Below are positions 1 to 64,000 of a stretch of 64,000 nt of DNA, piece by piece. Each line of letters starts with the position of its first letter. The first letter of the stretch is position 1. The DNA comes from Alloscardovia macacae (GTDB taxonomy: Bacteria > Actinomycetota > Actinomycetes > Actinomycetales > Bifidobacteriaceae), in contig NZ_MWWT01000008.1 of the NCBI RefSeq assembly GCF_002259705.1, forward strand, positions 124,001 to 188,000. Reading direction: 5' to 3'. Made by a program: the position numbers and the translations under genes. Under the pieces are notes generated by a model that did not search any database, was not told where the DNA came from, and saw only the letters and a program-made list of their open reading frames with translations.

Positions 1-1058
1 TTTATCTCTGCCCCCACGTTCACGTCCGAAGCGCCTGCCGTATCGACGTTCACGACCACGTTCGTGCCATTCTTTTCCAGGCCCGTAATGGTGATGGGAC
101 GGTCACGCTCTATCTCATCGCGTGTGAGCGTCACATAGATAGTGGAACTTCCAGCCTTCACCTGTTCCGGTGTGATGCTGAACTCGTGATGCTCCGTGTT
201 CGGCACGCAGCCCGCCACGCTTTTCGTCTCCACGAAGTAGTACTTCCCTACAGGAAGATTCGTGACGTGGATCTGACCCTGCACGGTGGTCAGACCGGAC
301 TTCAGCGGAGCATTTTCGCCCTCTTTATAGAGGTCATAAACCGCACCGTCGAGCAGTTCTTTCTTCTCATTTGTGCTCGTGAGGGTGACCGAGCCAAGCG
401 TGTCACGTTCACTCGCGGCAGCGCTCACATCCACGTAGCGGTTATTCTCATCGGAAAAATCTTTTTTCACGCCTTCCGTTTGCGGATGTGTGGCCAGAGT
501 GGTGGATGTCTTCTGCAGAGAAGCAAACTCGCTGTCGAAGTTAATATACTTCGTATCCTTTTCCTGAATGATTTCATCTGCATTCACGTGGTCGAGTTTG
601 TTATTATTTGCGGCTATCTTATGCCCGTTATCGACTGTGGTGAGAGCCACATCTTTACCGAAGATGACAGTGTTTTTACGTTTTCCCTGAGCGCTGACGA
701 AAGAGCTGCTCTGGAGGAAATCCGTCTGTCCTATGTAGTGGATGTCATTATCCAGGAGATTTTCTCGGATTCCAGTACCGAAATTACTCTGAGCTGTGAG
801 ATGATCGACTGCTACATTTCCATTCACATGAGCGCTAAGCTTAGCTTTATGAGCGAAAATATGGAAATTCTGAGCTAATCCGAGCTGACCGGTTCGATGT
901 AAGCTCTCGAGTGGGTTAAGCGTTTTACTCGTGCTTCCCGAGGTTCCAGATGACGGAGAGCTAGGTTTCTCCAGCGCCTGAGCGCTGCACATACCTCCTA
1001 TGCTCATCGCGACTACTAACATCAGTGTTATAGCGTATGCGCTTAGTTTCTTCTTCAT
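1..1058 (-). CDS. Choice-of-anchor-A family surface protein, 3' end beyond window
   Basis: Partial gene: the minus-strand reading frame is open from the ATG at 1058 to the window edge (about 352 residues). The start follows an AGGGAT ribosome binding site. Residues 1-28 form a typical signal peptide (KKK, hydrophobic core, SAQA cleavage region). A Ser/Gly linker is followed at about 50-215 by a choice-of-anchor-A type domain, recognised by its opening 'NFHIFAHKAKLSAHVNGNVAV' style with a later 'SNFGTG'. Residues about 225-310 look like a SpaA/Cna-B prealbumin-like domain ('GSVTLTSTNEKKELLDGAVYDLY'). This architecture is known from sortase-anchored Gram-positive adhesins. The sorting signal would lie beyond the window, so anchoring is inferred. 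The ligand is unknown. Confidence 0.8.
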   Translation of the reverse strand, partial: MKKKLSAYAITLMLVVAMSIGGMCSAQALEKPSSPSSGTSGSTSKTLNPLESLHRTGQLGLAQNFHIFAHKAKLSAHVNGNVAVDHLTAQSNFGTGIRENLLDNDIHYIGQTDFLQSSSFVSAQGKRKNTVIFGKDVALTTVDNGHKIAANNNKLDHVNADEIIQEKDTKYINFDSEFASLQKTSTTLATHPQTEGVKKDFSDENNRYVDVSAAASERDTLGSVTLTSTNEKKELLDGAVYDLYKEGENAPLKSGLTTVQGQIHVTNLPVGKYYFVETKSVAGCVPNTEHHEFSITPEQVKAGSSTIYVTLTRDEIERDRPITITGLEKNGTNVVVNVDTAGASDVNVGAEI

Positions 1059-1083
1059 TTATCCCTTTTTCTGTTTTTCTTCT

Positions 1084-1136
1084 GTTATCTTTTCCATCAC
1101 TGCAAAAGTCTCTCACTCATGAAAGCGAAAGATAAC
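1084..1136. promoter_or_regulatory. Inverted repeat in promoter region of the surface protein
   Basis: GTTATCTTT (1084-1092) and AAAGATAAC (1128-1136) form a 9-bp inverted repeat directly upstream of the surface-protein start at 1058. It could be an operator or a leader hairpin. No regulator gene is adjacent, so the role is open. Confidence 0.3.
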
Positions 1137-1156
1137 ATGGAAGCTTAGCAGATAAA

Positions 1157-1187
1157 AGAGACAAAAAGGGGCCTTTCTCAGGTCCCT
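1157..1187 (-). terminator. Rho-independent terminator after gmk
   Basis: Read on the minus strand, AAGGGACC and GGCCCCTT pair around a 7-base loop (one G-U pair) and are followed by TTTTTG. It lies just downstream of the gmk stop. Confidence 0.7.
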
Positions 1188-1197
1188 TACATCGCAC

Positions 1198-1797
1198 TTA
1201 TTTCTCGCCGCCCATCGCTTTTTCGAAGACACTCCACAGCTCTGCTGCTGCACGGTCCACTTCATCATTCACGATGACCACGTCAAACTCATCCTGCAGC
1301 TCGAGCTCATGGCGAGCAGTCTGCAGACGGCGCTGCTGCTGCTCTTCAGTCTCCGTGCCGCGGCCCTTCAGACGTGCTTCCAGCTCTTCGAAAGAGGGAG
1401 GGGCGAGGAAGACGAAAATTGGCTCTAAACCGAGCTCAGCAGCACGCGCACGTACAGCATGCACGCCCTGCACGTCTATCTCCAGCATGGACGGAACGCC
1501 CGCGCGCAGATGCTCGAAGACCGGCGTGGACGGCGTGCCATAATGATGCACACCGTGAACAATAGCCGTCTCGAGGAACTCGCCTTCCGCTTCCTTCGCC
1601 GCGAACTCATCCGGCGTCATAAAGAAGTAATTGACGCCATTTACCTCGCCGGGACGAGGATCCCTAGTCGTCGCGGACACGCTCAGCCAGATGTCCGGAT
1701 GGTCTTCGAAAAGCTTCTTCTCCACGGTCCCCTTCCCCACGGCTGTAGGGCCAGCGAGGACTACGAGACGATTCGTATGTTCAGTGTGCTCAGTCAT
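1198..1797 (-). CDS. gmk: Guanylate kinase
   Basis: 199 residues. It catalyses ATP-dependent phosphorylation of GMP to GDP in the cytoplasm. The N-terminus carries the P-loop 'GPTAVGKGT', followed by the guanylate-kinase signature region 'SVSATTRDPRPGEVNGVNYFF' and the GMP-binding 'EFLETAIVHGVHHYGTP'. An upstream in-frame GTG at 1875 would add 26 residues without family resemblance, so the ATG at 1797 ('MTEHTEH') is preferred. It follows carB on the same strand but is separated by a strong terminator, so it probably has its own promoter. Length is normal for the family. Confidence 0.93.
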   Translation of the reverse strand: MTEHTEHTNRLVVLAGPTAVGKGTVEKKLFEDHPDIWLSVSATTRDPRPGEVNGVNYFFMTPDEFAAKEAEGEFLETAIVHGVHHYGTPSTPVFEHLRAGVPSMLEIDVQGVHAVRARAAELGLEPIFVFLAPPSFEELEARLKGRGTETEEQQQRRLQTARHELELQDEFDVVIVNDEVDRAAAELWSVFEKAMGGEK

Positions 1798-1908
1798 ACT
1801 CTTTACTGTACTCGGAGAGGGGGAAAGCTCGTATCTCGTCCTGTGCATCTCGAGCAGAAAGCTTCGAGAGATCACAGTCGAGTAGAGGAAAAATTGGACT
1901 AAAAAATA

Positions 1909-1945
1909 AAAAGGCTGAGGAGCGAACCGTCACTCCTCAGCCTTT
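1909..1945 (-). terminator. Terminator after carB
   Basis: On the minus strand AAGGCTGAGGAG pairs with CTCCTCAGCCTT around a 10-base loop, followed by TTTTTATTTTTT. This is the strongest intrinsic terminator in this part of the window. It ends the efp-nusB-carAB run. Confidence 0.85.
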
Positions 1946-1972
1946 CTCAGCCTTCAGACGCCTTACAGCAGC

Positions 1973-4900
1973 CTACGCTGCATCCAGTTCATGCAGACGC
2001 GCCGCATGCTCCTGAATAGACGCTATCTCGTAGTCCGCATCCTTCACAGCCTTAATGGCTATGAGTGCGGCGAGGAACTCCATAGCAGTGGTAAACTGCG
2101 GAATGTCCGCCGCGATGGCCGCCGCACGGATAGAGTAACCATCCGAACGCGAAGAGCGCGAGCTCGGCGTATTCAAGATGAGGTCTATGGCACCTTCTTC
2201 GATGAGCTGCACGACGTTCTTTCCGAGAACGCCTTCGCCCGTCGCCGGCTCGAGATGCAGAGCGTCCGCATCCGCCGAACCATCCGCCGAACCAGCAGCC
2301 TCAGACTCAGAACCAGCAGACTCAGCCGGAACGTGCCGCGTCAGCTTATCGACCACCTGGACGTCCATGCCATAGCGGCGCAGCACAGAAGCCGTACCCT
2401 GCGTAGCCAGCAGGTTAAAGCCGAGCTCGAGCAAGCGCGCTGCCATGAGCGGAAGCTGGCGCTTATCCGTGTCATTCACAGAAATGAACACGTTACCACC
2501 CGTCGGCAGACCCGTCTCGTAGGCAGCTATCTGGCTCTTCGCGAAAGCGTGCGGGAAGTCACGGTCGAAGCCCATGACCTCACCCGTGGAACGCATCTCC
2601 GGCCCGAGGATCACGTCCACCGTCTTTCCAGCCTCCGTACGGAAGCGCTTAAACGGCAGAACCGCTTCCTTCACCGCCACTGGCTGACCAGGACGGATGT
2701 CTCCGCCGTCGCCTTCTGGAAGCAGCAGCCCGAGCGCGCGTGCCTGAGCGATGCTCTCCCCTGCCATAATGCGCGCTGCAGCCTTCGCCAAAGCCGTACC
2801 CGTAGCCTTCGAAGCGAACGGAACAGTACGCGATGCACGAGGATTCGCCTCGATAACGTACAGCGTGTTACTCATGAAGGCGAACTGCACGTTTATAAGC
2901 CCCTGCACGCCCACACCTTCAGCGATGGCTTCAGTGGCCTGACGCAGACGCTGAATCTGCGAGTCAGACAGCGTATTCGGAGGAAGCACGCACGCTGCGT
3001 CACCCGAGTGGACACCCGCTTCTTCGATGTGCTCCATAATGCCGCCGATGTACAGCTCATGGCCGTCATAGAGCGCATCCACGTCCACTTCGATGGCATC
3101 AGACAGGAACTTGTCGATGAGCAGTGGGGATGGAAGGCGTCCAGAAACCACGCGGTCTGCCTGCGCTTCCTTCAGCGCACGACCCACGTATTCCTTCAGC
3201 TGAGAGTCTTCGAAGACTATCTCCATGCCGCGTCCACCCAGCACGTACGATGGGCGCACGAGCACTGGGTAGCCGATGGAATGCGCGGCACTCAGAGCCT
3301 CGTCATAGGACAGAGCCGTGCCGTAGCGTGGAGCATTCAGGCCCTTTTCCGCCAGAATCTCACCGAAGAGCTCGCGGTTTTCTGCCAGGTCGATGGACTC
3401 TGGCGTGGTTCCGAGGATAGGCACGCCTGCAGCCTTCAGGCGAGCGGCGAGGGACAGTGGAGTTTGTCCACCCAGCTGCACGATGACGCCCTTCACCGGC
3501 CCCTGCTTCAGCTCTGCCTGGTAGATCTCGAGTACATCTTCAAAGGTGAGTGGCTCGAAGTACAGGCGGTCCGAGATGTCATAGTCGGTAGAAACGGTTT
3601 CCGGATTACAGTTCACCATAATGGTGTCATACGTCTTACCGAGCTCCTGAACGGCATGCACGCAGGTGTAGTCGAATTCGATACCCTGACCGATGCGGTT
3701 CGGACCAGAGCCGAGGATGATGACCGCTTCGCGCTCACGTGGACGCAGCTCCGACTCCTGAGCGTACGTGGAGTAATAGTACGGTGTCATCGCGTCGAAT
3801 TCTGCTGCACAGGTATCCACCGTCTTATACACCGGACGAATGCCGTAGTTTTTTCTCAGCTCGCGGATCACGTCTTCACCCGGATCTCCGAGTCCGCGCA
3901 GGTGCGAGATCTGTACATCGCTTAAGCCCGCCTTCTTCGCGCGGCGCAGCAGCGCTGGGCTCAGAGCCTCGGTTTCACGCACTTCGGCGGCAGTGGCATT
4001 TATCTGCATGAGCTGGTCGATGAACCATGGGTCTATCTTCGTAGCCTCGAAGATCTGCTCGAGCGTAGCGCCGCCCCAGATGGCGCGCATCAGCTGCAGG
4101 TAGCGGTGCTCCGTCGGGACCTTTATGGAGGCGAGCAGCTCCTCTACTTCGTCAGCAGACGGCACCGGACCGTCCCAGTTAAAGCCGGCGTGACGCTTAT
4201 CGATGGAGCGCATGGCCTTTCCGAGAGACTCCTGGAAGTTCCCCGCGAGAGCCATGGCCTCACCCACGGACTTCATGGACGTAGTGAGAGTCTCGTCCGC
4301 TCCTGGGAACTTTTCGAAAGCAAAGCGTGGGATCTTCGTCACCACGTAGTCGATGGTCGGCTCGAAGCTGGCCGGAGTGGTCTCAGTGATGTCATTCTGA
4401 ATCTCATCCAGAGTGTAGCCGAGAGCCAGCTTCGCCGCTATCTTCGCGATAGGATAACCGGTGGCCTTCGAGGCGAGAGCCGAGGAGCGAGACACGCGTG
4501 GGTTCATCTCGATGACCACGATGCGTCCGTTCTGAGGGTTCACGGCGAACTGGATGTTACATCCGCCGGTATCCACTCCCACTCCGCGGATGATGGCTAT
4601 GCCGATGTCGCGCAGCTTCTGGTACTCGCGGTCCGTGAGCGTAAAGACTGGCGCCACGGTGATGGAGTCACCCGTGTGCACACCCACCGGATCCACGTTT
4701 TCTATAGGGCATACCACGACCACATTATCCTTGCGGTCGCGCATGAGCTCGAGCTCGTACTCCTTCCAGCCTTCGAGGCCTTCTTCGATGAGTACTTCGT
4801 TCGTCGGCGAGTAGTGCAGGCCCGCTCCCGCTATGCGATGCAGGTCCTCGATATTTCGCGCGATTCCGGAGCCGAGACCTCCCATAGTGAAGCTCGGGCG

Positions 4901-5407
4901 TACCACGACAGGGTATCCCAGTTCGTCGTGAACGATGTGCTCCACTTCCTCCATAGAGTGTGCGATGAAGGAGCGTGCCGAGTCTCCGCCGGCTTCTTTC
5001 ACGACTTCCTTAAAGAGCTCGCGGTCCTCGCCGCGGTCGATGGCTTCGAGGGATGCTCCGATGAGCTCCACGTTATACTTTTCGAGTACTCCCGCGTTAC
5101 CGAGTGCTATGGCTGCGTTCAGCGCGGTCTGTCCGCCGAGCGTAGGCAGGAGCGCGTCCGGACGTTCTTTCGCGATGATGCGTTCGAGGATAGGCACGCT
5201 GAGCGGCTCGATGTACGTGGCGTCTGCCATCTCTGGGTCGGTCATGATGGTGGCCGGGTTCGAGTTCACGAGGATGACGCGTACGCCTTCCTCGCGCAGC
5301 ACGCGGCACGCCTGCGTTCCCGAGTAGTCGAATTCTGCTGCCTGGCCGATGACGATAGGTCCGGAGCCTATGACCATGACGGACTGGATATCTGTGCGTT
5401 TAGGCAT
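1973..5407 (-). CDS. carB: Carbamoyl-phosphate synthase large subunit
   Basis: 1144 residues. With CarA it makes carbamoyl phosphate from bicarbonate, ATP and glutamine-derived ammonia for arginine and pyrimidines. It shows the duplicated synthetase layout: the first half starts '[35 protein letters not shown]' and the second half repeats it as '[22 protein letters not shown]' near residue 570, each with an ATP-grasp module. A C-terminal MGS-like allosteric domain begins near residue 970 and contains a Ser/Ala/Asp-rich insertion around 1045-1065, which makes the protein somewhat longer than the roughly 1070 residues usual elsewhere. AAGGAAAAA precedes the ATG. It follows carA by 36 bp. Confidence 0.97.
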
Positions 5408-5443
5408 GAGTTTTTCCTTCTGGTACTGTGGTCAATTCTTCCT

Positions 5444-6661
5444 CTAGCGGGCTTCTTTCGCTTCACGCATCTGGTCGATGAAGCGGTCGAAGAGATAGGC
5501 AGCATCGTGAGGACCTGCAGCTGCTTCAGGATGGTACTGGACGGAGAATGCTGGGATATCGAGGCACTGCAGGCCTTCGACTACGTCATCATTCAGATCC
5601 ACGTGGCTGACCTGGACGCGCCCGAAGTGGCCGTCTCCGTATGGGCTCGGCACAGGGTCTCCCTTCGGAGCATCCACAGCAAAGCCATGGTTATGTGCCG
5701 TGACTTCCACCTTACCCGTGGTCAGATCCTGCACAGGCTGGTTCACGCCGCGATGGCCGAACTTCAGCTTATACGTGCCGAAGCCGAGAGCACGACCCAG
5801 AAGCTGGTTACCGAAGCAAATGCCGAAGAATGGAATCTTCGCATCCAGTACCTGGCGGATCTGCTTCACTTCGAAGTCTGCGGTGGCTGGGTCTCCAGGG
5901 CCATTCGAGAAGAAGACACCATCTGGATGCAGCGCGGTTATCTCTTCCCAGGTGGTTCCTGCTGGGAGCACATGCACGCGGCAGCCGCGCTCAGCCATAC
6001 GGTACGGGCTCATAGCCTTCACGCCGAGGTCGATGGACACCACGGTGTACAGCGGGTCCTTCCCCTCATACTCGCCCTGCGGTTCGACCACGTAAGATTC
6101 ATTCGTGGATACTTCTTCTGAAAGATTCGCCCCCGCCATGAACTCGGAGTTCTGTACCACGTCGAGGAGGTCATCGATGCGCTTGAGGCGTCCAGATTCA
6201 TCCACGAGTGCCTCGCCCGAGAAGATGCCTGCGCGCATGACGCCTGCAGAGCGCAGGTGGCGTACGAGCTGGCGAGTATCTATGTCTGCTATGCCCACGA
6301 TGTTCTGGTCATTCAGGTCCTCATCCAGTGTGCGCTTCGCACGCCAGTTTGAGATTTGTGTGGCAGGGTCACGCACTACGTATCCTGCTACCCATATCTT
6401 CTGAGATTCGAGATCTTCATCGTTCACGCCTGTGTTACCGATGTGAGGGAAAGTCTGAACGACTATCTGGTGCGCATACGACGGGTCGGTGAGAGTCTCC
6501 TGGTAGCCAGTCATGGCTGTAGAGAAGACTATCTCACCCGTCGTCACACCTTGAGCCCCATAAGGGCGACCCACATAGACGTTCCCATCCTCCAGCACCA
6601 AAACGGCATCGTGGGTGGAAAAGATTTCTGGACTGATAACTGCAGAATCGTTACGATTCAC
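5444..6661 (-). CDS. carA: Carbamoyl-phosphate synthase small (glutaminase) subunit
   Basis: 405 residues. It hydrolyses glutamine and channels ammonia to CarB. The N-terminal CPSase domain ('[18 protein letters not shown]...[21 protein letters not shown]') is followed by a class I amidotransferase domain with the nucleophile in '[13 protein letters not shown]' and the His/Glu pair in '[11 protein letters not shown]'. The start is a GTG preceded by AGGAGG at optimal spacing. It lies 36 bp after nusB, in the same direction. The carA-carB spacer carries one exact copy of the dispersed 14-mer motif. Confidence 0.97.
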
Positions 6662-6697
6662 GATGCCTCCTAAGCTACTGGGGAGTATAAGGTGGGT

Positions 6698-7312
6698 CTA
6701 GTTCCCTTGCGGGTCTTCAGTTATAGAATCGGCGGAGTCCTCCGCGGGAGAGAACAGGCTCTCCTCACTCGTGGGCTCGTCCGATGGAGTGTCTTCGGCA
6801 GGAGCAGATGCAGGAGCTGGTGCGTCCTGAGTAGGAGCGTCAGCGTCCGCTTCCTCAGCAGCAGCCAGAGCTGCGCGCTCATTCTGCCATGCTATTTCGT
6901 CAGCGAGAATCTCTGCAGACTTCTGGTCCACGGTGCTGAGTACACCGAAGAGCAGGTCTGGAGTATCCTCACCAGAGTATTTCTTCGCGAGCGAGAGCGC
7001 TTCATCGATAGCTACTCCCGCCTGGATCTCCTCGTTATAGAGAATCTCCCATGCTGCCATGCGCGCTAAAGCGCGGTCGATGGCAGGCATACGCTTCACT
7101 TCCCACGAGTTTAACGCTTCTCCGAGAGCCTTGTCTATAGTGCGGCGATGGGATGCCACACCACGCACTATCTCTATAGCGTAGGTGGGAAGTGGAGTCT
7201 GAGCACCTGGATACACGATACGAGCATCCAGGAGGTCAGTGAATTCCTGACCTCGGATGTCCGCTTCGAAGAGTGTATTCATGGCTCGCTTACGAGCTGT
7301 GGAACGTGCCAT
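6698..7312 (-). CDS. nusB: Transcription antitermination factor NusB
   Basis: 204 residues. NusB binds boxA RNA with S10 in antitermination of rRNA operons. The family start 'MARSTARKRAMNTLFEADIRG', the 'AIDRALARMAAWEIL' helix and 'AIDEALSLAKKYSGEDTPDLLFGVLSTV' are clear. From about residue 150 there is an Ala/Glu/Asp/Ser-rich tail not found in the roughly 140-residue proteobacterial protein; such acidic tails are common in bifidobacteria. It sits between efp (32 bp upstream) and carA (36 bp downstream), so the three are probably co-transcribed. Confidence 0.95.
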   Translation of the reverse strand: MARSTARKRAMNTLFEADIRGQEFTDLLDARIVYPGAQTPLPTYAIEIVRGVASHRRTIDKALGEALNSWEVKRMPAIDRALARMAAWEILYNEEIQAGVAIDEALSLAKKYSGEDTPDLLFGVLSTVDQKSAEILADEIAWQNERAALAAAEEADADAPTQDAPAPASAPAEDTPSDEPTSEESLFSPAEDSADSITEDPQGN

Positions 7313-7344
7313 ATCTTAGTGTGGTCCTTAGTTCCTACTCGCGC

Positions 7345-7908
7345 TTAGTTTTCACGACCGAGGTAGTCACCCGTACGGGTATCCACCTTCAGGCGCTCAC
7401 CTTCATTAATGAAGAGAGGAACCTGAATCTCTGCACCGGTCTCCATAGTCGCTGGCTTCGTGCCTGCGGAAGAACGGTTACCCTGCAGACCTGGCTCGGT
7501 GTGAGCCACAGTGAGGATTACAGACGCTGGCAGATCCACAGACAGTGGGTTTCCTTCGTGGAAGGACACGATGCAGTCCGTACCCTCGAGGAGGAACTTT
7601 TCCTGCTCGCCGATGAGAGCTTCTGGGATGAACACCTGATCATAGGTGGTCATATCCATGAAGACGAAGTTATCTCCGTCCTTATAGGAGTACTGCAGAG
7701 TACGGTTATCCACCGTCTCGAACTCCATCTTCATACCGGCGTTAAAAGTCTTATCGACTATCTTTCCGGAAAGAACTTCCTTAATCTTCGTGCGCACGAA
7801 AGCAGGACCCTTACCTGGCTTCACGTGCTGGAATTCGATAACTGTCCACAGCTTGCCATCGAGGTTGATGACAGAACCGTTCTTAATGTCGTTAGAAGTC
7901 TGTGCCAC
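7345..7908 (-). CDS. efp: Elongation factor P
   Basis: 187 residues. EF-P relieves ribosome stalling at proline stretches. The KOW-like N-terminus ('[40 protein letters not shown]') and the C-terminal OB domains ending '[27 protein letters not shown]' match the family. The residue at the modified loop tip lies in 'KPGKGPAF'. A GTG at 7917 would add three residues, but GGGTGAT sits 5 bases from the GTG at 7908, which gives the conserved '[11 protein letters not shown]' start. It is first in the minus-strand run and diverges from the NlpC/P60 gene. Confidence 0.96.
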
Positions 7909-8129
7909 TAAAATCACCCATTCAAAATCGGTTTTCCCGCATAGCGAACGCCAGCGGTAAACATAAATCTTTCTTATTATGCCATAGGGGCTTTACTGAA
8001 TGACAGAGGTCGTGTTGGATGAGAGAAAATTGGCCTTCCTCTCGACCGTATGCTAAACTGAATACTTAAGTGTTCACGCGGACGTACCATGGCAGTACGC
8101 ACGCATGCACGCGCTAAACCGACCGCAGT

Positions 8130-8166
8130 ACGGGATGCTGGGAGATACCCGGCACGAAGGCTGTCC
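8130..8166 (+). other. Leader hairpin before NlpC/P60 gene
   Basis: GCTGGG and CCCGGC form a 6-bp stem with a 5-base loop just ahead of the AAGGGGA ribosome binding site. The GC-rich leader from about 8070 may be structured. I could not match it to a known riboswitch. Confidence 0.3.
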
Positions 8167-8182
8167 TAAGGGGAAGACCGTT

Positions 8183-9199
8183 TTGAGTACAGGAAAGCAT
8201 AGAGTAAGCTCCGCTTCTGCACCAGTAACGCCATTTAATACGCAGAACGCCTTCGTGAAGGCGTCTCGACTCGCGCGCCAGCACATGACGCTCGTGAAGG
8301 CAGGCACCATAGCAGTGTCCTCGCTTCTCGTCATGGCTCTGGCTCATTCTGCCGCACCTACTTTCGCTACAGCTACCGGAAGCGACGCTGCTACCGGCCT
8401 GAGCGTGTCGCGTAGTTCCAGCCGTGCAGATTTGACCGCAGAAGTGGCCACTATTAATTACGTTCAGGGTGAAGAGTGGGACCTGAGCGCAGACAGTTCT
8501 TCGGTGAACATCACCTATCAGATGACGGACGAGCAGAAGAGCGCTCGTGAGAGCCTCATTCAGACGTATAACGCTGGTCAGACGGCATTCGGTTCGACCG
8601 GTTCTGCGTCGGATGCGTCGCGCGCTGCACTGAGCGCGGCGATGAATAACGCGTCTATACATCTGCAGGATGAGTCCACCGCTGTGGATACGTATAACGC
8701 AGATATCGCGTCGCTGAAGGAGACCATCGCGAAGGTGCAGTCTGAGCAGGCTTCTGCTGTGGCGGCTGCAGCGGCGGCTTCTCGTGCTGCTACAGCGAAC
8801 GCTGGTTCGTCCTCGTCCTCGTCCTCGTCTTCTGTGGACGTGGGGACTGCGACGGGTACTGCTGCAGATTTGATCAATTATGCCATGTCCTTCGTGGGTA
8901 CCCCATACCTGTGGGGCGGCACGACGACGGCTGGCTGGGACTGCTCTGGCTTCACGAGCTATGTCTTCAGGAAGTTCGGCATTAACCTGCCACGTACCTC
9001 GGGCGCACAGGCTACCGTGGGTACTCCTGTAGCATCGCTGGCCGAAGCTCAGCCGGGAGACATCATAGCGAATGGCACTCACGCAGCCATCTACATCGGA
9101 AACGGTAAGGTAGTGAATGCACTGAACTCGAACCTCGGCACGAAGGTGACGAACATGTCCGTGTTCACGGGTGGGTACTCCATCCGCCGCGTGCTGTAA
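8183..9199 (+). CDS. Secreted or anchored NlpC/P60 cell-wall endopeptidase
   Basis: 338 residues. Likely a peptidoglycan D,L-endopeptidase acting outside the membrane. A basic N-terminus and a hydrophobic segment near residues 37-60 ('AGTIAVSSLLVMALAHSAAP') give export. The middle (about 80-215) is helical and Ala/Gln-rich. A run of nine serines is encoded by a hexanucleotide repeat at 8807-8833 and precedes the C-terminal NlpC/P60 domain, with catalytic Cys in 'GWDCSGFTSYVF' and His in 'NGTHAAIYIGNG'. The TTG at 8183 is chosen because AAGGGGA lies 8 bases upstream; the in-frame ATG at 8105 would add residues overlapping the structured leader. Substrate and timing are not visible. Confidence 0.88.
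   Translation: MSTGKHRVSSASAPVTPFNTQNAFVKASRLARQHMTLVKAGTIAVSSLLVMALAHSAAPTFATATGSDAATGLSVSRSSSRADLTAEVATINYVQGEEWDLSADSSSVNITYQMTDEQKSARESLIQTYNAGQTAFGSTGSASDASRAALSAAMNNASIHLQDESTAVDTYNADIASLKETIAKVQSEQASAVAAAAAASRAATANAGSSSSSSSSSVDVGTATGTAADLINYAMSFVGTPYLWGGTTTAGWDCSGFTSYVFRKFGINLPRTSGAQATVGTPVASLAEAQPGDIIANGTHAAIYIGNGKVVNALNSNLGTKVTNMSVFTGGYSIRRVL
8807..8833 (+). repeat. Hexanucleotide microsatellite TCGTCC in NlpC/P60 linker
   Basis: Four consecutive TCGTCY units followed by TCT encode the poly-serine linker. Copy-number change would alter linker length in frame. Confidence 0.8.
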
Positions 9200-9247
9200 A
9201 AAGTGCGAGGTTAGCGTAGGTAAGCGTGCGCTGAACGATTATCGTAA

Positions 9248-9281
9248 GGGCTGGAAGCAAAACCTGCTTCCAGCCCTTTTT
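9248..9281 (+). terminator. Terminator after NlpC/P60 gene
   Basis: GGGCTGGAAGCA and TGCTTCCAGCCC form a perfect 12-bp stem with a 5-base loop, followed by five T. Confidence 0.9.
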
Positions 9282-9299
9282 CGTATGTGTCAGAGAAGA

Positions 9300-9327
9300 T
9301 TTACTTTTCTCCCCCCCCTGTTACGCT
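9300..9327 (+). promoter_or_regulatory. Possible promoter with a C8 tract in the spacer
   Basis: TTTACT (9300-9305) and TACGCT (9322-9327) are 16 bases apart and the spacer holds eight consecutive C (9311-9318). A slipping homopolymer here could vary expression of the next gene. The hexamer assignment is a guess. Confidence 0.3.
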
Positions 9328-9358
9328 GAAATACTAAGGAAGAGAGATGGAGTAGATT

Positions 9359-10228
9359 ATGATGATACTAACGAAGATTCTTATCTGGGTGAAGACACAT
9401 GTCTTCCTCGCTTCTGCTATAGCTGCATGCACAGCTATAGCAGTGATAGTTCCTGTAGCGTGGGCTGTACACAGTGCTGGATTCTCCCCTTTCCATGCTA
9501 CACAGCAGGTTTCCACACAGAGTGCTCGCGGTCAGAAGTCTTCCGAAGCGAAAGATACGAAGAACGCGAAGAAAAAGTCTGATCAGACAGAAGATTCAGC
9601 TTCAAAGAAGGACACTACTCCAGCTCCTGCTCCTCAGCCGGTGTATACATATCAGGACATGCTGGATAGAGCAAATTATGTCATTCGAGCGCAGCAACAG
9701 CTTCTTGCGGAAAAACCATTTCATGACTACTTCCTTACTGGTATAAATGACATAATTCAAATTCCAGATGTAGCAGAAGTTTCTCAGATAGATCAAGCGG
9801 ACCGTACACTCTATACTGCAGCGCAAGAAGCCTTTCATAGTAGCCAAGATTTAACCGCCACTGATATTAAAAATCATATGGATGCGATAAATAATGCTTG
9901 GGATGCTTATCAGAAGTCGCTGAACCATGCTCTGTATTTCTATCTTGAGCATAAAGTAAAGATGAGCGAGGATGATACAAAAAATATAATTTCAGTAATG
10001 AAGAAACTGGGTGGCTATCCGAAATCGTGCCTTGCACTAGAAAAAGAACCAATTTCTTATGCGAAGGATACCGCCACTATGGAGACTCATGATGCGCGCT
10101 ATACCCTTCTGGATTCGTATAACTCATTCATGCAAAAATATGGTCAGTGTATGGGCTCACTGACTCCAGAACAGCAACAAGCATTATCAGATAACATTCC
10201 TCATCAGCCTTATGCTTCAGAGTGGTAA
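9359..10228 (+). CDS. Orphan membrane-anchored protein, AT-rich
   Basis: 289 residues of unknown function. A short N-terminus and one long hydrophobic segment (about residues 5-38) predict a signal anchor or uncleaved signal. A charged Lys/Ser/Asp linker and a Pro-Ala-Pro stretch (about 50-95) lead to an external domain with 'YTYQDMLDRANYVIRAQQQLLAEKPF' and two cysteines in the last third. The gene is clearly richer in A+T than its neighbours and uses CAA and TTG freely, which most other genes here avoid. This suggests recent acquisition. GGAG lies 7 bases before the ATG. No family assignment is made. Confidence 0.7.
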   Translation: MMILTKILIWVKTHVFLASAIAACTAIAVIVPVAWAVHSAGFSPFHATQQVSTQSARGQKSSEAKDTKNAKKKSDQTEDSASKKDTTPAPAPQPVYTYQDMLDRANYVIRAQQQLLAEKPFHDYFLTGINDIIQIPDVAEVSQIDQADRTLYTAAQEAFHSSQDLTATDIKNHMDAINNAWDAYQKSLNHALYFYLEHKVKMSEDDTKNIISVMKKLGGYPKSCLALEKEPISYAKDTATMETHDARYTLLDSYNSFMQKYGQCMGSLTPEQQQALSDNIPHQPYASEW

Positions 10229-10251
10229 ACCTGGCCATACCATATACGGCC

Positions 10252-10329
10252 AGTTGTTTGTAAATCATCTCATTCTAGGGCTCAAATCAGCTCCCCGAGG
10301 CTCCTTAGTGAGATGATTTACAAACAACT
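10252..10329. repeat. Large palindrome IR1 (21-bp perfect arms)
   Basis: Arms 10252-10272 and 10309-10329 are perfectly complementary over 21 bases and share the core GTAAATCATCTCA with the palindrome at 18696. The 36-base interior is unrelated. It sits between convergent genes. It may act as a bidirectional terminator, but no T-run follows. Confidence 0.85.
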
Positions 10330-10351
10330 CGTCGGCACGTACATCTCTGTT

Positions 10352-11173
10352 CTACTTCACCAGCTCAGCGACCACTCCCAGCGCCACCTGTGCAGCCAGC
10401 CGCGCAGACGTATTCAGATCATTCTCTCGCCCATCAAGAGCTTCGTAGGATTCACCGCAGTCGTTACTCATCGAACGAATAATCACGTGCGGAATATCAT
10501 TCTTATAGCACACATGCGATACTGCAGCGCCTTCCATTTCTTCGGCATCTGCATGGTCTTCATCGATAATCCGAGTCAGCACGGATGGCTCAGTACTGAA
10601 CAAATTACTCGTCGCTACAGTGCCCACTGTATAGCGGTGTGCGGCGAGATTCTGCGTATGATCATCTATGTCTGAAGGAACCTCACGAATCCCCGACGGC
10701 GTATACATAAGTCCCGAAGCCCCTAAAACAGAAGCATTATTCTCCACGAAAGTCATCCCCGCATCGCGAGCCACACGTTCGGCGAGCGCGAGAAGTTCCG
10801 GAGTCGATCCGAACGTCTCACGGTATGGCGGGTCTTCAGCGATAATGCCTGTATCTGTATCCTCATAGACGAGAGTCTCAGCGAGCGCGATGTCGCCAAA
10901 TCCGAGTCGAGCATTCAGATTCCCTGCTATACCCGTAAAGATCAGTGCATCCGCAGGCGCCCCCACCTCATATCGAGCCACTGTCAGCAGAGTCTGTGCA
11001 GCCGCAGCGATATTCGTGGTGCCCATGCCACCGAATGTGCTGAAGATATGCACATCACCGTCCTGATGATGCATGATGTCGAGTCCGCCTTCGTGCAGGA
11101 CATCGCCGGGATATGTCTCCTGAATCAGCGCTATTTCGCGTGGAAGTGCGCTCAGAATTACTACTGTGCTCAT
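10352..11173 (-). CDS. mtnN: 5'-methylthioadenosine/S-adenosylhomocysteine nucleosidase-like protein
   Basis: 273 residues. It is a nucleoside phosphorylase fold enzyme expected to cleave adenine from MTA or SAH. Family marks are 'FTGIAGNLNARLGFGDIALA', the ribose-binding 'EMEGAAVSHVCY' and the catalytic Asp in 'IIRSMSND'. It is longer than the roughly 230 residues of E. coli Pfs, with an insertion around 'GASGLMYTPSGIREVPSDIDDHT'. The second ATG (11173) is preferred; a GATACT box lies just upstream of it, so the mRNA may have little or no leader. An ATG three codons earlier is also possible. It is divergent from the SAHH-like gene, and both deal with adenosyl by-products. Confidence 0.85.
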   Translation of the reverse strand: MSTVVILSALPREIALIQETYPGDVLHEGGLDIMHHQDGDVHIFSTFGGMGTTNIAAAAQTLLTVARYEVGAPADALIFTGIAGNLNARLGFGDIALAETLVYEDTDTGIIAEDPPYRETFGSTPELLALAERVARDAGMTFVENNASVLGASGLMYTPSGIREVPSDIDDHTQNLAAHRYTVGTVATSNLFSTEPSVLTRIIDEDHADAEEMEGAAVSHVCYKNDIPHVIIRSMSNDCGESYEALDGRENDLNTSARLAAQVALGVVAELVK

Positions 11174-11230
11174 ACGAGTCATAGTATCAGGAGCATGTGA
11201 ACGCTTGACTTTCCCACGACGGCATGAGAC

Positions 11231-11303
11231 GATAGCTTGTATAAATGGATTGGGTTTGCTCGATCGGCGCCGGTTAACGACAGTTAATCGGCGCTTCTGT
11301 TTA
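11231..11303 (+). ncRNA. Tandem two-hairpin RNA element, unit A, with mini-ORF
   Basis: A GATAGC box (11231-11236) precedes ATAAATGGAT. Hairpin 1 pairs 11248-11254 with 11259-11265 around a 4-base loop. Hairpin 2 pairs 11267-11278 with 11283-11294 (12 bp, loop GACA) and is followed by TTCTGTTTA, as in a terminator. A mini-ORF (11245-11277, MDWVCSIGAG) runs into hairpin 2. Unit B repeats this layout 96 bases later. Either a small RNA, an attenuator or a riboswitch-like element; the plus strand is favoured by the T-rich tail. Confidence 0.55.
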
Positions 11304-11328
11304 CTTCATCGCACCGTTATGACATACT

Positions 11329-11402
11329 TATAGCAAATAAATGGATCGGGAGTACCCTATCGGCGCCTTCACGACGGAAAACGAGTGAAGGCGCTTCTTT
11401 AT
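11329..11402 (+). ncRNA. Tandem two-hairpin RNA element, unit B, with mini-ORF
   Basis: Second copy of the unit. A TATAGC box (11329-11334) is followed by AAATAAATGGAT. Hairpin 1 pairs 11344-11350 with 11355-11361 (one mismatch, 4-base loop). Hairpin 2 pairs 11363-11372 with 11385-11394 and is followed by TTCTTTAT. A mini-ORF (11341-11388, MDREYPIGAFTTENE) again ends inside hairpin 2 and shares M-D and I-G-A at the same positions as unit A. Loop and stem sequences differ between the units while pairing is mostly kept, which suggests conserved structure. Confidence 0.55.
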
Positions 11403-11470
11403 GCGATGAGTAGTCCATTCTATCGCTCGAGAAATGCTTCGAGTGTACTTCATTATTATACCGTCTAGGC

Positions 11471-11483
11471 TACACTGGCAGTA
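11471..11483 (+). promoter_or_regulatory. -10 box for a leaderless SAHH-like mRNA
   Basis: TACACT (11471-11476) ends 6 bases before the ATG at 11483, and no ribosome binding site is present. This spacing predicts transcription starting at or next to the start codon. Confidence 0.5.
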
Positions 11484-13105
11484 TGCACTCACTGAACTTC
11501 GCCACGCTCGTGCGCGCACTTTCGCAGGCCACGAATCGCAGCCTCGCTGGCAGTCGCGTGTTCTGTCATCCGGATGCTCTTTCCGTTCTTCCTGCCAATT
11601 TTTCCTCTCTTGCAGCCGTCTGGGGCATACGTATCGTCACAGATCCTGACGCTGCCTCTTCCTGCTCTATTCATCTTCATGCGCAGTATGCCGAGGTAGA
11701 GGGAGAAAGAATTGACTATACAGAACGCAGGCAGCTCGGCGAGCTCACCGCAGCCGAGCAGATAGACCGCGCGTATGCGGGCATGCCGGTGACGCGGCAG
11801 ATAGCCGACGAACTGCTCGCCGAGCACACTCTCGAGGGCGAGCGCGTGGCAGTCAGCCTTATCATCGAGCCGAAGACGGCGGTGCTGCTACTCGAGCTGC
11901 AGCGGGCGGGCGCTCAGGTGGGCGTGTATGCCACGGCTGCCGAGGTGCATCAAGCCGTGGCGGACGAGCTCGCGCGGCGCGGTGTGAAGGTGTACGCGAA
12001 CGCAGCGTGGACGCCAGAAGAGGAGCATGCCGGTGGGCTGCGGCTCCTGGACGAGCTGCAGCCCACCGTCATCATCGACGACGGTGCGAGCTTCGCGCGT
12101 CTCGCCAGCCTCGAACGGCCAGAGCTTCTCGCTCAGCTCAAGGGCGTCGCTGAGGAAACGACGTCCGGCGTGCGTGCCTTCGAGGCGATGGAAAAAGCCG
12201 GAGCGCTCACGTATCCGGTCATCGCGTCGAATGATTCGCAGCTGAAAACGGGCTTCGATAACGTACACGGCACGGGCGAGTCCTGCGTCACCACCTTCCT
12301 GAACGTCCTGGGCGACTCGTGGATAGACGACAGCGCGGCGCGAGGCGAGAAAATGGCCGTCATCGGGTACGGCCCCGTGGGACGCGGATTCGCTGTGCGC
12401 ATGCGCTCGCTCGGCGCACACGTGGTCATCGTGGAGCGCAGTGCCACCGCCGCACTCAAAGCACAGTATGATGGTTTCGACGTCCTGCCCCTCGCCGAGG
12501 CTGCACGCGCATGCTCCTGCCTCATCAGCGCTACCGGCGTGGTCCATACGCTGGACCTCGCCACGCTTCAGAGCTTGAACGACGGGACAGTGCTCGGCGT
12601 CATCGGCGGAATAGCGAACGAGATAGCACTCGACGAGCTCACAGCGCTTACGGGACAGCACATCTCTCCTGCTGTGCCGCTCACGCAGCTTCAGCTCGAT
12701 ACCAGCCTCGATGCCGGCAGCGATACTGGCCGCGGTGCCTCGGGAAGCCGTAACGCGCAGCTCATCGCCAGTGGCGACGGGATGAACTACACGGTCAGCG
12801 GTGGAAATCCCATCGAAATCATGGACATGAGCTTCGCCGTGCAGCTGAATGCCGTGCGCATGCTCGTGGAGGAAGCGGACACATCCCAGGGAGCGTCCGG
12901 CAGCCAGCTCCCCCACGCCGTCATCCGCCTCGACGCTGCCACGGACGAGCGCATCGCCCGCTCAGCACTGAAAGCTCGCGGCGCTCAGATAGACGAGCAG
13001 CGCGAGATGGTCACGGACTGGACACGCACCCGCTTTAGCGCACCTACCACCACATCTGCCACGCATACCACACCCGAGGAGGCCTCCCATGGCGAGCATG
13101 CATGA
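11483..13105 (+). CDS. S-adenosylhomocysteine hydrolase-like NAD-binding protein with altered active site
   Basis: 540 residues. It is homologous to adenosylhomocysteinase over about residues 110-480: 'VIIDDG' (Asp131 region of the human enzyme), 'GVAEETTSGV', 'NDSQLKTGFDN' (catalytic Lys, Asp, Asn retained) and the NAD loop 'GYGPVG'. By my alignment three key histidines are lost: human His55 is Ile127 here, His301 in the GHFD motif is replaced in 'IGGIANEIA', and His353 falls on Asn in 'SGGNPIEIM'. The C-terminal Lys-Tyr tail that caps NAD is absent, and about 110 unrelated residues precede the core. Normal SAH hydrolysis is therefore doubtful. It overlaps the next gene's ribosome binding site, so the two are probably coupled. 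Confidence 0.8.
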   Translation: MHSLNFATLVRALSQATNRSLAGSRVFCHPDALSVLPANFSSLAAVWGIRIVTDPDAASSCSIHLHAQYAEVEGERIDYTERRQLGELTAAEQIDRAYAGMPVTRQIADELLAEHTLEGERVAVSLIIEPKTAVLLLELQRAGAQVGVYATAAEVHQAVADELARRGVKVYANAAWTPEEEHAGGLRLLDELQPTVIIDDGASFARLASLERPELLAQLKGVAEETTSGVRAFEAMEKAGALTYPVIASNDSQLKTGFDNVHGTGESCVTTFLNVLGDSWIDDSAARGEKMAVIGYGPVGRGFAVRMRSLGAHVVIVERSATAALKAQYDGFDVLPLAEAARACSCLISATGVVHTLDLATLQSLNDGTVLGVIGGIANEIALDELTALTGQHISPAVPLTQLQLDTSLDAGSDTGRGASGSRNAQLIASGDGMNYTVSGGNPIEIMDMSFAVQLNAVRMLVEEADTSQGASGSQLPHAVIRLDAATDERIARSALKARGAQIDEQREMVTDWTRTRFSAPTTTSATHTTPEEASHGEHA

Positions 13106-14444
13106 TCTGAATCCCGTCGTCGTCTACTCTGCATCCCTCGTCCTTCCGGTGACAGCGCCGGCGCTGCCGCACGGAGCCGTGGCCGTCTATCTGAACCGCG
13201 TGGTGCACGTGGGCACGCGCGAGTGGGTGCTCAAGGCGTTATCCGAGGGGCCGCTGCGCTCGAAGCGCGTGGTGGAGCGCCACTGGGATGGTATTCTCCT
13301 GCCCGGCCTCGTGAATGCGCACACGCATTTGCAGTACACAGGCATGGCGTCCGTGGGCCAGCAGGAGTATGGCAGCTTCCAGGAATGGAGCGACGCTTTC
13401 GACGTCATTTACGATGACGATGCGCTCGACAAGCCGTGGAAAGACTGGGCATATGACGGCGCGCGCCAGCTCGTCGAGTACGGTACCACGGCTGCTGCGG
13501 ACATCACCACGGATCTCGAAGCGGCCGGAGCTCTCTTCTCGCAGCGCATGCATGGCATCACGTATCTCGAGGTGATGGGCTGGGAGAATGATAACTGGAA
13601 TGCGAGCGGCCCGGAGTGGCTGCGCGACCTCGTGGAGCAGGCGTCGCAGGAGGGCGAGGCGGCGGACATCGGCATCAGCCCGCACGCGCCGTATTCGCTT
13701 GAGTCCGCGCCGTTCCTCGATTTGCCGGACATCGCGCGGTCTATGGGCATGCGTCTGCATATTCATTTGGGCGAGACGCCGAGCGAGTCGGGCGACGCGG
13801 AGGACCTCTACTCGCCGGTTTCGCGCTCGTGGCGTTCGCATCATTGGGATAGTTATCCGCAGCTGAAGTCGTCCGGCGTGCATGTGTCTGCTATCCAATT
13901 CGTCGATCAGCTCGGCAGTCTCGGACCGGATATCCACATCGCTCACGGTGTATATGCGGACGCTGAGGACCGGCGTATCTTACGTCAGCGCGGAGTGGGT
14001 GTGGCACTGTGCCCACGCTCGAACCGCATTACCTGCACACAGAAGGATGCTCCTGTGGCAGACTACCTGCGCGAAGGAAATCTCGTCTCCGTGGGCACCG
14101 ACTCCCTGTCCTCCTCCCCGAGCCTGGACGTGCTCGATGATGTATCCATGCTCTACGACCTCGCGCGTGAGCAGGGTTATGAGGGAGCCGACCTCAGCCA
14201 CCGGCTCATCCGCATGATGACGCTCGGCGGTGCAGAAGTGATGGGACTGAACATCGGTCCGAAGCGCATAGGCCAGATAAATGCCGGCGCTCTGGCAGAC
14301 TTCGCTTTCCTCGACATTCCTGTGGACTTGAGCTCAGACGAAGCCTACGAGGATACTCTCGAACGCCTCGTGCGCGAAGGCTCGGGAACGAACCGCGCCA
14401 CGGTCATCTCTGGCCGCGTGGCGCATAATAACGACGCTTTTTAG
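13089..14444 (+). CDS. Amidohydrolase (chlorohydrolase / SAH-MTA deaminase-like)
   Basis: 451 residues. It is a metal-dependent amidohydrolase of the TrzA/AtzB/MtaD group that deaminates or dechlorinates purine-like substrates. Metal ligands are visible: HxH in 'LPGLVNAHTHLQYTG', His in 'LHIHLGETPSE', His in 'HIAHGVYADAED' and Asp in 'VGTDSLSSSPSLD'. The ATG follows GAGGAGG and overlaps the end of the SAHH-like gene by 17 bp, so translation is likely coupled. The neighbourhood (nucleosidase, SAHH-like protein) points to an adenosyl-type substrate. The exact substrate is inference. Confidence 0.85.
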   Translation: MASMHDLNPVVVYSASLVLPVTAPALPHGAVAVYLNRVVHVGTREWVLKALSEGPLRSKRVVERHWDGILLPGLVNAHTHLQYTGMASVGQQEYGSFQEWSDAFDVIYDDDALDKPWKDWAYDGARQLVEYGTTAAADITTDLEAAGALFSQRMHGITYLEVMGWENDNWNASGPEWLRDLVEQASQEGEAADIGISPHAPYSLESAPFLDLPDIARSMGMRLHIHLGETPSESGDAEDLYSPVSRSWRSHHWDSYPQLKSSGVHVSAIQFVDQLGSLGPDIHIAHGVYADAEDRRILRQRGVGVALCPRSNRITCTQKDAPVADYLREGNLVSVGTDSLSSSPSLDVLDDVSMLYDLAREQGYEGADLSHRLIRMMTLGGAEVMGLNIGPKRIGQINAGALADFAFLDIPVDLSSDEAYEDTLERLVREGSGTNRATVISGRVAHNNDAF

Positions 14445-14471
14445 ATTTGAGAAAAGGAGACGTGTACTCAC

Positions 14472-14963
14472 ATGCGCGACCTGAACCCTACCACCGCAGT
14501 ACATGCGGACCTTATCCCACCGCTGAGCTCCTACGCGCAGCAGCTCATCTCCTCGCTGGACCTCAGCGCGCATCCCGAAGGCGGCTGGTACCGCCGCACG
14601 TGGCAGAGCCCCCTCGGATATGCAAACACTGACCGTCCTCTCGCCTCTCTCATCTACTTCCTCCTGCCTCAAGGAGATTACAGCGACTGGCATCTCGTGG
14701 ATGCCGACGAGCTCTGGCTCTGGCATGGTCCTGGAGCGCTGGAGATAGACGTGTGTGATGAGGATCCACGCACACTTTCTGCTGAGGAGCTAGCCGCGCG
14801 CTCCACGCGCACGCGCCTCGCCCTCAGTGATGCCGAGCACACCACGCAGTGCCTTGTGAAAGCCGGCCAGTGGCAGCGCACTCTGCCTACCTCAGCGGAT
14901 GCTCTCGCCTCCTGTGTGGTCTCGCCAGGATTTACTTTCGAGGGTTTTACCGTCATCGACTAA
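14472..14963 (+). CDS. Cupin superfamily (DUF985) protein
   Basis: 163 residues. The start 'LISSLDLSAHPEGGWYRRTWQSP', the central 'ASLIYFLLPQGDYSDWHLVDADELWLWHGPGALEI' and the final 'VVSPGFTFEGFTV' match the DUF985 cupin-5 family, small cytoplasmic proteins of uncertain, probably sugar-related function. It lies 27 bp after the amidohydrolase in the same direction, with AAGGAG upstream, and is probably the last gene of that transcript. Confidence 0.8.
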   Translation: MRDLNPTTAVHADLIPPLSSYAQQLISSLDLSAHPEGGWYRRTWQSPLGYANTDRPLASLIYFLLPQGDYSDWHLVDADELWLWHGPGALEIDVCDEDPRTLSAEELAARSTRTRLALSDAEHTTQCLVKAGQWQRTLPTSADALASCVVSPGFTFEGFTVID

Positions 14964-14980
14964 ACACGGATGATACGAAA

Positions 14981-15012
14981 GGGGGCAGCTCGACGCGAGC
15001 TGCCCCCCCCCG
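14981..15012. terminator. Terminator between convergent genes, with C9 tract
   Basis: GGGGGCAGCTCG and CGAGCTGCCCCC form a 12-bp stem with a 3-base loop. The 3' side runs into nine consecutive C rather than T on the plus strand. It separates the DUF985 gene from the convergent CMD gene. Confidence 0.65.
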
Positions 15013-15053
15013 ATAGCTGATAAGAAGAGGGAAAATTGGCCTAACGAAAAAGC

Positions 15054-15383
15054 CTACTCCTCCTCGCTCCAGACGTCCTTCGCGAGCGCGAACACAGCCC
15101 ACGCTACAGGCCATCCCGCGTAAAACGCCGCGTGGGTGATGATAGCCGCAATCTCCTCGCGGGTAATGCCGTTATCCTTCGCGTACTGCAGATGATGCCG
15201 CAGCGCATCCGTGATGAGCCCGCGGCCCATGAACACGGAAATGACGATGGTCGAGCGGGTCTTCATGTCCAGCGTCTCGTCCGCCCAGACCTCACCGAAA
15301 AGAACGTCATCATTCACCTGAGCAAAAGTAGGTGCGAACTCGCCGAGCTGCGTACGGCCGGCCGTCTGCTTCATATCGCGCAT
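15054..15383 (-). CDS. Carboxymuconolactone decarboxylase (CMD/AhpD-like) family protein
   Basis: 109 residues. The central stretch 'MKTRSTIVISVFMGRGLITDALRHHLQYAKDNGITREEIAAIITHAAFYAGWPVAW' is the CMD core. It lacks the CxxC pair of AhpD-type peroxidases, so a thiol redox role is not supported. AAGGAG precedes the ATG by 7 bases. It follows the cupin gene by 21 bp; the CMD plus cupin pair recurs in many bacteria. Function unknown. Confidence 0.85.
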   Translation of the reverse strand: MRDMKQTAGRTQLGEFAPTFAQVNDDVLFGEVWADETLDMKTRSTIVISVFMGRGLITDALRHHLQYAKDNGITREEIAAIITHAAFYAGWPVAWAVFALAKDVWSEEE

Positions 15384-15404
15384 AATCGTCTCCTTTATGA
15401 AAAA

Positions 15405-15818
15405 TTAATCGTCCAGTTCAGCGTACGCCTGCTCATCCACAGGCTCATACCACTCGGTCGCGCCCGAAGTGATGGCGATGTGCGAGAACCAGCTGTTCTT
15501 CCCCGCGCCATGCCAGTGCTTCACACCGCGACGCACCACATAAACGTCACCCGGACGCATGCGGACAGGCTCCTTACCTTCCTCCTGCACCCAGCCTTCA
15601 CCACCCGTGCACAGCAGCACCTGGTAGCCGGTGGTATGCGCGTGCCAGTGGTTAATGCAGCCAGGCTCGAAGCTCACCTGAGCCATACCCCAGTCTATGT
15701 TCTCTTCAGGCGAAACTAATCCACGGAGGAAGGACGCGCCCGTAAAGTACTGCGCGTATGCTTCGTTCGCTTCTCCAAAACCGAAGACATTCTCTTTTAC
15801 TTCTTTTTCGAACTTCAT
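15405..15818 (-). CDS. Small cupin-domain protein
   Basis: 137 residues. A single cupin barrel with metal-ligand histidines in 'CINHWHAHTTGYQVLLCTGGEGW' and a second motif 'MRPGDVYVVRRGVKHWHGAGKNSWFSHIAI'. AGGAAAG lies upstream of the ATG at 15818. An earlier ATG at 15851 adds 11 residues with no good ribosome binding site. It is upstream of and probably co-transcribed with the CMD gene, and divergent from the amino acid ABC operon. The substrate is not evident. Confidence 0.82.
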   Translation of the reverse strand: MKFEKEVKENVFGFGEANEAYAQYFTGASFLRGLVSPEENIDWGMAQVSFEPGCINHWHAHTTGYQVLLCTGGEGWVQEEGKEPVRMRPGDVYVVRRGVKHWHGAGKNSWFSHIAITSGATEWYEPVDEQAYAELDD

Positions 15819-15869
15819 AAGGTTATCGCTTTCCTGTGTGGTATTTTCCATGCTTCCACTGTATCGCTG

Positions 15870-15879
15870 GAACGCGTTC
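15870..15879. promoter_or_regulatory. Palindromic operator candidate GAACGCGTTC
   Basis: A perfect 10-bp palindrome lies in the divergent spacer between the cupin gene and the ABC transporter operon, near the expected start region of the cupin mRNA. The regulator is unknown. Confidence 0.3.
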
Positions 15880-16005
15880 TAAATTATGCATATACCCATA
15901 AAGCGCGAAACTGGTCATTTTATGCGTGTTCAGCCTTGTGCTTGTACGGGGGCATTCGTTATCCTGAAGGAGCAGATTACATCAGAGAGAAAATGGGAGT
16001 TCTGC

Positions 16006-16839
16006 ATGATTAACAAGGCACACCTTGCTCGTACTATCCTCGCTGGCGCTACTGCTGCACTGCTCGCTTTCACGGCGGCGTGCGGTTCTACTTCTGCTTC
16101 CAGCACTTCCGAAACCGTCACCGAAGGTAAGCTGACCATCGCTACCGGCGAGCCAGCATACAGCCCATGGGTTCTGAATAATAAGCCAGAATCGGGTGAA
16201 GGCTACGAAGCAGCTGTGGCATACGCAGTGGCGAAGGAGCTGGGCTACGACCAGAAGGACGTCGTGTGGACTCGCTCCACTTTCGACTCGGCCATCGCAC
16301 CAGGCGCGAAGGACTGGGATATGAACATCCAGCAGTTCTCCATCACCGAGCAGCGTAAGCAGGCCGTGGACTTCTCCCCGAGCTACTATAACACCACGCA
16401 GGCTCTCGTGGTGAAGGGTGATAATAAGTTCGCTTCTGCTACGTCGCTGGCAGATATTAAGGATGCCGTCATCGGCGCCATGTCTGGTTCCACATCCTAC
16501 CTCGTGGCGAAGGATAAGATTAAGGAAGACATCAAGCTCTATAATAATAACGATGATGCTGTGGCAGCCCTGAAGAACGGCCAGATAGACATCCTCGTGG
16601 TGGACACTCCTACATCTGTGAACATGGTGGAGTCGAAGCAGACGGGTGATAATGGTAAGGTTCTCGGCCAGATAAACGGTTCTGAGGATCCGAACGGCCA
16701 GGGCATCGTGCTTCCTAAGGGTTCGAAGCTCACCGATAAGGTGACGAAGGCTGTGAATAAGCTCTCTGAGGACGGCACCCTGAAGCAGCTGCAGGAAAAG
16801 TGGCTCTCTGAGTACACGAACATTCCTGTTTTGAAGTAA
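16006..16839 (+). CDS. Polar amino acid ABC transporter, substrate-binding lipoprotein
   Basis: 277 residues. The lipoprotein signal ends in the lipobox 'FTAACGS', so the mature protein is anchored outside the membrane. The family 3 solute-binding fold follows: 'KLTIATGEPAYSPWVLNNKPESGEGYEAAVAYAVAKELGY', then 'WDMNIQQFSITEQRKQAVDFSPSYY' and 'IGAMSGSTSYLVAK'. The ATG at 16006 is preceded by GGGAG. Permease and ATPase genes follow. The amino acid bound cannot be read from the sequence. Confidence 0.92.
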   Translation: MINKAHLARTILAGATAALLAFTAACGSTSASSTSETVTEGKLTIATGEPAYSPWVLNNKPESGEGYEAAVAYAVAKELGYDQKDVVWTRSTFDSAIAPGAKDWDMNIQQFSITEQRKQAVDFSPSYYNTTQALVVKGDNKFASATSLADIKDAVIGAMSGSTSYLVAKDKIKEDIKLYNNNDDAVAALKNGQIDILVVDTPTSVNMVESKQTGDNGKVLGQINGSEDPNGQGIVLPKGSKLTDKVTKAVNKLSEDGTLKQLQEKWLSEYTNIPVLK

Positions 16840-16852
16840 GACGTTTCGTCTG

Positions 16853-16895
16853 GCGGCATGGCGCGGTATGCGCTGTGCCGCTTTTACTTTTTCTG
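16853..16895 (+). terminator. Attenuating hairpin between binding protein and permease
   Basis: 16853-16864 and 16870-16881 pair over 12 bp (two G-U pairs) with a 5-base loop, followed by TTTTACTTTTT. Such a hairpin would keep the binding protein more abundant than the permease and ATPase. Confidence 0.7.
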
Positions 16896-17011
16896 TCAAT
16901 TCTTCCTCGTCTTACTCTATGACCCCGTGCGCACCGAAAATGTATACCTCGCGGTATGATGAAAGTGTTCACACTCCTTAATTCGCCTAGACACAAAAAG
17001 AGACATTATCT

Positions 17012-17866
17012 ATGGCTACTTTCGACCCTTCCACAGTCAGTACTGTCGAGCTCGAACGCGAGAAGTACCGCAAGTCTGAAGGATTAAAATCCGTGATCAC
17101 GAGTGTCGTCAGCGCTCTCGTCCTCGTGGCTGTTATCACCGTTAGTTTACAGAATTCTCCTGGCTGGCAGCAGGTGAAGCTCACCTTCTTTAACTGGGAT
17201 GTCTTCGTCCAGTCCATTCCAGCCGTAGGTCAGGGCTTGCTCCTGAACCTCCAGGTCCTTTTCTTCGCCGTCATAGGCGTGGCCATCCTCGGCACTCTTC
17301 TGGCACTTCTGCGCACGAGCCGCAGCGCCGTTATGCTTCCTCTGCGCTGGATAGCAGCATTCTACACCACCATTATGCGTGGTATTCCTATGCTCGTGGT
17401 GCTCTACCTCATCGGTTTTGGTGTGCCAGGTCTGGTCACCAGCCGCATCTCTCCTACTCTTCTGGGTACCGTAGCCGTGATTCTGAGCTACTCGGCGTAC
17501 ATCGCTGAAGTGCTGCGTGCCGGTTTTAACGACGTGCACCCGTCTCAGCGTGCAGCCGCTCGCTCCCTGGGTCTGACGAACCTGCAGACTATCCGCATGG
17601 TGGTCATCCCTCAGGCCCTGCGTAAGGTGGCTCCTGCTCTCATGAATGACTTCATCTCCATGCAGAAGGACGTGGGTTTGATCTCCACTCTGGGCGCTGT
17701 GGATGCCATCCGCTCTGCTCAGATTATGCAGGCCACCACCTATAACTTCACACCATATGTGACTGCTTCGGTGGCATTTATCTGCCTGAGTGTGCCATTC
17801 ATTCTGCTGAATGACTGGTATTCTGCGAGACTGCGTAAGCGCGAGCTGAATGGAGGTACAGTCTGA
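17012..17866 (+). CDS. Polar amino acid ABC transporter, permease
   Basis: 284 residues. It is an inner-membrane permease of the His/Glu/Gln/Arg type. A cytoplasmic N-terminus is followed by a first TM segment (about 27-50) and the permease domain with 'GVAILGTLLALLRTSR', 'YTTIMRGIPMLVVLYLIGFG' and the ATPase-contact EAA loop 'RAAARSLGLTNLQTIRMVVIPQALRKVAPALMNDFISMQKD'. Its stop codon overlaps the ATG of the ATPase (TGATG), implying coupling. Confidence 0.92.
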   Translation: MATFDPSTVSTVELEREKYRKSEGLKSVITSVVSALVLVAVITVSLQNSPGWQQVKLTFFNWDVFVQSIPAVGQGLLLNLQVLFFAVIGVAILGTLLALLRTSRSAVMLPLRWIAAFYTTIMRGIPMLVVLYLIGFGVPGLVTSRISPTLLGTVAVILSYSAYIAEVLRAGFNDVHPSQRAAARSLGLTNLQTIRMVVIPQALRKVAPALMNDFISMQKDVGLISTLGAVDAIRSAQIMQATTYNFTPYVTASVAFICLSVPFILLNDWYSARLRKRELNGGTV

Positions 17867-18615
17867 TGACGAAAGATACGAAAGCAGTCCTTCGCCTGGA
17901 TAAGGTGACGAAGGCATATGGAAAGAATCTCATTCTCGACCACCTCAGCTTCGACGTGCACGAGCACGAAGTGGTGGCGCTGCTCGGCCCATCGGGCTCG
18001 GGTAAGTCCACTCTCATGCGCTGTGTGAACCTGCTCGAGCGTGTGAACGATGGTCAGATCTGGCTGGGGGACACGGACATTACCGATCCTCGCATTAACG
18101 AGAACGCTATCCGCGCACGCATCGGCGTGGTGTTCCAGCAGTTTAATCTCTTCCCGCACATGACGGTGATGGAGAACATTATCCTCGCCTCCACCCATGT
18201 GCTCAAGCGCGATAAGCAGGAAAGTATCGATAAAGCCATGTCCCTGCTCGAGCGCATCGGCATGGATAAGAAGGCGAAGTCCTTCCCTGACCGTCTCTCT
18301 GGTGGACAGCAGCAGCGTGTGGCCATCGTGCGCGCACTCATGACGGATCCTGAGCTGCTCCTCCTCGACGAAATCACTTCTGCACTCGACCCTATGCTCG
18401 TGGGTGAAGTGCTGGAGATGGTGATGGAGCTGAAGGAACAGGGCACCACTATCCTCATGGCTACGCACGAGATGAGCTTCGCTCATCAGGCTGCAGACCG
18501 CATCGTTCTGCTACGAAACGGCCACATTATAGAAAATGGTACGCCGCAGGAAGTCATGGAGGAATCGCAGAATCCTCAGACGCGCGAGTTCTTCAGCTAC
18601 TTTAGGAACCTGTAG
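17866..18615 (+). CDS. Polar amino acid ABC transporter, ATP-binding protein
   Basis: 249 residues. It shows Walker A 'GPSGSGKST', Q-loop 'VVFQQFNLFPHMTV', signature 'LSGGQQQRVAIVRA', Walker B 'LLLLDEITSALD' and switch His in 'MATHEMSF'. It is closest to the GlnQ/HisP group. The 'DEITSALD' form, with Ile in place of the usual Pro, is a known variant. GGAGG lies in the 3' end of the permease gene. Confidence 0.94.
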   Translation: MTKDTKAVLRLDKVTKAYGKNLILDHLSFDVHEHEVVALLGPSGSGKSTLMRCVNLLERVNDGQIWLGDTDITDPRINENAIRARIGVVFQQFNLFPHMTVMENIILASTHVLKRDKQESIDKAMSLLERIGMDKKAKSFPDRLSGGQQQRVAIVRALMTDPELLLLDEITSALDPMLVGEVLEMVMELKEQGTTILMATHEMSFAHQAADRIVLLRNGHIIENGTPQEVMEESQNPQTREFFSYFRNL

Positions 18616-18637
18616 GACTGTCTGCGCGTATAAGCGT

Positions 18638-18675
18638 GGGGGCTGGGCACGCGATGTGCTCAGCCCCCAGTTGTT
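18638..18675 (+). terminator. Terminator after amino acid ABC operon
   Basis: GGGGGCTGGGCAC pairs with GTGCTCAGCCCCC around GCGAT, followed by AGTTGTTTT. Confidence 0.8.
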
Positions 18676-18695
18676 TTCCTAGGCACGGCGTCCAC

Positions 18696-18782
18696 GTTAT
18701 GTGTAAGTCATCTCACTTGTGCACCGTTTTATCTGGACTCTACGCCTGTATTCAGCACATCATGAGATGACTTACACATAAC
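18696..18782. repeat. Large palindrome IR2 (20-bp perfect arms)
   Basis: Arms 18696-18715 and 18763-18782 pair perfectly, and TGTGC/GCACA (18718-18722, 18755-18759) extend the stem past a small internal loop. It shares the core TGTAARTCATCTCA with IR1 at 10252. It lies between convergent genes, downstream of an ordinary terminator, so simple termination would be redundant. Confidence 0.85.
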
Positions 18783-18852
18783 TTCTCTCACAGCGCTCCA
18801 CGTAAGCTGCACATCGTCTCACCATCGCCCCTGAACCGATGTATTATCCAGC

Positions 18853-20184
18853 TTACTTCACGCGACGCCCCGCGCACCATACGCTACGCACAGCCCACGT
18901 ATCCGCATCGAGAAGATTGAAATCAGCCGCATAGCCAGAAGCCAGCAGGCCGAGCGGATACTCAGTCACCGCATTCGCCTTCTCGAACCCCAGAGCACGC
19001 GCCGGCGTGAGCGTCGCCGCCTCCACAGCATCAGTAGGCGCCATTCCCAGCTCGACGACCGCGCGCTGCACGGCCTTCTCGAGAGTGAGCGTCGAGCCCG
19101 CGATGGCGCCATTCGACACGAGGCGCGCATGCCCATCCTCCACATTCACATCCAGAGCACCGAGCAGATAGTGTCCATCCGGGCAGTCCGTAGCACTCAT
19201 AGCATCCGTAACGAAGGCGATGCGGTGTGGAGCGAAGCCGAGTCCGAGCTTGAGCATCGCGTTATCCACATGGAAGCCATCGTTAATGAGCTCGATGATC
19301 ACACGCGGATCTTCCGCAGCAGCCGGAATAGGCCCCGGCTTCCTGTGATGCAAGCCATTCATCGCATTAAACATATGCGTCATAATGCGCGCGCCCGCGT
19401 CAAAACCTCGTCCAGCCATGGCATAGTCGGCATCGCAGTGGCCCACAGCAGGCACCACCCCAGCCGCAGCGAACTGGCGGATAGCGCTCAGTCCGTGAGG
19501 CAGCTCTGGCGCGATGGTTATCTGCTTGAGGCTCCCATTGGCCGCCTCGAGCAGCTGCTCCACCAGTTCCGGCTCAGGATCTTTCAGACACTCCGGATCG
19601 TGCGCGCCCTTTCGCGCTAGGGCGAGGAACGGCCCCTCGAGGTGCGAGCCGAGGATGTCTGAACGAGAACCCATAAGCCCCCGCACAGTCGCGAGATTCT
19701 CGCACAGCGTGTCCACCGGATTCGTGATGAGGCTCAGTACCTGGCGCGTGGTGCCGTGCATCATATGCCCAGCGCGCGCCATTTCTATGCCGTCCACGCC
19801 ATCATCGAAGGCTGCGCCCCACGCTCCATGCGCATGAATATCCACATATCCCGGCACGAGGATGAAACCACTCACATCGAGAATGTCGGACGGAGCCACA
19901 CCGTATTCGATGCACGCCATGTCGAAGGCAGTAACACCGCCATCGACGCCCCCGTGCGCCCCGTCAGCCACACCACATGCTTCGATGCGCTCCCCCGAGG
20001 TGACGAGCCAGAATCCCTCTGTCACTCCCGAGGCGTCCACTTTCCGCGCACCGCGCAGAGCTACTGGACGCGCCGGCCCCGCCAGTACTTCGCGAATCCG
20101 CGCCGCGATGAGACCGCGCTCCTGCTCGACACCGCGCTCCTCCTCTACTCCGGTCACTCCACTCACTCCACTCACGCGACTCAT
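18853..20184 (-). CDS. nagA: N-acetylglucosamine-6-phosphate deacetylase
   Basis: 443 residues. It removes acetate from GlcNAc-6-phosphate. Marks include 'LVPGYVDIHAHGAWGAAFDD', 'HLEGPFLALARKGAH', 'VPAVGHCDADYAM', 'MTHMFNAMNGLHHRKPG' and 'IAFVTDAMSATDCPDGHY'. The N-terminus is extended by a Ser/Gly/Val/Glu-rich stretch before the core and is of uncertain role. The ATG at 20184 overlaps the nagB stop (TGATG) and has AGGGGA upstream, so it is chosen over the ATG at 20199. Last gene of the nag operon. Confidence 0.94.
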   Translation of the reverse strand: MSRVSGVSGVTGVEEERGVEQERGLIAARIREVLAGPARPVALRGARKVDASGVTEGFWLVTSGERIEACGVADGAHGGVDGGVTAFDMACIEYGVAPSDILDVSGFILVPGYVDIHAHGAWGAAFDDGVDGIEMARAGHMMHGTTRQVLSLITNPVDTLCENLATVRGLMGSRSDILGSHLEGPFLALARKGAHDPECLKDPEPELVEQLLEAANGSLKQITIAPELPHGLSAIRQFAAAGVVPAVGHCDADYAMAGRGFDAGARIMTHMFNAMNGLHHRKPGPIPAAAEDPRVIIELINDGFHVDNAMLKLGLGFAPHRIAFVTDAMSATDCPDGHYLLGALDVNVEDGHARLVSNGAIAGSTLTLEKAVQRAVVELGMAPTDAVEAATLTPARALGFEKANAVTEYPLGLLASGYAADFNLLDADTWAVRSVWCAGRRVK

Positions 20185-21005
20185 CAGATCCCCTGCCATT
20201 CTGGCTTGTGCGCTGCCACATAGCGGTAGTAGTCGGCATACTGCAGCTGAGACGCCGCCGCCTCGTCCACGAGGATAGTGGCATGCGGATGGAGCTGAAG
20301 AGCAGAGGCTGGGCAGGTGGCGCTGACCGCCCCCTCCACCGTGTCGCGCACGGCTGCTGCCTTTCCTTCTCCGAAAGCGAGAAGTACGAGGTGACGCGCT
20401 TCGAGGATGGTCCCTATGCCCTGTGTAATGCAGTGCGTCGGTACCTGGTCGAGGTCCCCCTCGAAGAAGCGCGCATTATCCACGCGCGTCTGCTCGGTAA
20501 GCGTCTTCAGACGCGTGCGCGAGGCGAGTGAGCTTCCCGGCTCGTTAAAGCCCACGTGCCCGTCCGTGCCGATGCCGAGGATTTGCACGTCTATTCCGCC
20601 GGCCGCGCGAATGGCCGCGTCATAGGCTGGGCCCGCGGCGAGAATCTGCTCGGCGCATGCCGGGTCATCGAGTCCCGCGCCGTTCAGGCTGTCTCCCGGT
20701 ACGTGAACGCGCTCCGGGTTCAGCCCGAGCGGCTCCACGACGGTGCGGGTAATGGTACTGCGATACGACTCAGGATGCGTCAGAGGCAGGCCTATATATT
20801 CGTCGAGCGCGAAGCCCTGCACGCGCGAGACGTCCGTGCCCTCTTCCTTCAGGATAGCGGCGAGTTCGCGGTATGCGGCCAGCGGGCTCGATCCTGTGGC
20901 CAGGCCGAGCACAGCGCCCGGTTTTTTCGCGATGAGGTCAGCTACGGCGCGCCCATAGATGCGTCCTGCTTCTTCCTCGTTCTGAACGATGATGACTTCT
21001 GCCAT
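20184..21005 (-). CDS. nagB: Glucosamine-6-phosphate deaminase
   Basis: 273 residues. It converts glucosamine-6-phosphate to fructose-6-phosphate and ammonia. Clear marks are 'VLGLATGSSPLAAYREL', 'GFALDEYIGLPLTHPESYR', 'ILGIGTDGHVGFNEPGSSLASRTRLKTL' and 'ITQGIGTILEARHLVLLAFGEGKA'. It is preceded by the ROK kinase with an 18-bp gap and overlaps nagA. The route ends in the bifid shunt intermediate fructose-6-phosphate. Confidence 0.96.
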   Translation of the reverse strand: MAEVIIVQNEEEAGRIYGRAVADLIAKKPGAVLGLATGSSPLAAYRELAAILKEEGTDVSRVQGFALDEYIGLPLTHPESYRSTITRTVVEPLGLNPERVHVPGDSLNGAGLDDPACAEQILAAGPAYDAAIRAAGGIDVQILGIGTDGHVGFNEPGSSLASRTRLKTLTEQTRVDNARFFEGDLDQVPTHCITQGIGTILEARHLVLLAFGEGKAAAVRDTVEGAVSATCPASALQLHPHATILVDEAAASQLQYADYYRYVAAHKPEWQGI

Positions 21006-21023
21006 TTTTTACTCCTTTTTATC

Positions 21024-21947
21024 TCAATTTTTCCCACACAGCGCCGCGCCTATGGCGCCCACTGGCACACCGCTCGGCGCCAGCGCCAGGCGGTCGTCCA
21101 AGTGAAGGGATGTGATGAATTTGCTGCCCTCAGCACGACGGCTGAGTTCGGCACAGATTTCGTCGAGCAGCGGCTGGCCCGTTTTCGCCATACCGCCTGC
21201 GAGGATTATTTTCTCCGGGTCCACGGTGACGGCCAGCATGTCGATGATGTCCACGATGGCACGGATGACCGTGTCACGCACATCCACTGCCTGCATGTGG
21301 AGAGGATCGTTCGCGTCGTGTGCTCGGCGGATGATGGCTGGCATCGGCGGTGTGTCGTGCGGCCACAAACGCACTGCCGCTCCCCCACTTCCCGCAGTTT
21401 CCAGGCAGCCCACCTGTCCGCATGGGCATGGCCAGCGATGCGGCTCTATAGGAACGTGCCCCACTTCGCCCACGACTCCACTAAATCCACGGTCGAGCAC
21501 GCCGTTACGCACTACGCCAGCAGCTATGCCCGTGCCGATGCTCAGGCACACGACAGTGGAAGCTGCTTCAGCCTGAGCTGCCACGCCGAGAGCTGCTGCA
21601 TTCACATCGTTTTCCACGTGAACCTCTACGCACGTCGCAGCTGCGACGAGCCTGCCGAGATCCACGTAGTCCACGGCTAAGTTCGCGATGTTCTCCACCT
21701 CACCCGTGGATGAATTGACACGTCCCGGCGTGCCGATGCCGATGCTGACGGGATCGTCACTCAAAGCTCGAACGACGCTGAGCACATCCTCGACGAGTGC
21801 CTCGGAGCCCTGCCGTGCCGGAACTTCATACTCGGCGAGCACGTCAGTACTCTCTGAGGCGAGCGCGACGCCAGCTATCTTCGTGCCGCCCACGTCGATG
21901 CCCACGCGCACGCCGCTCGGCATGCTCTCACTACGCTGTGATGTCAT
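21024..21947 (-). CDS. ROK family sugar kinase (probable N-acetylglucosamine kinase or glucokinase)
   Basis: 307 residues. The ATP site is 'VGIDVGGTKIAGVALAS' and a ROK zinc site follows in 'HVPIEPHRWPCPCGQVGCLETAGSG'. No DNA-binding N-terminus is present, which marks it as a kinase rather than a repressor. Its place in the operon with nagB and nagA suggests N-acetylglucosamine or a related hexosamine as substrate. GAGAGG precedes the ATG. The stop codon lies inside a copy of the dispersed 14-mer motif. Confidence 0.88.
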   Translation of the reverse strand: MTSQRSESMPSGVRVGIDVGGTKIAGVALASESTDVLAEYEVPARQGSEALVEDVLSVVRALSDDPVSIGIGTPGRVNSSTGEVENIANLAVDYVDLGRLVAAATCVEVHVENDVNAAALGVAAQAEAASTVVCLSIGTGIAAGVVRNGVLDRGFSGVVGEVGHVPIEPHRWPCPCGQVGCLETAGSGGAAVRLWPHDTPPMPAIIRRAHDANDPLHMQAVDVRDTVIRAIVDIIDMLAVTVDPEKIILAGGMAKTGQPLLDEICAELSRRAEGSKFITSLHLDDRLALAPSGVPVGAIGAALCGKN

Positions 21948-21972
21948 GTGTTACCTCTCTGTTCTCGCGGAC

Positions 21973-23118
21973 CTATCCCGCGATATTCTGCCGTATCTGC
22001 GGCACGAACTGTCTGATGACCGTCACCGCCTGCCCACGCATAGCGAGGTCCTCTCCCTGCTCGCAGCGGCGCAGCTCGGGCACCTGACGGTATTCCGAAT
22101 GAATAATGGCATGAACTTCTTCGCGCATAGACCCCAGAAAAGCCTCTCCCACGATGTCAGCGGGACCATATACACAGATATCATGCACGTCCAGCAAGCC
22201 GATGGACACAGACAGCACGCGGCCGAGCACTTGGCCCGCCTGCGCGAGAATCTGCGTGCGCTTTTCTGGAGCGTCGTCTATCATCTGGCGGATGCGGCTC
22301 GGTGCGAGAAGCGCTTCGAGGCATCCGGTCTTTCCACAGGTGCAGCGCGGCCCCTGCGGATCGACGATGATATGTCCTATCTCTCCGGTCGTGAACGTAT
22401 CCCCGCGCACGATCTGATCATTCAGACACAAGCTCGACCCCACTCCACGCCGCAGGGATATGAGCATGGAGTTTTCCGAACTCTCTCCGAGGAATCGCTC
22501 GGCGATGAGTGCGGCATTCGTCACATTCGAGAGCATGGTAGGGATGCCGAGGGCATCTTCCACCTGCTTTTTCAGCTCGACATTCGTCCAGCCGAGCGCC
22601 ACGGAGCGCACCACGATACCTTTCGGGTCGATGATACCCGGCATGGTAATGCCGATGCCGAGAATGGCATGAGAGTCCTCGGAAGGGTCGTCCTGTGAAC
22701 CTGCCAGCGCCACGAGCCGGCGGCAGAACGCGACGACGTCTTTCACCGCTAGCGCCTTCTTTCCCCGAGGCTGCGGCATCTCCGCTCGCTCCACGATGCG
22801 TCCACACAAGTCCACGAGAGCGCCTGTAATGACGTATTCCTGAGACAGATCCACGGAGATGACACGCCAGTATGCCGTGTCGATGGCGATGACAGGCGAC
22901 GGCTTTCCGCGCCCTGCCGGCTGCAGCGAGCCCACTTCGCGCACGATGCGATGTTCCTGCATCTCCACAGCGACTTCACCCACCGCCATGCGCGACAGTC
23001 CGAGCCTTCGCGTCAAGTCCGTGCGGCTCAGCTGCGCGTTCGGAAAGAGCAGCTGAAACACGGCCATGACGTTATGCGCGCGGATGCCCGGCGGCGTGGT
23101 TTTTTTCGCTGTAGTCAT
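21973..23118 (-). CDS. ROK family transcriptional regulator (NagC-like)
   Basis: 381 residues. An N-terminal winged helix ('LLFPNAQLSRTDLTRRLGLSRMAVGEVAVEM') is joined to a ROK sugar-sensing domain with the zinc motif 'GPRCTCGKTGCLEALLAPSR'. It is first in the operon ahead of the ROK kinase, nagB and nagA, 25 bp upstream of the kinase, so it most likely controls that operon and possibly the sulfatase locus. The effector is not known. Confidence 0.9.
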   Translation of the reverse strand: MTTAKKTTPPGIRAHNVMAVFQLLFPNAQLSRTDLTRRLGLSRMAVGEVAVEMQEHRIVREVGSLQPAGRGKPSPVIAIDTAYWRVISVDLSQEYVITGALVDLCGRIVERAEMPQPRGKKALAVKDVVAFCRRLVALAGSQDDPSEDSHAILGIGITMPGIIDPKGIVVRSVALGWTNVELKKQVEDALGIPTMLSNVTNAALIAERFLGESSENSMLISLRRGVGSSLCLNDQIVRGDTFTTGEIGHIIVDPQGPRCTCGKTGCLEALLAPSRIRQMIDDAPEKRTQILAQAGQVLGRVLSVSIGLLDVHDICVYGPADIVGEAFLGSMREEVHAIIHSEYRQVPELRRCEQGEDLAMRGQAVTVIRQFVPQIRQNIAG

Positions 23119-23184
23119 GCGCTCGTCCTTTGAGTCAGGTGTCTGTTATTCGTGAGTGTAGCATCAATTTTTATATTTGTCTAC

Positions 23185-23199
23185 TTAGTTAACAATTAA
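23185..23199. promoter_or_regulatory. AT-rich operator candidate of the nag operon
   Basis: TTAGTTAACAATTAA is an imperfect palindrome centred on GTTAAC in the spacer between the divergent ROK regulator and mutarotase genes. AT-rich palindromes of this kind are typical ROK repressor sites. Confidence 0.35.
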
Positions 23200-23295
23200 T
23201 CACGTCATGCACGTTTACATGAGTCTATAACGGGTTTGCTCGCACGGCTTCTCTTAGCCTTTGGCGACACGAACTTTTTTCGCAAGGTAAGATGA

Positions 23296-23310
23296 TATAA
23301 TCTGTTTTCA
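23296..23310 (+). promoter_or_regulatory. -10 box for a leaderless mutarotase mRNA
   Basis: A consensus TATAAT (23296-23301) ends 8 bases before the ATG at 23310, with no ribosome binding site, which predicts a leaderless mRNA. Confidence 0.6.
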
Positions 23311-24176
23311 TGACTACCCCATTTATTCTGAGGGATGTGGTGGGCGAGGACGCAGCCACATCCTTGCGCGTCAGCGACTATGCCGCGCACATTCTCAGCT
23401 GGACCCCTGCCAGCCAGCACACCTCTGCCTTATGGACGCCGAACACTATGGCGTTTGGCGAGGGCGTGGCTTTACGTGGAGGCATTCCGGTTATTCTGCC
23501 GTGGTTTGCGTCGGGCTACTCTGTGCCACGCAGAGAGAACCTTTCGTACGCCCCGAAGCATGGGCTCGGCCGCGTGAACTTCTGGGAGTATGACGCCCAG
23601 TCTTCTCACTCCCACCTGCGCTACACCTATGCCGGATCACACGAGGACTTCGGCACTTTTCATGCAGACTATGAGATACTGCCTTCTTCCGATGAGCTGA
23701 CCGCCAGGCTGACACTCCATAACGATAACGACCATCCCGTCACCTTCGAAATGGCTCTGCACACCTACTTCCGCGTGGGAGATGTGCGCTCCATCGAGGT
23801 CTATGGGCTGCAAGGGGCATCCTACATCGATGCTGCGCATGGCTGGGCCGAGTATGTACAGGATTCGACTACTCTCACTTTCCCCGAGGAGACTGACCGG
23901 ATATATCTGAGCACAGCAGACACGTCCATCCTCGACCCCGTACTCTCACGCCGCATCCACATTCATCCGGACGGAACGACGAATACTGTCATCTGGAATC
24001 CCGGTGAAGCCGGGGATTCCTTCCCAGACATGGCACCTGGAGACTGGAGGCACTTCGTGTGCATCGAGGCAAGCGCATGTAAGGATGGTGCCGTGAGTAT
24101 TCCTGCGGGCGGAAACCATAGTATCGCGCAGACCATCCGCGTGGCAGACCTGACTCCCGAGCACTCTGCACTTTAG
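23310..24176 (+). CDS. Hexose-6-phosphate mutarotase (aldose 1-epimerase family)
   Basis: 288 residues. Resembles the YeaD-type group of aldose epimerases: 'ALRGGIPVILPWFASG', 'PKHGLGRVNFWEY', 'MALHTYFRVGDVRSIEVYGL', 'WNPGEAGDSFPDMAPGDWRHFVCIEA'. The His in 'HGLGR' and 'HTYFRV' and the Glu in 'CIEA' fit the epimerase active site. It would speed anomer exchange of hexose phosphates, fitting between the nag operon and the sulfatase locus. It probably starts from its own leaderless promoter. Confidence 0.85.
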   Translation: MTTPFILRDVVGEDAATSLRVSDYAAHILSWTPASQHTSALWTPNTMAFGEGVALRGGIPVILPWFASGYSVPRRENLSYAPKHGLGRVNFWEYDAQSSHSHLRYTYAGSHEDFGTFHADYEILPSSDELTARLTLHNDNDHPVTFEMALHTYFRVGDVRSIEVYGLQGASYIDAAHGWAEYVQDSTTLTFPEETDRIYLSTADTSILDPVLSRRIHIHPDGTTNTVIWNPGEAGDSFPDMAPGDWRHFVCIEASACKDGAVSIPAGGNHSIAQTIRVADLTPEHSAL

Positions 24177-24206
24177 CGTTTTCAGTGTCCTTTTTAGCAG
24201 ATGCGG

Positions 24207-24260
24207 CCGTTCTCGCTCCTGTATGCACGTTCCCAGTGGACCTCAGCAGGAGCAGAACGG
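24207..24260 (+). terminator. Hairpin after mutarotase gene
   Basis: 24207-24221 pairs with 24247-24260 (14 bp with one bulged base) around a 25-base loop. No T-run follows, so termination is uncertain. Confidence 0.45.
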
Positions 24261-24295
24261 TCCCATCCACGCTACCCGTAACGACACTACAGAAT

Positions 24296-24468
24296 CAGTA
24301 ATTTGTATACTTACATTACGGATACCACACACCCTCCCACCCCTTGTTTTTCCTCGGTTTTTCAGCGCCACCCACCCCGGCCAAAAAAATTTCTTCATAA
24401 ATTTTCCCATTTTTGTCATTTGTCTTTACAAATAGATGTATACTAAAAATTACTGTGATACGAATCAC
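24296..24468. promoter_or_regulatory. Operator-like repeats upstream of the sugar transporter
   Basis: CAGTAATTTGTATAC (24296-24310) recurs inverted as GTATAC-TAAA-AATTACTG (24438-24455), and a GTGAT-N4-ATCAC palindrome follows at 24455-24468. The roughly 320-base spacer has no gene and is T/C-rich. The arrangement suggests paired binding sites controlling the transporter-sulfatase operon. Confidence 0.45.
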
Positions 24469-24501
24469 GGTCATACCACTATCCTCAAGGGGGAGGTTTT
24501 T

Positions 24502-25950
24502 ATGTCTACTACCCAGACAGTATCCTCCGTACAGGTGAAGAAGGCTGAGCGATATGCCACTACTCTGGCACTTATCGTGACGCTGGGCCCACTCTTCTAC
24601 GGATTTGAAGGCATGGTGCTGAACGGCGCCATCAGTGCAGTCGGCAGCGAGTTCCACCTCGGTGCCCTCGCTAAGGGTATAGCCGGCTCGGCCGGCATCA
24701 TCGGTGGCCTCATCGGCTCTGTCATAGCCGGCCGCCTGTCCGACCACATCGGCCGCCGTGGCGTGCTGCTGTGGGTGGGCCCACTTCTCATGTTCGAAGC
24801 TATCTTCGGCACCCTGTGCCCATACCTCGGAGGATACCCATTCCTCCTGCTGTGCCGCGTAGTCGGCGGCATCGGCTTCGGCGCTGCCACCACAGTGGCA
24901 CCAGGATATGTGGCGGAGATCTCGCCGGCGCGCATCCGCGGCCGCCTCATCTCCTTCCGCCAGCTGGCCATCATCCTCGGTCTGCTCTTCGCAGCTGTGG
25001 CGAACATGGCTGCTCGTCAGATAGCTGGCTCCTCTTCGGCAGAAGTCTTTATGGGCATTAAGGCCTGGCAGGTCATGTTCCTGTGCCTCATCATTCCAGC
25101 ACTCATCTACATGGTGCTCATGCCATTCATCCCTGAGTCCCCACGCTATCTCGTCACGAAGGGGAAGGACCACGAGGCTGCACGCATTCTGTCTCGCCTC
25201 TCTGACGGCACGGACCGCGCGGATAACCCTGCTGCCCTCCAGCAGATTCAGGCCATTAAGGACACTCTCGGCGGTGGAGCTTCCCAAGCTCTCGGCATGG
25301 TGGCTGTGCTGAAGTCGAAGTGGCGTACCCTCGTCTTCGTGGGTATGGCTCTGGCTGCATTCCAGCAGCTCACCGGTACGAACGGCATCTTCTTCTACTC
25401 GAATACTCTCTTCCAGGCTGTGGGTATGCCAGAGTCTTCTGCGTTCCAGCAGACTCTCATCCTCACCTGTTTTAAGATCGTGGGCGTCACTGCTGGCATT
25501 CTGCTCGTGGACCACGTAGGTCGCAAGCGCATGCTCATGTACGGTGGCACGCTCATGTTCGTAGCTCTCGGTACGGTGGCCACCGTCTTTACTGTGGCTC
25601 CTATGGGTGCGAACGGTCCTGATATCAGCCACAGCCCAGTCCTCGGCTTCCTCGCTGTGGCGGCACTGTGCTGCTTCCTGCTCGGATTCACCTCGTCATG
25701 GGGTCCTATCTTCTCAGTCATGATGGGTGAGATGTTCCCGAACCAGATCCGCGGTAGCGCCATGTCTCTGGCCTCCGGCTCGGACTTCCTCTTTAACCTC
25801 ATCATCGTTCTGCTCTTCCCATACCTCGTGGAATGGTCGCCAGCCTTTACGTACTGGATGTACTGCGGCTTCGGTGTCCTCGCGGTCATCTTCGCGTGGA
25901 AGTTCCTCGAAGAGACGAAGGGCAAGTCCCTCGAAGACATGGGTAAGTAA
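24502..25950 (+). CDS. MFS sugar porter
   Basis: 482 residues with about 12 membrane segments. Sugar-porter signatures are 'GRLSDHIGRRGVLLW', 'RVVGGIGFGAATTVAPGYVAEISPARIRGRL', 'FIPESPRYL', 'TNGIFFYSNTLFQAVG' and 'DHVGRKRMLMYGG'. The ATG at 24502 follows AGGGGGAGG; an upstream start would add 22 residues overlapping the promoter. It is 38 bp upstream of the sulfatase, so it probably imports the sulfated sugar, as proposed for the ats loci of infant-gut bifidobacteria. The substrate is inference. Confidence 0.9.
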   Translation: MSTTQTVSSVQVKKAERYATTLALIVTLGPLFYGFEGMVLNGAISAVGSEFHLGALAKGIAGSAGIIGGLIGSVIAGRLSDHIGRRGVLLWVGPLLMFEAIFGTLCPYLGGYPFLLLCRVVGGIGFGAATTVAPGYVAEISPARIRGRLISFRQLAIILGLLFAAVANMAARQIAGSSSAEVFMGIKAWQVMFLCLIIPALIYMVLMPFIPESPRYLVTKGKDHEAARILSRLSDGTDRADNPAALQQIQAIKDTLGGGASQALGMVAVLKSKWRTLVFVGMALAAFQQLTGTNGIFFYSNTLFQAVGMPESSAFQQTLILTCFKIVGVTAGILLVDHVGRKRMLMYGGTLMFVALGTVATVFTVAPMGANGPDISHSPVLGFLAVAALCCFLLGFTSSWGPIFSVMMGEMFPNQIRGSAMSLASGSDFLFNLIIVLLFPYLVEWSPAFTYWMYCGFGVLAVIFAWKFLEETKGKSLEDMGK

Positions 25951-25988
25951 CGGGTACGTAGCAGGTACGTAAAAAGAAAGGATTTATC

Positions 25989-27497
25989 ATGACAGGACGC
26001 ATTCCTGAAAACGTGAAAAACGTCATCACCTTTATGACAGACCAGCATCGCATCGATACGCTCGGCTGCCTGGGAAACGTGCACGCACACACGCAGAACA
26101 TCGATTCTCTGGCAGAAGAAGGCTGCATTTTTGCGAAGGGATTCACTCCGTCGGCCATCTGCACGCCAGCACGTGCATCCATGCTCACTGGCCAGCTGCC
26201 ATTTAAGCATCAGACTCTGGCAAACCCAGAGTGGAACATCGCCTACTCTACGGCCATTCCAGAAACAGACTGGACATACACCCAGGCTCTACGCGACCAC
26301 GGGTATAACGTGGGCATGGTGGGTAAGTACCACTGTGGCACGAATCTGCCAGATAAGTTCGGCTGTGATGATGACACCTTCTGGGGAGCCGAGAATCCAG
26401 TGGCAAACGAGCAGTATGTGGCGTGGCTGGAAGAGAATGAATTGCCACCAGTGAAAGCTCACGAATTCTGGCGCGGAAAGCTGCCAGGAAACCGCGACGG
26501 GCATATCCTGGCTGCACGCCTCGACCAGCCAGAAGAAGCGACCTTCGAGCGTTTCATCGCGGACCGTTCCATCGCGCGCCTGCGCCAGTACGCGGCGGAA
26601 TATAAGGAAAGCGGAAAGCCGTTCAGCCTCGACGTGCACTTCTTCGGGCCGCATCTGCCATACTTCCTGCCGGACGAGTGGTTCGACCTCATCGATCCGA
26701 ATGACATCGTACTACCGGAAAGCTTCGGCGACTCGCTCATCGCGAAGCCGAAAGTCCAGCAGAATTACGCGACGTACTGGTCCACATCCTCCTTTAACAC
26801 CGAGGAGTGGAAGAAGCTCATCGCCGTGTACTGGGGCTACGTGGCCATGATCGACTTCGAGATAGGCCGCATCTTAGACGCCGCTCGCGAGCTCGGCCTC
26901 ATGGATGACACGGCCATGTTCTTCACCGCTGACCACGGCGAGTTCACGGGCGCACATCGCCTGAACGATAAGGGTCCTGCGATGTACGATGACATCTACC
27001 GCATCCCGTTCATCGCGCGCATTCCAGGTCTGACGCATGGCGAGAAGCGCGACGAGTACGTCTCGCTCATCGACATTCCGGCTACCATTATGGACATCGC
27101 GGGCATCGACCCAGCGAAGGTGGAGGATGGGCGTTCGCTCGTGCCTCTGCTGGCTGGCGAGGTGCCGGAGGACTGGCGGCAGAACATGGTCTGCGAGTTC
27201 CACGGCCTGCACTTCCCTATCCAGCAGCGCATGCTCAGGACGGACGACTATAAGCTCGTCATCTCGCACGAGTCCATTAATGAGCTCTACGACCTGAAGC
27301 ACGATCCATTCGAGCTGAATAATCTCTACACCGCTCCGGCCTTCGACGAGGTTCGCCGCGAGATGGCCGCCGAGCTGTATACGCAGCTCAAGGAGCGCGG
27401 AGACAGTTCGTTCGCGAAATGGATGGCTGCCATGACGGAGTTCGACATTCCGCTGTCGAATACCGCGCGTTCCGACTGGGACGACGTGGCGAAGTAA
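25989..27497 (+). CDS. Cytoplasmic Cys-type sulfatase
   Basis: 502 residues. It is an S1-family arylsulfatase-fold sulfate-ester hydrolase. The catalytic motif C58-T-P-A-R is of the Cys type that must be oxidised to formylglycine. Metal-binding 'FMTDQHRIDTLGC' at the N-terminus and 'FFTADHGEFTGAHRLNDKGPAMYDD' further on are intact. No signal peptide is present, so it acts on an imported substrate. A maturase and an anion exporter follow. With the nearby nag operon, GlcNAc-6-sulfate is the leading candidate substrate, but it cannot be read from the sequence. Confidence 0.93.
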   Translation: MTGRIPENVKNVITFMTDQHRIDTLGCLGNVHAHTQNIDSLAEEGCIFAKGFTPSAICTPARASMLTGQLPFKHQTLANPEWNIAYSTAIPETDWTYTQALRDHGYNVGMVGKYHCGTNLPDKFGCDDDTFWGAENPVANEQYVAWLEENELPPVKAHEFWRGKLPGNRDGHILAARLDQPEEATFERFIADRSIARLRQYAAEYKESGKPFSLDVHFFGPHLPYFLPDEWFDLIDPNDIVLPESFGDSLIAKPKVQQNYATYWSTSSFNTEEWKKLIAVYWGYVAMIDFEIGRILDAARELGLMDDTAMFFTADHGEFTGAHRLNDKGPAMYDDIYRIPFIARIPGLTHGEKRDEYVSLIDIPATIMDIAGIDPAKVEDGRSLVPLLAGEVPEDWRQNMVCEFHGLHFPIQQRMLRTDDYKLVISHESINELYDLKHDPFELNNLYTAPAFDEVRREMAAELYTQLKERGDSSFAKWMAAMTEFDIPLSNTARSDWDDVAK

Positions 27498-27601
27498 GCC
27501 CCATTCCCCATTCTTGTGTGCGGGGTGCGCGAGCTTCCTACCCTGCTCGCGTCCCTGCACACGTTTTCGTTTTCTCTCTGATCGAGTGGAAAGGTCCTGT
27601 T

Positions 27602-28933
27602 ATGTCTTCTGCAGCATCTGTACTGCCGGCAGCGCCCGTGCTGACAGCCGCGCCGGCCGGAGCGCCGCTCACGCGCACGCAGCTTCCGTTTTCCATCGTC
27701 GCGAAGCCGACGGGAGCCGCATGTAATCTCGACTGCCAGTACTGCTTCTTCCTCTCGAAGGAGCTGCTGTACAGCGCGCATAAGCAGCAGATGAGCGAGG
27801 AGACGCTCGAGACCTACGTGGCCGAGTACCTGGCTGCGAGCGCGGATGGCGAAGTGACCATGCTGTGGCAGGGCGGCGAGCCGACGCTGCGTGGACTGGA
27901 CTTTTTCCGCCGGCTCGTCGAGCTGTGTGAGGTGTACCGCCGCCCTACGCAGACGGTCAAGCACGCTATTCAGACGAACGGGACACTCATCACGCCTGAG
28001 TGGGCGCAGTTTTTGAAGGAGCATCACTTCCTCGTAGGCATCTCCATCGATGGTCCTGAGGAGTATCATGACTTTTACCGCGTGAATCGCGCGGGCCGCG
28101 GCACGCATGCGCTCGTCGTGCGCGGCTGGAATTATCTGCGTGAGGCGGGCGTGGACTGTAATATCCTGTGCACCGTGCATCACGCGAACGAGGCGCACGG
28201 CCGCGAGGTGTATACCTACTTCCGCGATACGCTGGGTGCGGATTTTATCCAATTCATCCCTATCGTGGAGCGCGTGGACCCAGCGCAGCTGGAGCGTGCG
28301 GAGAGGGGCGGCTGGCGTAAAACTGGGAAAGACAGCGTGGGTCTGCTGTATAAGCAGGCTGGAGATGCTGTCACCTCGCGTTCGACGAAGCCTGAACTCT
28401 ACGGACAGTTCCTCTGCGATGTCTTCGACGAATGGATATCCCATGACGTGGGACGCGTGTATGTACAGGATTTCGATGCCGCGCTCGGCGCTCTCTTTAA
28501 CCAGTACACGGTATGCTCCCACGCTCCCGAATGTGGGACGAATATGGCTCTCGAATTTAATGGAGACGTCTACGCCTGCGACCACTGGGTGGAGCCTGAC
28601 TGGTTCGTGGGAAATGTGACGGAATCCCCCTTCGCTGATCTCGCTCAGACACCGGTCATGCGCGAATTTGCAAAAAAGAAGCACGCACAGCTCACCCAGC
28701 AGTGCCTCACGTGTCCGTTTAAGCGCATGTGTAATGGCGGCTGCCCGAAGGATCGCTTCGTACGCTCGCGCGACGGTGAACTCGGCCAGAACTACCTGTG
28801 CCCAGGATATACGAAGTTTTATGCACACATTCGACCAGATATGGTGGGCATGGCGCGCCTTCTGCGCTCCCAGCATGCTCCTGCCGAGATTATGAATCCC
28901 CTCGTGCGCGCTCAGGTGCGCGCTCGAGCGTAA
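27602..28933 (+). CDS. Anaerobic sulfatase-maturating enzyme (radical SAM, SPASM)
   Basis: 443 residues. It oxidises the sulfatase active-site Cys to formylglycine without oxygen. The radical SAM cluster is 'CNLDCQYC', with 'MLWQGGEPTLRG' following. The C-terminal SPASM region carries the auxiliary cluster cysteines in 'CSHAPECGTNM', 'VYACDHWVEP' and 'CLTCPFKRMCNGGCPKDRF'. The ATG at 27602 is chosen; a longer frame would overlap the sulfatase. It lies 104 bp after the sulfatase and 12 bp before the exporter. No second sulfatase is visible in the window. Confidence 0.93.
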   Translation: MSSAASVLPAAPVLTAAPAGAPLTRTQLPFSIVAKPTGAACNLDCQYCFFLSKELLYSAHKQQMSEETLETYVAEYLAASADGEVTMLWQGGEPTLRGLDFFRRLVELCEVYRRPTQTVKHAIQTNGTLITPEWAQFLKEHHFLVGISIDGPEEYHDFYRVNRAGRGTHALVVRGWNYLREAGVDCNILCTVHHANEAHGREVYTYFRDTLGADFIQFIPIVERVDPAQLERAERGGWRKTGKDSVGLLYKQAGDAVTSRSTKPELYGQFLCDVFDEWISHDVGRVYVQDFDAALGALFNQYTVCSHAPECGTNMALEFNGDVYACDHWVEPDWFVGNVTESPFADLAQTPVMREFAKKKHAQLTQQCLTCPFKRMCNGGCPKDRFVRSRDGELGQNYLCPGYTKFYAHIRPDMVGMARLLRSQHAPAEIMNPLVRAQVRARA

Positions 28934-28945
28934 AGAAAGTTTTTT

Positions 28946-29710
28946 ATGACGTCATCTCTTCTTCTCGCCCTCATCATCGGACTAGGCGTGGGGCTCGTCG
29001 TGGGCGCCCTGGGCGCTGGCGGCGGAATCCTCTCCGTTCCTGTACTCGTGTACATCCTGGGCATGGAGCCTCATGCTGCTTCAGCCGGTTCCCTCGTCAT
29101 CGTGGGACTAACTGCTCTCGTCTCTCTCATCCCCCGCTCGCGCGAGGGCTTCGTGCGCTGGAAGGATGGGGTGGTATTCGGAGCACTGTCCACCGTGGGC
29201 ACGTTCGCCGGTTCTCGACTGTCCGGATGGCTCGATGCGCGTGTGCTCATGCTCCTGTTCAGCGCCCTGCTGGCTGTGGTGGGCGTGGTCATGCTCATCA
29301 AAGCACTGCGTCCCACTGAGGTGAGCCACGCACCCGAGCAGCGCAGCATCATGAAGCTTCTCCTGTGTGCCACAGCCACGGGCTTCCTCACAGGATTCTT
29401 CGGAGTGGGTGGGGGCTTCGCTGTGGTGCCTATGCTCGTGCTCGCTCTCGGCTTTAGCATCCGAGAAGCCTCCTCCACCTCCCTACTGGTCATGATTATC
29501 GCCTCGAGCGTAGGGCTGCTCTCGCGCATCGGCTCACCAGTGAGCGTGGACTGGCTGACGGTACTCATCTTCGCTGCGGCCTCCATGGCTGGTGGCCTCA
29601 TGGGAGCACCCCTGTCTCGACGTGTGAAGGCCAGCACCCTCACGCTCATCTTCGGAGTGCTCCTGCTCGCCGTGGCAGGGTTTGCTCTCGTGCAGACGCT
29701 GTGGTTCTAG
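28946..29710 (+). CDS. TauE/SafE family membrane protein (sulfur-anion exporter)
   Basis: 254 residues with about eight membrane segments. Two internally related halves carry the glycine-rich motifs 'VGALGAGGGILSVPVLVYILGM' and 'TGFFGVGGGFAVVPMLVLALGF', typical of TauE/SafE. It is 12 bp after the maturase, so it most likely expels the sulfate or sulfite released in the cell by the sulfatase. The transported ion is inferred from context. Confidence 0.88.
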   Translation: MTSSLLLALIIGLGVGLVVGALGAGGGILSVPVLVYILGMEPHAASAGSLVIVGLTALVSLIPRSREGFVRWKDGVVFGALSTVGTFAGSRLSGWLDARVLMLLFSALLAVVGVVMLIKALRPTEVSHAPEQRSIMKLLLCATATGFLTGFFGVGGGFAVVPMLVLALGFSIREASSTSLLVMIIASSVGLLSRIGSPVSVDWLTVLIFAAASMAGGLMGAPLSRRVKASTLTLIFGVLLLAVAGFALVQTLWF

Positions 29711-29716
29711 ACACAC

Positions 29717-29746
29717 GTGGGGCCTGCCACGTATGGCAGACCCCAC
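29717..29746. terminator. Bidirectional terminator
   Basis: 29717-29729 pairs with 29734-29746 over 13 positions with one mismatch and a 4-base loop, between two convergent genes. Confidence 0.75.
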
Positions 29747-29773
29747 TGATAAGAGAAGGAAGAATTGACCTTC

Positions 29774-31168
29774 TTACTCGTCACTACCCGGCTGAGGAAT
29801 AAGGAAGGAAGCCAGCAGAGCGAGGACCACGAGTACGAGGCCCGTACCCAGCGCTGCCGTGTAGCCAGCCGTCACGCTCGAACCAGTGAACATGTTCAGC
29901 GCAGCATAGAGCGCCACGTAGCTCAGGCCCGCACCGAGGTTAAACGCACCCGCGTTCAGACCAGGGAGGTAACCAGGGTTATCCTCAGGCGAGAGCACGA
30001 TGCCCAGGCCGTTCAGCATGATATTCGCCGTACCCGCGTAGCTGAAGCCGAGGATGACAGACACGAGCACGAGACCCCAGATGGACGGATGCGCGGCCAC
30101 GAAGAAGCCAGCAGCCACGCCCACGAGCGTGACGATAAGACCGCCGCGCAGAACCGCGCGATATCCGAACTTCGACGCGAGCACGCCAGCCACAGGGCCG
30201 AACGCGAGGCCGATGAGCGCGTATGGAGTCAGCGTGGCGAACGACATCACCGTAGCGCCGAGGCCAGTACCATACTTCGGATCCTGCGCGATAGCTGGAA
30301 CGATACCGTTCATCACAGCGAAAACGCCAGTCATGGTCAGGGTGGTGGTCAGCAGAAGACCCCACGTGCGGCGCTGCTTCATGTAGAAAGTGGAGACCAT
30401 AGGAGCCTTCTTACGCTTCTCAGTCTGCCAGAAGGCCACGAAGCAGACGGCAGCGACGAGCACGAGGACACCAGCGTAGAGCCAGTTCGCAGAAGCAAGC
30501 TTCTGCATTTCGTTAATAGCGGTGATGAGCGTACCCATAGCCACGACAAGGAAGAACACGCCGAGCCAGTCCATAGCAGGAGTCTCCTTCGCCGTGCTTT
30601 CTTCAGCGAAGAGGAAGACGAGGACGATAGCGCATGCCGCGATGACAGCCATGGCAGCGAAGACAGCGCGGAAGCCGCCCACCTCAGCCAGCCAGCCGCC
30701 GAGCAGCGCATCCACGCCCGCGATACCACCGTTCACCGACGTGAGGATGGCCATGAGCTTCGTGTAGCGCTTTTCTTCGGTGACACGATGGTGCAGCATG
30801 ATGAGGCACATCGGCACCACTGGGCCCGCAGCGCCCTGCAGCACGCGGCCGATCATAAGGAACGTCACGTTCGCCGCGAGAGCCGAGATAATGCAGCCGA
30901 CGGTCGTGGCCACGAGAATGCCGAGCAGAACCTTCTTACGTCCCGCGATATCCGCCAGACGCGGCAGGAACAGCGAGAAGAGCGCGGCAGCGGTGAAGAA
31001 GACCGTCTGCGTGAGCGCTATCTGTGCGTCTGTGGTGTTCAATTCTTTGCTCATGGTGGCCAGCGCTGGAGACAGCATGGAAGCATTCAGCTGGAATGCG
31101 AAGATGGCCACGAGAAGCGCTGCCATCAGTGCGACGATGGACTTTCCGCCCTCTTTCAGTTCACTCAC
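29774..31168 (-). CDS. MFS transporter, drug:H+ antiporter type
   Basis: 464 residues with at least 12 predicted membrane segments. 'LNASMLSPALATMSKELNTTDAQIALTQTVFFTAAALFSLFLPRLADIAGRKKVLLG' is the DHA-type N-terminus. The GTG at 31168 follows GGAG by 8 bases. A longer reading to 31354 would add 62 residues of low-complexity Arg/Ala/Pro sequence and is not supported. The substrate is unknown; no regulator is adjacent. Confidence 0.87.
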   Translation of the reverse strand: MSELKEGGKSIVALMAALLVAIFAFQLNASMLSPALATMSKELNTTDAQIALTQTVFFTAAALFSLFLPRLADIAGRKKVLLGILVATTVGCIISALAANVTFLMIGRVLQGAAGPVVPMCLIMLHHRVTEEKRYTKLMAILTSVNGGIAGVDALLGGWLAEVGGFRAVFAAMAVIAACAIVLVFLFAEESTAKETPAMDWLGVFFLVVAMGTLITAINEMQKLASANWLYAGVLVLVAAVCFVAFWQTEKRKKAPMVSTFYMKQRRTWGLLLTTTLTMTGVFAVMNGIVPAIAQDPKYGTGLGATVMSFATLTPYALIGLAFGPVAGVLASKFGYRAVLRGGLIVTLVGVAAGFFVAAHPSIWGLVLVSVILGFSYAGTANIMLNGLGIVLSPEDNPGYLPGLNAGAFNLGAGLSYVALYAALNMFTGSSVTAGYTAALGTGLVLVVLALLASFLIPQPGSDE

Positions 31169-31371
31169 CGTGTAAACTCCTTTATTTATCTGCCCTGTGT
31201 GAGTAGGTGTACGTACAGCGTGTGGTACGGGTGCGTGCGCCGGGTCCTCGGCGCGTGTGCGTGGCGCGCGTGGTTCACGCGTGTAAGCCGCCGCGAGCGC
31301 GTACACTTTTCTGACAACGTTCTCAAGGATATACCCATTTTTGGTTAAACGCAAAACCTAAGCAAAATCAA

Positions 31372-31469
31372 GGCGTGTCGGCGGACGTAAAGTGGGGTGG
31401 GTGTTCGGACGGGCTCGAACGGCGCGCAACCGAGCGTCAGAAAAAGCCCGAAAGCGACGCCGACACGCC
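31372..31469. repeat. 12-bp inverted repeat in gene-free spacer
   Basis: GGCGTGTCGGCG (31372-31383) and CGCCGACACGCC (31458-31469) are a perfect inverted pair. The spacer 31169-31844 holds no credible gene and is packed with repeats: this pair, three copies of the GGGCTT repeat and the palindrome IR3. Confidence 0.7.
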
Positions 31470-31540
31470 CGAAATTTCAGGGCTTTGGGCTCACTTTGGG
31501 GCTTTTCTCGACATGCCTCCTTTTGAGCTTTTCGGACACT
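31434..31540. repeat. Degenerate copies R5-R7 of a dispersed GGGCTT repeat
   Basis: R5 (31434-31456, minus) matches R2 at 55818 at about 19 of 23 positions. R6 (31491-31513, plus) matches at about 18 of 23. R7 (31518-31539, plus) is weaker. The consensus is CACTTTTGGGCTTWTTCYGACGC. Confidence 0.55.
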
Positions 31541-31603
31541 ACCTTCTCTCGAGGCTCTCCACGATCCCCACCCCGACTAGCATCCCGCTCTTCAGATGCA
31601 CCT

Positions 31604-31692
31604 GTCCCAAAAAGCTCACTCCTCTTTTCCTACAACGATGTATCTACGCCTCGTACAAGGATGTATCTGACGACGAGTGAGCTTTTTGGGAC
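31604..31692. repeat. Large palindrome IR3 (18-bp perfect arms) with internal direct repeats
   Basis: Arms 31604-31621 and 31675-31692 pair perfectly. The 53-base interior carries two direct repeats of TACAASGATGTATCT. It lies in a divergent spacer upstream of the small membrane protein and the MFS gene, unlike IR1 and IR2. Confidence 0.8.
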
Positions 31693-31844
31693 GGCGGCCC
31701 CTCACCCTCACCCTCACTCTCGCCCATTCTCACCCCAGCACCTACGCGCCTCACTCTCACCCGTAGTATACTAGTGTCATACCGTACGCAGCTGTACCGG
31801 TAAAAAGGAAAGACGGAGAGAATACCACGCAGGAGATGAGAGAG

Positions 31845-32255
31845 ATGACGAGCACAGAACCACACCCGAGCGAGCACCCGAGCACGACCCCGACCACGGC
31901 CCCAAGCTCGGTCCAGACCTCGCACACCCCCGCACACCACACAGTCGCTGCCGTACCTACATCAGATAATGGCGTCATCTTCGACGTCCGCCCACTGATA
32001 GCCGTCACCTGGTCCACAGCCATCCTCAGCATTATTCTGGTCGTCGCAGCGTTCCAGAAGACAGATGCTCTCACTTTCGTCTCCCTGTACATGCACATGC
32101 GCCGCGCCTGGCTCGTGCAGATTCTCTTCTTCCTCTCCTTCTGCGGCTCCATCACCGGATACGCGGCCTGGCGTCAGAGCGGAAAGATGCTTCTGCTCGT
32201 GCCCACACTGATTAACCTCGTGTACTTTATTCCGCTGCTGTTCCAGATTTTCTAA
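31845..32255 (+). CDS. Small membrane protein, unknown function
   Basis: 136 residues. A Thr/Pro/Ser/His-rich N-terminal tail of about 45 residues is followed by three hydrophobic segments: 'VRPLIAVTWSTAILSIILVVAAF', 'LVQILFFLSFCGSITGYAAW' and 'MLLLVPTLINLVYFIPLLFQIF'. GGAG lies 10 bases before the ATG at 31845; an ATG at 31836 sits too close to that site. No known domain is recognised and neighbours give no hint. Confidence 0.7.
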   Translation: MTSTEPHPSEHPSTTPTTAPSSVQTSHTPAHHTVAAVPTSDNGVIFDVRPLIAVTWSTAILSIILVVAAFQKTDALTFVSLYMHMRRAWLVQILFFLSFCGSITGYAAWRQSGKMLLLVPTLINLVYFIPLLFQIF

Positions 32256-32286
32256 ATTTTCTAACGCTCCACTCAGCTCAGACCTG

Positions 32287-32338
32287 GTGAGGGGCTGCAT
32301 CGTTATGGCCTCCACGACGCAGCCCCTCACCTTTGTAC
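32287..32338. terminator. Terminator between convergent genes
   Basis: GGTGAGGGGCTGC pairs with GCAGCCCCTCACC, followed by TTTG. It separates the small membrane protein gene from the convergent TetR gene. Confidence 0.7.
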
Positions 32339-32374
32339 CCACCTCGTTCTCCACGCCCACACATCGCTCCTCTT

Positions 32375-32980
32375 TCACTCTTCTCTCACCCCACGCCGTA
32401 GCATGTCCGGTAGAGTCTCCATCACCACACTAAAGTGTGCTATAACAGCGTCCACACTGCGTTCGGAGTCATCCATCTCCCCCGCAGCTAAGCCTTTAAA
32501 GCCATTCACGAGCATTCCTGCTATAGCTTCAGTAAAGAAATGGCATAAGAACTTCTCAAACTCCTGGGGAACTCGACCACTCAGTCTCAGCTCCTTTTCC
32601 CTCTCGGAGATAATCCGTGTCATTAGAGCAGTGAAGTCATAGTAAAAGAAGTTCTTGAGCCCCTCGCGCCCGAGCGTATCATAAGCACAGTTGAGGATGT
32701 GCGTATTCTCCTGAACATAGTGAACGACAAAGCGGATAGCATCCTCATAATCATTCACGAGGTCGAACTGCGCCACCACCTGTACTGCCTCTTGATAGAG
32801 CATCCATTCGAGAAGCGCATTAATGTCGGCGAAATGATAGTAAAACGTCTTCCGATTAACGTGACTGTCGGCCACGAGTGCACTGACCGTTATTTTGCTC
32901 AGTGGCTTGTCGCTCATCGCTTTCTTCAGGCTCTCAGCCAGCTGAGTCTTCGTCAGCAGAGAGGATTCTTCATTCTTCAT
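32375..32980 (-). CDS. TetR/AcrR family regulator
   Basis: 201 residues. The N-terminal helix-turn-helix is 'TKTQLAESLKKAMSDKPLSKITVSALVADSHVNRKTFYYHFADINALLEWM', ending in the FYYHF recognition-helix signature. The C-terminal half is an unspecific ligand domain. The ATG at 32980 follows GAGGTG. It is last in the order ATPase, permease, TetR on one strand, so it probably controls the ABC exporter. Confidence 0.9.
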   Translation of the reverse strand: MKNEESSLLTKTQLAESLKKAMSDKPLSKITVSALVADSHVNRKTFYYHFADINALLEWMLYQEAVQVVAQFDLVNDYEDAIRFVVHYVQENTHILNCAYDTLGREGLKNFFYYDFTALMTRIISEREKELRLSGRVPQEFEKFLCHFFTEAIAGMLVNGFKGLAAGEMDDSERSVDAVIAHFSVVMETLPDMLRRGVREE

Positions 32981-33117
32981 CACCTCATAGTGTACATGCT
33001 CCCAGACCATACGCGCATCCTCTCGTATCCTTCATATCCATAAAAACGCGGGGCATGTGCGCTCTTCCCCACACATACCCCACGCACCCCACACATCTCA
33101 CACTCCCCTGAGACCTA

Positions 33118-36100
33118 CTACTCCACGGACTTCAGCGCCTGCAGCATATCCACCTTCGTCAGCCGGTGATGGATGAGAACACCCAGCGCGGCAGTGATGA
33201 CTCCCACCACGATGACAGGCACCACGAAGGCTTTCGCGCCCAGCCCCGGGTTAAACATCACTTCATCAGGTGGTACCACGGTGATGATGTACTGGAACAG
33301 CGCATCGCCGAGACCGTACCCCACGAGGATTCCTGCTGCTGTCAGCAGGATGGTCTCACGGAAGATATACATGGTCACTTCCTTATTAAAGAAGCCGAGT
33401 ACCTTAATGGTGGAGAGCTCACGTATACGCTCGGAGACGTTAATGTTTGTGAGGTTATACAGGATGACCACCGCCAGTAGGATGGCCACGATGATGAGAA
33501 TCTGCATGATTCGATTCAGCGAGGTGACGATGGTGCTGATTTGATTCATCATGGTCGTGTTCTGTACCACGCCCTTCACTCCGTCGAGTGCTACGAAGGC
33601 GCTCGCTTGCTTCTGAGCGTTCTCCATGCTCCGGTCCTTCAGAGTGACGAGATAGGCGTTTGTCGCATACGAAGTTCCGTATGTTTTCTCATACACAGAG
33701 CGATTCATGAACAGGAAGTGTCCCGTATACATCTCCGTTATGCCCGAGATACGTACTGTTCGCGAGGTGCCGTCCGCGTCGGTAAAGGTGAACGTGGAGC
33801 CCACCTGAGCACCAGTCAGCTGCGCTAAGCGCTCGCTGATAACCGCGCCGTCCGCACTCGACCCGCTCGACAGGCTCAGCGCCTCCCCATTCGCGCGCTG
33901 CTGCAGCCGGATGTACTGTCCCAGCTCGTCCGCACTCTCAGGCACGATCAGGCGAATCTCCTGCTTATCGTTATGCGCGCCGGCCGTCTTCGTCACGCTC
34001 TCATAATGCACACCCGCGTGACTGTGCACAGCCAAACTGTCCAGCAGCTTCTCGATGGCATCGCGCTCAGCGGAAGTAGCGCCGCTCTTTTCCGCCACGA
34101 TGAGGTCGTACGTCATAATCTGGCCGAATTGACGCTCATTAATACCCGAAACGGAATGCTGCACGCTAAAACCAGCGAAAATGAGCATCACCGAACCGCA
34201 CACGCCGAAAACGGTCATCAGCATACGCTTCTTATAGCGGAAGATGTTCCGCGCGGTCACCTTATGGTTAAAGCTCATGCGCGACCACAGCGGGGTGATG
34301 CATTCCAGCAGAATGCGCGAGCCCTGTTCCGGCGCTTTCGGCAGCAGCAGCTCGGTCGGCTTATCACGCAGCTCTTTGCGCGCGGCGAGCCATGCAGGCA
34401 GCACCGTGCTGAGGAAGGCGAGCGCGAGCGCCACGAGCGTGATGAACGGATAGAAGTGAAGCTGAATGCGCGGATAGCTGAAGCTCTTCGCGTACACGCT
34501 ATAGACGATGCTCGGCAGAAGCAGATGTCCGGCGATGATGCCGATGAGCGAGCCCGCGAGGCCTGCAGCCATACCGTAGACCGTAAATTTCTTCACGATG
34601 TCGCGGTTCGTATAGCCGAGGGCTTTGAGCGTTCCCGAGTTGATACGTTCCTCGTCTACGAATCGCGCCATAGTCGTCAGCGTAACGAGCGCGGCCACAA
34701 AGTAGAGGACGAGTGGGAAGACGCGGGCGAGCGCATCCACGATATTCGAGACGCTCGAGTAGATGCGGTATCCTTCCGACCCCGGCAGTTCGCGACGCGT
34801 GTCGAGCGAGTATACCGGCTTCGTCAGCGCATCGAGCTGACTCTGCGCGTCCGCTATCTTCGCCTCGCCGTCCTCTATCTCCGCGCGAGCGCTTGGCTCC
34901 TTCTCGTTATACTGCGCCCACCCGTCCGCGAGTTCCTGGCTTTTGCGCTCGATGGTCGCGTTCGCCTCGTCAAGCTGAGCACGCGCTGCATTCAGCTGCG
35001 CATCCGCCTGCTGCTTTCGCGCGGAGTACGTCTTCTCTCCTTGGGCCAATTCCTCCTGCTTCTGCGCTATCTGCGCGCGTGCAGCGTTCAGCTGGTTCTG
35101 ACCCGCCTGGATCTTCTGCGCGTTCTGAGCATACTCCGCTTCCTTCGCGTCGAGCTGTGCTTTCGCTGCGTTCAGCTGGGCGCGTGCCTGCTGAACCTGC
35201 TGAGTCTGCTCTTCCTGCGTCCCGCCGAGAAGACCGGCAGCTGCCGCCTGCTCGAGCTGGGTGACCTGCTGGTCCTTCTGCGCATAGTCTGCCTGAGCAG
35301 CGTCGAGCTGAGCGCGCGCCTGGCTGAGCTGATTCTGTGCCTGATTCAGCGCGTCGCTCTGCTGGCGCACCTGCTCCTGAGCTGCTTCGAGCTGCGCGCG
35401 TCCTGTGTTCAGCTGCGCGCGTGCGGAAGCGAGCTGACGTGCGGCGTCTGCCTTTTTCGTCTCGTAGGTGTTCTTCCCGTTCGCATACTGGGTGCGAGCG
35501 TCGGCGAGCTGCTTGTCGCCTTCTGTCAATGTATCGTGGGCGTCACTCAGCTGCTTTTTTGCATCATCGACCTTTGTCTGCGCCTCGTCTATCTTCTCCT
35601 GGTATGTCTTTTTTATGGCAGCGAGACGTTCGGACGGCTGGTCTTCGAGAGCAGTGTCCAGCGCCTTCTTATGCTGGGTGATCTTTTGCGTGTACTCGTC
35701 CGAGTACGGGTCCAGGCCCTGCGTATCGGTGAAGCTCAGGCGAGCTATCATATACACATCCGAGTCGAAGGCGTCTGGAGTGACCACACCATACCCCTCG
35801 AGTTCACCCGTGCCCGCCGTGGACTGACCGCGGTTAATCGTGGACATCAGCTCGCTCGACTGCGCGAAACCGACCACAGTGAAGCTATGGTGTCTGAGCA
35901 CAGTATGTCCTGCTGCGTCTTCTTTTTCTGTGAAGTCTATGGTGCTGCCGAGCTTATACTTCCCGTCGCTTTCGAAGCGCGGGTCGAGCGCTATCTCGGT
36001 GCTGGTCTTCGGCATGCGTCCAGACTTGAGCTCGTAGAGAGACAAGTCCTTCGTTTGCGAGTAGATACGCATGCTCGTATCCGTGTTCGTCACAGTCACA

Positions 36101-36378
36101 TCTTTGAGGTATCCATACTCGAGGTGCTGGATGCCAGAGACAGAGCTGATGGCTTTCTCGTTCGCCTCATCGATGCCATAGTCTCCTATGACGCTCACGT
36201 CAGCGAGCTTATGCTCGGCGAAGTAACTGGCTCCTGTGGCGCGCATATCCGGGCCCGTCACATACAGGCCCACGAGAGCGAAGGAGCCCAGTGCTATGAG
36301 GCACAGGATAGAGATGAAGCGCGTAAGTGACTTCGTAAAACTGATACGGATATCTTTATGAAGTATTCTTTTCGACAT
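33118..36378 (-). CDS. FtsX-type ABC exporter permease with long coiled-coil ectodomain
   Basis: 1086 residues, much longer than a standard MacB permease. A first membrane segment (about 18-40) is followed by a large external region. Residues about 255-505 form a heptad-rich coiled coil full of 'LNAARAQLDAAQ'-like repeats. Two FtsX/MacB permease domains follow, with membrane segments near 550-680 and a C-terminal set near 950-1080. Such proteins pair with a single ATPase and export or extract lipids, peptides or drugs. The stop and start regions abut the ATPase gene by 3 bp. Confidence 0.88.
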   Translation of the reverse strand: MSKRILHKDIRISFTKSLTRFISILCLIALGSFALVGLYVTGPDMRATGASYFAEHKLADVSVIGDYGIDEANEKAISSVSGIQHLEYGYLKDVTVTNTDTSMRIYSQTKDLSLYELKSGRMPKTSTEIALDPRFESDGKYKLGSTIDFTEKEDAAGHTVLRHHSFTVVGFAQSSELMSTINRGQSTAGTGELEGYGVVTPDAFDSDVYMIARLSFTDTQGLDPYSDEYTQKITQHKKALDTALEDQPSERLAAIKKTYQEKIDEAQTKVDDAKKQLSDAHDTLTEGDKQLADARTQYANGKNTYETKKADAARQLASARAQLNTGRAQLEAAQEQVRQQSDALNQAQNQLSQARAQLDAAQADYAQKDQQVTQLEQAAAAGLLGGTQEEQTQQVQQARAQLNAAKAQLDAKEAEYAQNAQKIQAGQNQLNAARAQIAQKQEELAQGEKTYSARKQQADAQLNAARAQLDEANATIERKSQELADGWAQYNEKEPSARAEIEDGEAKIADAQSQLDALTKPVYSLDTRRELPGSEGYRIYSSVSNIVDALARVFPLVLYFVAALVTLTTMARFVDEERINSGTLKALGYTNRDIVKKFTVYGMAAGLAGSLIGIIAGHLLLPSIVYSVYAKSFSYPRIQLHFYPFITLVALALAFLSTVLPAWLAARKELRDKPTELLLPKAPEQGSRILLECITPLWSRMSFNHKVTARNIFRYKKRMLMTVFGVCGSVMLIFAGFSVQHSVSGINERQFGQIMTYDLIVAEKSGATSAERDAIEKLLDSLAVHSHAGVHYESVTKTAGAHNDKQEIRLIVPESADELGQYIRLQQRANGEALSLSSGSSADGAVISERLAQLTGAQVGSTFTFTDADGTSRTVRISGITEMYTGHFLFMNRSVYEKTYGTSYATNAYLVTLKDRSMENAQKQASAFVALDGVKGVVQNTTMMNQISTIVTSLNRIMQILIIVAILLAVVILYNLTNINVSERIRELSTIKVLGFFNKEVTMYIFRETILLTAAGILVGYGLGDALFQYIITVVPPDEVMFNPGLGAKAFVVPVIVVGVITAALGVLIHHRLTKVDMLQALKSVE

Positions 36379-36381
36379 GTT

Positions 36382-37083
36382 TTACCACTCGATCTGTTCG
36401 ATGGGCGTAGGATGGGCATTCACTTCGATGCTTTTCACTGTTCCGTCATGCATGTGAATGACGCGGTCTGCTATGGGAGCGATGGCAGCGTTATGTGTCA
36501 CGATGATGACGGTGGCACCTTTCACTCGGCTCATATCCTGCAGAATCTTCAGCACCTGCTTACCCGTGTTATAATCCAGCGCACCGGTCGGCTCGTCACA
36601 CAGGAGAATCTTCGGATTCTTCGCCACTGCTCGAGCTATGGCCACGCGCTGCTGCTCACCGCCCGAGAGCTGCGCAGGGAAATTATTCAGTCTCTTTTCC
36701 AGTCCCACATCGATGAGTGCTTGCGTAGGATCCTGCGCATTTTCTACTATCTCCGAAGCGAGTTCCACATTTTCTTTCGCGGTGAGATTCTGGACGAGAT
36801 TATAAAACTGAAAAACGAATCCCACATCATAGCGGCGGTAGCCTATCCGGTCTTTATCCGTATATTCAGAGATGTTCTTCCCGTCGATGAAAATGGATCC
36901 TTCATCATTCGTATCCATGCCGCCGAGGATGTTCAGCATGGTGGATTTTCCGGCTCCCGATGTACCGAGAATGATGGCGAGTTCGCCCTTTTCGATGGAA
37001 AAGTTCACGTCATGGTTTGCCTCGATGACCGTGTCACCCATAGTGTAGCGCTTAAAGCTATGCTGCACGTCTATATAGCTCAT
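36382..37083 (-). CDS. ABC exporter ATP-binding protein (LolD/MacB type)
   Basis: 233 residues. Walker A 'GTSGAGKST', Q-loop '[16 protein letters not shown]', signature '[14 protein letters not shown]', Walker B '[12 protein letters not shown]' and switch His in 'IVTHNAAI' are all present. GGAG precedes the ATG at 37083 by 7 bases; a longer frame to 37107 is not favoured. It is the first gene of the exporter operon and is followed 3 bp later by the permease. Confidence 0.93.
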
Positions 37084-37169
37084 GTCTTTTCTCCTTAGTC
37101 CAAACAACTCTGTTCAGTCTACGGAGCTTCTTTTCGCAGTACTACGGACAAACACACCGTGAGTGTGGT

Positions 37170-37216
37170 ATAAGTAAGAGGGGAAGCACGCGTACGGCGC
37201 TTCCCCTCTTACTTAT
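37170..37216. terminator. 18-bp perfect hairpin between adhesin and exporter genes
   Basis: 37170-37187 and 37199-37216 pair over 18 bases with an 11-base loop. No T-run follows on the minus strand, but it lies directly after the adhesin stop and is the likely end of that transcript. Confidence 0.65.
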
Positions 37217-37231
37217 GTCAATTTTTCCCTT

Positions 37232-40200
37232 TTACTTCGTGTGTTCTCTCCTCCTCATCTGGAGCGTGACTCCTGCCGTGGACAGAAGAAGAATCAGCAC
37301 GAGACCAGTCGCGACGTTCACGCCTGTCTTCGCTAGTACTGGCTTCTTCTCAGGAGTACCCGTATTCACAGTCGGAACCTCAGTCACAGGCTCAGCTACA
37401 GGCGCATACTCGACTGTCACCTCTGTATCTTCTATCGCCTTCGCCTCTGCCACACTCTCGAGAGACGCCGTGTATCCTTCCACAGGGTCTAACGCAAGCT
37501 TCGCAAAGAGTCCTTCAGACCACGCGCCCTCCGACACTTCGCTCGTGGCGAGATCCTTCTCATTCACGCGAGTCAGCTCCACAGTCTGCACCACATCATC
37601 CTTCAGCTTCTTACCCGTAACCTTATCGATGAAATGAATACGACGCGTATACGACTGCTTCTGCTCGACACTGACCACAGCATGATCAAACCACACCGTA
37701 AACTCAGTATCCTCCGTCGCAGAAGAATCGGACAAGCCAGGCACATCCGCAATCGAACGCACATACCGCTCACTCGACGGAACACGCACCACAGGCCACA
37801 CACCAGACGACCACGAATCCCCCTCAAGCACACCCGACTGAGCATTCACCCGAGCAGAATGCTCCACCGTCGCTGTATCCTTCTGATCATCAGCAACCTT
37901 CGCATTCGTCGCCCGATCACGGAAATGCACCACACGCATCACCGTTTTCGACTCTCGATTACCCACACCCACGACACGAGTCACAGGGCGAGAAACCGTG
38001 CGCTGAGCACTTGTAGACTGGAGATTATTCTCATCGTGGTTAAAAGAATACGTCGTCACTTTCTCAGACTTACCCTCTTGACCCTCAGTCTTCACCTTCT
38101 GTACACCATACCCAAGGCTCGAATCCGCCTCAAAACGCGTCTCAAAACCTACCGACGACTGCTCACTCGCATCCTTCGGAATGTAATAGAACACCACACT
38201 CACCCGATCCGTAGACGATAATGTCCCCCTCGCATTATCCGGCATAAATGCCAGCCTATAGCCCTCAGGAACCTTCCCCTCATCCAAAGACTTAGCCTCA
38301 TACGAGTCACCCACACGAGTATCCAGCTTCACCGGATCGACAATATCAGACTGAGTATTATCCGCCTTCACCTGCACATAACGAGCAGACACATGACCAG
38401 CAGTCCACCCATACTCCACAGGAACCCTAGCCACATTATCACTCGAATCCACATCACCCAACGCATCAATACGTGTGACTAGGTCATAGCTTGCCTTCGG
38501 CAAATCCTTATCCGCCACCACAACCAGCGACACATCCAAACTACCACCAATAGGCAAGAACGGAACACTACCCGTCATCACCCCCTTAGACGTATCCCAC
38601 ATCCAGTCCGACGGACACTGCGCACCACTATGAGACACACACGACGGCTTCGCAGACGGGTCTTTCAGACTCAAACCATACATCGGAACAGTCAACGACA
38701 ACGGCGCATTACGCACAAAACCAGCCGAATTACGCACCGTCGACGACAACACCACATCCTCACCACGCTTCGGAGACTGAGTCGAGGCAGCAGCAGAAAT
38801 GGATGGAGAATTACAGATAAACGTCGTCTTCAGAGGGTTATATGTTTCTCCAAAATCTTCGATACCATGAGCCAGAGTGAAAACTCCACCTAGAGGACAC
38901 GAGAAGACTGGATGTACTGTCATGCTTATTCTCATCTGCGAATGTCCCTTCAGCTGTACACGGCGCGGAAGATCATTCCACAGTAGCGTAGATTCTCTAT
39001 TCCAGTAGGTATGAATCCAGTCTATATCACGAAAATCTGCATTCCATGCAGTATCTGAGTTCACTTTTTTATGGGTAAATGGGCACACCGTTTCACCTCG
39101 AGTCTCACATACCAAATCCGCAGTGTAGGAATAATTCAGGGGTCTACCTTCGAGCTTATCCCCCAAATATAGTGTGGTATCACTGTCACCATCATTCGTA
39201 TAGGTGTAGGTATACGTCACAGATTCACCACGTACTGCTTTGTGCTTATCTACGTGCGATTCCTCCTTGACAGGACGTACATTACACGCAGTATCCACGT
39301 GCACATGTCCAGTTTTTTCTTCGTGTGTAGGGTCAGCATTATACTCATCTAGGTCACTAACTAGCTGGGGGTGTAGTCCTATCGCATAATACAATGAGGC
39401 TCCGCCACATGTCAGGTCTACTGATACGGGTATAATCAGAGTTATGGAACTTCCCGCTGGCAAATCTAGCTTTTGCTCCGTTCCACCTATGAGACTGCGT
39501 CCTTTCAGCTCGTCTAGATTCGTTTCGAACTGCGCATCTGGTATACGCTGTCTTTTCTGAGACGCCCACGCCGGACATACTGCCCCACCTACTGCAGTAC
39601 ATGTCATCATGTAAGTGGCATCAGTAGAGAAGTGATTCTTCATGGCAGAGAAGTCTCCATGATCATCATCAGACAGATAGAATTGATCATATACGGGAAC
39701 GTTTTTGAGATCACGCCCACTGGTATTTGTGAACGTAACCGTAGTTACACGACTAGGCGAATCAGAAGTTTCCGGATTCTCTACTTTTTGGCTTATCTCT
39801 ATGTCGCGGTCATCTACGCACTCGTGAAGTACATCAAGCTGAGAAGTCACACTATCTGTTCCATTCCCCGACCGTAAGCTCTCGTGAAGATGCTCAGCAC
39901 CTTGCGTATCACCATTCTGTATAAAAAAGACACTATGCTGAATCTGTACATGATCCTTCTGTATACCGCACGGGAGCATCAGCTTCATATCGATATCAAA
40001 AGTAAGAGATGAACGAGCAGGAATGGAGATAAAGTTATTCAGTACTTCCGTTCCACCTCCATAGAGATTATTATCTTCGAAAGCCTCTGTCTCAATCCCC
40101 CACGCATCCGTATGGAATCTCCTCGTCAGTGTCTTCTCGAGCAAACGACAGATAGCCTTTCCGGTAGTAGTACACTCCGTATGGAATGTGATATACCCGT

Positions 40201-40966
40201 TCTCCTCCATGTTCGGAAGGTTCGTCAGCTTTAATCCACTGACCGCTCGCCCATTCACGTACGAATCTCTATCCGTAGTATTCGTATACGTCACCGTATA
40301 ATGCTGAACTTCTCCATATGTAAAAGACTTCTTCGTCTGCTGCACTGATATCTCAGGCTCGTTTCCTGTACTGATACGAAACTCAGAAGTCACACTATTA
40401 TTTCCCGGGAGGACGTCCTGCGAAGCACTCACCGTAGCTGTGATTCTCGACTGTTCCTGAGATATCTCAAAAGGATAACGCCCATAGAGTGTAAAGACCA
40501 TGCTCTTTCCGGCTGGTAGAGAAATACGAGCTGAAAAAGTTTGCGCCCCATGGTCCTCTCCATCAGTTTTCTTCACCTCCTTGACATAGGGGACTCCATC
40601 ATCCACATGCGTACATATGAGGTCGACTTCCGAATTCTGCGCACCGTTATCAAGCTTCACGCTCAGCTCAGCATCGGAGACGTCCTTTGTGCCAGTATTC
40701 TTCACTGTGATGTGATTTTCGAGCTTACTTCCCATAAGCACGCTACCAGAACCACCACTCATCTCTACCGCGAGATCCACTCCTTGAGTGCGTACACCAG
40801 CCGATGGAGTATTCTCCCCAGTTTCTGCCGCATACGCAGATGGCACTCCTCGCCACACACCACCCGTCATTCCCGAAGATACCGGTCCGACTGTGAGTCC
40901 TGCACACAGGATAGCGAGCACTACCCCATATCCGACTGCTCTCCTTCTTCTCTCTCTAAGCTTCAT
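37232..40966 (-). CDS. Large sortase-anchored adhesin with MucBP-like repeats
   Basis: 1244 residues. The signal peptide runs to about residue 46 ('SAYAAET'). About 50-870 are repeated Ig-like modules of the CARDB/DUF11 kind ('VTYTYTYTNDGDSDTTLYLGD', 'HYTVTYTNTTDRDS'). Residues about 1015-1190 hold two mucin-binding-like repeats ('MRVVHFRDRATNAKVADDQKDTATV' and 'RRIHFIDKVTGKKLKDDVVQTVEL'). The C-terminus has LAKTG, a hydrophobic helix and RRREHTK, a variant sortase signal. AAGGAGG precedes the ATG. Codon choice changes along the gene: 37.6-38.8 kb (C-terminal part) differs from 38.8-41 kb, suggesting mosaic origin. No sortase gene is in the window. Confidence 0.88.
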   Translation of the reverse strand: MKLRERRRRAVGYGVVLAILCAGLTVGPVSSGMTGGVWRGVPSAYAAETGENTPSAGVRTQGVDLAVEMSGGSGSVLMGSKLENHITVKNTGTKDVSDAELSVKLDNGAQNSEVDLICTHVDDGVPYVKEVKKTDGEDHGAQTFSARISLPAGKSMVFTLYGRYPFEISQEQSRITATVSASQDVLPGNNSVTSEFRISTGNEPEISVQQTKKSFTYGEVQHYTVTYTNTTDRDSYVNGRAVSGLKLTNLPNMEENGYITFHTECTTTGKAICRLLEKTLTRRFHTDAWGIETEAFEDNNLYGGGTEVLNNFISIPARSSLTFDIDMKLMLPCGIQKDHVQIQHSVFFIQNGDTQGAEHLHESLRSGNGTDSVTSQLDVLHECVDDRDIEISQKVENPETSDSPSRVTTVTFTNTSGRDLKNVPVYDQFYLSDDDHGDFSAMKNHFSTDATYMMTCTAVGGAVCPAWASQKRQRIPDAQFETNLDELKGRSLIGGTEQKLDLPAGSSITLIIPVSVDLTCGGASLYYAIGLHPQLVSDLDEYNADPTHEEKTGHVHVDTACNVRPVKEESHVDKHKAVRGESVTYTYTYTNDGDSDTTLYLGDKLEGRPLNYSYTADLVCETRGETVCPFTHKKVNSDTAWNADFRDIDWIHTYWNRESTLLWNDLPRRVQLKGHSQMRISMTVHPVFSCPLGGVFTLAHGIEDFGETYNPLKTTFICNSPSISAAASTQSPKRGEDVVLSSTVRNSAGFVRNAPLSLTVPMYGLSLKDPSAKPSCVSHSGAQCPSDWMWDTSKGVMTGSVPFLPIGGSLDVSLVVVADKDLPKASYDLVTRIDALGDVDSSDNVARVPVEYGWTAGHVSARYVQVKADNTQSDIVDPVKLDTRVGDSYEAKSLDEGKVPEGYRLAFMPDNARGTLSSTDRVSVVFYYIPKDASEQSSVGFETRFEADSSLGYGVQKVKTEGQEGKSEKVTTYSFNHDENNLQSTSAQRTVSRPVTRVVGVGNRESKTVMRVVHFRDRATNAKVADDQKDTATVEHSARVNAQSGVLEGDSWSSGVWPVVRVPSSERYVRSIADVPGLSDSSATEDTEFTVWFDHAVVSVEQKQSYTRRIHFIDKVTGKKLKDDVVQTVELTRVNEKDLATSEVSEGAWSEGLFAKLALDPVEGYTASLESVAEAKAIEDTEVTVEYAPVAEPVTEVPTVNTGTPEKKPVLAKTGVNVATGLVLILLLSTAGVTLQMRRREHTK

Positions 40967-41097
40967 AGTCTAACCTCCTTATAGCGTCTGTGCTACAAAG
41001 CTTTACCCACTCCCTTGAGGCTTCTTATTTAGTTGCCTACCTTACATTATATTTGTATTCATCGACCACGAAGTCCTGCTCATCCATAAAAAAATGG

Positions 41098-41236
41098 GGC
41101 TTATAGGCAATTTTGTGTTGCTTTAGAATTGGTTGTGGGGCCCCAATAAACCAGAAAGAAACTTATCACCCCCTCAAACCCCAACAAACACAACACCTAA
41201 CAAGCAAAATAAGCAACACAAAAATGCCTATAAGCC
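41098..41236. repeat. Large palindrome IR4 (26-bp arms, one mismatch), CAA-rich
   Basis: Arms 41098-41123 and 41211-41236 pair over 25 of 26 bases around an 87-base interior. Read on the minus strand the hairpin is followed by CCCCATTTTTTTA, as in a terminator. The plus-strand interior is full of CAA, a trimer otherwise avoided here, and has almost no G after 41160. It could be a small mobile element, an RNA or a terminator ahead of the adhesin. Confidence 0.8.
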
Positions 41237-41241
41237 ACAAA

Positions 41242-41280
41242 ATGAGGGACTGTATCTCTACGATACAGTCCCTCATTTTT
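41242..41280. terminator. Terminator after ribF
   Basis: GAGGGACTGTATC pairs with GATACAGTCCCTC around a short loop, with ATTTTTA on the plus side and ATTTTG on the minus side. It ends the nusA-ribF region. Confidence 0.8.
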
Positions 41281-41319
41281 ATTCATCCTTGCGTCACACC
41301 GCGCTAGTATTTACACGTC

Positions 41320-42489
41320 TTACGCCTCCAGCGCCTCCCGCGCAGCATCCACATCACGTTTCATCTGCTCCACGAGCGCGTCTGCACCTTCGAAGGTCAC
41401 CATAGGCCGCAAGTAGGAGACGAACTCTACGCGCACCGACGCATCGTAAATATCAAACCCTTCCGGCGCATCGAGGCAGTATACTTCCACGAAGCGCGAC
41501 CCGTCCTGCTCAAAGGTAGAATTGACACCTACAGAAATGGCAGCCGCGTACCGCTCCCCCGAACCCGAGCCCGAGCGCTCCCCCGAGCCGAGCACGGTCA
41601 GATACCCGGCGTACACGCCATCCACCGGCACGAAACCGCGGATATCCGCCATATTCGCCGTCGGGAAGCCCAGCTCGCGACCGCGCGCCTGACCATGCGC
41701 CACCGTCGCGTCGATGCTATGCGCGCGGCCGAGGATCTCCGCCGCATCGCGCACGCAACCGCGAGCCAGCAGGAAGCGCACCATAGACGAACTGTACTCG
41801 CGCACCGCCACCGAACGCTGCTTCTTACTCCACGCGCGCAGCTGCGCCTTCGTCATGCCCGTCAGCGGATTCGACGGCTCGCTCTCGATGCCGCTCTTCA
41901 CGCCGCTTTCGATGCCGTTCACGCCCTCGTATCCTGCCCCCGCTTCCGGCACCACATACTGCACCTCGCGCGGCAGATAGATGCCCGCCGGACCGAAATC
42001 ATCCACGACGTCGAGTTCGAAGACGCCCGTCGCGCCGCTGAGCTTACGAATAGCGGCGATGTCCCCCTCGCGCCCCTTACCCATGGTCGCATCCGAGCCG
42101 AGCACGAGCGTGCGCATGCCGAGTTTACCCACGAGTTGACCGAGGAAGAAGATGTACGTGCGCGCGGCGAAGGCCAGCGTATAGCGCACGACGAGCGCGT
42201 AGTCGAAGCCCGCTTGGTCCATCAATTCGAGCCGCTGCTCGAGGCTCATCACTGCCTGCGTGTCGCGCTCGAGCCCCGCGTGGACCACGCCCGGACGCGG
42301 ATCGAACGTAATGGCCACGCTCGGCACGTCATGCGTGTGCGCGAGCTCGACGGCCCGCGCGAGCACCGCCTGATGCCCGCGGTGGACACCGTCGAAACTG
42401 CCGATGGTCACGACTGCGCGCTTATCCTCGCTCAGAGTCGGCCACGCGACTATGCCCTGTTCGTCTGGTTCGAGTCGAAGTATTTCCAT
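41320..42489 (-). CDS. ribF: Bifunctional riboflavin kinase / FAD synthetase
   Basis: 389 residues, longer than the usual 310-330. The N-terminal nucleotidyltransferase has 'VVTIGSFDGVHRGHQAVLARA' and the C-terminal flavokinase has 'GRELGFPTANM' and 'VYAGYLTV'. Insertions rich in Gly/Ser/Glu near residues 185-210 and 325 account for the extra length. It follows truB by 12 bp, and AAAGGA precedes the ATG. It supplies FMN and FAD. Confidence 0.94.
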   Translation of the reverse strand: MEILRLEPDEQGIVAWPTLSEDKRAVVTIGSFDGVHRGHQAVLARAVELAHTHDVPSVAITFDPRPGVVHAGLERDTQAVMSLEQRLELMDQAGFDYALVVRYTLAFAARTYIFFLGQLVGKLGMRTLVLGSDATMGKGREGDIAAIRKLSGATGVFELDVVDDFGPAGIYLPREVQYVVPEAGAGYEGVNGIESGVKSGIESEPSNPLTGMTKAQLRAWSKKQRSVAVREYSSSMVRFLLARGCVRDAAEILGRAHSIDATVAHGQARGRELGFPTANMADIRGFVPVDGVYAGYLTVLGSGERSGSGSGERYAAAISVGVNSTFEQDGSRFVEVYCLDAPEGFDIYDASVRVEFVSYLRPMVTFEGADALVEQMKRDVDAAREALEA

Positions 42490-42501
42490 ACGTTCATTCC
42501 T

Positions 42502-43518
42502 TTATGCTGTCTGTGTGGCGAGGCGTGCGAGCTCCTCGGCGGTCATAAAAACGGTGGACGGCTTCGCGAGGTTCGGCTTCCACGGCTCGACGAGCGCCAT
42601 CAGCTGCCCGCGGTACAGCGCCGCGGTCAGCGTCTTCACGCTCGTCTTCAGCGGCCGCCCGAAGCAGATGTCCACCGCTTGCTGCGCCGTCAGTTCGCGT
42701 ACCGGCAGAACTGCGCGGGCGGCATCTGCTGGGAGAATGACTTTTTCTGCCAATTTTTCCTCATTCTCCTTCAGCTCTTTCGAAGCCTGAGCCTTCGTGC
42801 GCTGGACTACCTCGCCATCTTTCTGAGTGAATTCATAGCTCTGGGCAGTCATGTGGATGGTCTTCTGACTGTCCGCGTCAAACATTCCCACGCGCGTGCG
42901 ACGCAGCATGGTCAGGTACCCGCCCACATGGAGCAGCTCGCCGAGATCACGGCCGAGTGCGCGAATATAGGTACCAGCAGAGCAGGTGACTGTGGCATCC
43001 ACGTCGAGGTACGTACCCTCGCTTTCGTAGACGCAGCGCACGTCTGTTACGGTAAAGTCCTCGATGGTTACAGGATTTGCGTCCAGCTGGACGTCCTGCC
43101 CGTTCCGAGCGAGGTCATAGGCGCGCTGACCGTGAATTTTCTTCGCGGAGTACGTGCTCGGCACCTGGAGGATATCTCCTGTGAGGTGCTCGGCTATAGC
43201 ACGCTCGATGTCCTCGCGCGTGATGGTAGTGACGTCTGCTTCTGGGGTACGCGTGATGTCTCCATCTGCGTCATCCGTGGTGGACGTGGCACCGAGACGG
43301 ATAGTCGTCTCGTAGGTCTTACTCGCTCCCACGAGAGAGTTCAGCAGACGCGTGGCTGCACCGAAACCGATGACGAGTACTCCTGTGGCCATAGGGTCGA
43401 GAGTGCCGGCATGTCCCACTTTCTTCGTATGGAGCAAGCCACGGCAGGCTGCGACCACATCATGACTGGTCACGCCTTTCGGCTTGTCTACGATGATGAC
43501 TCCGCTGGAATGTTTCAC
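42502..43518 (-). CDS. truB: tRNA pseudouridine(55) synthase
   Basis: 338 residues. It makes pseudouridine 55 in tRNA. 'GVIIVDKPKGVTSHDVV' and the catalytic region 'KVGHAGTLDPMATGVLVIGFGAATR' contain the nucleophilic Asp. A C-terminal tail near 235-260 is Lys/Glu-rich and one copy of the dispersed 14-mer encodes part of it. The start is GTG with AAAAGGA upstream. It lies between rbfA (10 bp) and ribF (12 bp), a conserved order. Confidence 0.95.
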   Translation of the reverse strand: MKHSSGVIIVDKPKGVTSHDVVAACRGLLHTKKVGHAGTLDPMATGVLVIGFGAATRLLNSLVGASKTYETTIRLGATSTTDDADGDITRTPEADVTTITREDIERAIAEHLTGDILQVPSTYSAKKIHGQRAYDLARNGQDVQLDANPVTIEDFTVTDVRCVYESEGTYLDVDATVTCSAGTYIRALGRDLGELLHVGGYLTMLRRTRVGMFDADSQKTIHMTAQSYEFTQKDGEVVQRTKAQASKELKENEEKLAEKVILPADAARAVLPVRELTAQQAVDICFGRPLKTSVKTLTAALYRGQLMALVEPWKPNLAKPSTVFMTAEELARLATQTA

Positions 43519-43528
43519 GTGAATCCTT

Positions 43529-44116
43529 TTACTCGGCTTCTGGCTCGGCTTCTGGTTCGTCCGCGGACTCGACGTCGTCCGAGTCGTCGTCGATGATGAT
43601 GGTCATGTCGAAATCATCGTCGTCGTCATCCCAGTCATCGTCGTCGAAGGAGATGTCCATTCCCCCGTCTTCGTCTACCGCTTCTTCCTTATGCTTATAC
43701 GGGTCTGCCTCACCAGCGTACTGCGCATTTTCACGCAGCTTCGCGAGCTCTTCGTCGCGCTTGCGTGCGATGACGAGTACGTCATCCACTTCTGCTGCCT
43801 GCCCCTGCAGTGCGTCGAAAACAAAGAAGAGCTGCGGAGTCAGGCGCAGTCCTGCCTTGCGTCCCACCATGGTGCGCAAGTGTCCCTGTGCCTGGCGCAG
43901 TGCCTGTGCTGCACGCTTCTTCTGCCCATCCTCACGACCTTCCTGGCCGTAAATGGTCCAGAAGATGCGTGCCTGCTGCATGTCATTCGTCACACGCACT
44001 TCGGTGATGGTCACGCCACGCAGGCGTGGATCATGAATGTCCTTTTCGAGCGCTGTGGCCACGACGCGCTGGATAAGGCCAGCGATACGCACAGAGCGCG
44101 GATTCGTTCCTGCCAT
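43529..44116 (-). CDS. rbfA: Ribosome-binding factor A
   Basis: 195 residues. It assists 30S maturation. The KH-like core is 'SVRIAGLIQRVVATALEKDIHDPRLRGVTITEVRVTNDMQQARIFWTI' and 'LRTMVGRKAGLRLTPQLFFVFDALQGQAAEVDDVL'. From about residue 140 an Asp/Glu tail ('DDDDWDDDDDDFD') is added, encoded by a run of GAT/GAC codons. Such tails occur in related actinobacteria. It is separated from infB by a terminator. Confidence 0.94.
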   Translation of the reverse strand: MAGTNPRSVRIAGLIQRVVATALEKDIHDPRLRGVTITEVRVTNDMQQARIFWTIYGQEGREDGQKKRAAQALRQAQGHLRTMVGRKAGLRLTPQLFFVFDALQGQAAEVDDVLVIARKRDEELAKLRENAQYAGEADPYKHKEEAVDEDGGMDISFDDDDWDDDDDDFDMTIIIDDDSDDVESADEPEAEPEAE

Positions 44117-44158
44117 GAATTGGTCTTTCTCTAAAAAAATCTATCGTTTTACCGCGAA

Positions 44159-44195
44159 AAGGCAGCCGAACTCGAAAACGCAGTTCGGCTGCCTT
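44159..44195 (-). terminator. Terminator between infB and rbfA
   Basis: AAGGCAGCCGAACT and AGTTCGGCTGCCTT form a perfect 14-bp stem with a 9-base loop, followed by TTCG on the minus strand. It probably lowers read-through into rbfA-truB-ribF. Confidence 0.8.
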
Positions 44196-44216
44196 CGCCT
44201 TCAGAAAGCGCGAACG

Positions 44217-47200
44217 CTAGACGCGTGCCACTTCCTGCATCTCGAACGTCTCGATGACGTCGCCTATCTGGATGTCGTTAAAGCTGCCGAGGTTAATACC
44301 TGCCTCGTAGCCCTCGGTGACCTCCGTGACGTCGTCCTTGAAACGACGCAGCGTGGAAATCTCGAGGTCATTAAACGTGACGACACCATTACGCATGATG
44401 CGTGCCTTCGTACCGCGCTTCACGGTACCGTCTTCGACCTTCACACCAGCGATGTTACCGAACTTCGACGAACGGAAGATCTCACGGATCTCCGAATGCG
44501 AGGTCACGACTTCCTCATACTCCGGCTTGAGCATACCCTTCAGAGATGCCTCGATCTCCTCGATAGCCTTATAGATGACGGAGTAGTAACGCACGTCTAC
44601 GCCCTCACGCTCAGCGAGGTCGCCCACCTGACGGCTCGGACGCACGTTAAAGCCGATGATGACAGCCTTATCCACAGTAGCGAGGTTCACGTCGTTCTGC
44701 GTGATAGCACCTACACCGCGGTGGATGACCTGGATGCCGACCTCGTCGCTGACCTCGATCTTCATGAGGGACTCTTCCAGAGCCTCCACAGAACCAGAAG
44801 AGTCACCCTTAATAATGACGTTCAGCATATCCACTTCGGACTTCGCGAACTGTTCCTTCAGGTTCTCCAGCGAGACGACCTTATGGCGGCGAGCCAGCTG
44901 TGCAGCACGCTCAGACGCTTCACGCTTTTCTGCGATCTGGCGAGCAGTGCGGTCATCTGCTGCTACGAGGAAGAGATCACCTGCGGTAGGAACCGAGGTC
45001 AGACCGAGCACTGCCACTGGGCGAGATGGGGTGGCCTCCTGGAGGTTATTCCCATTCTCATCGAGCAGTGCACGAACGCGACCGTACGACTTTCCAGCCA
45101 CGATGGAGTCTCCCACGTGCAGAGTACCCTGCTGAACTAGGACTGTAGCCACTGCACCGCGGCCCTTATCCAGACGCGCTTCCACGGTAGCACCGCGTGC
45201 GTCTGCTTCAGGGTTCGCGCGCAGATCCAGCGTAGCGTCTGCGGTAAGAAGCACTGCTTCGAGCAGCTTATCGATGTTCAGACCCTGCTTCGCGGAGATG
45301 TCCACGAACATGGTGTCTCCACCGTATTCTTCTGGTACGAGGCCGAACTCGGTGAGCTGACCGCGCACCTTATCTGGGTTCGCGCCCTCCACATCGATCT
45401 TATTCACAGCCACCACGACTGGCACGTTCGCAGCCTGAGCGTGGTTTATAGCTTCCACAGTCTGAGGCATGACACCATCATCTGCAGCGACCACGAGGAT
45501 GGCCACATCCGTGAGTTCCGCACCACGAGCACGCATAGCGGTAAACGCTTCGTGACCTGGAGTATCCAGGAAGGTAATGCGACGGTCGATGTCATTCAGC
45601 GTGACATGAATCTGGTATGCACCGATACGCTGGGTAATGCCACCAGCTTCGGACTTAATAACGTTCGTCTTACGGATGGTATCCAGCAGGCGCGTCTTAC
45701 CGTGATCCACGTGACCCATGACGGTGACCACTGGTGGACGTGGAACGAGCTTATCCTCGTCTTCTTCTGCATCCAGGTCGATGTCGAACTGCTGGAGCAG
45801 TGCGCGGTCTTCTTCTTCCGCGGACACGATCTTAATGTTCCAGCCGATCTCCTCACCCAGAACAGCAAACGTGTCTGCATCCAGAGACTGCGTAGCCGTG
45901 GCCATCTCTCCCAGGTGGAAGAGTACCGTGACCAGGCTTGCTGCATTCACGTTTATCTTATCGCCCAGATCCGAGAGGGTAGCACCCTGTGGTAGCTGAA
46001 CAGTCTGACCGTTACCGGATGGGATGCGTACACCACCGATAACTGGTGCTTTCAGCTCTTCGAACTCCTGGCGCTTATTCCTCAGAGCTGCCTTACGGGA
46101 CTTCGAGGACTTCGCTCCCTGGCGTCCGAATGCACCAGCTGCGCCACCGCGACCACCGCGACCACCGCGTGCTGGACCGTTCGACGGAGCGGACATGCCG
46201 CCGCCGTTACCACCGTTCGCGCCACCGCCGAAACGACCGCGACCGCCTCCGTTACCAGAGCCTGCGCCCTGTCCTGGACGCGGACCGCCGCTTCCGCCAC
46301 GGTTACCCCACTTCGAGCCGCCGTTACCACCGCGACCGCCTGCAGGACCCTGACCCATGCCCTGTCCTGGGCGTGGAGCGCCTGGGCGTGGTGCACCTGG
46401 GCGTGGGCCGCCATTACCGCGACCACCGCGGCCATTACCGCCACCGTTACCAGCGTTCGCGTGCTGACCGGCACCCTGGCCCTGACCTGGACGTGGACGA
46501 CCACCGCGACCGCGACGACCGCCATTACCCTGATCATCACGACCATTCCCATTCGCGCCACCCACGCCTGGGCGGCTCATAGGGTGTGGACGAGGGATGT
46601 CTCCAGGTGTAGGCGTGGAGCCCATGCGCTGCTTGCTCATGAATGGGTTATTTCCTGGGCGTGGAGCCGACGCATTCGCACGGCTGCGTGGCTTCGGAAT
46701 ACCTGGGGTGGCGTTCTGCTCACCGTTCTGGCGTGGCTTTGCGCTCTGCGCAGGCTGATCCTGTCCTGGCTTCTGCTGAGACTGCTGAGCGTGCTGAGCC
46801 TGCTGACGAGCCGGAGCCTGCTGGAACAGTGGCTCGTTCTGCTTCTGATGTGCAGACTTCTGAGGCTTTTGAGCCTTAGGCTTCGTATTCTGTATATTCT
46901 GTGCTGCCTTCTCCCCTGCTGCCGCTGCGCGGTTTGCTGCAGGATTCACAGAAGACATGGCTGCGCGTGCCACCGCGGCACGTGGAGATGGAGCTGCAGA
47001 GCGCGCTGGCTTCTGGCTCGCTGGAGTAGCAGCCTGAGCAGCTGGCTTTGCTGCAGGCTTCGCACTGCCTGCTGGTACTGCTGGCTTAGCAGCAGACTGA
47101 GTCTGAGAGTTCTGAGCGGCTCCGGACTTATCCTGTCCGAACTCCGCATTCAGCTTCCGCACCACCGGTGCTTCCACTGTAGACGATGCAGACTTCACGA

Positions 47201-47288
47201 ATTCGCCCATATCCTTGAGCTTAGCAAGTACTGTCTTGCTGTCTACACCGAATTGCTTCGCAAGTTCATATACGCGTGCTTTTGGCAC
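44217..47288 (-). CDS. infB: Translation initiation factor IF-2
   Basis: 1023 residues. The N-terminal IF2N motif '[28 protein letters not shown]' is followed by about 350 residues of Ala/Pro/Gln and then Gly/Arg/Asn-rich low complexity, longer than in most bacteria. The GTPase core has G1 'GHVDHGKT', 'DTPGHEAF' and 'NKID', then domains II-IV ending '[15 protein letters not shown]'. The start is GTG with AGGAG upstream. It places initiator tRNA on the ribosome. Confidence 0.97.
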
Positions 47289-47563
47289 ATTTTCTCCTTT
47301 ACTAGCGCCGCGTGTGAACTGCTCGCAGCGCTTATATGAGTATGGCTAACGTATCCTGTCTCATCGCAGTGTGACCATGATCGTATTACCTCGTCTCAAA
47401 AAAACAGTGATGTGGTATCACAAAACTCTTCCTATCATACTGAAGGATATGTACGAGAGAGCCTATGATACAGCTGAAATCATCCGGGCGTGTCGCGCGC
47501 ACTGACGTCTGTAATGACCAGAACACGCGCGGCACGCTACCTGAGATGATGTCTTTCGTGCGG

Positions 47564-48703
47564 TTACGCTTCCTCAGCTGGAGCCTGAGCTTCAGATTCC
47601 GATGCTGCTTCTGTAGAAGCCTGCCCGCCCTCTGCACCCTCGGCAACCTGTGCAGCCTGAGCTGCTTGTGCAGCAGCAGCCTCAGCCGCAGCCTTCTTCT
47701 GCGCGTGGGCTTCCACCGACTCGATGCCTATCTTCCAGCCGGTCAGCTTCGCGGCCAGACGCGCATTCTGCCCTTCCTTACCGATGGCCAGCGAGAGCTG
47801 GTCTTCCTTAATGAGGGCGATGGCCGTCTGGTTCTTCTCGCTGATGACGTTTACTTCCACAGCGTGTGCTGGGGACAGAGCAGCAGCGACAAACTTCGCT
47901 GGGTCATTCGACCAGTCCACGATATCTATCTTTTCTTCACCCAGGTTCTCCATCACAGCACGCACGCGGTTACCGCTCGGTCCGATGAGCGAGCCCTTCG
48001 GGTTAATGCCCGGAGTATTCGCACGTACAGCTATCTTCGTGCGTGCACCTGCTTCGCGAGCGATGGACATGATGGACACTGCTCCCGAGGTCAGCTCTGG
48101 CACTTCGCGCTCGAAGAGGCGGCGTACCAGCTCTGGGTGCGAGCGAGACACGATGATCTCCGGCCCCTTCAGACCACGCGAGACGTTCACCACGTAGACG
48201 CGAATGCGCTCACCATGGCGGTATACCTCACCTGGCACCTGCTCACGGCGTGGGAGGATAGCCTCCACTTCGCCCACTGCCACGTGAATGTTCTGTGGGT
48301 CACGCGAGTTCTGCTGGATAATGCCATTTATAATCTGACCCTTCTGGCCAGAGAATGCACCGAAGATCTTATCATCCGCAGCCTTACGGAACAGGCCAGA
48401 GATGACCTGTGCTGCAGTGGATGCTGCCACGCGGCCGAAGTCACGAGGAGTGTCATCATATGGCTCACTCAGCGCTGGGCGTGGGTAAGGATCCTCTTCC
48501 GTAGGCTCCACAGGAATCTCATCCTGAGCCCAAATAGTAAATGTTCCTGCACGCTCGTCGAGTTCTACACGAGCATGCTTCGACGCCTTAGGCGTCTTCG
48601 AGTATGCAAGCTTAAGCGCCTGAGACAGCGCTTCGTCTAAGGTTTCCGCGTCTATGCCCTGTTCAGCCGCGATGCGGTGTAACTGCGCCAGATCTAGTTC
48701 CAT
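47564..48703 (-). CDS. nusA: Transcription termination/antitermination factor NusA
   Basis: 379 residues. The N-terminal RNA polymerase-binding domain ('MELDLAQLHRIAAEQGIDAETLDEAL'), an S1 domain and two KH domains ('RANTPGINPKGSLIGPSGNRVRAV' and 'LAIGKEGQNARLAAKLTGWKIGIES') are seen. The C-terminal acidic repeats of E. coli NusA are absent, as usual in actinobacteria. The 275-base gap to infB shows no ylxR-like gene or other credible reading frame. Confidence 0.96.
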   Translation of the reverse strand: MELDLAQLHRIAAEQGIDAETLDEALSQALKLAYSKTPKASKHARVELDERAGTFTIWAQDEIPVEPTEEDPYPRPALSEPYDDTPRDFGRVAASTAAQVISGLFRKAADDKIFGAFSGQKGQIINGIIQQNSRDPQNIHVAVGEVEAILPRREQVPGEVYRHGERIRVYVVNVSRGLKGPEIIVSRSHPELVRRLFEREVPELTSGAVSIMSIAREAGARTKIAVRANTPGINPKGSLIGPSGNRVRAVMENLGEEKIDIVDWSNDPAKFVAAALSPAHAVEVNVISEKNQTAIALIKEDQLSLAIGKEGQNARLAAKLTGWKIGIESVEAHAQKKAAAEAAAAQAAQAAQVAEGAEGGQASTEAASESEAQAPAEEA

Positions 48704-48889
48704 GGAAGACCTCCTATGTTCAGTTCTTTTCTTCAGTTTTCGTATGTGGAGAAAAAGACCGCGCGAAAGCGTTTAACCAGCGCTACGTGATACCTCTTCT
48801 CGCATCATGTGAAATACTCATTTTACTCTCCCAGACTGACTTTTCGACACCTTTTCTCGCTCAGCGTTTCGCACGTGTGCTCAGCCTGC

Positions 48890-48903
48890 TAGGATAGCTC
48901 CTA
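48890..48903 (+). promoter_or_regulatory. -10 box for leaderless exported-protein mRNA
   Basis: TAGGAT (48890-48895) ends 7 bases before the ATG at 48903 and there is no ribosome binding site, predicting a leaderless transcript. Confidence 0.55.
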
Positions 48904-49760
48904 TGGTTATATTTCCTTCTCGTACGAACGTTTCTTCCTGTGTATCCGCCCAGCAGCGCGGCTCGCTATTCTGGAAAGTAACCTGTGCATCCGCGCTGGC
49001 GGTTACCGCATGTCTCGCACCGCTCCCGTCTGCGCTCGCTGCATCGTCCGTGACGTGCGATACGGCGTACTATTCCGCGCATGCGCTCAGCGCCTTATCC
49101 GCGCCGGATTCCGGCCTTCCCCGCTCGTCTGCTGCATTTACGTCCGCTCTCGCCTCTGAAGACTGGCTCAGCGTCGCGCTTCTGTGCCCGGGACGCTACA
49201 GCGAGGGGATAGTCCGCTCTGCATTATCTGCTGTCAATTCTTCCTCCCCCGCATCGACCCCTTCCGCACGTGAGATAGCCTCGACGCTGACGAGTGCTCC
49301 AGATGCTGAACCATTCCTTCTCTCTCCTACTCTCCGTGCCCTCTCTCTGGCAGAAGACCGCTATCGTTTCGCAGCCTCGGTGCTCGCCACTCGTGATTAC
49401 TCTGGTCCAGATTATGTGTCTTTGCTCACCGATGCTGAGCTTCTCAGCCAGACCTATGCGCACCTCGTCACCGATTCCTCTACGGACACACGTCAGCGCA
49501 TTTATGACACGACTTCTCTGACGAATTATTCTGGTACAAACTCTACGACAGGCATCACCATGCCTGTGTACGCGAGCATAGAACTCGATGCTGCACTCGA
49601 AGAACTCACTGCTGTGGATAAAGACTCGTCTTCACAGTCGTCTCAGACCGATGCAGCTATGGACCAGCGAGCCCGTACTGTAGCCCTCAGCATTCGCGGT
49701 CACCTTCTTCGTGCGCTAGCAGCCGGAGCACCACGAGTCATCGAACTGTACCTGAACTAG
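48903..49760 (+). CDS. Exported protein of unknown function
   Basis: 285 residues. A signal peptide is clear: a basic start, the hydrophobic stretch 'VTCASALAVTACLAPLPSALA' (about 27-47) and an ALAAS cleavage site. The mature part is Ser/Ala-rich, helical, with two cysteines (in 'VTCDTAYY' and 'LLCPGRYS') that could form a disulfide. No family is recognised. It converges on tuf. One exact copy of the dispersed 14-mer lies inside it, antisense to the gene. Confidence 0.75.
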   Translation: MVIFPSRTNVSSCVSAQQRGSLFWKVTCASALAVTACLAPLPSALAASSVTCDTAYYSAHALSALSAPDSGLPRSSAAFTSALASEDWLSVALLCPGRYSEGIVRSALSAVNSSSPASTPSAREIASTLTSAPDAEPFLLSPTLRALSLAEDRYRFAASVLATRDYSGPDYVSLLTDAELLSQTYAHLVTDSSTDTRQRIYDTTSLTNYSGTNSTTGITMPVYASIELDAALEELTAVDKDSSSQSSQTDAAMDQRARTVALSIRGHLLRALAAGAPRVIELYLN

Positions 49761-49778
49761 CAGACCTTCATACGTATA

Positions 49779-49817
49779 CGAAAAAGCCCCTGAGAAATCT
49801 CAGGGGCTTTTCTTTCG
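49779..49817. terminator. Bidirectional terminator, tuf and exported-protein gene
   Basis: AAAAGCCCCTGAGA pairs with TCTCAGGGGCTTTT with a very short loop, flanked by A and T runs on both sides. Confidence 0.9.
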
Positions 49818-49846
49818 TCAGATTACCTGAACCGCAGAAGCAGAAA

Positions 49847-51046
49847 CTACTCTACGATCTTGGTGATACGACCGGAACCTACGGTGCGGCCACCTTCACG
49901 TACTGCGAAGGTCAGACCCTCTTCCATAGCGATAGGCTGGATGAGCTCTACGCCGAAGGTAGCGTGGTCACCAGGCTGAACCATCTCAACGCCTTCTGGC
50001 AGAGTGATAACGCCAGTTACGTCAGTGGTACGCAGGTAGAACTGTGGACGGTAGTTCGAGAAGAATGGCGAGTGGCGGCCACCCTCATCCTTGGTCAGAA
50101 CGTACACTTCAGCTTCGAACTTGGTGTGAGGGGTGATGGAGCCTGGAGCTGCCACTACCTGACCGCGCTCGACGTCTTCACGACCGACACCACGGAGCAG
50201 CAGACCGGTGTTATCGCCAGCTTCTGCTTCGTCCATCTGCTTGTGGAAGGTCTCGATGGAGGTGCAGGTGGTGGAGGTGGTAGGACGCAGGCCTACGATC
50301 TCTACTGGGGTGTTAATAGCAAGGCGACCGCGCTCTACGCGACCGGTTACTACGGTACCACGACCAGAGATGGTGAAGACATCCTCGATAGGCATGAGGA
50401 ATGGCTTGTCGAGGTCATGAACTGGGGTAGGAATGTACTCATCCACAGCGTTCATGAGGTCGCGCACAGTCTGTGCCCACTTCTCGTGATCTGGAGCGTC
50501 ATCGTGCAGTGCGCCGTATGCAGAAGTACGGATCACTGGGCAGTCGCGGTCGAAGCCGTTCTCCTCGAGGAGGTCGCGAACTTCTTCTTCCACGAGCTCG
50601 ATGAGCTCTTCATCTTCTACCATATCGCACTTGTTCAGAGCGACGAGCAGCTTTGGCACGCCGACCTGCTTAGCGAGCAGAACGTGCTCACGGGTCTGAG
50701 CCATAGGACCGTCGGTAGCAGCTACTACGAGGATAGCGCCATCCATCTGAGCAGCACCGGTGATCATGTTCTTCACATAATCAGCGTGGCCTGGAGCATC
50801 CACGTGTGCATAGTGGCGTGCTTCGGTCTCGTACTCGATGTGAGCGATGTTAATGGTGATACCGCGTTCCTTTTCTTCAGGAGCGGAATCGATCTGATCG
50901 AAGTCATAAGCTGGGTTCAGATCTGGGTACATCTCATGCAGGGTCTTGGAGATAGCTGCAGTGAGGGTGGTCTTACCGTGATCAACGTGACCAATGGTAC
51001 CAATGTTAACGTGAGGCTTAGTACGTTCGAACTTTGCCTTTGCCAT
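49847..51046 (-). CDS. tuf: Elongation factor Tu
   Basis: 399 residues. It delivers aminoacyl-tRNA to the ribosome. G1 'GHVDHGKTT', G3 '[26 protein letters not shown]' and G4 'NKCD' are intact, and the C-terminus is '[17 protein letters not shown]'. CAA and TTG are more frequent here than in metabolic genes. It follows fusA by 225 bp with a partial terminator and probably its own promoter. Confidence 0.98.
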
Positions 51047-51196
51047 ATTGTGTCCTCCTGGACGTCTCTAGAGTTTCGTCTTTATGTCTTGCGACACAAG
51101 ACACTCGTTAGATTTTACTACTTCTTGGGATCAACTGCCACCGCGTGTTAAACCCAGAATTACTCTCATTCTAGGTTTAATACGGGACGAGATCCC

Positions 51197-51246
51197 TTCT
51201 TCAGGAGGGCGGCGCGTGTCTTCACGCGCACCACCCTCACTGAAGA
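51197..51246 (-). terminator. Imperfect long hairpin between fusA and tuf
   Basis: CTTCAGGAGGGCGGCGCGTG pairs with its complement at 51224-51246 with three mismatches around a TCTT loop. No strong T-run; it may partly terminate or process the fusA-tuf transcript. Confidence 0.5.
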
Positions 51247-51271
51247 ATTGGCCTTATAAAAGCGAGAAAAA

Positions 51272-53398
51272 CTACTCGCCGCGCTGAGCCTTAATGATTT
51301 CTTCTGCGACGCTACGAGGAACCTCAGCATAAGAATCCATGGTCATGGAGTAGACAGCACGACCCTGAGTGCGCGAGCGCAGGTCACCGATGTAGCCGAA
51401 CATCTCAGCCAGTGGGACCTTAGCCTTGATGACCTTAACACCGGTAGCGTCTTCCATGGACTGGATAGCGCCACGACGGGAGTTAATGTCACCCATCACG
51501 TCACCCATGTACTCTTCTGGAGTACGTACTTCCACAGCCATGATAGGCTCGAGGATTACTGGGTTAGCCTTAGGAGCAGCTTCCTTGAATGCCATGGAAC
51601 CTGCGATCTTGAAGGCCATTTCCGAGGAATCCACGTCGTGAACCTGACCGTCGGTAACGGTAGCCTTCACGCCCACCACTGGGAATCCTGCCAGCACACC
51701 GGACTGCATAGCTTCCTGAACACCAGCATCGATGGATGGGATGAATTCCTTCGTAATGTGACCGCCGGTCACCTGGTTATCGAACTCGTACACTTCACCA
51801 GACTCGGTATCCAGTGGCTCAAAGTTCATGAGAACCTTAGCGAACTGACCGGAACCACCAGTCTGCTTCTTGTGGGTGTACTCCTGGTTCATAACAGGCT
51901 TCTTAATGGTCTCGCGGTAGGATACCTGTGGGTTACCTACGTTGCACTCCACGTGGAATTCGCGGCGCATGCGGTCCACCAGAATGTCGAGCTGAAGCTC
52001 ACCCATACCAGAGATGAGGGTCTGACCAGACTCTTCGTCAGTAGTCACCTGGAAGGTAGGATCCTCGTCAGACAGACGCTGCAGAGCGATACCCATCTTT
52101 TCCTGGTCAGCCTTCGTCTTAGGCTCCACAGCCACCTGAATCACAGGCTCTGGGAAGCTCATGGACTCGAGAACCACTGGGTTCTTTTCGTCGCAGAGGG
52201 TGTCACCCGTGGTGATGTTCTTCAGACCCACGAATGCGTAGATGTTACCAGCAGATGCGTGCTCTACTGGGTTTTCCTTATCTGCGTGCATCTGGAAGAG
52301 CTTACCGACGCGTTCCTTCTTACCCTTGTTCGCGTTCAGGATGGTGTCACCCTGGGATACGGAGCCGGAGTATACGCGAACGTACACGAGCTTACCGTAG
52401 AATGGGTGAGCAGCGATCTTGAATGCCAGAGCAGAGAATGGCTCGTCAGCATCTGGGTGGCGGTCGATCTCGATGGACTCATCCGCTGGATCAGAACCCA
52501 CGATAGCTGGGATGTCGCTCGGCGATGGCAGGAAGTCTACCACAGCATCGAGCATAGGCTGAACACCCTTATCCTTGAATGCAGAACCGCAGTATACTGG
52601 GTATGCTTCCGAGGAGATGGTCAGCTGACGCACGGCCTTACGAATCTCGTCTTCGGTGATTTCCTCACCCTCGAAGAACTTGTTCATGAGGTCTTCGTCA
52701 GTCTCAGCCACGGTTTCGAGCAGCTGCTGACGGTATTCCTCAGCACGCTCCTGGAGATCTGCTGGAATCTCGGTGGTCTTATAGGTCGAGCCCTTATCTG
52801 CGTCATCTTCCCAGACATAAGCGACCATGCGGACCAGGTCCACGACGCCCATGAAGTCGTTCTCAGAACCGATAGGAATCTGCATAACGATAGGCTTAGC
52901 GCCGAGCTTTTCCTTAATGGTGTCTACGGAGTAGTAGAAGTTAGCGCCCAGCTTATCCATCTTATTAATGAAGCAGATACGTGGAACGTTATACTTATCA
53001 GCCTGGCGCCACACAGTCTCGGACTGTGGCTCCACGCCTTCCTTACCATCGAAGACAGCGACAGCACCATCGAGTACGCGCAGGGAGCGCTCTACTTCTG
53101 CAGTAAAGTCCACGTGTCCTGGAGTGTCGATGATGTTAATCTGGAACTTATCCTTCTGGTCATGAGACTGACGGTTCCAGAAGCAGGTGGTAGCAGCGGA
53201 CGTAATGGTAATACCACGTTCCTTTTCCTGCTCCATCCAGTCCATGGTGGATGCACCATCATGGGTTTCACCGATCTTATAGTTTACACCGGTGTAGAAG
53301 AGGATACGCTCAGTGGTCGTCGTCTTACCAGCATCGATGTGAGCCATGATACCGATGTTACGGACGAACTTGAGGTCCTTAAGCACATCTTGTGCCAT
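51272..53398 (-). CDS. fusA: Elongation factor G
   Basis: 708 residues. A translocase GTPase with '[24 protein letters not shown]', '[29 protein letters not shown]' and 'NKMDK'. It follows rpsG by 48 bp. Complete and of normal length. Confidence 0.98.
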
Positions 53399-53446
53399 AT
53401 TCTATTCCTTAACTTTGCTCGTGTGAATACTCGTACGAGGACGAAA

Positions 53447-53917
53447 CTACCAGCGATAGTGAGCGAATGCCTTGTTCGCTTCTGCCATCTTATGGGTATC
53501 TTCGCGACGCTTTACGGAAGCACCGAGACCGTTAGCTGCGTCGAGAATCTCGTTAGCGAGACGCTCTGCCATGGTCTTTTCACGACGCTGACGGGAGAAG
53601 TCCGTCAGCCAGCGCAGAGTCAGAGTGTTTGCGCGAGCTGGCTTTACTTCCACTGGCACCTGGTAGGTAGCGCCACCGACACGGCGGGAGCGAACCTCGA
53701 GGCTTGGGCGGATGTTATCCAGAGCACGCTTCAGTACTGCTACTGGTTCCTGTTCGGTCTTTTCCTTAACGATGTCGAGTGCAGAGTAGACGATGTCTTC
53801 TGCGATAGACTTCTTACCGTCGAGGAGAATCTTATTAATGAGCTGAGCTACGACTGTCGAACCGTAAATTGGATCTGGCAGGAGCTGATGCTTTTTTGCT
53901 GGTCCCTTACGTGACAT
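53447..53917 (-). CDS. rpsG: 30S ribosomal protein S7
   Basis: 156 residues starting '[40 protein letters not shown]' and ending '[10 protein letters not shown]', the standard S7 sequence. It binds the 3' major domain of 16S rRNA. One base separates it from rpsL. Confidence 0.98.
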
Positions 53918-53918
53918 A

Positions 53919-54290
53919 TTACTTAGCCTTCTTTGCGCCGTACAGGGAACGACCCTGCTTACGGTCCTTTACACCCTGAGTATCGAGAGCACCGCGAACG
54001 ATGTGGTAACGAACACCAGGAAGATCCTTTACACGACCACCGCGAACGAGCACGATGGAGTGCTCCTGCAGGTTATGACCTTCGCCTGGAATGTAGGCGG
54101 TTACTTCTACGCCAGAAGACAGGCGAACACGTGCGACCTTACGCAGTGCCGAGTTTGGCTTCTTAGGAGTAGTAGTATAAACACGAGTGCACACACCGCG
54201 ACGCAGTGGGCTACCCTTAAGTGCCAAAGTCTTCGACTTCTTTGGCTTTGGCTGACGTCCCTTGCGGACCAGCTGTTCTATAGTAGGCAA
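53919..54290 (-). CDS. rpsL: 30S ribosomal protein S12
   Basis: 123 residues. The reading frame is open much further upstream, but the family start '[19 protein letters not shown]' begins at a TTG at 54290 with GGAGAAAC 4-5 bases ahead. The decoding-site loop '[21 protein letters not shown]' and '[33 protein letters not shown]' are standard. The TTG start is unusual for a ribosomal protein gene. Confidence 0.97.
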
Positions 54291-54545
54291 CTGTTTCTCC
54301 GATTCTTGTTTCTGTTTAGTGCGGCCGCTCCACTGCAGCACACGTTCAGAATCCTCGAGAAACACCCGAAAGTTCATAAACAGCCACAGTCCACCGGCCC
54401 GATGGCCCATCCTCTCTGGTCTTCCATTACTAGAGACCTTCACAGATTCCGGGATATCCCGCTGCTGCACACCTTTACATAGGCATACCAGCGGCACACA
54501 CGAATTCCCATTATATACCCAGCGCCGACAAAAGCGCAAGTGGGC

Positions 54546-54573
54546 GTGTAAAAGTGAGTGTGTAAAAGTGTGT
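54546..54573. repeat. Two tandem 14-bp repeats upstream of rpsL
   Basis: GTGTAAAAGTGAGT (54546-54559) is followed directly by GTGTAAAAGTGTGT (54560-54573). They lie in the 518-base gene-free spacer 54291-54808, which must hold the rpsL promoter and leader; nothing else clear was seen there. Confidence 0.6.
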
Positions 54574-54808
54574 GCTCAGCAGTCACCGGGCGCACCACCT
54601 CTGCGCAAAGACTCCCCGCCGAGCACACGTACTGCACAGGCCCCATAGACACTGCAAGCGAGGGAACTTCCGGCGTCTCCTGAACAAGTAACTGAAAGTA
54701 TAGGCAGAATTGGAAAAAATACGATATCGAGTGCTCCCCCGTCTAAGCGATGGAGGAAAGAGCGTATACTCGAGCGTAGACCCGCGACACTGAACCGAGG
54801 ACCGCTTC

Positions 54809-55756
54809 ATGACACACGTACTGCTGAACGCCGCCGCGTTTATACTCGTCATCATCATAGGCCGCTTTCTGGCTGCGCGCCGTCTGCTGCCCGCGAATGC
54901 CGGCGAAACGCTGAAAAGCATCGTCATGAACATCACGCTGCCGGCAGCCATCATCATGAATTTTTCGAAAACGGGTTCCTCGTCGGGAGGCGTTATGCTG
55001 AGTCTCGCAGCCCTCGGACTGCTCGTGAACGTCATCATGGTCGGCGTGGGCATGGCGCTGACCCGCCGCCGCTCGAGCGCGGACGAGGCGCTCTACATGC
55101 TCAGTTTGCCGGCCATGAACATCGGCGCGTTCTGCATTCCGTTCATTCAGTCCTTCCTGCCCGCGCTGGGAACGGTGGCCGCGAGCATGTTCGACGTGGG
55201 AAACTCCATCGCCTGCACAGGCGGCACGTATGCGTTTACATCCGAATACGTACGCCGTTCTGGCAATTCCTCCTCTTCTTTCCTCTCCTCTATAAACTGG
55301 CGCATGTTCGGCCGGCGGCTCGTCACGAGCACTCCCCTCATGACGTACATCATCATGTTCGCACTGACGACGGGTGGCGTGCATCTGCCTTCGGAGGTGT
55401 TTACGCTCATCGCGCCGCTGTCCGTGGCGAATCCGTGCATCGCGCTGCTCATGATAGGCGTGATGATTCGCATCGAGTTCAAGCGCGAGTATATGAAGGA
55501 TGTGGCGGTCATTCTGGGCTTGCGGCACCTCTTCTCTGTGGCTCTGGCGCTCGTGTGCTACTTCGTTCTGCCGTTCGACCTCGTCATTCGCCAGGCGCTC
55601 GTGCTCGTGGCGTTTGCGCCGCTGAGCGTCATCGCTCCGGCATATGTGGGCATGTGCGACGGCGACGAAGGTAAGGCGAGCGCGATTAATAGCTTCTCCA
55701 TCATTCTGAGTGTGGCGGAGATTACTGGGCTGCTCGTGGTCATGGGGCTGAACTGA
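54809..55756 (+). CDS. Auxin efflux carrier (AEC) family transporter
   Basis: 315 residues with about ten membrane segments in two five-helix halves. 'LLPANAGETLKSIVMNITLPAAIIMNFSKTG' and 'LSLPAMNIGAFCIPFIQSFLPALG' are characteristic, as is 'PLSVANPCIALLMIGVMIRIE'. Bacterial members export or exchange small acids such as malonate, malate or amino acids. GAGGA precedes the ATG. It is convergent with the sugar-diacid operon; a link to it is possible but not shown. Confidence 0.87.
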   Translation: MTHVLLNAAAFILVIIIGRFLAARRLLPANAGETLKSIVMNITLPAAIIMNFSKTGSSSGGVMLSLAALGLLVNVIMVGVGMALTRRRSSADEALYMLSLPAMNIGAFCIPFIQSFLPALGTVAASMFDVGNSIACTGGTYAFTSEYVRRSGNSSSSFLSSINWRMFGRRLVTSTPLMTYIIMFALTTGGVHLPSEVFTLIAPLSVANPCIALLMIGVMIRIEFKREYMKDVAVILGLRHLFSVALALVCYFVLPFDLVIRQALVLVAFAPLSVIAPAYVGMCDGDEGKASAINSFSIILSVAEITGLLVVMGLN

Positions 55757-55785
55757 GCGCTGGGCTGGCTGGGTTTCCCGTTCGC

Positions 55786-55972
55786 GCAGTTTTGGGCCAA
55801 TTCCGACACTGGGGTGCGCACTTTTGGGCTTATTCCGACGCTACTCCTCGGAGCGTCCGCGTACACGAGAAGACGATAGGCGTGAATGCTGAACCGGTAG
55901 CCAGGCCTGCGTCGAAATAAGCCCTAAAGTAACGAAGCCCGCTTAGAGCGGCGTCGACATTAGCCCATAAGT
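55786..55972. repeat. Nested quartet of about 23-bp repeats (R1-R4)
   Basis: R1 (55786-55810) and R2 (55818-55842) are direct copies, and R3 (55908-55930) and R4 (55951-55972) are inverted copies of CACTTTTGGGCTTATTCCGACGC. R2 and R3 match at 20 of 23 positions, and R2 and R4 at 18 of 22. R2/R3 can form an inner and R1/R4 an outer stem. Related copies occur at 31434-31540. The spacer 55757-56047 holds no gene. Confidence 0.75.
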
Positions 55973-55987
55973 CGCATTTCTTCACAT

Positions 55988-56035
55988 AAAAAAAGGGGGG
56001 GGGGGGACCCGGCGCACTGCCGAGCCCCCCTCGCG
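55988..56035 (-). terminator. garR terminator with C12-T7 homopolymers
   Basis: On the minus strand a G-rich arm (GGGGGGCTCGG) pairs with a C-run, followed by C12 and T7 (plus strand A7 55988-55994, G12 55995-56006). It ends the sugar-diacid operon. The homopolymers are slippage-prone. Confidence 0.75.
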
Positions 56036-56047
56036 AGGTAATGAAAA

Positions 56048-56935
56048 CTACTCTTCCTTCAAAGAGATGTCGTTCACCATCTCGTACCATTCTGCGATGG
56101 CGCTGTGATCTTCCTTTTCGTGACCGTGAGCCTTCAGAGACTGCATCACTTCCATGGCGAGGGACGTGAATGGTGCAGATACATTGATGCCATACGAGGT
56201 ATCCATGACATTCTGCAGATCCTTAATGTGCAGCTCGATGCGGAAGCCTGGGTCATAGTTCGCGTCGAAAATCTTCTGGGACTTCTGATCCATCACTGTA
56301 GAGCCGGCCAGACCCGAGCGAATAGCCTTATACACATTCTCCGGGGAGACGCCAGCCTTCTTCGCCAGCGAGTATGCTTCCGAAACAGCTGCGATGTTTA
56401 TGGCCACGATCATCTGGTTCGCGAGTTTCGTGATGTTACCAGCGCCTACACCACCGACGAGAGTGACAGTGGATGCCATGGTCTGCAGAAGTGCTTCGTA
56501 CTTCGCGAAGACAGCCTCGTCACCACCCACCATGACAGCGATAGAACCGTCGATGGCCTTTGGCTCGCCACCAGAGACTGGAGCATCGAGGAAGTCCACG
56601 CCCTTCTCGGAGAGCTTTTCAGCAAATTCGCGGCTCGCCAGTGGAGCGATGGAGCTCATGTCGATGACAGCATTACCTGCTTCGAGTCCCTCCGCGATTC
56701 CGTTCTCGTCGAAGAGAGCAGAACGCACGTGTGGAGAGTTCGGCAGCATGGTGATGACCACGTCTGCGTTTTCCGCGACCTCGCGACCCGAAGCTGCACG
56801 GTGTGCACCAGCCTCTTCAAGTTCACGCATAGGCGCCTCGTTAAAGTCGAACACGGTCAGCTCATATCCGGCCTTAAGCACGTTCAGCGCCATCGGACGA
56901 CCCATAATGCCGAGTCCTACAAATCCTACCTTCAT
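56048..56935 (-). CDS. garR: 2-hydroxy-3-oxopropionate (tartronate semialdehyde) reductase
   Basis: 295 residues. It is a beta-hydroxyacid dehydrogenase that reduces tartronate semialdehyde to glycerate with NAD(P)H. The Rossmann start 'MKVGFVGLGIMGRPMALNVLKAGYELTVFD', substrate motif 'FLDAPVSGGEPKAIDGSIAVMVGG' and catalytic Lys in 'GAGNITKLANQMIVAINIAAVSEA' are present. It is last in the operon, 41 bp after the glycerate kinase, which supports the GarR assignment over 3-hydroxyisobutyrate dehydrogenase. Confidence 0.92.
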   Translation of the reverse strand: MKVGFVGLGIMGRPMALNVLKAGYELTVFDFNEAPMRELEEAGAHRAASGREVAENADVVITMLPNSPHVRSALFDENGIAEGLEAGNAVIDMSSIAPLASREFAEKLSEKGVDFLDAPVSGGEPKAIDGSIAVMVGGDEAVFAKYEALLQTMASTVTLVGGVGAGNITKLANQMIVAINIAAVSEAYSLAKKAGVSPENVYKAIRSGLAGSTVMDQKSQKIFDANYDPGFRIELHIKDLQNVMDTSYGINVSAPFTSLAMEVMQSLKAHGHEKEDHSAIAEWYEMVNDISLKEE

Positions 56936-56976
56936 GATGGTATCCTTTCTGAAAAATTGACATACAAAAAATAAAC

Positions 56977-58281
56977 TTACGCACGACCGAACAGGAACGC
57001 TCGCGTGGCCGTCTCAGCAGCCAGAGGGAGCGTCGTATCCACGCTCGCCATACTCTCCGCGAGCGTCATAGGGCGCGTAGGCAGCGGGATAACGAGGTCG
57101 ATGCCTTCATCATAAACCTCCCCGAGGTCCTCCGCGCGGGCGCCCACCACAGCCACGACCGGAATACCGCGGGCTCGCGCACGGCTCGCCACGCCCACAG
57201 GCGCCTTACCACGCGCGGACTGCGCATCCATGCGACCTTCACCTGTGATGACGAAATCCACACCGTCGAGCGCCTCGTCGAGCGCGATAAGGTCCAGCAC
57301 CGCGTCGATGCCGCTCAGCACACGAGCCGAGCAGAAGGCCAGAAGACCCGCACCCAGACCTCCCGCAGCGCCTGCACCTGGCTCTCGCGAAACGTCGTGC
57401 GCACCATCCGCACCGTATGCTGCCACTTTCGCCGCATACGCACGCATCCAGCCGTCATACTCCTCCGCGCGAGACATATCCAGCCCCTTCTGCGCGCCGT
57501 ACATCTGCACAGCACCGCACGCACCCGTCAGAGGGTTATTCACATCAGTGAGAGCGACGAACTCGGTGTGCGCGACGCGCGGATCGAGACCGCTAACATC
57601 CACGCTCGCCAGAGTCTGCAGACCGGCAAGCCCGCGCGGCACGTCGTCACCCTGCGCATCAAGGAAGCGCACGCCGAGAGCGCGAGCCATGCCCATGCCC
57701 CCGTCGCTCGTGGCACTGCCCCCGAGGCCCACGAAGATGCGTGTGGCTCCCTGGTCGAGAGCGTCGAGGATAGCCTGCCCCACGCCATAGGTATCTGCGT
57801 GAAGGGCGTTCTCAGGCGTCTGCTCGATGAGCGTGATGCCGCTGGACTGCGCCATCTCGAGAACGGCGGTTTTTGGTGTGTCGTTTGGCACATCGTTCGG
57901 CGCATCGTTCTGCGCGCGCTTCGGCGTATCATCCGACGCATCGGAGCCGTCCGCCTCGCCAGCCAGCAGCGCATACTGCACCTCGACCGGCTCACCCAGC
58001 GGCCCCTGCACCTGGACGGTGCGAACCTCGCAGCCCGTGGCGCGCACCACAGCATCGACTGTTCCTTCGCCGCCATCCGCTATGGAGTATGTCTTTACGA
58101 GCGCGTCCGGCAGCACGCGGTGCACACCTTGTTCGAGAAGCTCCGCCACATGCGCACTGCTCGCAGAGCCTTTAAACGAGTCGGATGCGACGAGCACCGT
58201 GCGTGGGCGGTTCGTACCGCTCGCTGTACTGTCCGTGTGAGAGTGCTGCACGTTCTGCCCCTGTGCGCTGTCTTCTCCCAT
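56977..58281 (-). CDS. garK: Glycerate 2-kinase (GarK/GlxK type)
   Basis: 434 residues. The type 1 glycerate kinase fold is shown by 'VLVASDSFKGSASSAHVAELLEQG', 'IADGGEGTVDAVV', 'VGLGGSATSDGGMGMARALG', 'ALTDVNNPLTG' and 'VDFVITGEGRMDAQSARGKAP'. It makes 2-phosphoglycerate. An Asn-Asp-x-Pro insertion near residues 130-150 is encoded by 12-bp repeats. GGAGG lies 8 bases before the ATG at 58281; a GTG at 58290 abuts the site. It lies between the aldolase-like gene and garR. Confidence 0.93.
   Translation of the reverse strand: MGEDSAQGQNVQHSHTDSTASGTNRPRTVLVASDSFKGSASSAHVAELLEQGVHRVLPDALVKTYSIADGGEGTVDAVVRATGCEVRTVQVQGPLGEPVEVQYALLAGEADGSDASDDTPKRAQNDAPNDVPNDTPKTAVLEMAQSSGITLIEQTPENALHADTYGVGQAILDALDQGATRIFVGLGGSATSDGGMGMARALGVRFLDAQGDDVPRGLAGLQTLASVDVSGLDPRVAHTEFVALTDVNNPLTGACGAVQMYGAQKGLDMSRAEEYDGWMRAYAAKVAAYGADGAHDVSREPGAGAAGGLGAGLLAFCSARVLSGIDAVLDLIALDEALDGVDFVITGEGRMDAQSARGKAPVGVASRARARGIPVVAVVGARAEDLGEVYDEGIDLVIPLPTRPMTLAESMASVDTTLPLAAETATRAFLFGRA
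57881..57916 (-). repeat. Three 12-bp tandem repeats inside garK
   Basis: Units TCGTTTGGCACA, TCGTTCGGCGCA and TCGTTCTGCGCG (plus strand) encode N-D-x-P repeats in a surface insertion, in frame. Confidence 0.75.
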
Positions 58282-58338
58282 GCGTGTCACCTCCTTCAGC
58301 TTAAGTTCCTGTTATCTGATGTACCTTTATACCCGGCG

Positions 58339-59259
58339 TTACTCGCTCAGATACCCCGCCTGCACCATCGCCTGGCGCATACCCTCGAGGGCTGCAGCGC
58401 TCGGCGTCTCCGTAGGCAGGACAGACGGACCCATATTCATGCCCATCATGTTCCCCATGGCCTTCGTCGCAGACGGGAAGCTGGCCGCATCCTGAGACAA
58501 ACGCAGAGGATTCAGCTCAAACTGCAGACGGCGCGACTTCTCGAGGTCTCCCTCAGCGAACGCATCATACAGTCCACAAATGAGCTCCGGGAAGATATTC
58601 GCCGTGGAGCACACTGCTCCATCCGCACCGCAACACAGTCCCGCGTAAACGATGGTATCCTTACCCGCAAAGACCGAGAAATCGATGTCTTCCGTGCGGC
58701 GCACGAGCTCCTGCAGGTTCGTGATGTTCCCCGACGAATCCTTAATTCCCACGATGTTCGGCACATCATGCGCGAGCTTCACTATGGTATCCAGCGAGAC
58801 CGGATATCCAGCCAGGCCCGGATTATTATAGATGAGCACAGCCACGTCTGGCACAGCTGCTGCTATGGTCGAGAAATGGTTATACAGCGCATCCTGTGTC
58901 GGCGTGATGAACATAGGCTGGAGGACGGATATGGCATCGATATCCAGCTCAGCTGCGCGGCGAGCCAGCTGAATGTTCTGGCTCGTGCGAATGTGGCCGA
59001 GGCCGAACATGACAGGCACGCGCCCACGCACTTCCTCGATGATGGCCTGGGTGGCCTCTATCATCTCGTCATCGGAGAACATGTAGAACTCCGAGTTACT
59101 TCCGAAGGCGAGAATGCCATCGACGCCGTGGTCTATCTCATAGTTCACATGCTCGCGCAGCCGCTCGAGGTCTATCTTTCCATCGAGTGCATCTGTCACT
59201 GGCATGATAATAGGGACGATGATGCCCTTATAGGCGTCTGTATTCATAACGCGTGCCAT
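58339..59259 (-). CDS. DapA-family class I aldolase/dehydratase, probable keto-deoxyglucarate aldolase
   Basis: 306 residues of the DHDPS/NAL superfamily. The Schiff-base Lys lies in 'GIKDSSGN', the family Tyr in 'VLIYNNPGLAGYP', and the substrate loop reads 'FGSNSEF' where DHDPS has GTTGE. Lying between two glucarate dehydratases and garK-garR, it most probably splits 5-keto-4-deoxyglucarate into pyruvate and tartronate semialdehyde, a step done in E. coli by the unrelated GarL. A KdgD-type dehydratase to 2-ketoglutarate semialdehyde is the alternative, but then garR and garK would have no substrate. The ATG at 59259 follows AAAGGA. Confidence 0.85.
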   Translation of the reverse strand: MARVMNTDAYKGIIVPIIMPVTDALDGKIDLERLREHVNYEIDHGVDGILAFGSNSEFYMFSDDEMIEATQAIIEEVRGRVPVMFGLGHIRTSQNIQLARRAAELDIDAISVLQPMFITPTQDALYNHFSTIAAAVPDVAVLIYNNPGLAGYPVSLDTIVKLAHDVPNIVGIKDSSGNITNLQELVRRTEDIDFSVFAGKDTIVYAGLCCGADGAVCSTANIFPELICGLYDAFAEGDLEKSRRLQFELNPLRLSQDAASFPSATKAMGNMMGMNMGPSVLPTETPSAAALEGMRQAMVQAGYLSE

Positions 59260-59374
59260 ATCTGTACGTCCTTTCCGTCTGTCCGCGTTCACTCCGCGCT
59301 CTGTCCGCGCTGTCCTCTGTTCGTGTTCGTTCCGACACGAGCAGTCCGCGCTCTGTCCTCTGTCCGCGCGAAAC

Positions 59375-60709
59375 CTACCGCACCATCGACGGCCGCTTGC
59401 CGTCAAACTTCCATCCTGGGATGTAGTACTGCATACCTACCGAGTCATCGCGGCTACCGCAGTTATTCTCCACATACAGGCGAGCTGCTGCTTCGAGCGC
59501 TTCGCGGTTAATCTCCACACCCAGACCCGGCACGTCACGTGGCACAGCTACCTCACCATTCTTAATCTGTGGTGGGTTCTTCGTGAGGAACTGGCCGTCC
59601 TGCCAGATCCAGTGCGTGTCGCAGGCGTTAATGCGCCCAGGAGCAGCCGCGGCAGCCTGTGCCACCATGGCCAGCGAGATATCGAAGTGATTATTCGAGT
59701 GCACGCCCCACGTCAGGTCGAGGTTATCGCACAGCTGAGCCACGCGCACGCAGCCTTCCATGGTCCAGAAGTGAGGATCAGCCAGTGGAATGGTCACCGA
59801 GTCGAGGCGGATAGCAGCCTTCATCTCACGCCAGTCCGTCGCCACCATGTTCGTGGCGGTAGCCAGGCCCGTGCGACGACGGAACTCTGCCATCACTTCA
59901 CGCGACGAGAAGCGTCCCTCTGCCCCACATGGGTCTTCCACGTAGGTGAGCGTGCCCACCATATCCTTACAGATATCGATGGCTTCTTCCAGCCCCCAGC
60001 ATCCGTTTGGATCGAGGTCGATGCGTGCGTTCGGGAATTCCTTCTTAATGAGCTTGATGGCTTCTATCTCTTCGTGTCCGTCGAAGACACCGCCCTTGAG
60101 CTTAAAGTCTTCGAAGCCGTAGCGCTCGTGTGCGGCTTTCGCCTGCTCGAGGATGGCTTGTGCGGTCATGGCTGGCTCTCGGCGAATGCGACCCCATGCG
60201 TCGGACGTGTCATCGTCGTGAATGTATGGCAGGTCAGTCTTCGTGCGGTCTGCCACGTAGAAGAGGTAGCCGAGGAACTTCACCGAGTCGCGCACCTGGC
60301 CGTCGCCGAGCAGCGCAGCTACTGGTACGCCCATGTGCTTGCCGAGGATGTCGAGCAGTGCGGTTTCTACCGCGGTCTGCACGTGTACCGTCGTGCGCAG
60401 GTCGAAGGTCTGGTCGCCGCGTCCGCCCGCGTCGAGTGCTGCATACTTTTCGCGGATGGAGCGTACGAGATTCTTATACTGGCCGAGCTCCGTGCCGATG
60501 ACCATCGGCTTGATTTCGTTCAGTACGTCCGTTATCTTCTTCGTACCCGGTACTTCCGAGATGCCTTCCACGCCGTCCGAGTCCGTGAGGATGACCACGT
60601 TACGCGTGAAGAACGGTCCGTGTGCTCCGGACAGGTTCAGGAGCATGCTGTCGTAGCCTGCTACTGCGAAGACTTCCATGTTTACTATTTTTGCTGCCAA
60701 TTTTCTCAT
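59375..60709 (-). CDS. gudD: Glucarate dehydratase
   Basis: 444 residues of the enolase superfamily. It dehydrates D-glucarate (and L-idarate) to 5-keto-4-deoxyglucarate. Catalytic 'DFKLKGG' (KxK), metal ligands in 'DLDPNG' and 'VEDPCGAEG', dyad Asp in '[11 protein letters not shown]' and dyad His in '[10 protein letters not shown]' are all present. The capping loop '[24 protein letters not shown]' is close to that of E. coli GudD. The ATG at 60709 is chosen (AAAGG upstream); the overlapping TTG two codons on is possible. A 14-mer motif covers the start region. It follows the second paralog by 34 bp. Confidence 0.93.
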
Positions 60710-60743
60710 CACCTTTCGTGTGTATTTTTCTCGTCGTGTGCGC

Positions 60744-62093
60744 CTAGCGGACCATCGCTGGGCGGTGTGGGTCGTACTGCCAGTTCGGGATGTAATACTG
60801 CATACCGCGAGCGTCGTCGCGCGTTCCGCAGTTATTCTCCACATAGAGCTGGTGTGCGGCTTCGAGCTTGTCGTGGTCGAGCTGGATGCCCAGTCCTGGA
60901 ACGTTCGGATCGACCGTCAGACATCCGTCGTGGAACTGTGGAGCCGTTTTCCCGAGGTGCTGTCCGTCCTGCCACATGTAGTGCGTGTCGCAGGCATTCA
61001 GGTTTCCTGGAGCTGCTGCAGCAGCCTGTGCCACCATAGCCAGTGAGATGTCGAAGTGATTATTCGAGTGGACACCCCAGGTCAGGTCTATGTCGTGGCA
61101 CAGCTGAGCCACGCGCACACACCCCTGCATGGTCCAGAAGTGAGGATCAGCCAGAGGGATGGTCACCGAGTCGAGGCGGATAGCCGCCTTCATCTCACGC
61201 CAGTCCGTGTCACACATATTCGTGGCAGTAGGCAGTCCCGTCTGACGGTGGAACTCCGCCATCGTCTCGCGAGCCGAGAAACGCCCCTCTGCTCCACATG
61301 GGTCTTCCACGTACGTCAGCGTGCCTTCGAGACCACGGCACAGGCGCACAGATTCATCCAGCGACCATGCGGCATTCGGATCGATGGTGATGCGCGCATC
61401 CGGGAATTCCTTCTTCAGCGCCTTCACTGTCTCTATCTCCTTTTCTGGAGCGAAGACGCCACCCTTGAGCTTAAAATCTTTAAATCCGAAGCGTGCGGCT
61501 GCAGCCTTCGCCTGGCGTACCACGGCATCCGTATCCATGGCAGGCTCGCGGCGGATACGGCCCCACTCATCCGAATTATCATCATCATGAATGTACGGCA
61601 TGTCCGTGAGCGTGCGGTCTCCCACGTAGAAGAGGTAGGCGAGGAAGCGCACTTCGGTACGCACCTGACCTTCGCCGAGCAGTGCTGCTACCGGCACGTT
61701 CAGGTGCTGTCCGAGCAGGTCGAGCAGTGGAGTCTCCACGCCGGTGACCACATTTGTTACTTTCTTAAAGATCTGCGCGTGCGCGGTTTCTGCGCCGCCT
61801 GCTCCCGCTCCAGCTACACCAGCGACCTGGCCCTGCAGCATGCGCGTGCAGTCCTGGACTATCTGCTTATATTCAGCGATAGGCCGGCCTTCCACCAGGG
61901 GAATACAGGATTCGAGACGCTGAGTAATCACTTCCCCACCTGGGACTTCACCCACGCCTTCGTTCCCGTTACTGTCTGTCATCACGACCACGTTACGGGT
62001 AAAGAATGGTTCATGTGCTCCAGCGAGATTCAGGAGCATACTGTCATATCCAGCGACGGGTACGACGCGCATCGTTTTTACTACGGGTACCAT
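60744..62093 (-). CDS. Glucarate dehydratase paralog with altered capping loop
   Basis: 449 residues, very similar to the neighbouring gudD, with long DNA stretches nearly identical in the barrel half. KxK ('DFKLKGG'), 'TIDPNA', 'VEDPCGAEG', the dyad Asp ('[11 protein letters not shown]') and the dyad His ('[10 protein letters not shown]') are kept. The capping-domain loop differs: a Gly/Ala-rich '[22 protein letters not shown]' replaces the canonical region, so substrate choice may differ (galactarate or idarate are candidates). GGAGGA precedes the ATG at 62093; an upstream ATG at 62117 lacks such a site. First gene of the operon, divergent from the CdaR-type regulator. Confidence 0.9.
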
Positions 62094-62259
62094 GTGTTCC
62101 TCCATTGGATAGTGCATCTGGAAATTTCTGTACTTCTATTATGGCCGCGCTCCCCCGCCTGACGCACTATTCTCGAAACCTCGACTCACCCCTGCTCCTC
62201 CCCCATATTCTGGTCTGCGTACTATTCTTAGAGGCACACAGCAGTACAGGGAGGCAGTC

Positions 62260-63399
62260 ATGGAGATAGATCCGAAGATAGCGCAGGCCATTACGGCGAA
62301 TATTAAAGACCTTCTCCACCATGAGATTAACTTCTTTAACACATCCGGCACCATCATCGCCAGTACAGATAAGTCGCGCGTGGGCACGAGCCATGACGGC
62401 GCGCGCCTGGCCGTGAACCTCAAAGAGACGGTGGCCATCGATAGCGAGCACCAGTTCGTCGGCGCGCGTGATGGCATAAACATTCCCGTCATGCTCGACG
62501 ATGACGTTATCGCGGTCATCGGCATTACCGGCACGCGCGAAGAAGTGGAGCCGTACGGGAACATCATCCGTAAGATCACGGAGATCCTCATCCGCGAGAA
62601 TCTCGACCAGGTCACGCGTTCGGACCGCCGCCTTATGATGACGAATCTCCTGAGTCTGCTCAGCTCGCAGAATCACGATGTGGCGCTTATCCACCATTTG
62701 GCGCGCACCCTCGATGTGGATGTAAAGATACCGCGCCGCGCTGTCGTGGGCCGTGTTCTGGCAGACGACCCGACTCTCGAGCGTCATCAGGACATCTCGC
62801 GTGTTCTGCAGGACATTTTCGCGGCCCGACCGGATGTGCTCTACAGCGTTACGCCGCAGGAGTGCGCCTTCTACTTTCCGGATGGGCGCGACGACGTTCT
62901 GCATTCCACGCTGCGTGCCGTGCAGACGAGCGTGCGCGAGTCGTACGGCGTCACGCTCGTCTTCGGCGTGGGGGACGTGGCGGATACGGCGAGCGCGTAC
63001 TGGCAGAGTTATGCGCAGGCAGATACTGCTGCTGACTGGCAACTTTTCGTGGCTCGGCAGGATATCTGTGCGTATGACGGTCTCGACTACGGGATACTGC
63101 TGTCGAGTATGCCGGAATCCAGCGCTGAGCAGTTCGTCTCACGGGTGTTCCACGGACTCAGTAGTGAAGAAATTGACCTGTATGAAAAAACATTCCAGGC
63201 GTATACGCTGCATAACGGGTCCATCCTGCACGCTGCGGACGACCTCTACCTGCATAAGAACACTCTGCAGAATCATCTGAATAAAATAGCGCACGCGACC
63301 GGCTATAATCCGCGCACTCTCGAGGATTACGTCATCCTGAACCTCGCGTTTAAGATGCGCCGCTACCTCGCCTTCGAACAGCAGCGTCGCGCGGAATAA
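62260..63399 (+). CDS. cdaR: CdaR-type sugar-diacid regulator
   Basis: 379 residues. The N-terminal sugar-diacid recognition domain is 'EIDPKIAQAITANIKDLLHHEINFFNTSGTIIASTDKSRVGTSHDGA', and the C-terminal PucR/CdaR helix-turn-helix is 'FQAYTLHNGSILHAADDLYLHKNTLQNHLNKIAHATGYNPRTLEDYV'. In E. coli CdaR activates gar and gud genes in response to glucarate, galactarate or glycerate. GGGAGG precedes the ATG. It is divergent from the dehydratase operon, which it most likely activates. Confidence 0.93.
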   Translation: MEIDPKIAQAITANIKDLLHHEINFFNTSGTIIASTDKSRVGTSHDGARLAVNLKETVAIDSEHQFVGARDGINIPVMLDDDVIAVIGITGTREEVEPYGNIIRKITEILIRENLDQVTRSDRRLMMTNLLSLLSSQNHDVALIHHLARTLDVDVKIPRRAVVGRVLADDPTLERHQDISRVLQDIFAARPDVLYSVTPQECAFYFPDGRDDVLHSTLRAVQTSVRESYGVTLVFGVGDVADTASAYWQSYAQADTAADWQLFVARQDICAYDGLDYGILLSSMPESSAEQFVSRVFHGLSSEEIDLYEKTFQAYTLHNGSILHAADDLYLHKNTLQNHLNKIAHATGYNPRTLEDYVILNLAFKMRRYLAFEQQRRAE

Positions 63400-63408
63400 G
63401 ACGACGAA

Positions 63409-63454
63409 AAGGCGTGCAGCAGAAAAAGGAGGAAACCTGCTGCACGCCTTATTT
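63409..63454. terminator. Bidirectional terminator
   Basis: AAGGCGTGCAGCAG and CTGCTGCACGCCTT form a perfect 14-bp stem with a 14-base loop, followed by ATTTTC, between convergent cdaR and the transporter gene. Confidence 0.85.
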
Positions 63455-63469
63455 TCTCAAGGAGGACGC

Positions 63470-64000
63470 TTAACGGAAGACGCCGATGGCGAATCCGACT
63501 ACGACCACGAGGACATTGAAAATCCACATGCGAGGAAGCGTGAACTTGATGTGCTTGTCGATGCTGATGCCGGTCAAGTCGGTCGCGATGTAGAGCTGAG
63601 GCTGAGCGATGACCGAAATCATGGAGCCGAAGTTCATGAACAGCGTGGCGATAACCACGGTCTGATCCACGCCATACTTCGCGCTGAACGCGGAAACGAG
63701 CGGGATAAGCGCGTAGAACCACGTATCATTCGTGAACAGAAGCATGAGCGGCGTGCTCAGCAGAGCGATGATGAGGTAGAAGTACGGGCCGATGGCGCTC
63801 GGCACGACCATAACCATAGCGTTCACCATCTCGGTAAGCATGCCGGACTCCTGCATAACGCCCACCACGACGCCGGACAGGAGCACAGCTGGAGCCACTG
63901 GCCACAGCGACTGACCGTACTTCTTCAGCAGCTTCGTCTGAGCGGAGAGGTCCTTATAGTTCGCAGCGAGCGCGATGGTCAGACCGGTGGCGAAGATGTA
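63470..64000 (-). CDS. CitMHS-type organic acid transporter, 5' end beyond window
   Basis: The C-terminal 176 residues are visible; the frame is open at the window edge. Hydrophobic throughout, with 'GPYFYLIIALLSTPLMLLFTNDTWFYALIPLVSAFSAKYGVD' and 'MNFGSMISVIAQPQLYIATDLTGISIDKHIKFTLPRMWIF', which match the last third of the citrate:Mg2+ symporter (CitMHS) group. Next to cdaR, it is the likely uptake system for glucarate or a related diacid, in place of the MFS carriers GudP/GarP of E. coli. The substrate is inference. Confidence 0.82.
   Translation of the reverse strand, partial: YIFATGLTIALAANYKDLSAQTKLLKKYGQSLWPVAPAVLLSGVVVGVMQESGMLTEMVNAMVMVVPSAIGPYFYLIIALLSTPLMLLFTNDTWFYALIPLVSAFSAKYGVDQTVVIATLFMNFGSMISVIAQPQLYIATDLTGISIDKHIKFTLPRMWIFNVLVVVVGFAIGVFR

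What the first reader, a model, noticed from the sequence alone, without database searches (positions are those of the whole stretch)
11231..11402. Tandem two-hairpin RNA units with paired mini-ORFs between SAH/MTA genes
Two units 96 bases apart share TAGC-N(4-8)-ATAAATGGAT, a 4-loop hairpin, the block ATCGGCGCC and a strong terminator-like hairpin followed by T-rich sequence. Stem bases differ but pairing is largely kept. Each unit contains a mini-ORF (10 and 15 residues) starting M-D and sharing I-G-A, whose stop lies inside the second hairpin, as in attenuators. A -10-like box sits 6-8 bases before each ATG. Location between an MTA/SAH nucleosidase and a SAHH-like gene suggests a link to SAM by-products. 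Known SAM-VI elements of bifidobacteria lie before metK and act differently, as far as I know. This could be a tandem small RNA, an attenuator or a new riboswitch class.
Basis: partly seen in the sequence, partly recalled or inferred. Interest (0 to 1): 0.7.

Follow-up and report, generated by a model that had tools for sequence, protein, structure and literature searches.

The report
Orphan pair of nuclease-partner small RNAs
The two repeated hairpin units are solitary copies of a small RNA that in many bacteria, plasmids and phages sits beside a gene for an RNase H-like protein of unknown function, which it probably keeps in check; they show no link to SAM by-products.

Summary
Both ~60-nt units (11243-11301, 11339-11404) fold as described. 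A covariance model built from RNAs not known to come from the window's family finds both at E 2e-10 and 3e-10. No Rfam 15 family matches the RNA. It lies convergent to the 3' end of one DUF3800 subfamily. Sampling by protein, 20 of 20 strong loci carry it and 0 of 3 weak ones do; in viral contigs 58 of 70 relatives do, the 12 without being the least similar. Hairpin 1 covaries in sets not chosen by its sequence. A promoter-like signal lies upstream. The partner model resembles RNase HII (Z 11.4) and Argonaute PIWI domains. The reverse does not hold: the RNA also occurs without the protein or beside remnants. The window pair is such an orphan: no DUF3800 of this subfamily was found in the genome, and four congeners lack the RNA between the same two genes. 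Best reading: RNA partner, probably a type III-like antitoxin, of a DUF3800 nuclease; the mechanism is inferred.

The parts
11231..11236 (+). -10-like box of unit 1 (GATAGC, at -12 relative to the first A of AAATGG); a TTGACT at 11205-11210 is a possible -35 but 20 bases away
   Evidence: Sequence; 110 relatives show a T-rich stretch at -36..-34, a TATAAT-like box at -12..-7 and a pyrimidine at -1. The window's own boxes are weak and the consensus scan did not list them.
11243..11301 (+). RNA unit 1, full-length match to model R1
   Evidence: 36.5 bits, E 2.1e-10 in the window
11248..11265 (+). hairpin 1 of unit 1 (7 pairs, loop TTTG)
   Evidence: covariation of this hairpin in relatives
11266..11295 (+). 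terminator-like hairpin of unit 1, with a T-rich tail
11245..11277 (+). mini-ORF of 10 codons in unit 1, probably chance
   Evidence: not conserved in relatives
11329..11334 (+). -10-like box of unit 2 (TATAGC)
   Evidence: sequence; not listed by the consensus scan
11339..11404 (+). RNA unit 2, full-length match to model R1
   Evidence: 35.8 bits, E 3.4e-10 in the window
11344..11361 (+). hairpin 1 of unit 2 (one C x U mismatch, loop AGTA)
   Evidence: mismatch counted
11362..11395 (+). terminator-like hairpin of unit 2, with a T-rich tail
   Evidence: not listed by the terminator scan
11341..11388 (+). mini-ORF of 15 codons in unit 2, probably chance
   Evidence: not conserved in relatives
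10352..11182 (-). neighbour: nucleosidase-like protein of the MTA/SAH kind (PF01048), no functional link found
   Evidence: congeners lack the RNA beside it
11483..13105 (+). neighbour: adenosylhomocysteinase-like protein, no functional link found

Best explanation
The units are two orphan, tandem copies of an RNA family that no Rfam model matches. SHOWN by sequence comparison: the RNA is about 65 nt, with a 5' AAAUGG, a 7-pair hairpin with a variable loop, a conserved UCGGCG and a terminator-like hairpin. Where its partner is present, it converges on the 3' end of a DUF3800 gene of one subfamily, and its 3' end abuts or overlaps that gene's end. INFERRED: the RNA starts from its own sigma-70 promoter at or near AAAUGG. 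INFERRED: the DUF3800 protein, whose model resembles RNase HII and PIWI domains, is a nuclease, and the RNA binds and restrains it, as the RNA antitoxin of a type III toxin-antitoxin or abortive-infection system does; RNA and protein move together on phages, plasmids and islands. INFERRED: the window pair is what remains, or was acquired alone, without the protein: an orphan antitoxin that may neutralise an incoming DUF3800 module, or a relic.
For: Independent detection: R1, built from 61 RNAs none known to be from Bifidobacteriaceae, finds both units. Protein-first sampling: 20 of 20 strong subfamily loci have the RNA convergent at the 3' end, one weakly (L314, 20.6 bits), against 0 of 3 weak homologues; 14 of the 20 (L309-L322) had not been seen through an RNA pattern. 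Viral contigs: 58 of 70 DUF3800 relatives; the 12 without are at most 31% identical, those with it at least 33% (many contigs are near-identical, and 4 of the 58 were already in the pattern set). Bifidobacteriaceae: the 5 full-length subfamily genes found in 189 genomes all have the RNA; 6 more genomes have the RNA without a full-length gene, and gene remnants lie beside two RNA copies (G002 C1; G175). Protein not seen without RNA, RNA seen without protein or with remnants: this asymmetry is what a toxin-antitoxin pair predicts. Covariation with the hairpin-1 sequence not preselected: AU to GC and GC to CG changes. Persistent U.G pairs fit RNA rather than a DNA palindrome. Co-inheritance: Mantel r 0.53 (whole RNA) and 0.25 (first 27 nt without the loop) against protein, 84 pairs, 0 of 999 permutations as high. 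Fold: RNase HII Z 11.4, rmsd 3.3 over 168 residues; Argonaute Z about 8.7. Mobility: 45 plasmid records, phages JBD68 and Pkon1. Precedent: the abstract of PMC12373285 reports that AbiF of a C. difficile prophage is neutralised in cis and trans by RCd22, an RNA with two abiF motifs. Two known DUF3800 RNA classes met here (V, IX) also lie convergent, IX once in tandem.
Against: No toxicity, binding or transcript has been measured. A guide or scaffold role explains the obligate pairing equally well. Four members of the protein family matched no PADLOC or PHROGs model. Type III antitoxins described so far are, as I recall, usually upstream of and on the same strand as the toxin; here the RNA is convergent. 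In the window the promoter boxes are weak and unit 2 has a broken pair, which fits decay. Several orphans sit next to phage integrases, a Septu pair or a CBASS-type cyclase, which an attachment-site or hotspot reading would also predict. One RNA counted as an orphan (L190) in fact converges on a DUF3800 gene of another kind, so the pairing with one subfamily is not perfectly clean.
Confidence: 0.6

Rival explanations
1. The RNA is a guide or scaffold that directs the RNase HII/PIWI-like DUF3800 nuclease to nucleic-acid targets (an RNA-guided nuclease), not an inhibitor.
For: Near-obligate pairing, PIWI-like fold hits, DUF3800 next to Cas12a2 with a suggested role in interference or crRNA handling (PMC10910872, passages read).
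Against: No free variable guide stretch is visible: the unpaired parts (AAAUG, the 4-base loop, UCGGCG, a short linker) are short. RNAs without the protein would have no use.
Confidence: 0.22
2. The RNA acts only in cis: as a convergent antisense transcript and terminator it limits DUF3800 mRNA (type I-like), and its sequence is otherwise unimportant.
For: Convergent, abutting or overlapping ends.
Against: Hairpin 1, which lies beyond the stop codon, is conserved across phyla and shows compensatory changes; orphans exist without an adjacent DUF3800 mRNA to pair with.
Confidence: 0.1
3. The RNA gene is an attachment site or hotspot boundary used by integrating elements, and DUF3800 is just frequent cargo.
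For: Orphans directly beside a convergent integrase-like gene: L099, L102, L100, L109, L112 and L115 (L099 over Pfam's cut-off, L100 below it; two groups of related contigs), behind the annotated integrase in phage Alexa, and 379 bases from one in L104. Others beside Septu (L145) or a CBASS-type cyclase (L148).
Against: Fixed spacing and 20 of 20 plus 58 of 70 pairing with one protein subfamily; co-inheritance. Duplicated attachment sequences were not sought.
Confidence: 0.06
4. A SAM by-product riboswitch or peptide attenuator of the SAHH-like gene.
For: Location between the two genes, terminator-like hairpins.
Against: Absent from the same site in 4 congeners, found elsewhere beside DUF3800, mini-ORF not conserved.
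Confidence: 0.02

Closest known systems
Rfam DUF3800-associated RNAs (DUF3800-I, -V, -IX seen here by name; the full count of eleven is recalled)
   Same: Small structured RNAs tied to DUF3800 genes; class V (L381) and class IX (L232, L234) also lie convergent to the gene's 3' end, IX in tandem at L232.
   Different: No Rfam model matches this RNA in the window or in the relatives scanned (12 loci, one stretch). Its two neighbouring hairpins and AAAUGGAUYGGG...UCGGCG are not what the class V and IX sequences show, and it goes with another DUF3800 subfamily.
AbiF with abiF RNA / RCd22 of a C. difficile prophage (PMC12373285, outline and abstract seen)
   Same: Phage-borne protein plus small structured RNA; the RNA has two copies of its motif, and the abstract reports neutralisation in cis and trans by direct binding.
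   Different: AbiF is an Abi_2 protein with links to Cas13 ancestors; DUF3800 has an RNase H-like fold. Function is untested here.
Type III toxin-antitoxin systems (ToxIN and kin; details recalled)
   Same: Nuclease with an RNA partner, if the inference holds; RNA parts without the toxin would be expected.
   Different: Here usually one RNA unit, convergent with the gene; no repeat array; no measured toxicity.
RNase HII and Argonaute PIWI domains (fold of the partner protein)
   Same: RNase H-like fold; Z 11.4 to RNase HII 1eke, about 8.7 to human Argonaute-2.
   Different: About 10-12% identity; no PDB chain matches the profile by sequence; cleavage not shown.

Membership tests
the DUF3800-subfamily-associated RNA defined here (model R1) | full-length match to a model built without sequences known to be from the window's family | tested here: met
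   both units, E 2.1e-10 and 3.4e-10
the DUF3800-subfamily-associated RNA defined here (model R1) | convergent DUF3800 gene of the A3 subfamily next to it | tested here: not met
   no tblastn hit in the window at E 1e-4 nor in 9000-14000 at E 0.1; no subfamily gene found in the genome at E 1e-10. The one DUF3800 found in the genome with PF12686 (L237, 25.1 bits) is not found by the subfamily profile and lies outside the window. The window pair is a member by sequence and structure only, an orphan.
Rfam DUF3800 RNA families | score at or above the gathering threshold of one of these families | tested here: not met
   window and the relatives scanned
type III toxin-antitoxin system | RNA neutralises a toxic protein by direct binding | not testable with these tools
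   no experiment; only the genomic asymmetry
type III toxin-antitoxin system | partner protein with a nuclease-like fold | tested here: met
   RNase H-like model, mean pLDDT 90; activity not tested
known SAM/SAH riboswitches in Rfam | match to a model | tested here: not met
leader-peptide attenuator | conserved short ORF with a stop inside the terminator | tested here: not met
   77 of 101 relatives with a start codon have no stop within the RNA, 16 of 117 have no start codon

The most novel reading that the evidence does not exclude
Orphan copies, including the tandem pair here and those on phages, are RNA decoys: counter-defence or anti-addiction elements that disarm DUF3800 nucleases of rival phages and plasmids, so that the RNA alone is under selection. 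This would be an RNA-only counter-measure against a defence or addiction system that is itself not yet described.
Probability: 0.2. Interest if true: 0.85.

Novelty: new variant of a known kind. Interest (0 to 1): 0.66.

Why it matters
What DUF3800 proteins and their RNAs do is an open question. This gives a clean two-part module: one protein subfamily with an RNase HII/PIWI-like model and one RNA that accompanied it in all 20 strong loci sampled by protein (Bifidobacteriaceae, Proteobacteria, plasmids and two phages), and in 58 of 70 viral relatives. That makes toxicity, binding and neutralisation directly testable. RNAs that occur alone, also on phages, raise the possibility of RNA-only counter-defence.

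Tried and rejected
Riboswitch or attenuator for SAM by-products: rejected on synteny and on the wider distribution. DNA palindrome or operator: disfavoured, because hairpin 1 keeps U.G pairs on one strand. Plain terminator array: disfavoured by the conserved, covarying hairpin 1. DNA search of 59 genomes (own and relatives) with both units together found nothing besides the window itself below E 0.049. The strict pattern gave 5 of 189 genomes with up to 3 mismatches; exact scans with it found nothing. Relaxing it gave 22 of 189 genomes, 11 of which hold members that R1 scores at 31 bits or more. Of 108 pattern matches in the loci given to, 91 passed my filter and 17 failed; 9 of the 17 were put back by eye for the neighbour count. 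The resulting 100 are not de-duplicated (the 91 hold 84 distinct sequences), some are probably chance coding matches (L106, L113, L188), and some loci are cut off downstream. For model R1 I used 56 of the 66 non-Bifidobacteriaceae rows of A2, leaving out 10 that aligned poorly (L105, L108, L116, L123, L127, L151, L162, L167, L170, L193), plus 5 restored by eye; 6 of the 61 are viral contigs of unstated host. E. coli genomes gave no match to one Xenorhabdus locus. The DUF3800 profile finds no PDB chain by sequence. PADLOC and PHROGs: no match for four members. Jumbo phage DT01 and phage Alexa hits score only 20.4 and 18.4 bits; Alexa's has a hairpin and T-run, DT01's is doubtful. Literature: the full-text search for DUF3800 found 11 papers, 10 listed; passages of four were read, the rest seen as listing only. 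JBD68 and other searches: listings only, except the outline and abstract of PMC12373285. The paper I believe first described DUF3800 RNAs is not held, so a prior description of this class outside Rfam and the held library cannot be excluded.

Full report
OBSERVATION. Unit 1 is 11243-11301 and unit 2 is 11339-11404 on the + strand, 96 bases apart. Each has AAATG, a hairpin of 7+4+7 bases, then GGCGCC opening a strong second hairpin with a T-rich tail. Folding energies are -28.9 and -28.4 kcal/mol, z -5.1 and -4.6, with 0 of 200 shuffles as stable. In unit 2 one pair of hairpin 1 is a C x U mismatch. Rfam 15 has no match (gathering, up to E 5, only a chance microRNA hit).

NOT TIED TO THE NEIGHBOURS. 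The flanking genes are a nucleosidase-like protein of the MTA/SAH kind and an adenosylhomocysteinase-like protein. The four other species of the genus in my searches have both genes side by side (tblastn) with no such RNA between them. Model R1 finds nothing at E <= 0.1 in G001, G003 and G004, and in G002 two copies elsewhere in the genome. So among the five species searched the pair is peculiar to this one at this place.

RELATIVES. By their record titles these include Alpha-, Beta- and Gammaproteobacteria, Nitrospirae, Agromyces, Gardnerella, B. merycicum, and MAGs of Gemmatimonadetes, Acidobacteriaceae, Opitutales and Chlamydiae. Some hits are coding sequence by chance. Filtering by the two hairpins and a T-run kept 91 of 108 matches, 84 of them distinct.

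THE PARTNER. In many of these loci an ORF on the opposite strand ends just behind the RNA; in most of those read it is a DUF3800 protein (33 of 33 aligned members match PF12686). Of 100 RNAs examined (91 plus 9 restored by eye, not de-duplicated), 69 have this gene convergent, the 3' end of the tblastn hit 47-136 bases after the RNA start in 66 and up to 412 in 3; 31 have no hit in the DNA held. Because that set was chosen by an RNA pattern, I then sampled by protein. Of 23 loci, the 20 with strong matches all have an R1 hit at the gene's 3' end on the other strand (L314 only 20.6 bits) and the 3 weak homologues none. Six of the 20 came from genomes already known through the pattern, 14 did not. 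The plasmid loci were 8 that I chose from 45 records, the phages 2 of 2. In viral contigs 58 of 70 relatives have the RNA at the 3' end, the weakest at 23.5 bits; the 12 without are exactly those at most 31% identical (many contigs are near-identical). In 189 Bifidobacteriaceae genomes, 11 hold 13 full-length RNAs of 31 bits or more: 5 beside a full-length gene, 2 beside a gene remnant (G002 C1, G175), 6 with neither (G166, G168, G024, G146 and the two of the window); all 5 full-length genes found have the RNA. Of 32 genomes behind pattern loci, 27 have one R1 match at E <= 0.001. RNA and protein distances correlate over 84 pairs, r 0.53 for the whole RNA and 0.25 for its first 27 nt without the loop, 0 of 999 permutations as high.

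STRUCTURE OF THE RNA. Model R1 was built from 61 RNAs, none known to be from Bifidobacteriaceae. Stem 2 covaries (8 of 10 pairs with changes on both sides), but hairpin 1 is fixed there by the search pattern. In the protein-first set 3 of 7 hairpin-1 pairs change on both sides and 100% of cells pair (that alignment was fitted to the model and includes three fragments). In the viral set, AU becomes GC in 12 and GC becomes CG in 9 of 47 distinct rows, while one pair reads C.A in 8 and A.A in 2. So the RNA structure is well supported, on the + strand. Upstream of 110 distinct members from A4-A6 (others dropped for contig ends, an atypical start or duplication) there is a T-rich stretch at -36..-34, a TATAAT-like box at -12..-7 and a pyrimidine at -1 in about 82%, so that the RNA may start at the first A of AAATGG; a TAnnnT box starts at -16..-11 in 57 of 110, against 1-14 in four other windows of the same width. 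The mini-ORF is not conserved: 16 of 117 have no start codon there, and 77 of 101 with one have no stop within 67 nt.

THE PROTEIN. The AlphaFold model (mean pLDDT 90, pTM 0.87) matches RNase HII best: Foldseek E 8.6e-4, VIA-align Z 11.4 over 168 residues at 3.3 A; Argonaute PIWI domains follow at Z about 8.7. This agrees with the RNase H fold reported for DUF3800 (PMC10910872, passages; PMC12669027, one passage). The DESG motif resembles the DEAG motif of RNase HII (recalled). No PDB chain matches by sequence.

HOW IT MAY WORK. Within its subfamily the protein was not seen here without the RNA, whereas the RNA occurs without the protein: in 6 Bifidobacteriaceae copies (and 2 more with only a gene remnant), in two groups of phage contigs directly beside a convergent integrase-like gene (L099, L102; L100, L109, L112, L115), and beside a Septu pair (L145) or a CBASS-type cyclase (L148). 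L190, first taken for an orphan, converges on a DUF3800 gene of another kind. A toxin needs its antitoxin, not the reverse. A close precedent is AbiF of a C. difficile prophage, whose RNA RCd22 carries two abiF motifs and neutralises the protein in cis and trans (PMC12373285, outline and abstract). I therefore think a type III-like antitoxin more likely than a guide RNA; this step is inference. The window pair would be an orphan antitoxin or a relic. Tandem copies are rare but not unique: of 91 loci searched with R1 one other (L130) has a second copy next to the first, and the known DUF3800-IX RNA is tandem at L232.

NOVELTY. Rfam holds other DUF3800 RNAs, and the two classes met here (V, IX) share the convergent geometry, so the kind is known. 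This class matches none of them in the sequences scanned, goes with another DUF3800 subfamily, and also occurs alone. The held library's DUF3800 papers were seen as a listing, four by passages, and those passages do not describe it; the original DUF3800 RNA paper is not held.

Noticed in passing
L237:539-575 (-), about G000:C19:101459-101495 (from L237's offset), outside the window: The window's own genome has an abiF RNA (RF03085, 46.6 bits) near a DUF3800 gene that the subfamily profile does not find.
   Followed up: partly
window:49778-49814: A strong symmetrical terminator-like hairpin scores about 20 bits with R1 on both strands; it lacks hairpin 1 and is not a member.
   Followed up: yes
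L130:7149-7286: A second tandem pair of the RNA, here with the DUF3800 gene present.
   Followed up: no
L232:810-1003: Two DUF3800-IX RNAs in tandem, convergent to a DUF3800 gene in another Bifidobacteriaceae genome.
   Followed up: partly
L145, L148, L190: RNAs without the usual partner beside Septu PtuA/PtuB genes, a CBASS-type cyclase, and a DUF3800 gene of another kind.
   Followed up: partly
L324:2498-2568 (Acinetobacter phage Alexa): A divergent RNA-like unit (18.4 bits) with terminator behind the annotated integrase gene; no DUF3800 in the fetched stretch.
   Followed up: partly
L313:3995-4705 (Pseudomonas phage JBD68 gp43): A hypothetical protein of a named phage is a member of this DUF3800 subfamily with its RNA next to it; hairpin 1 there shows two compensated pairs.
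   Followed up: partly
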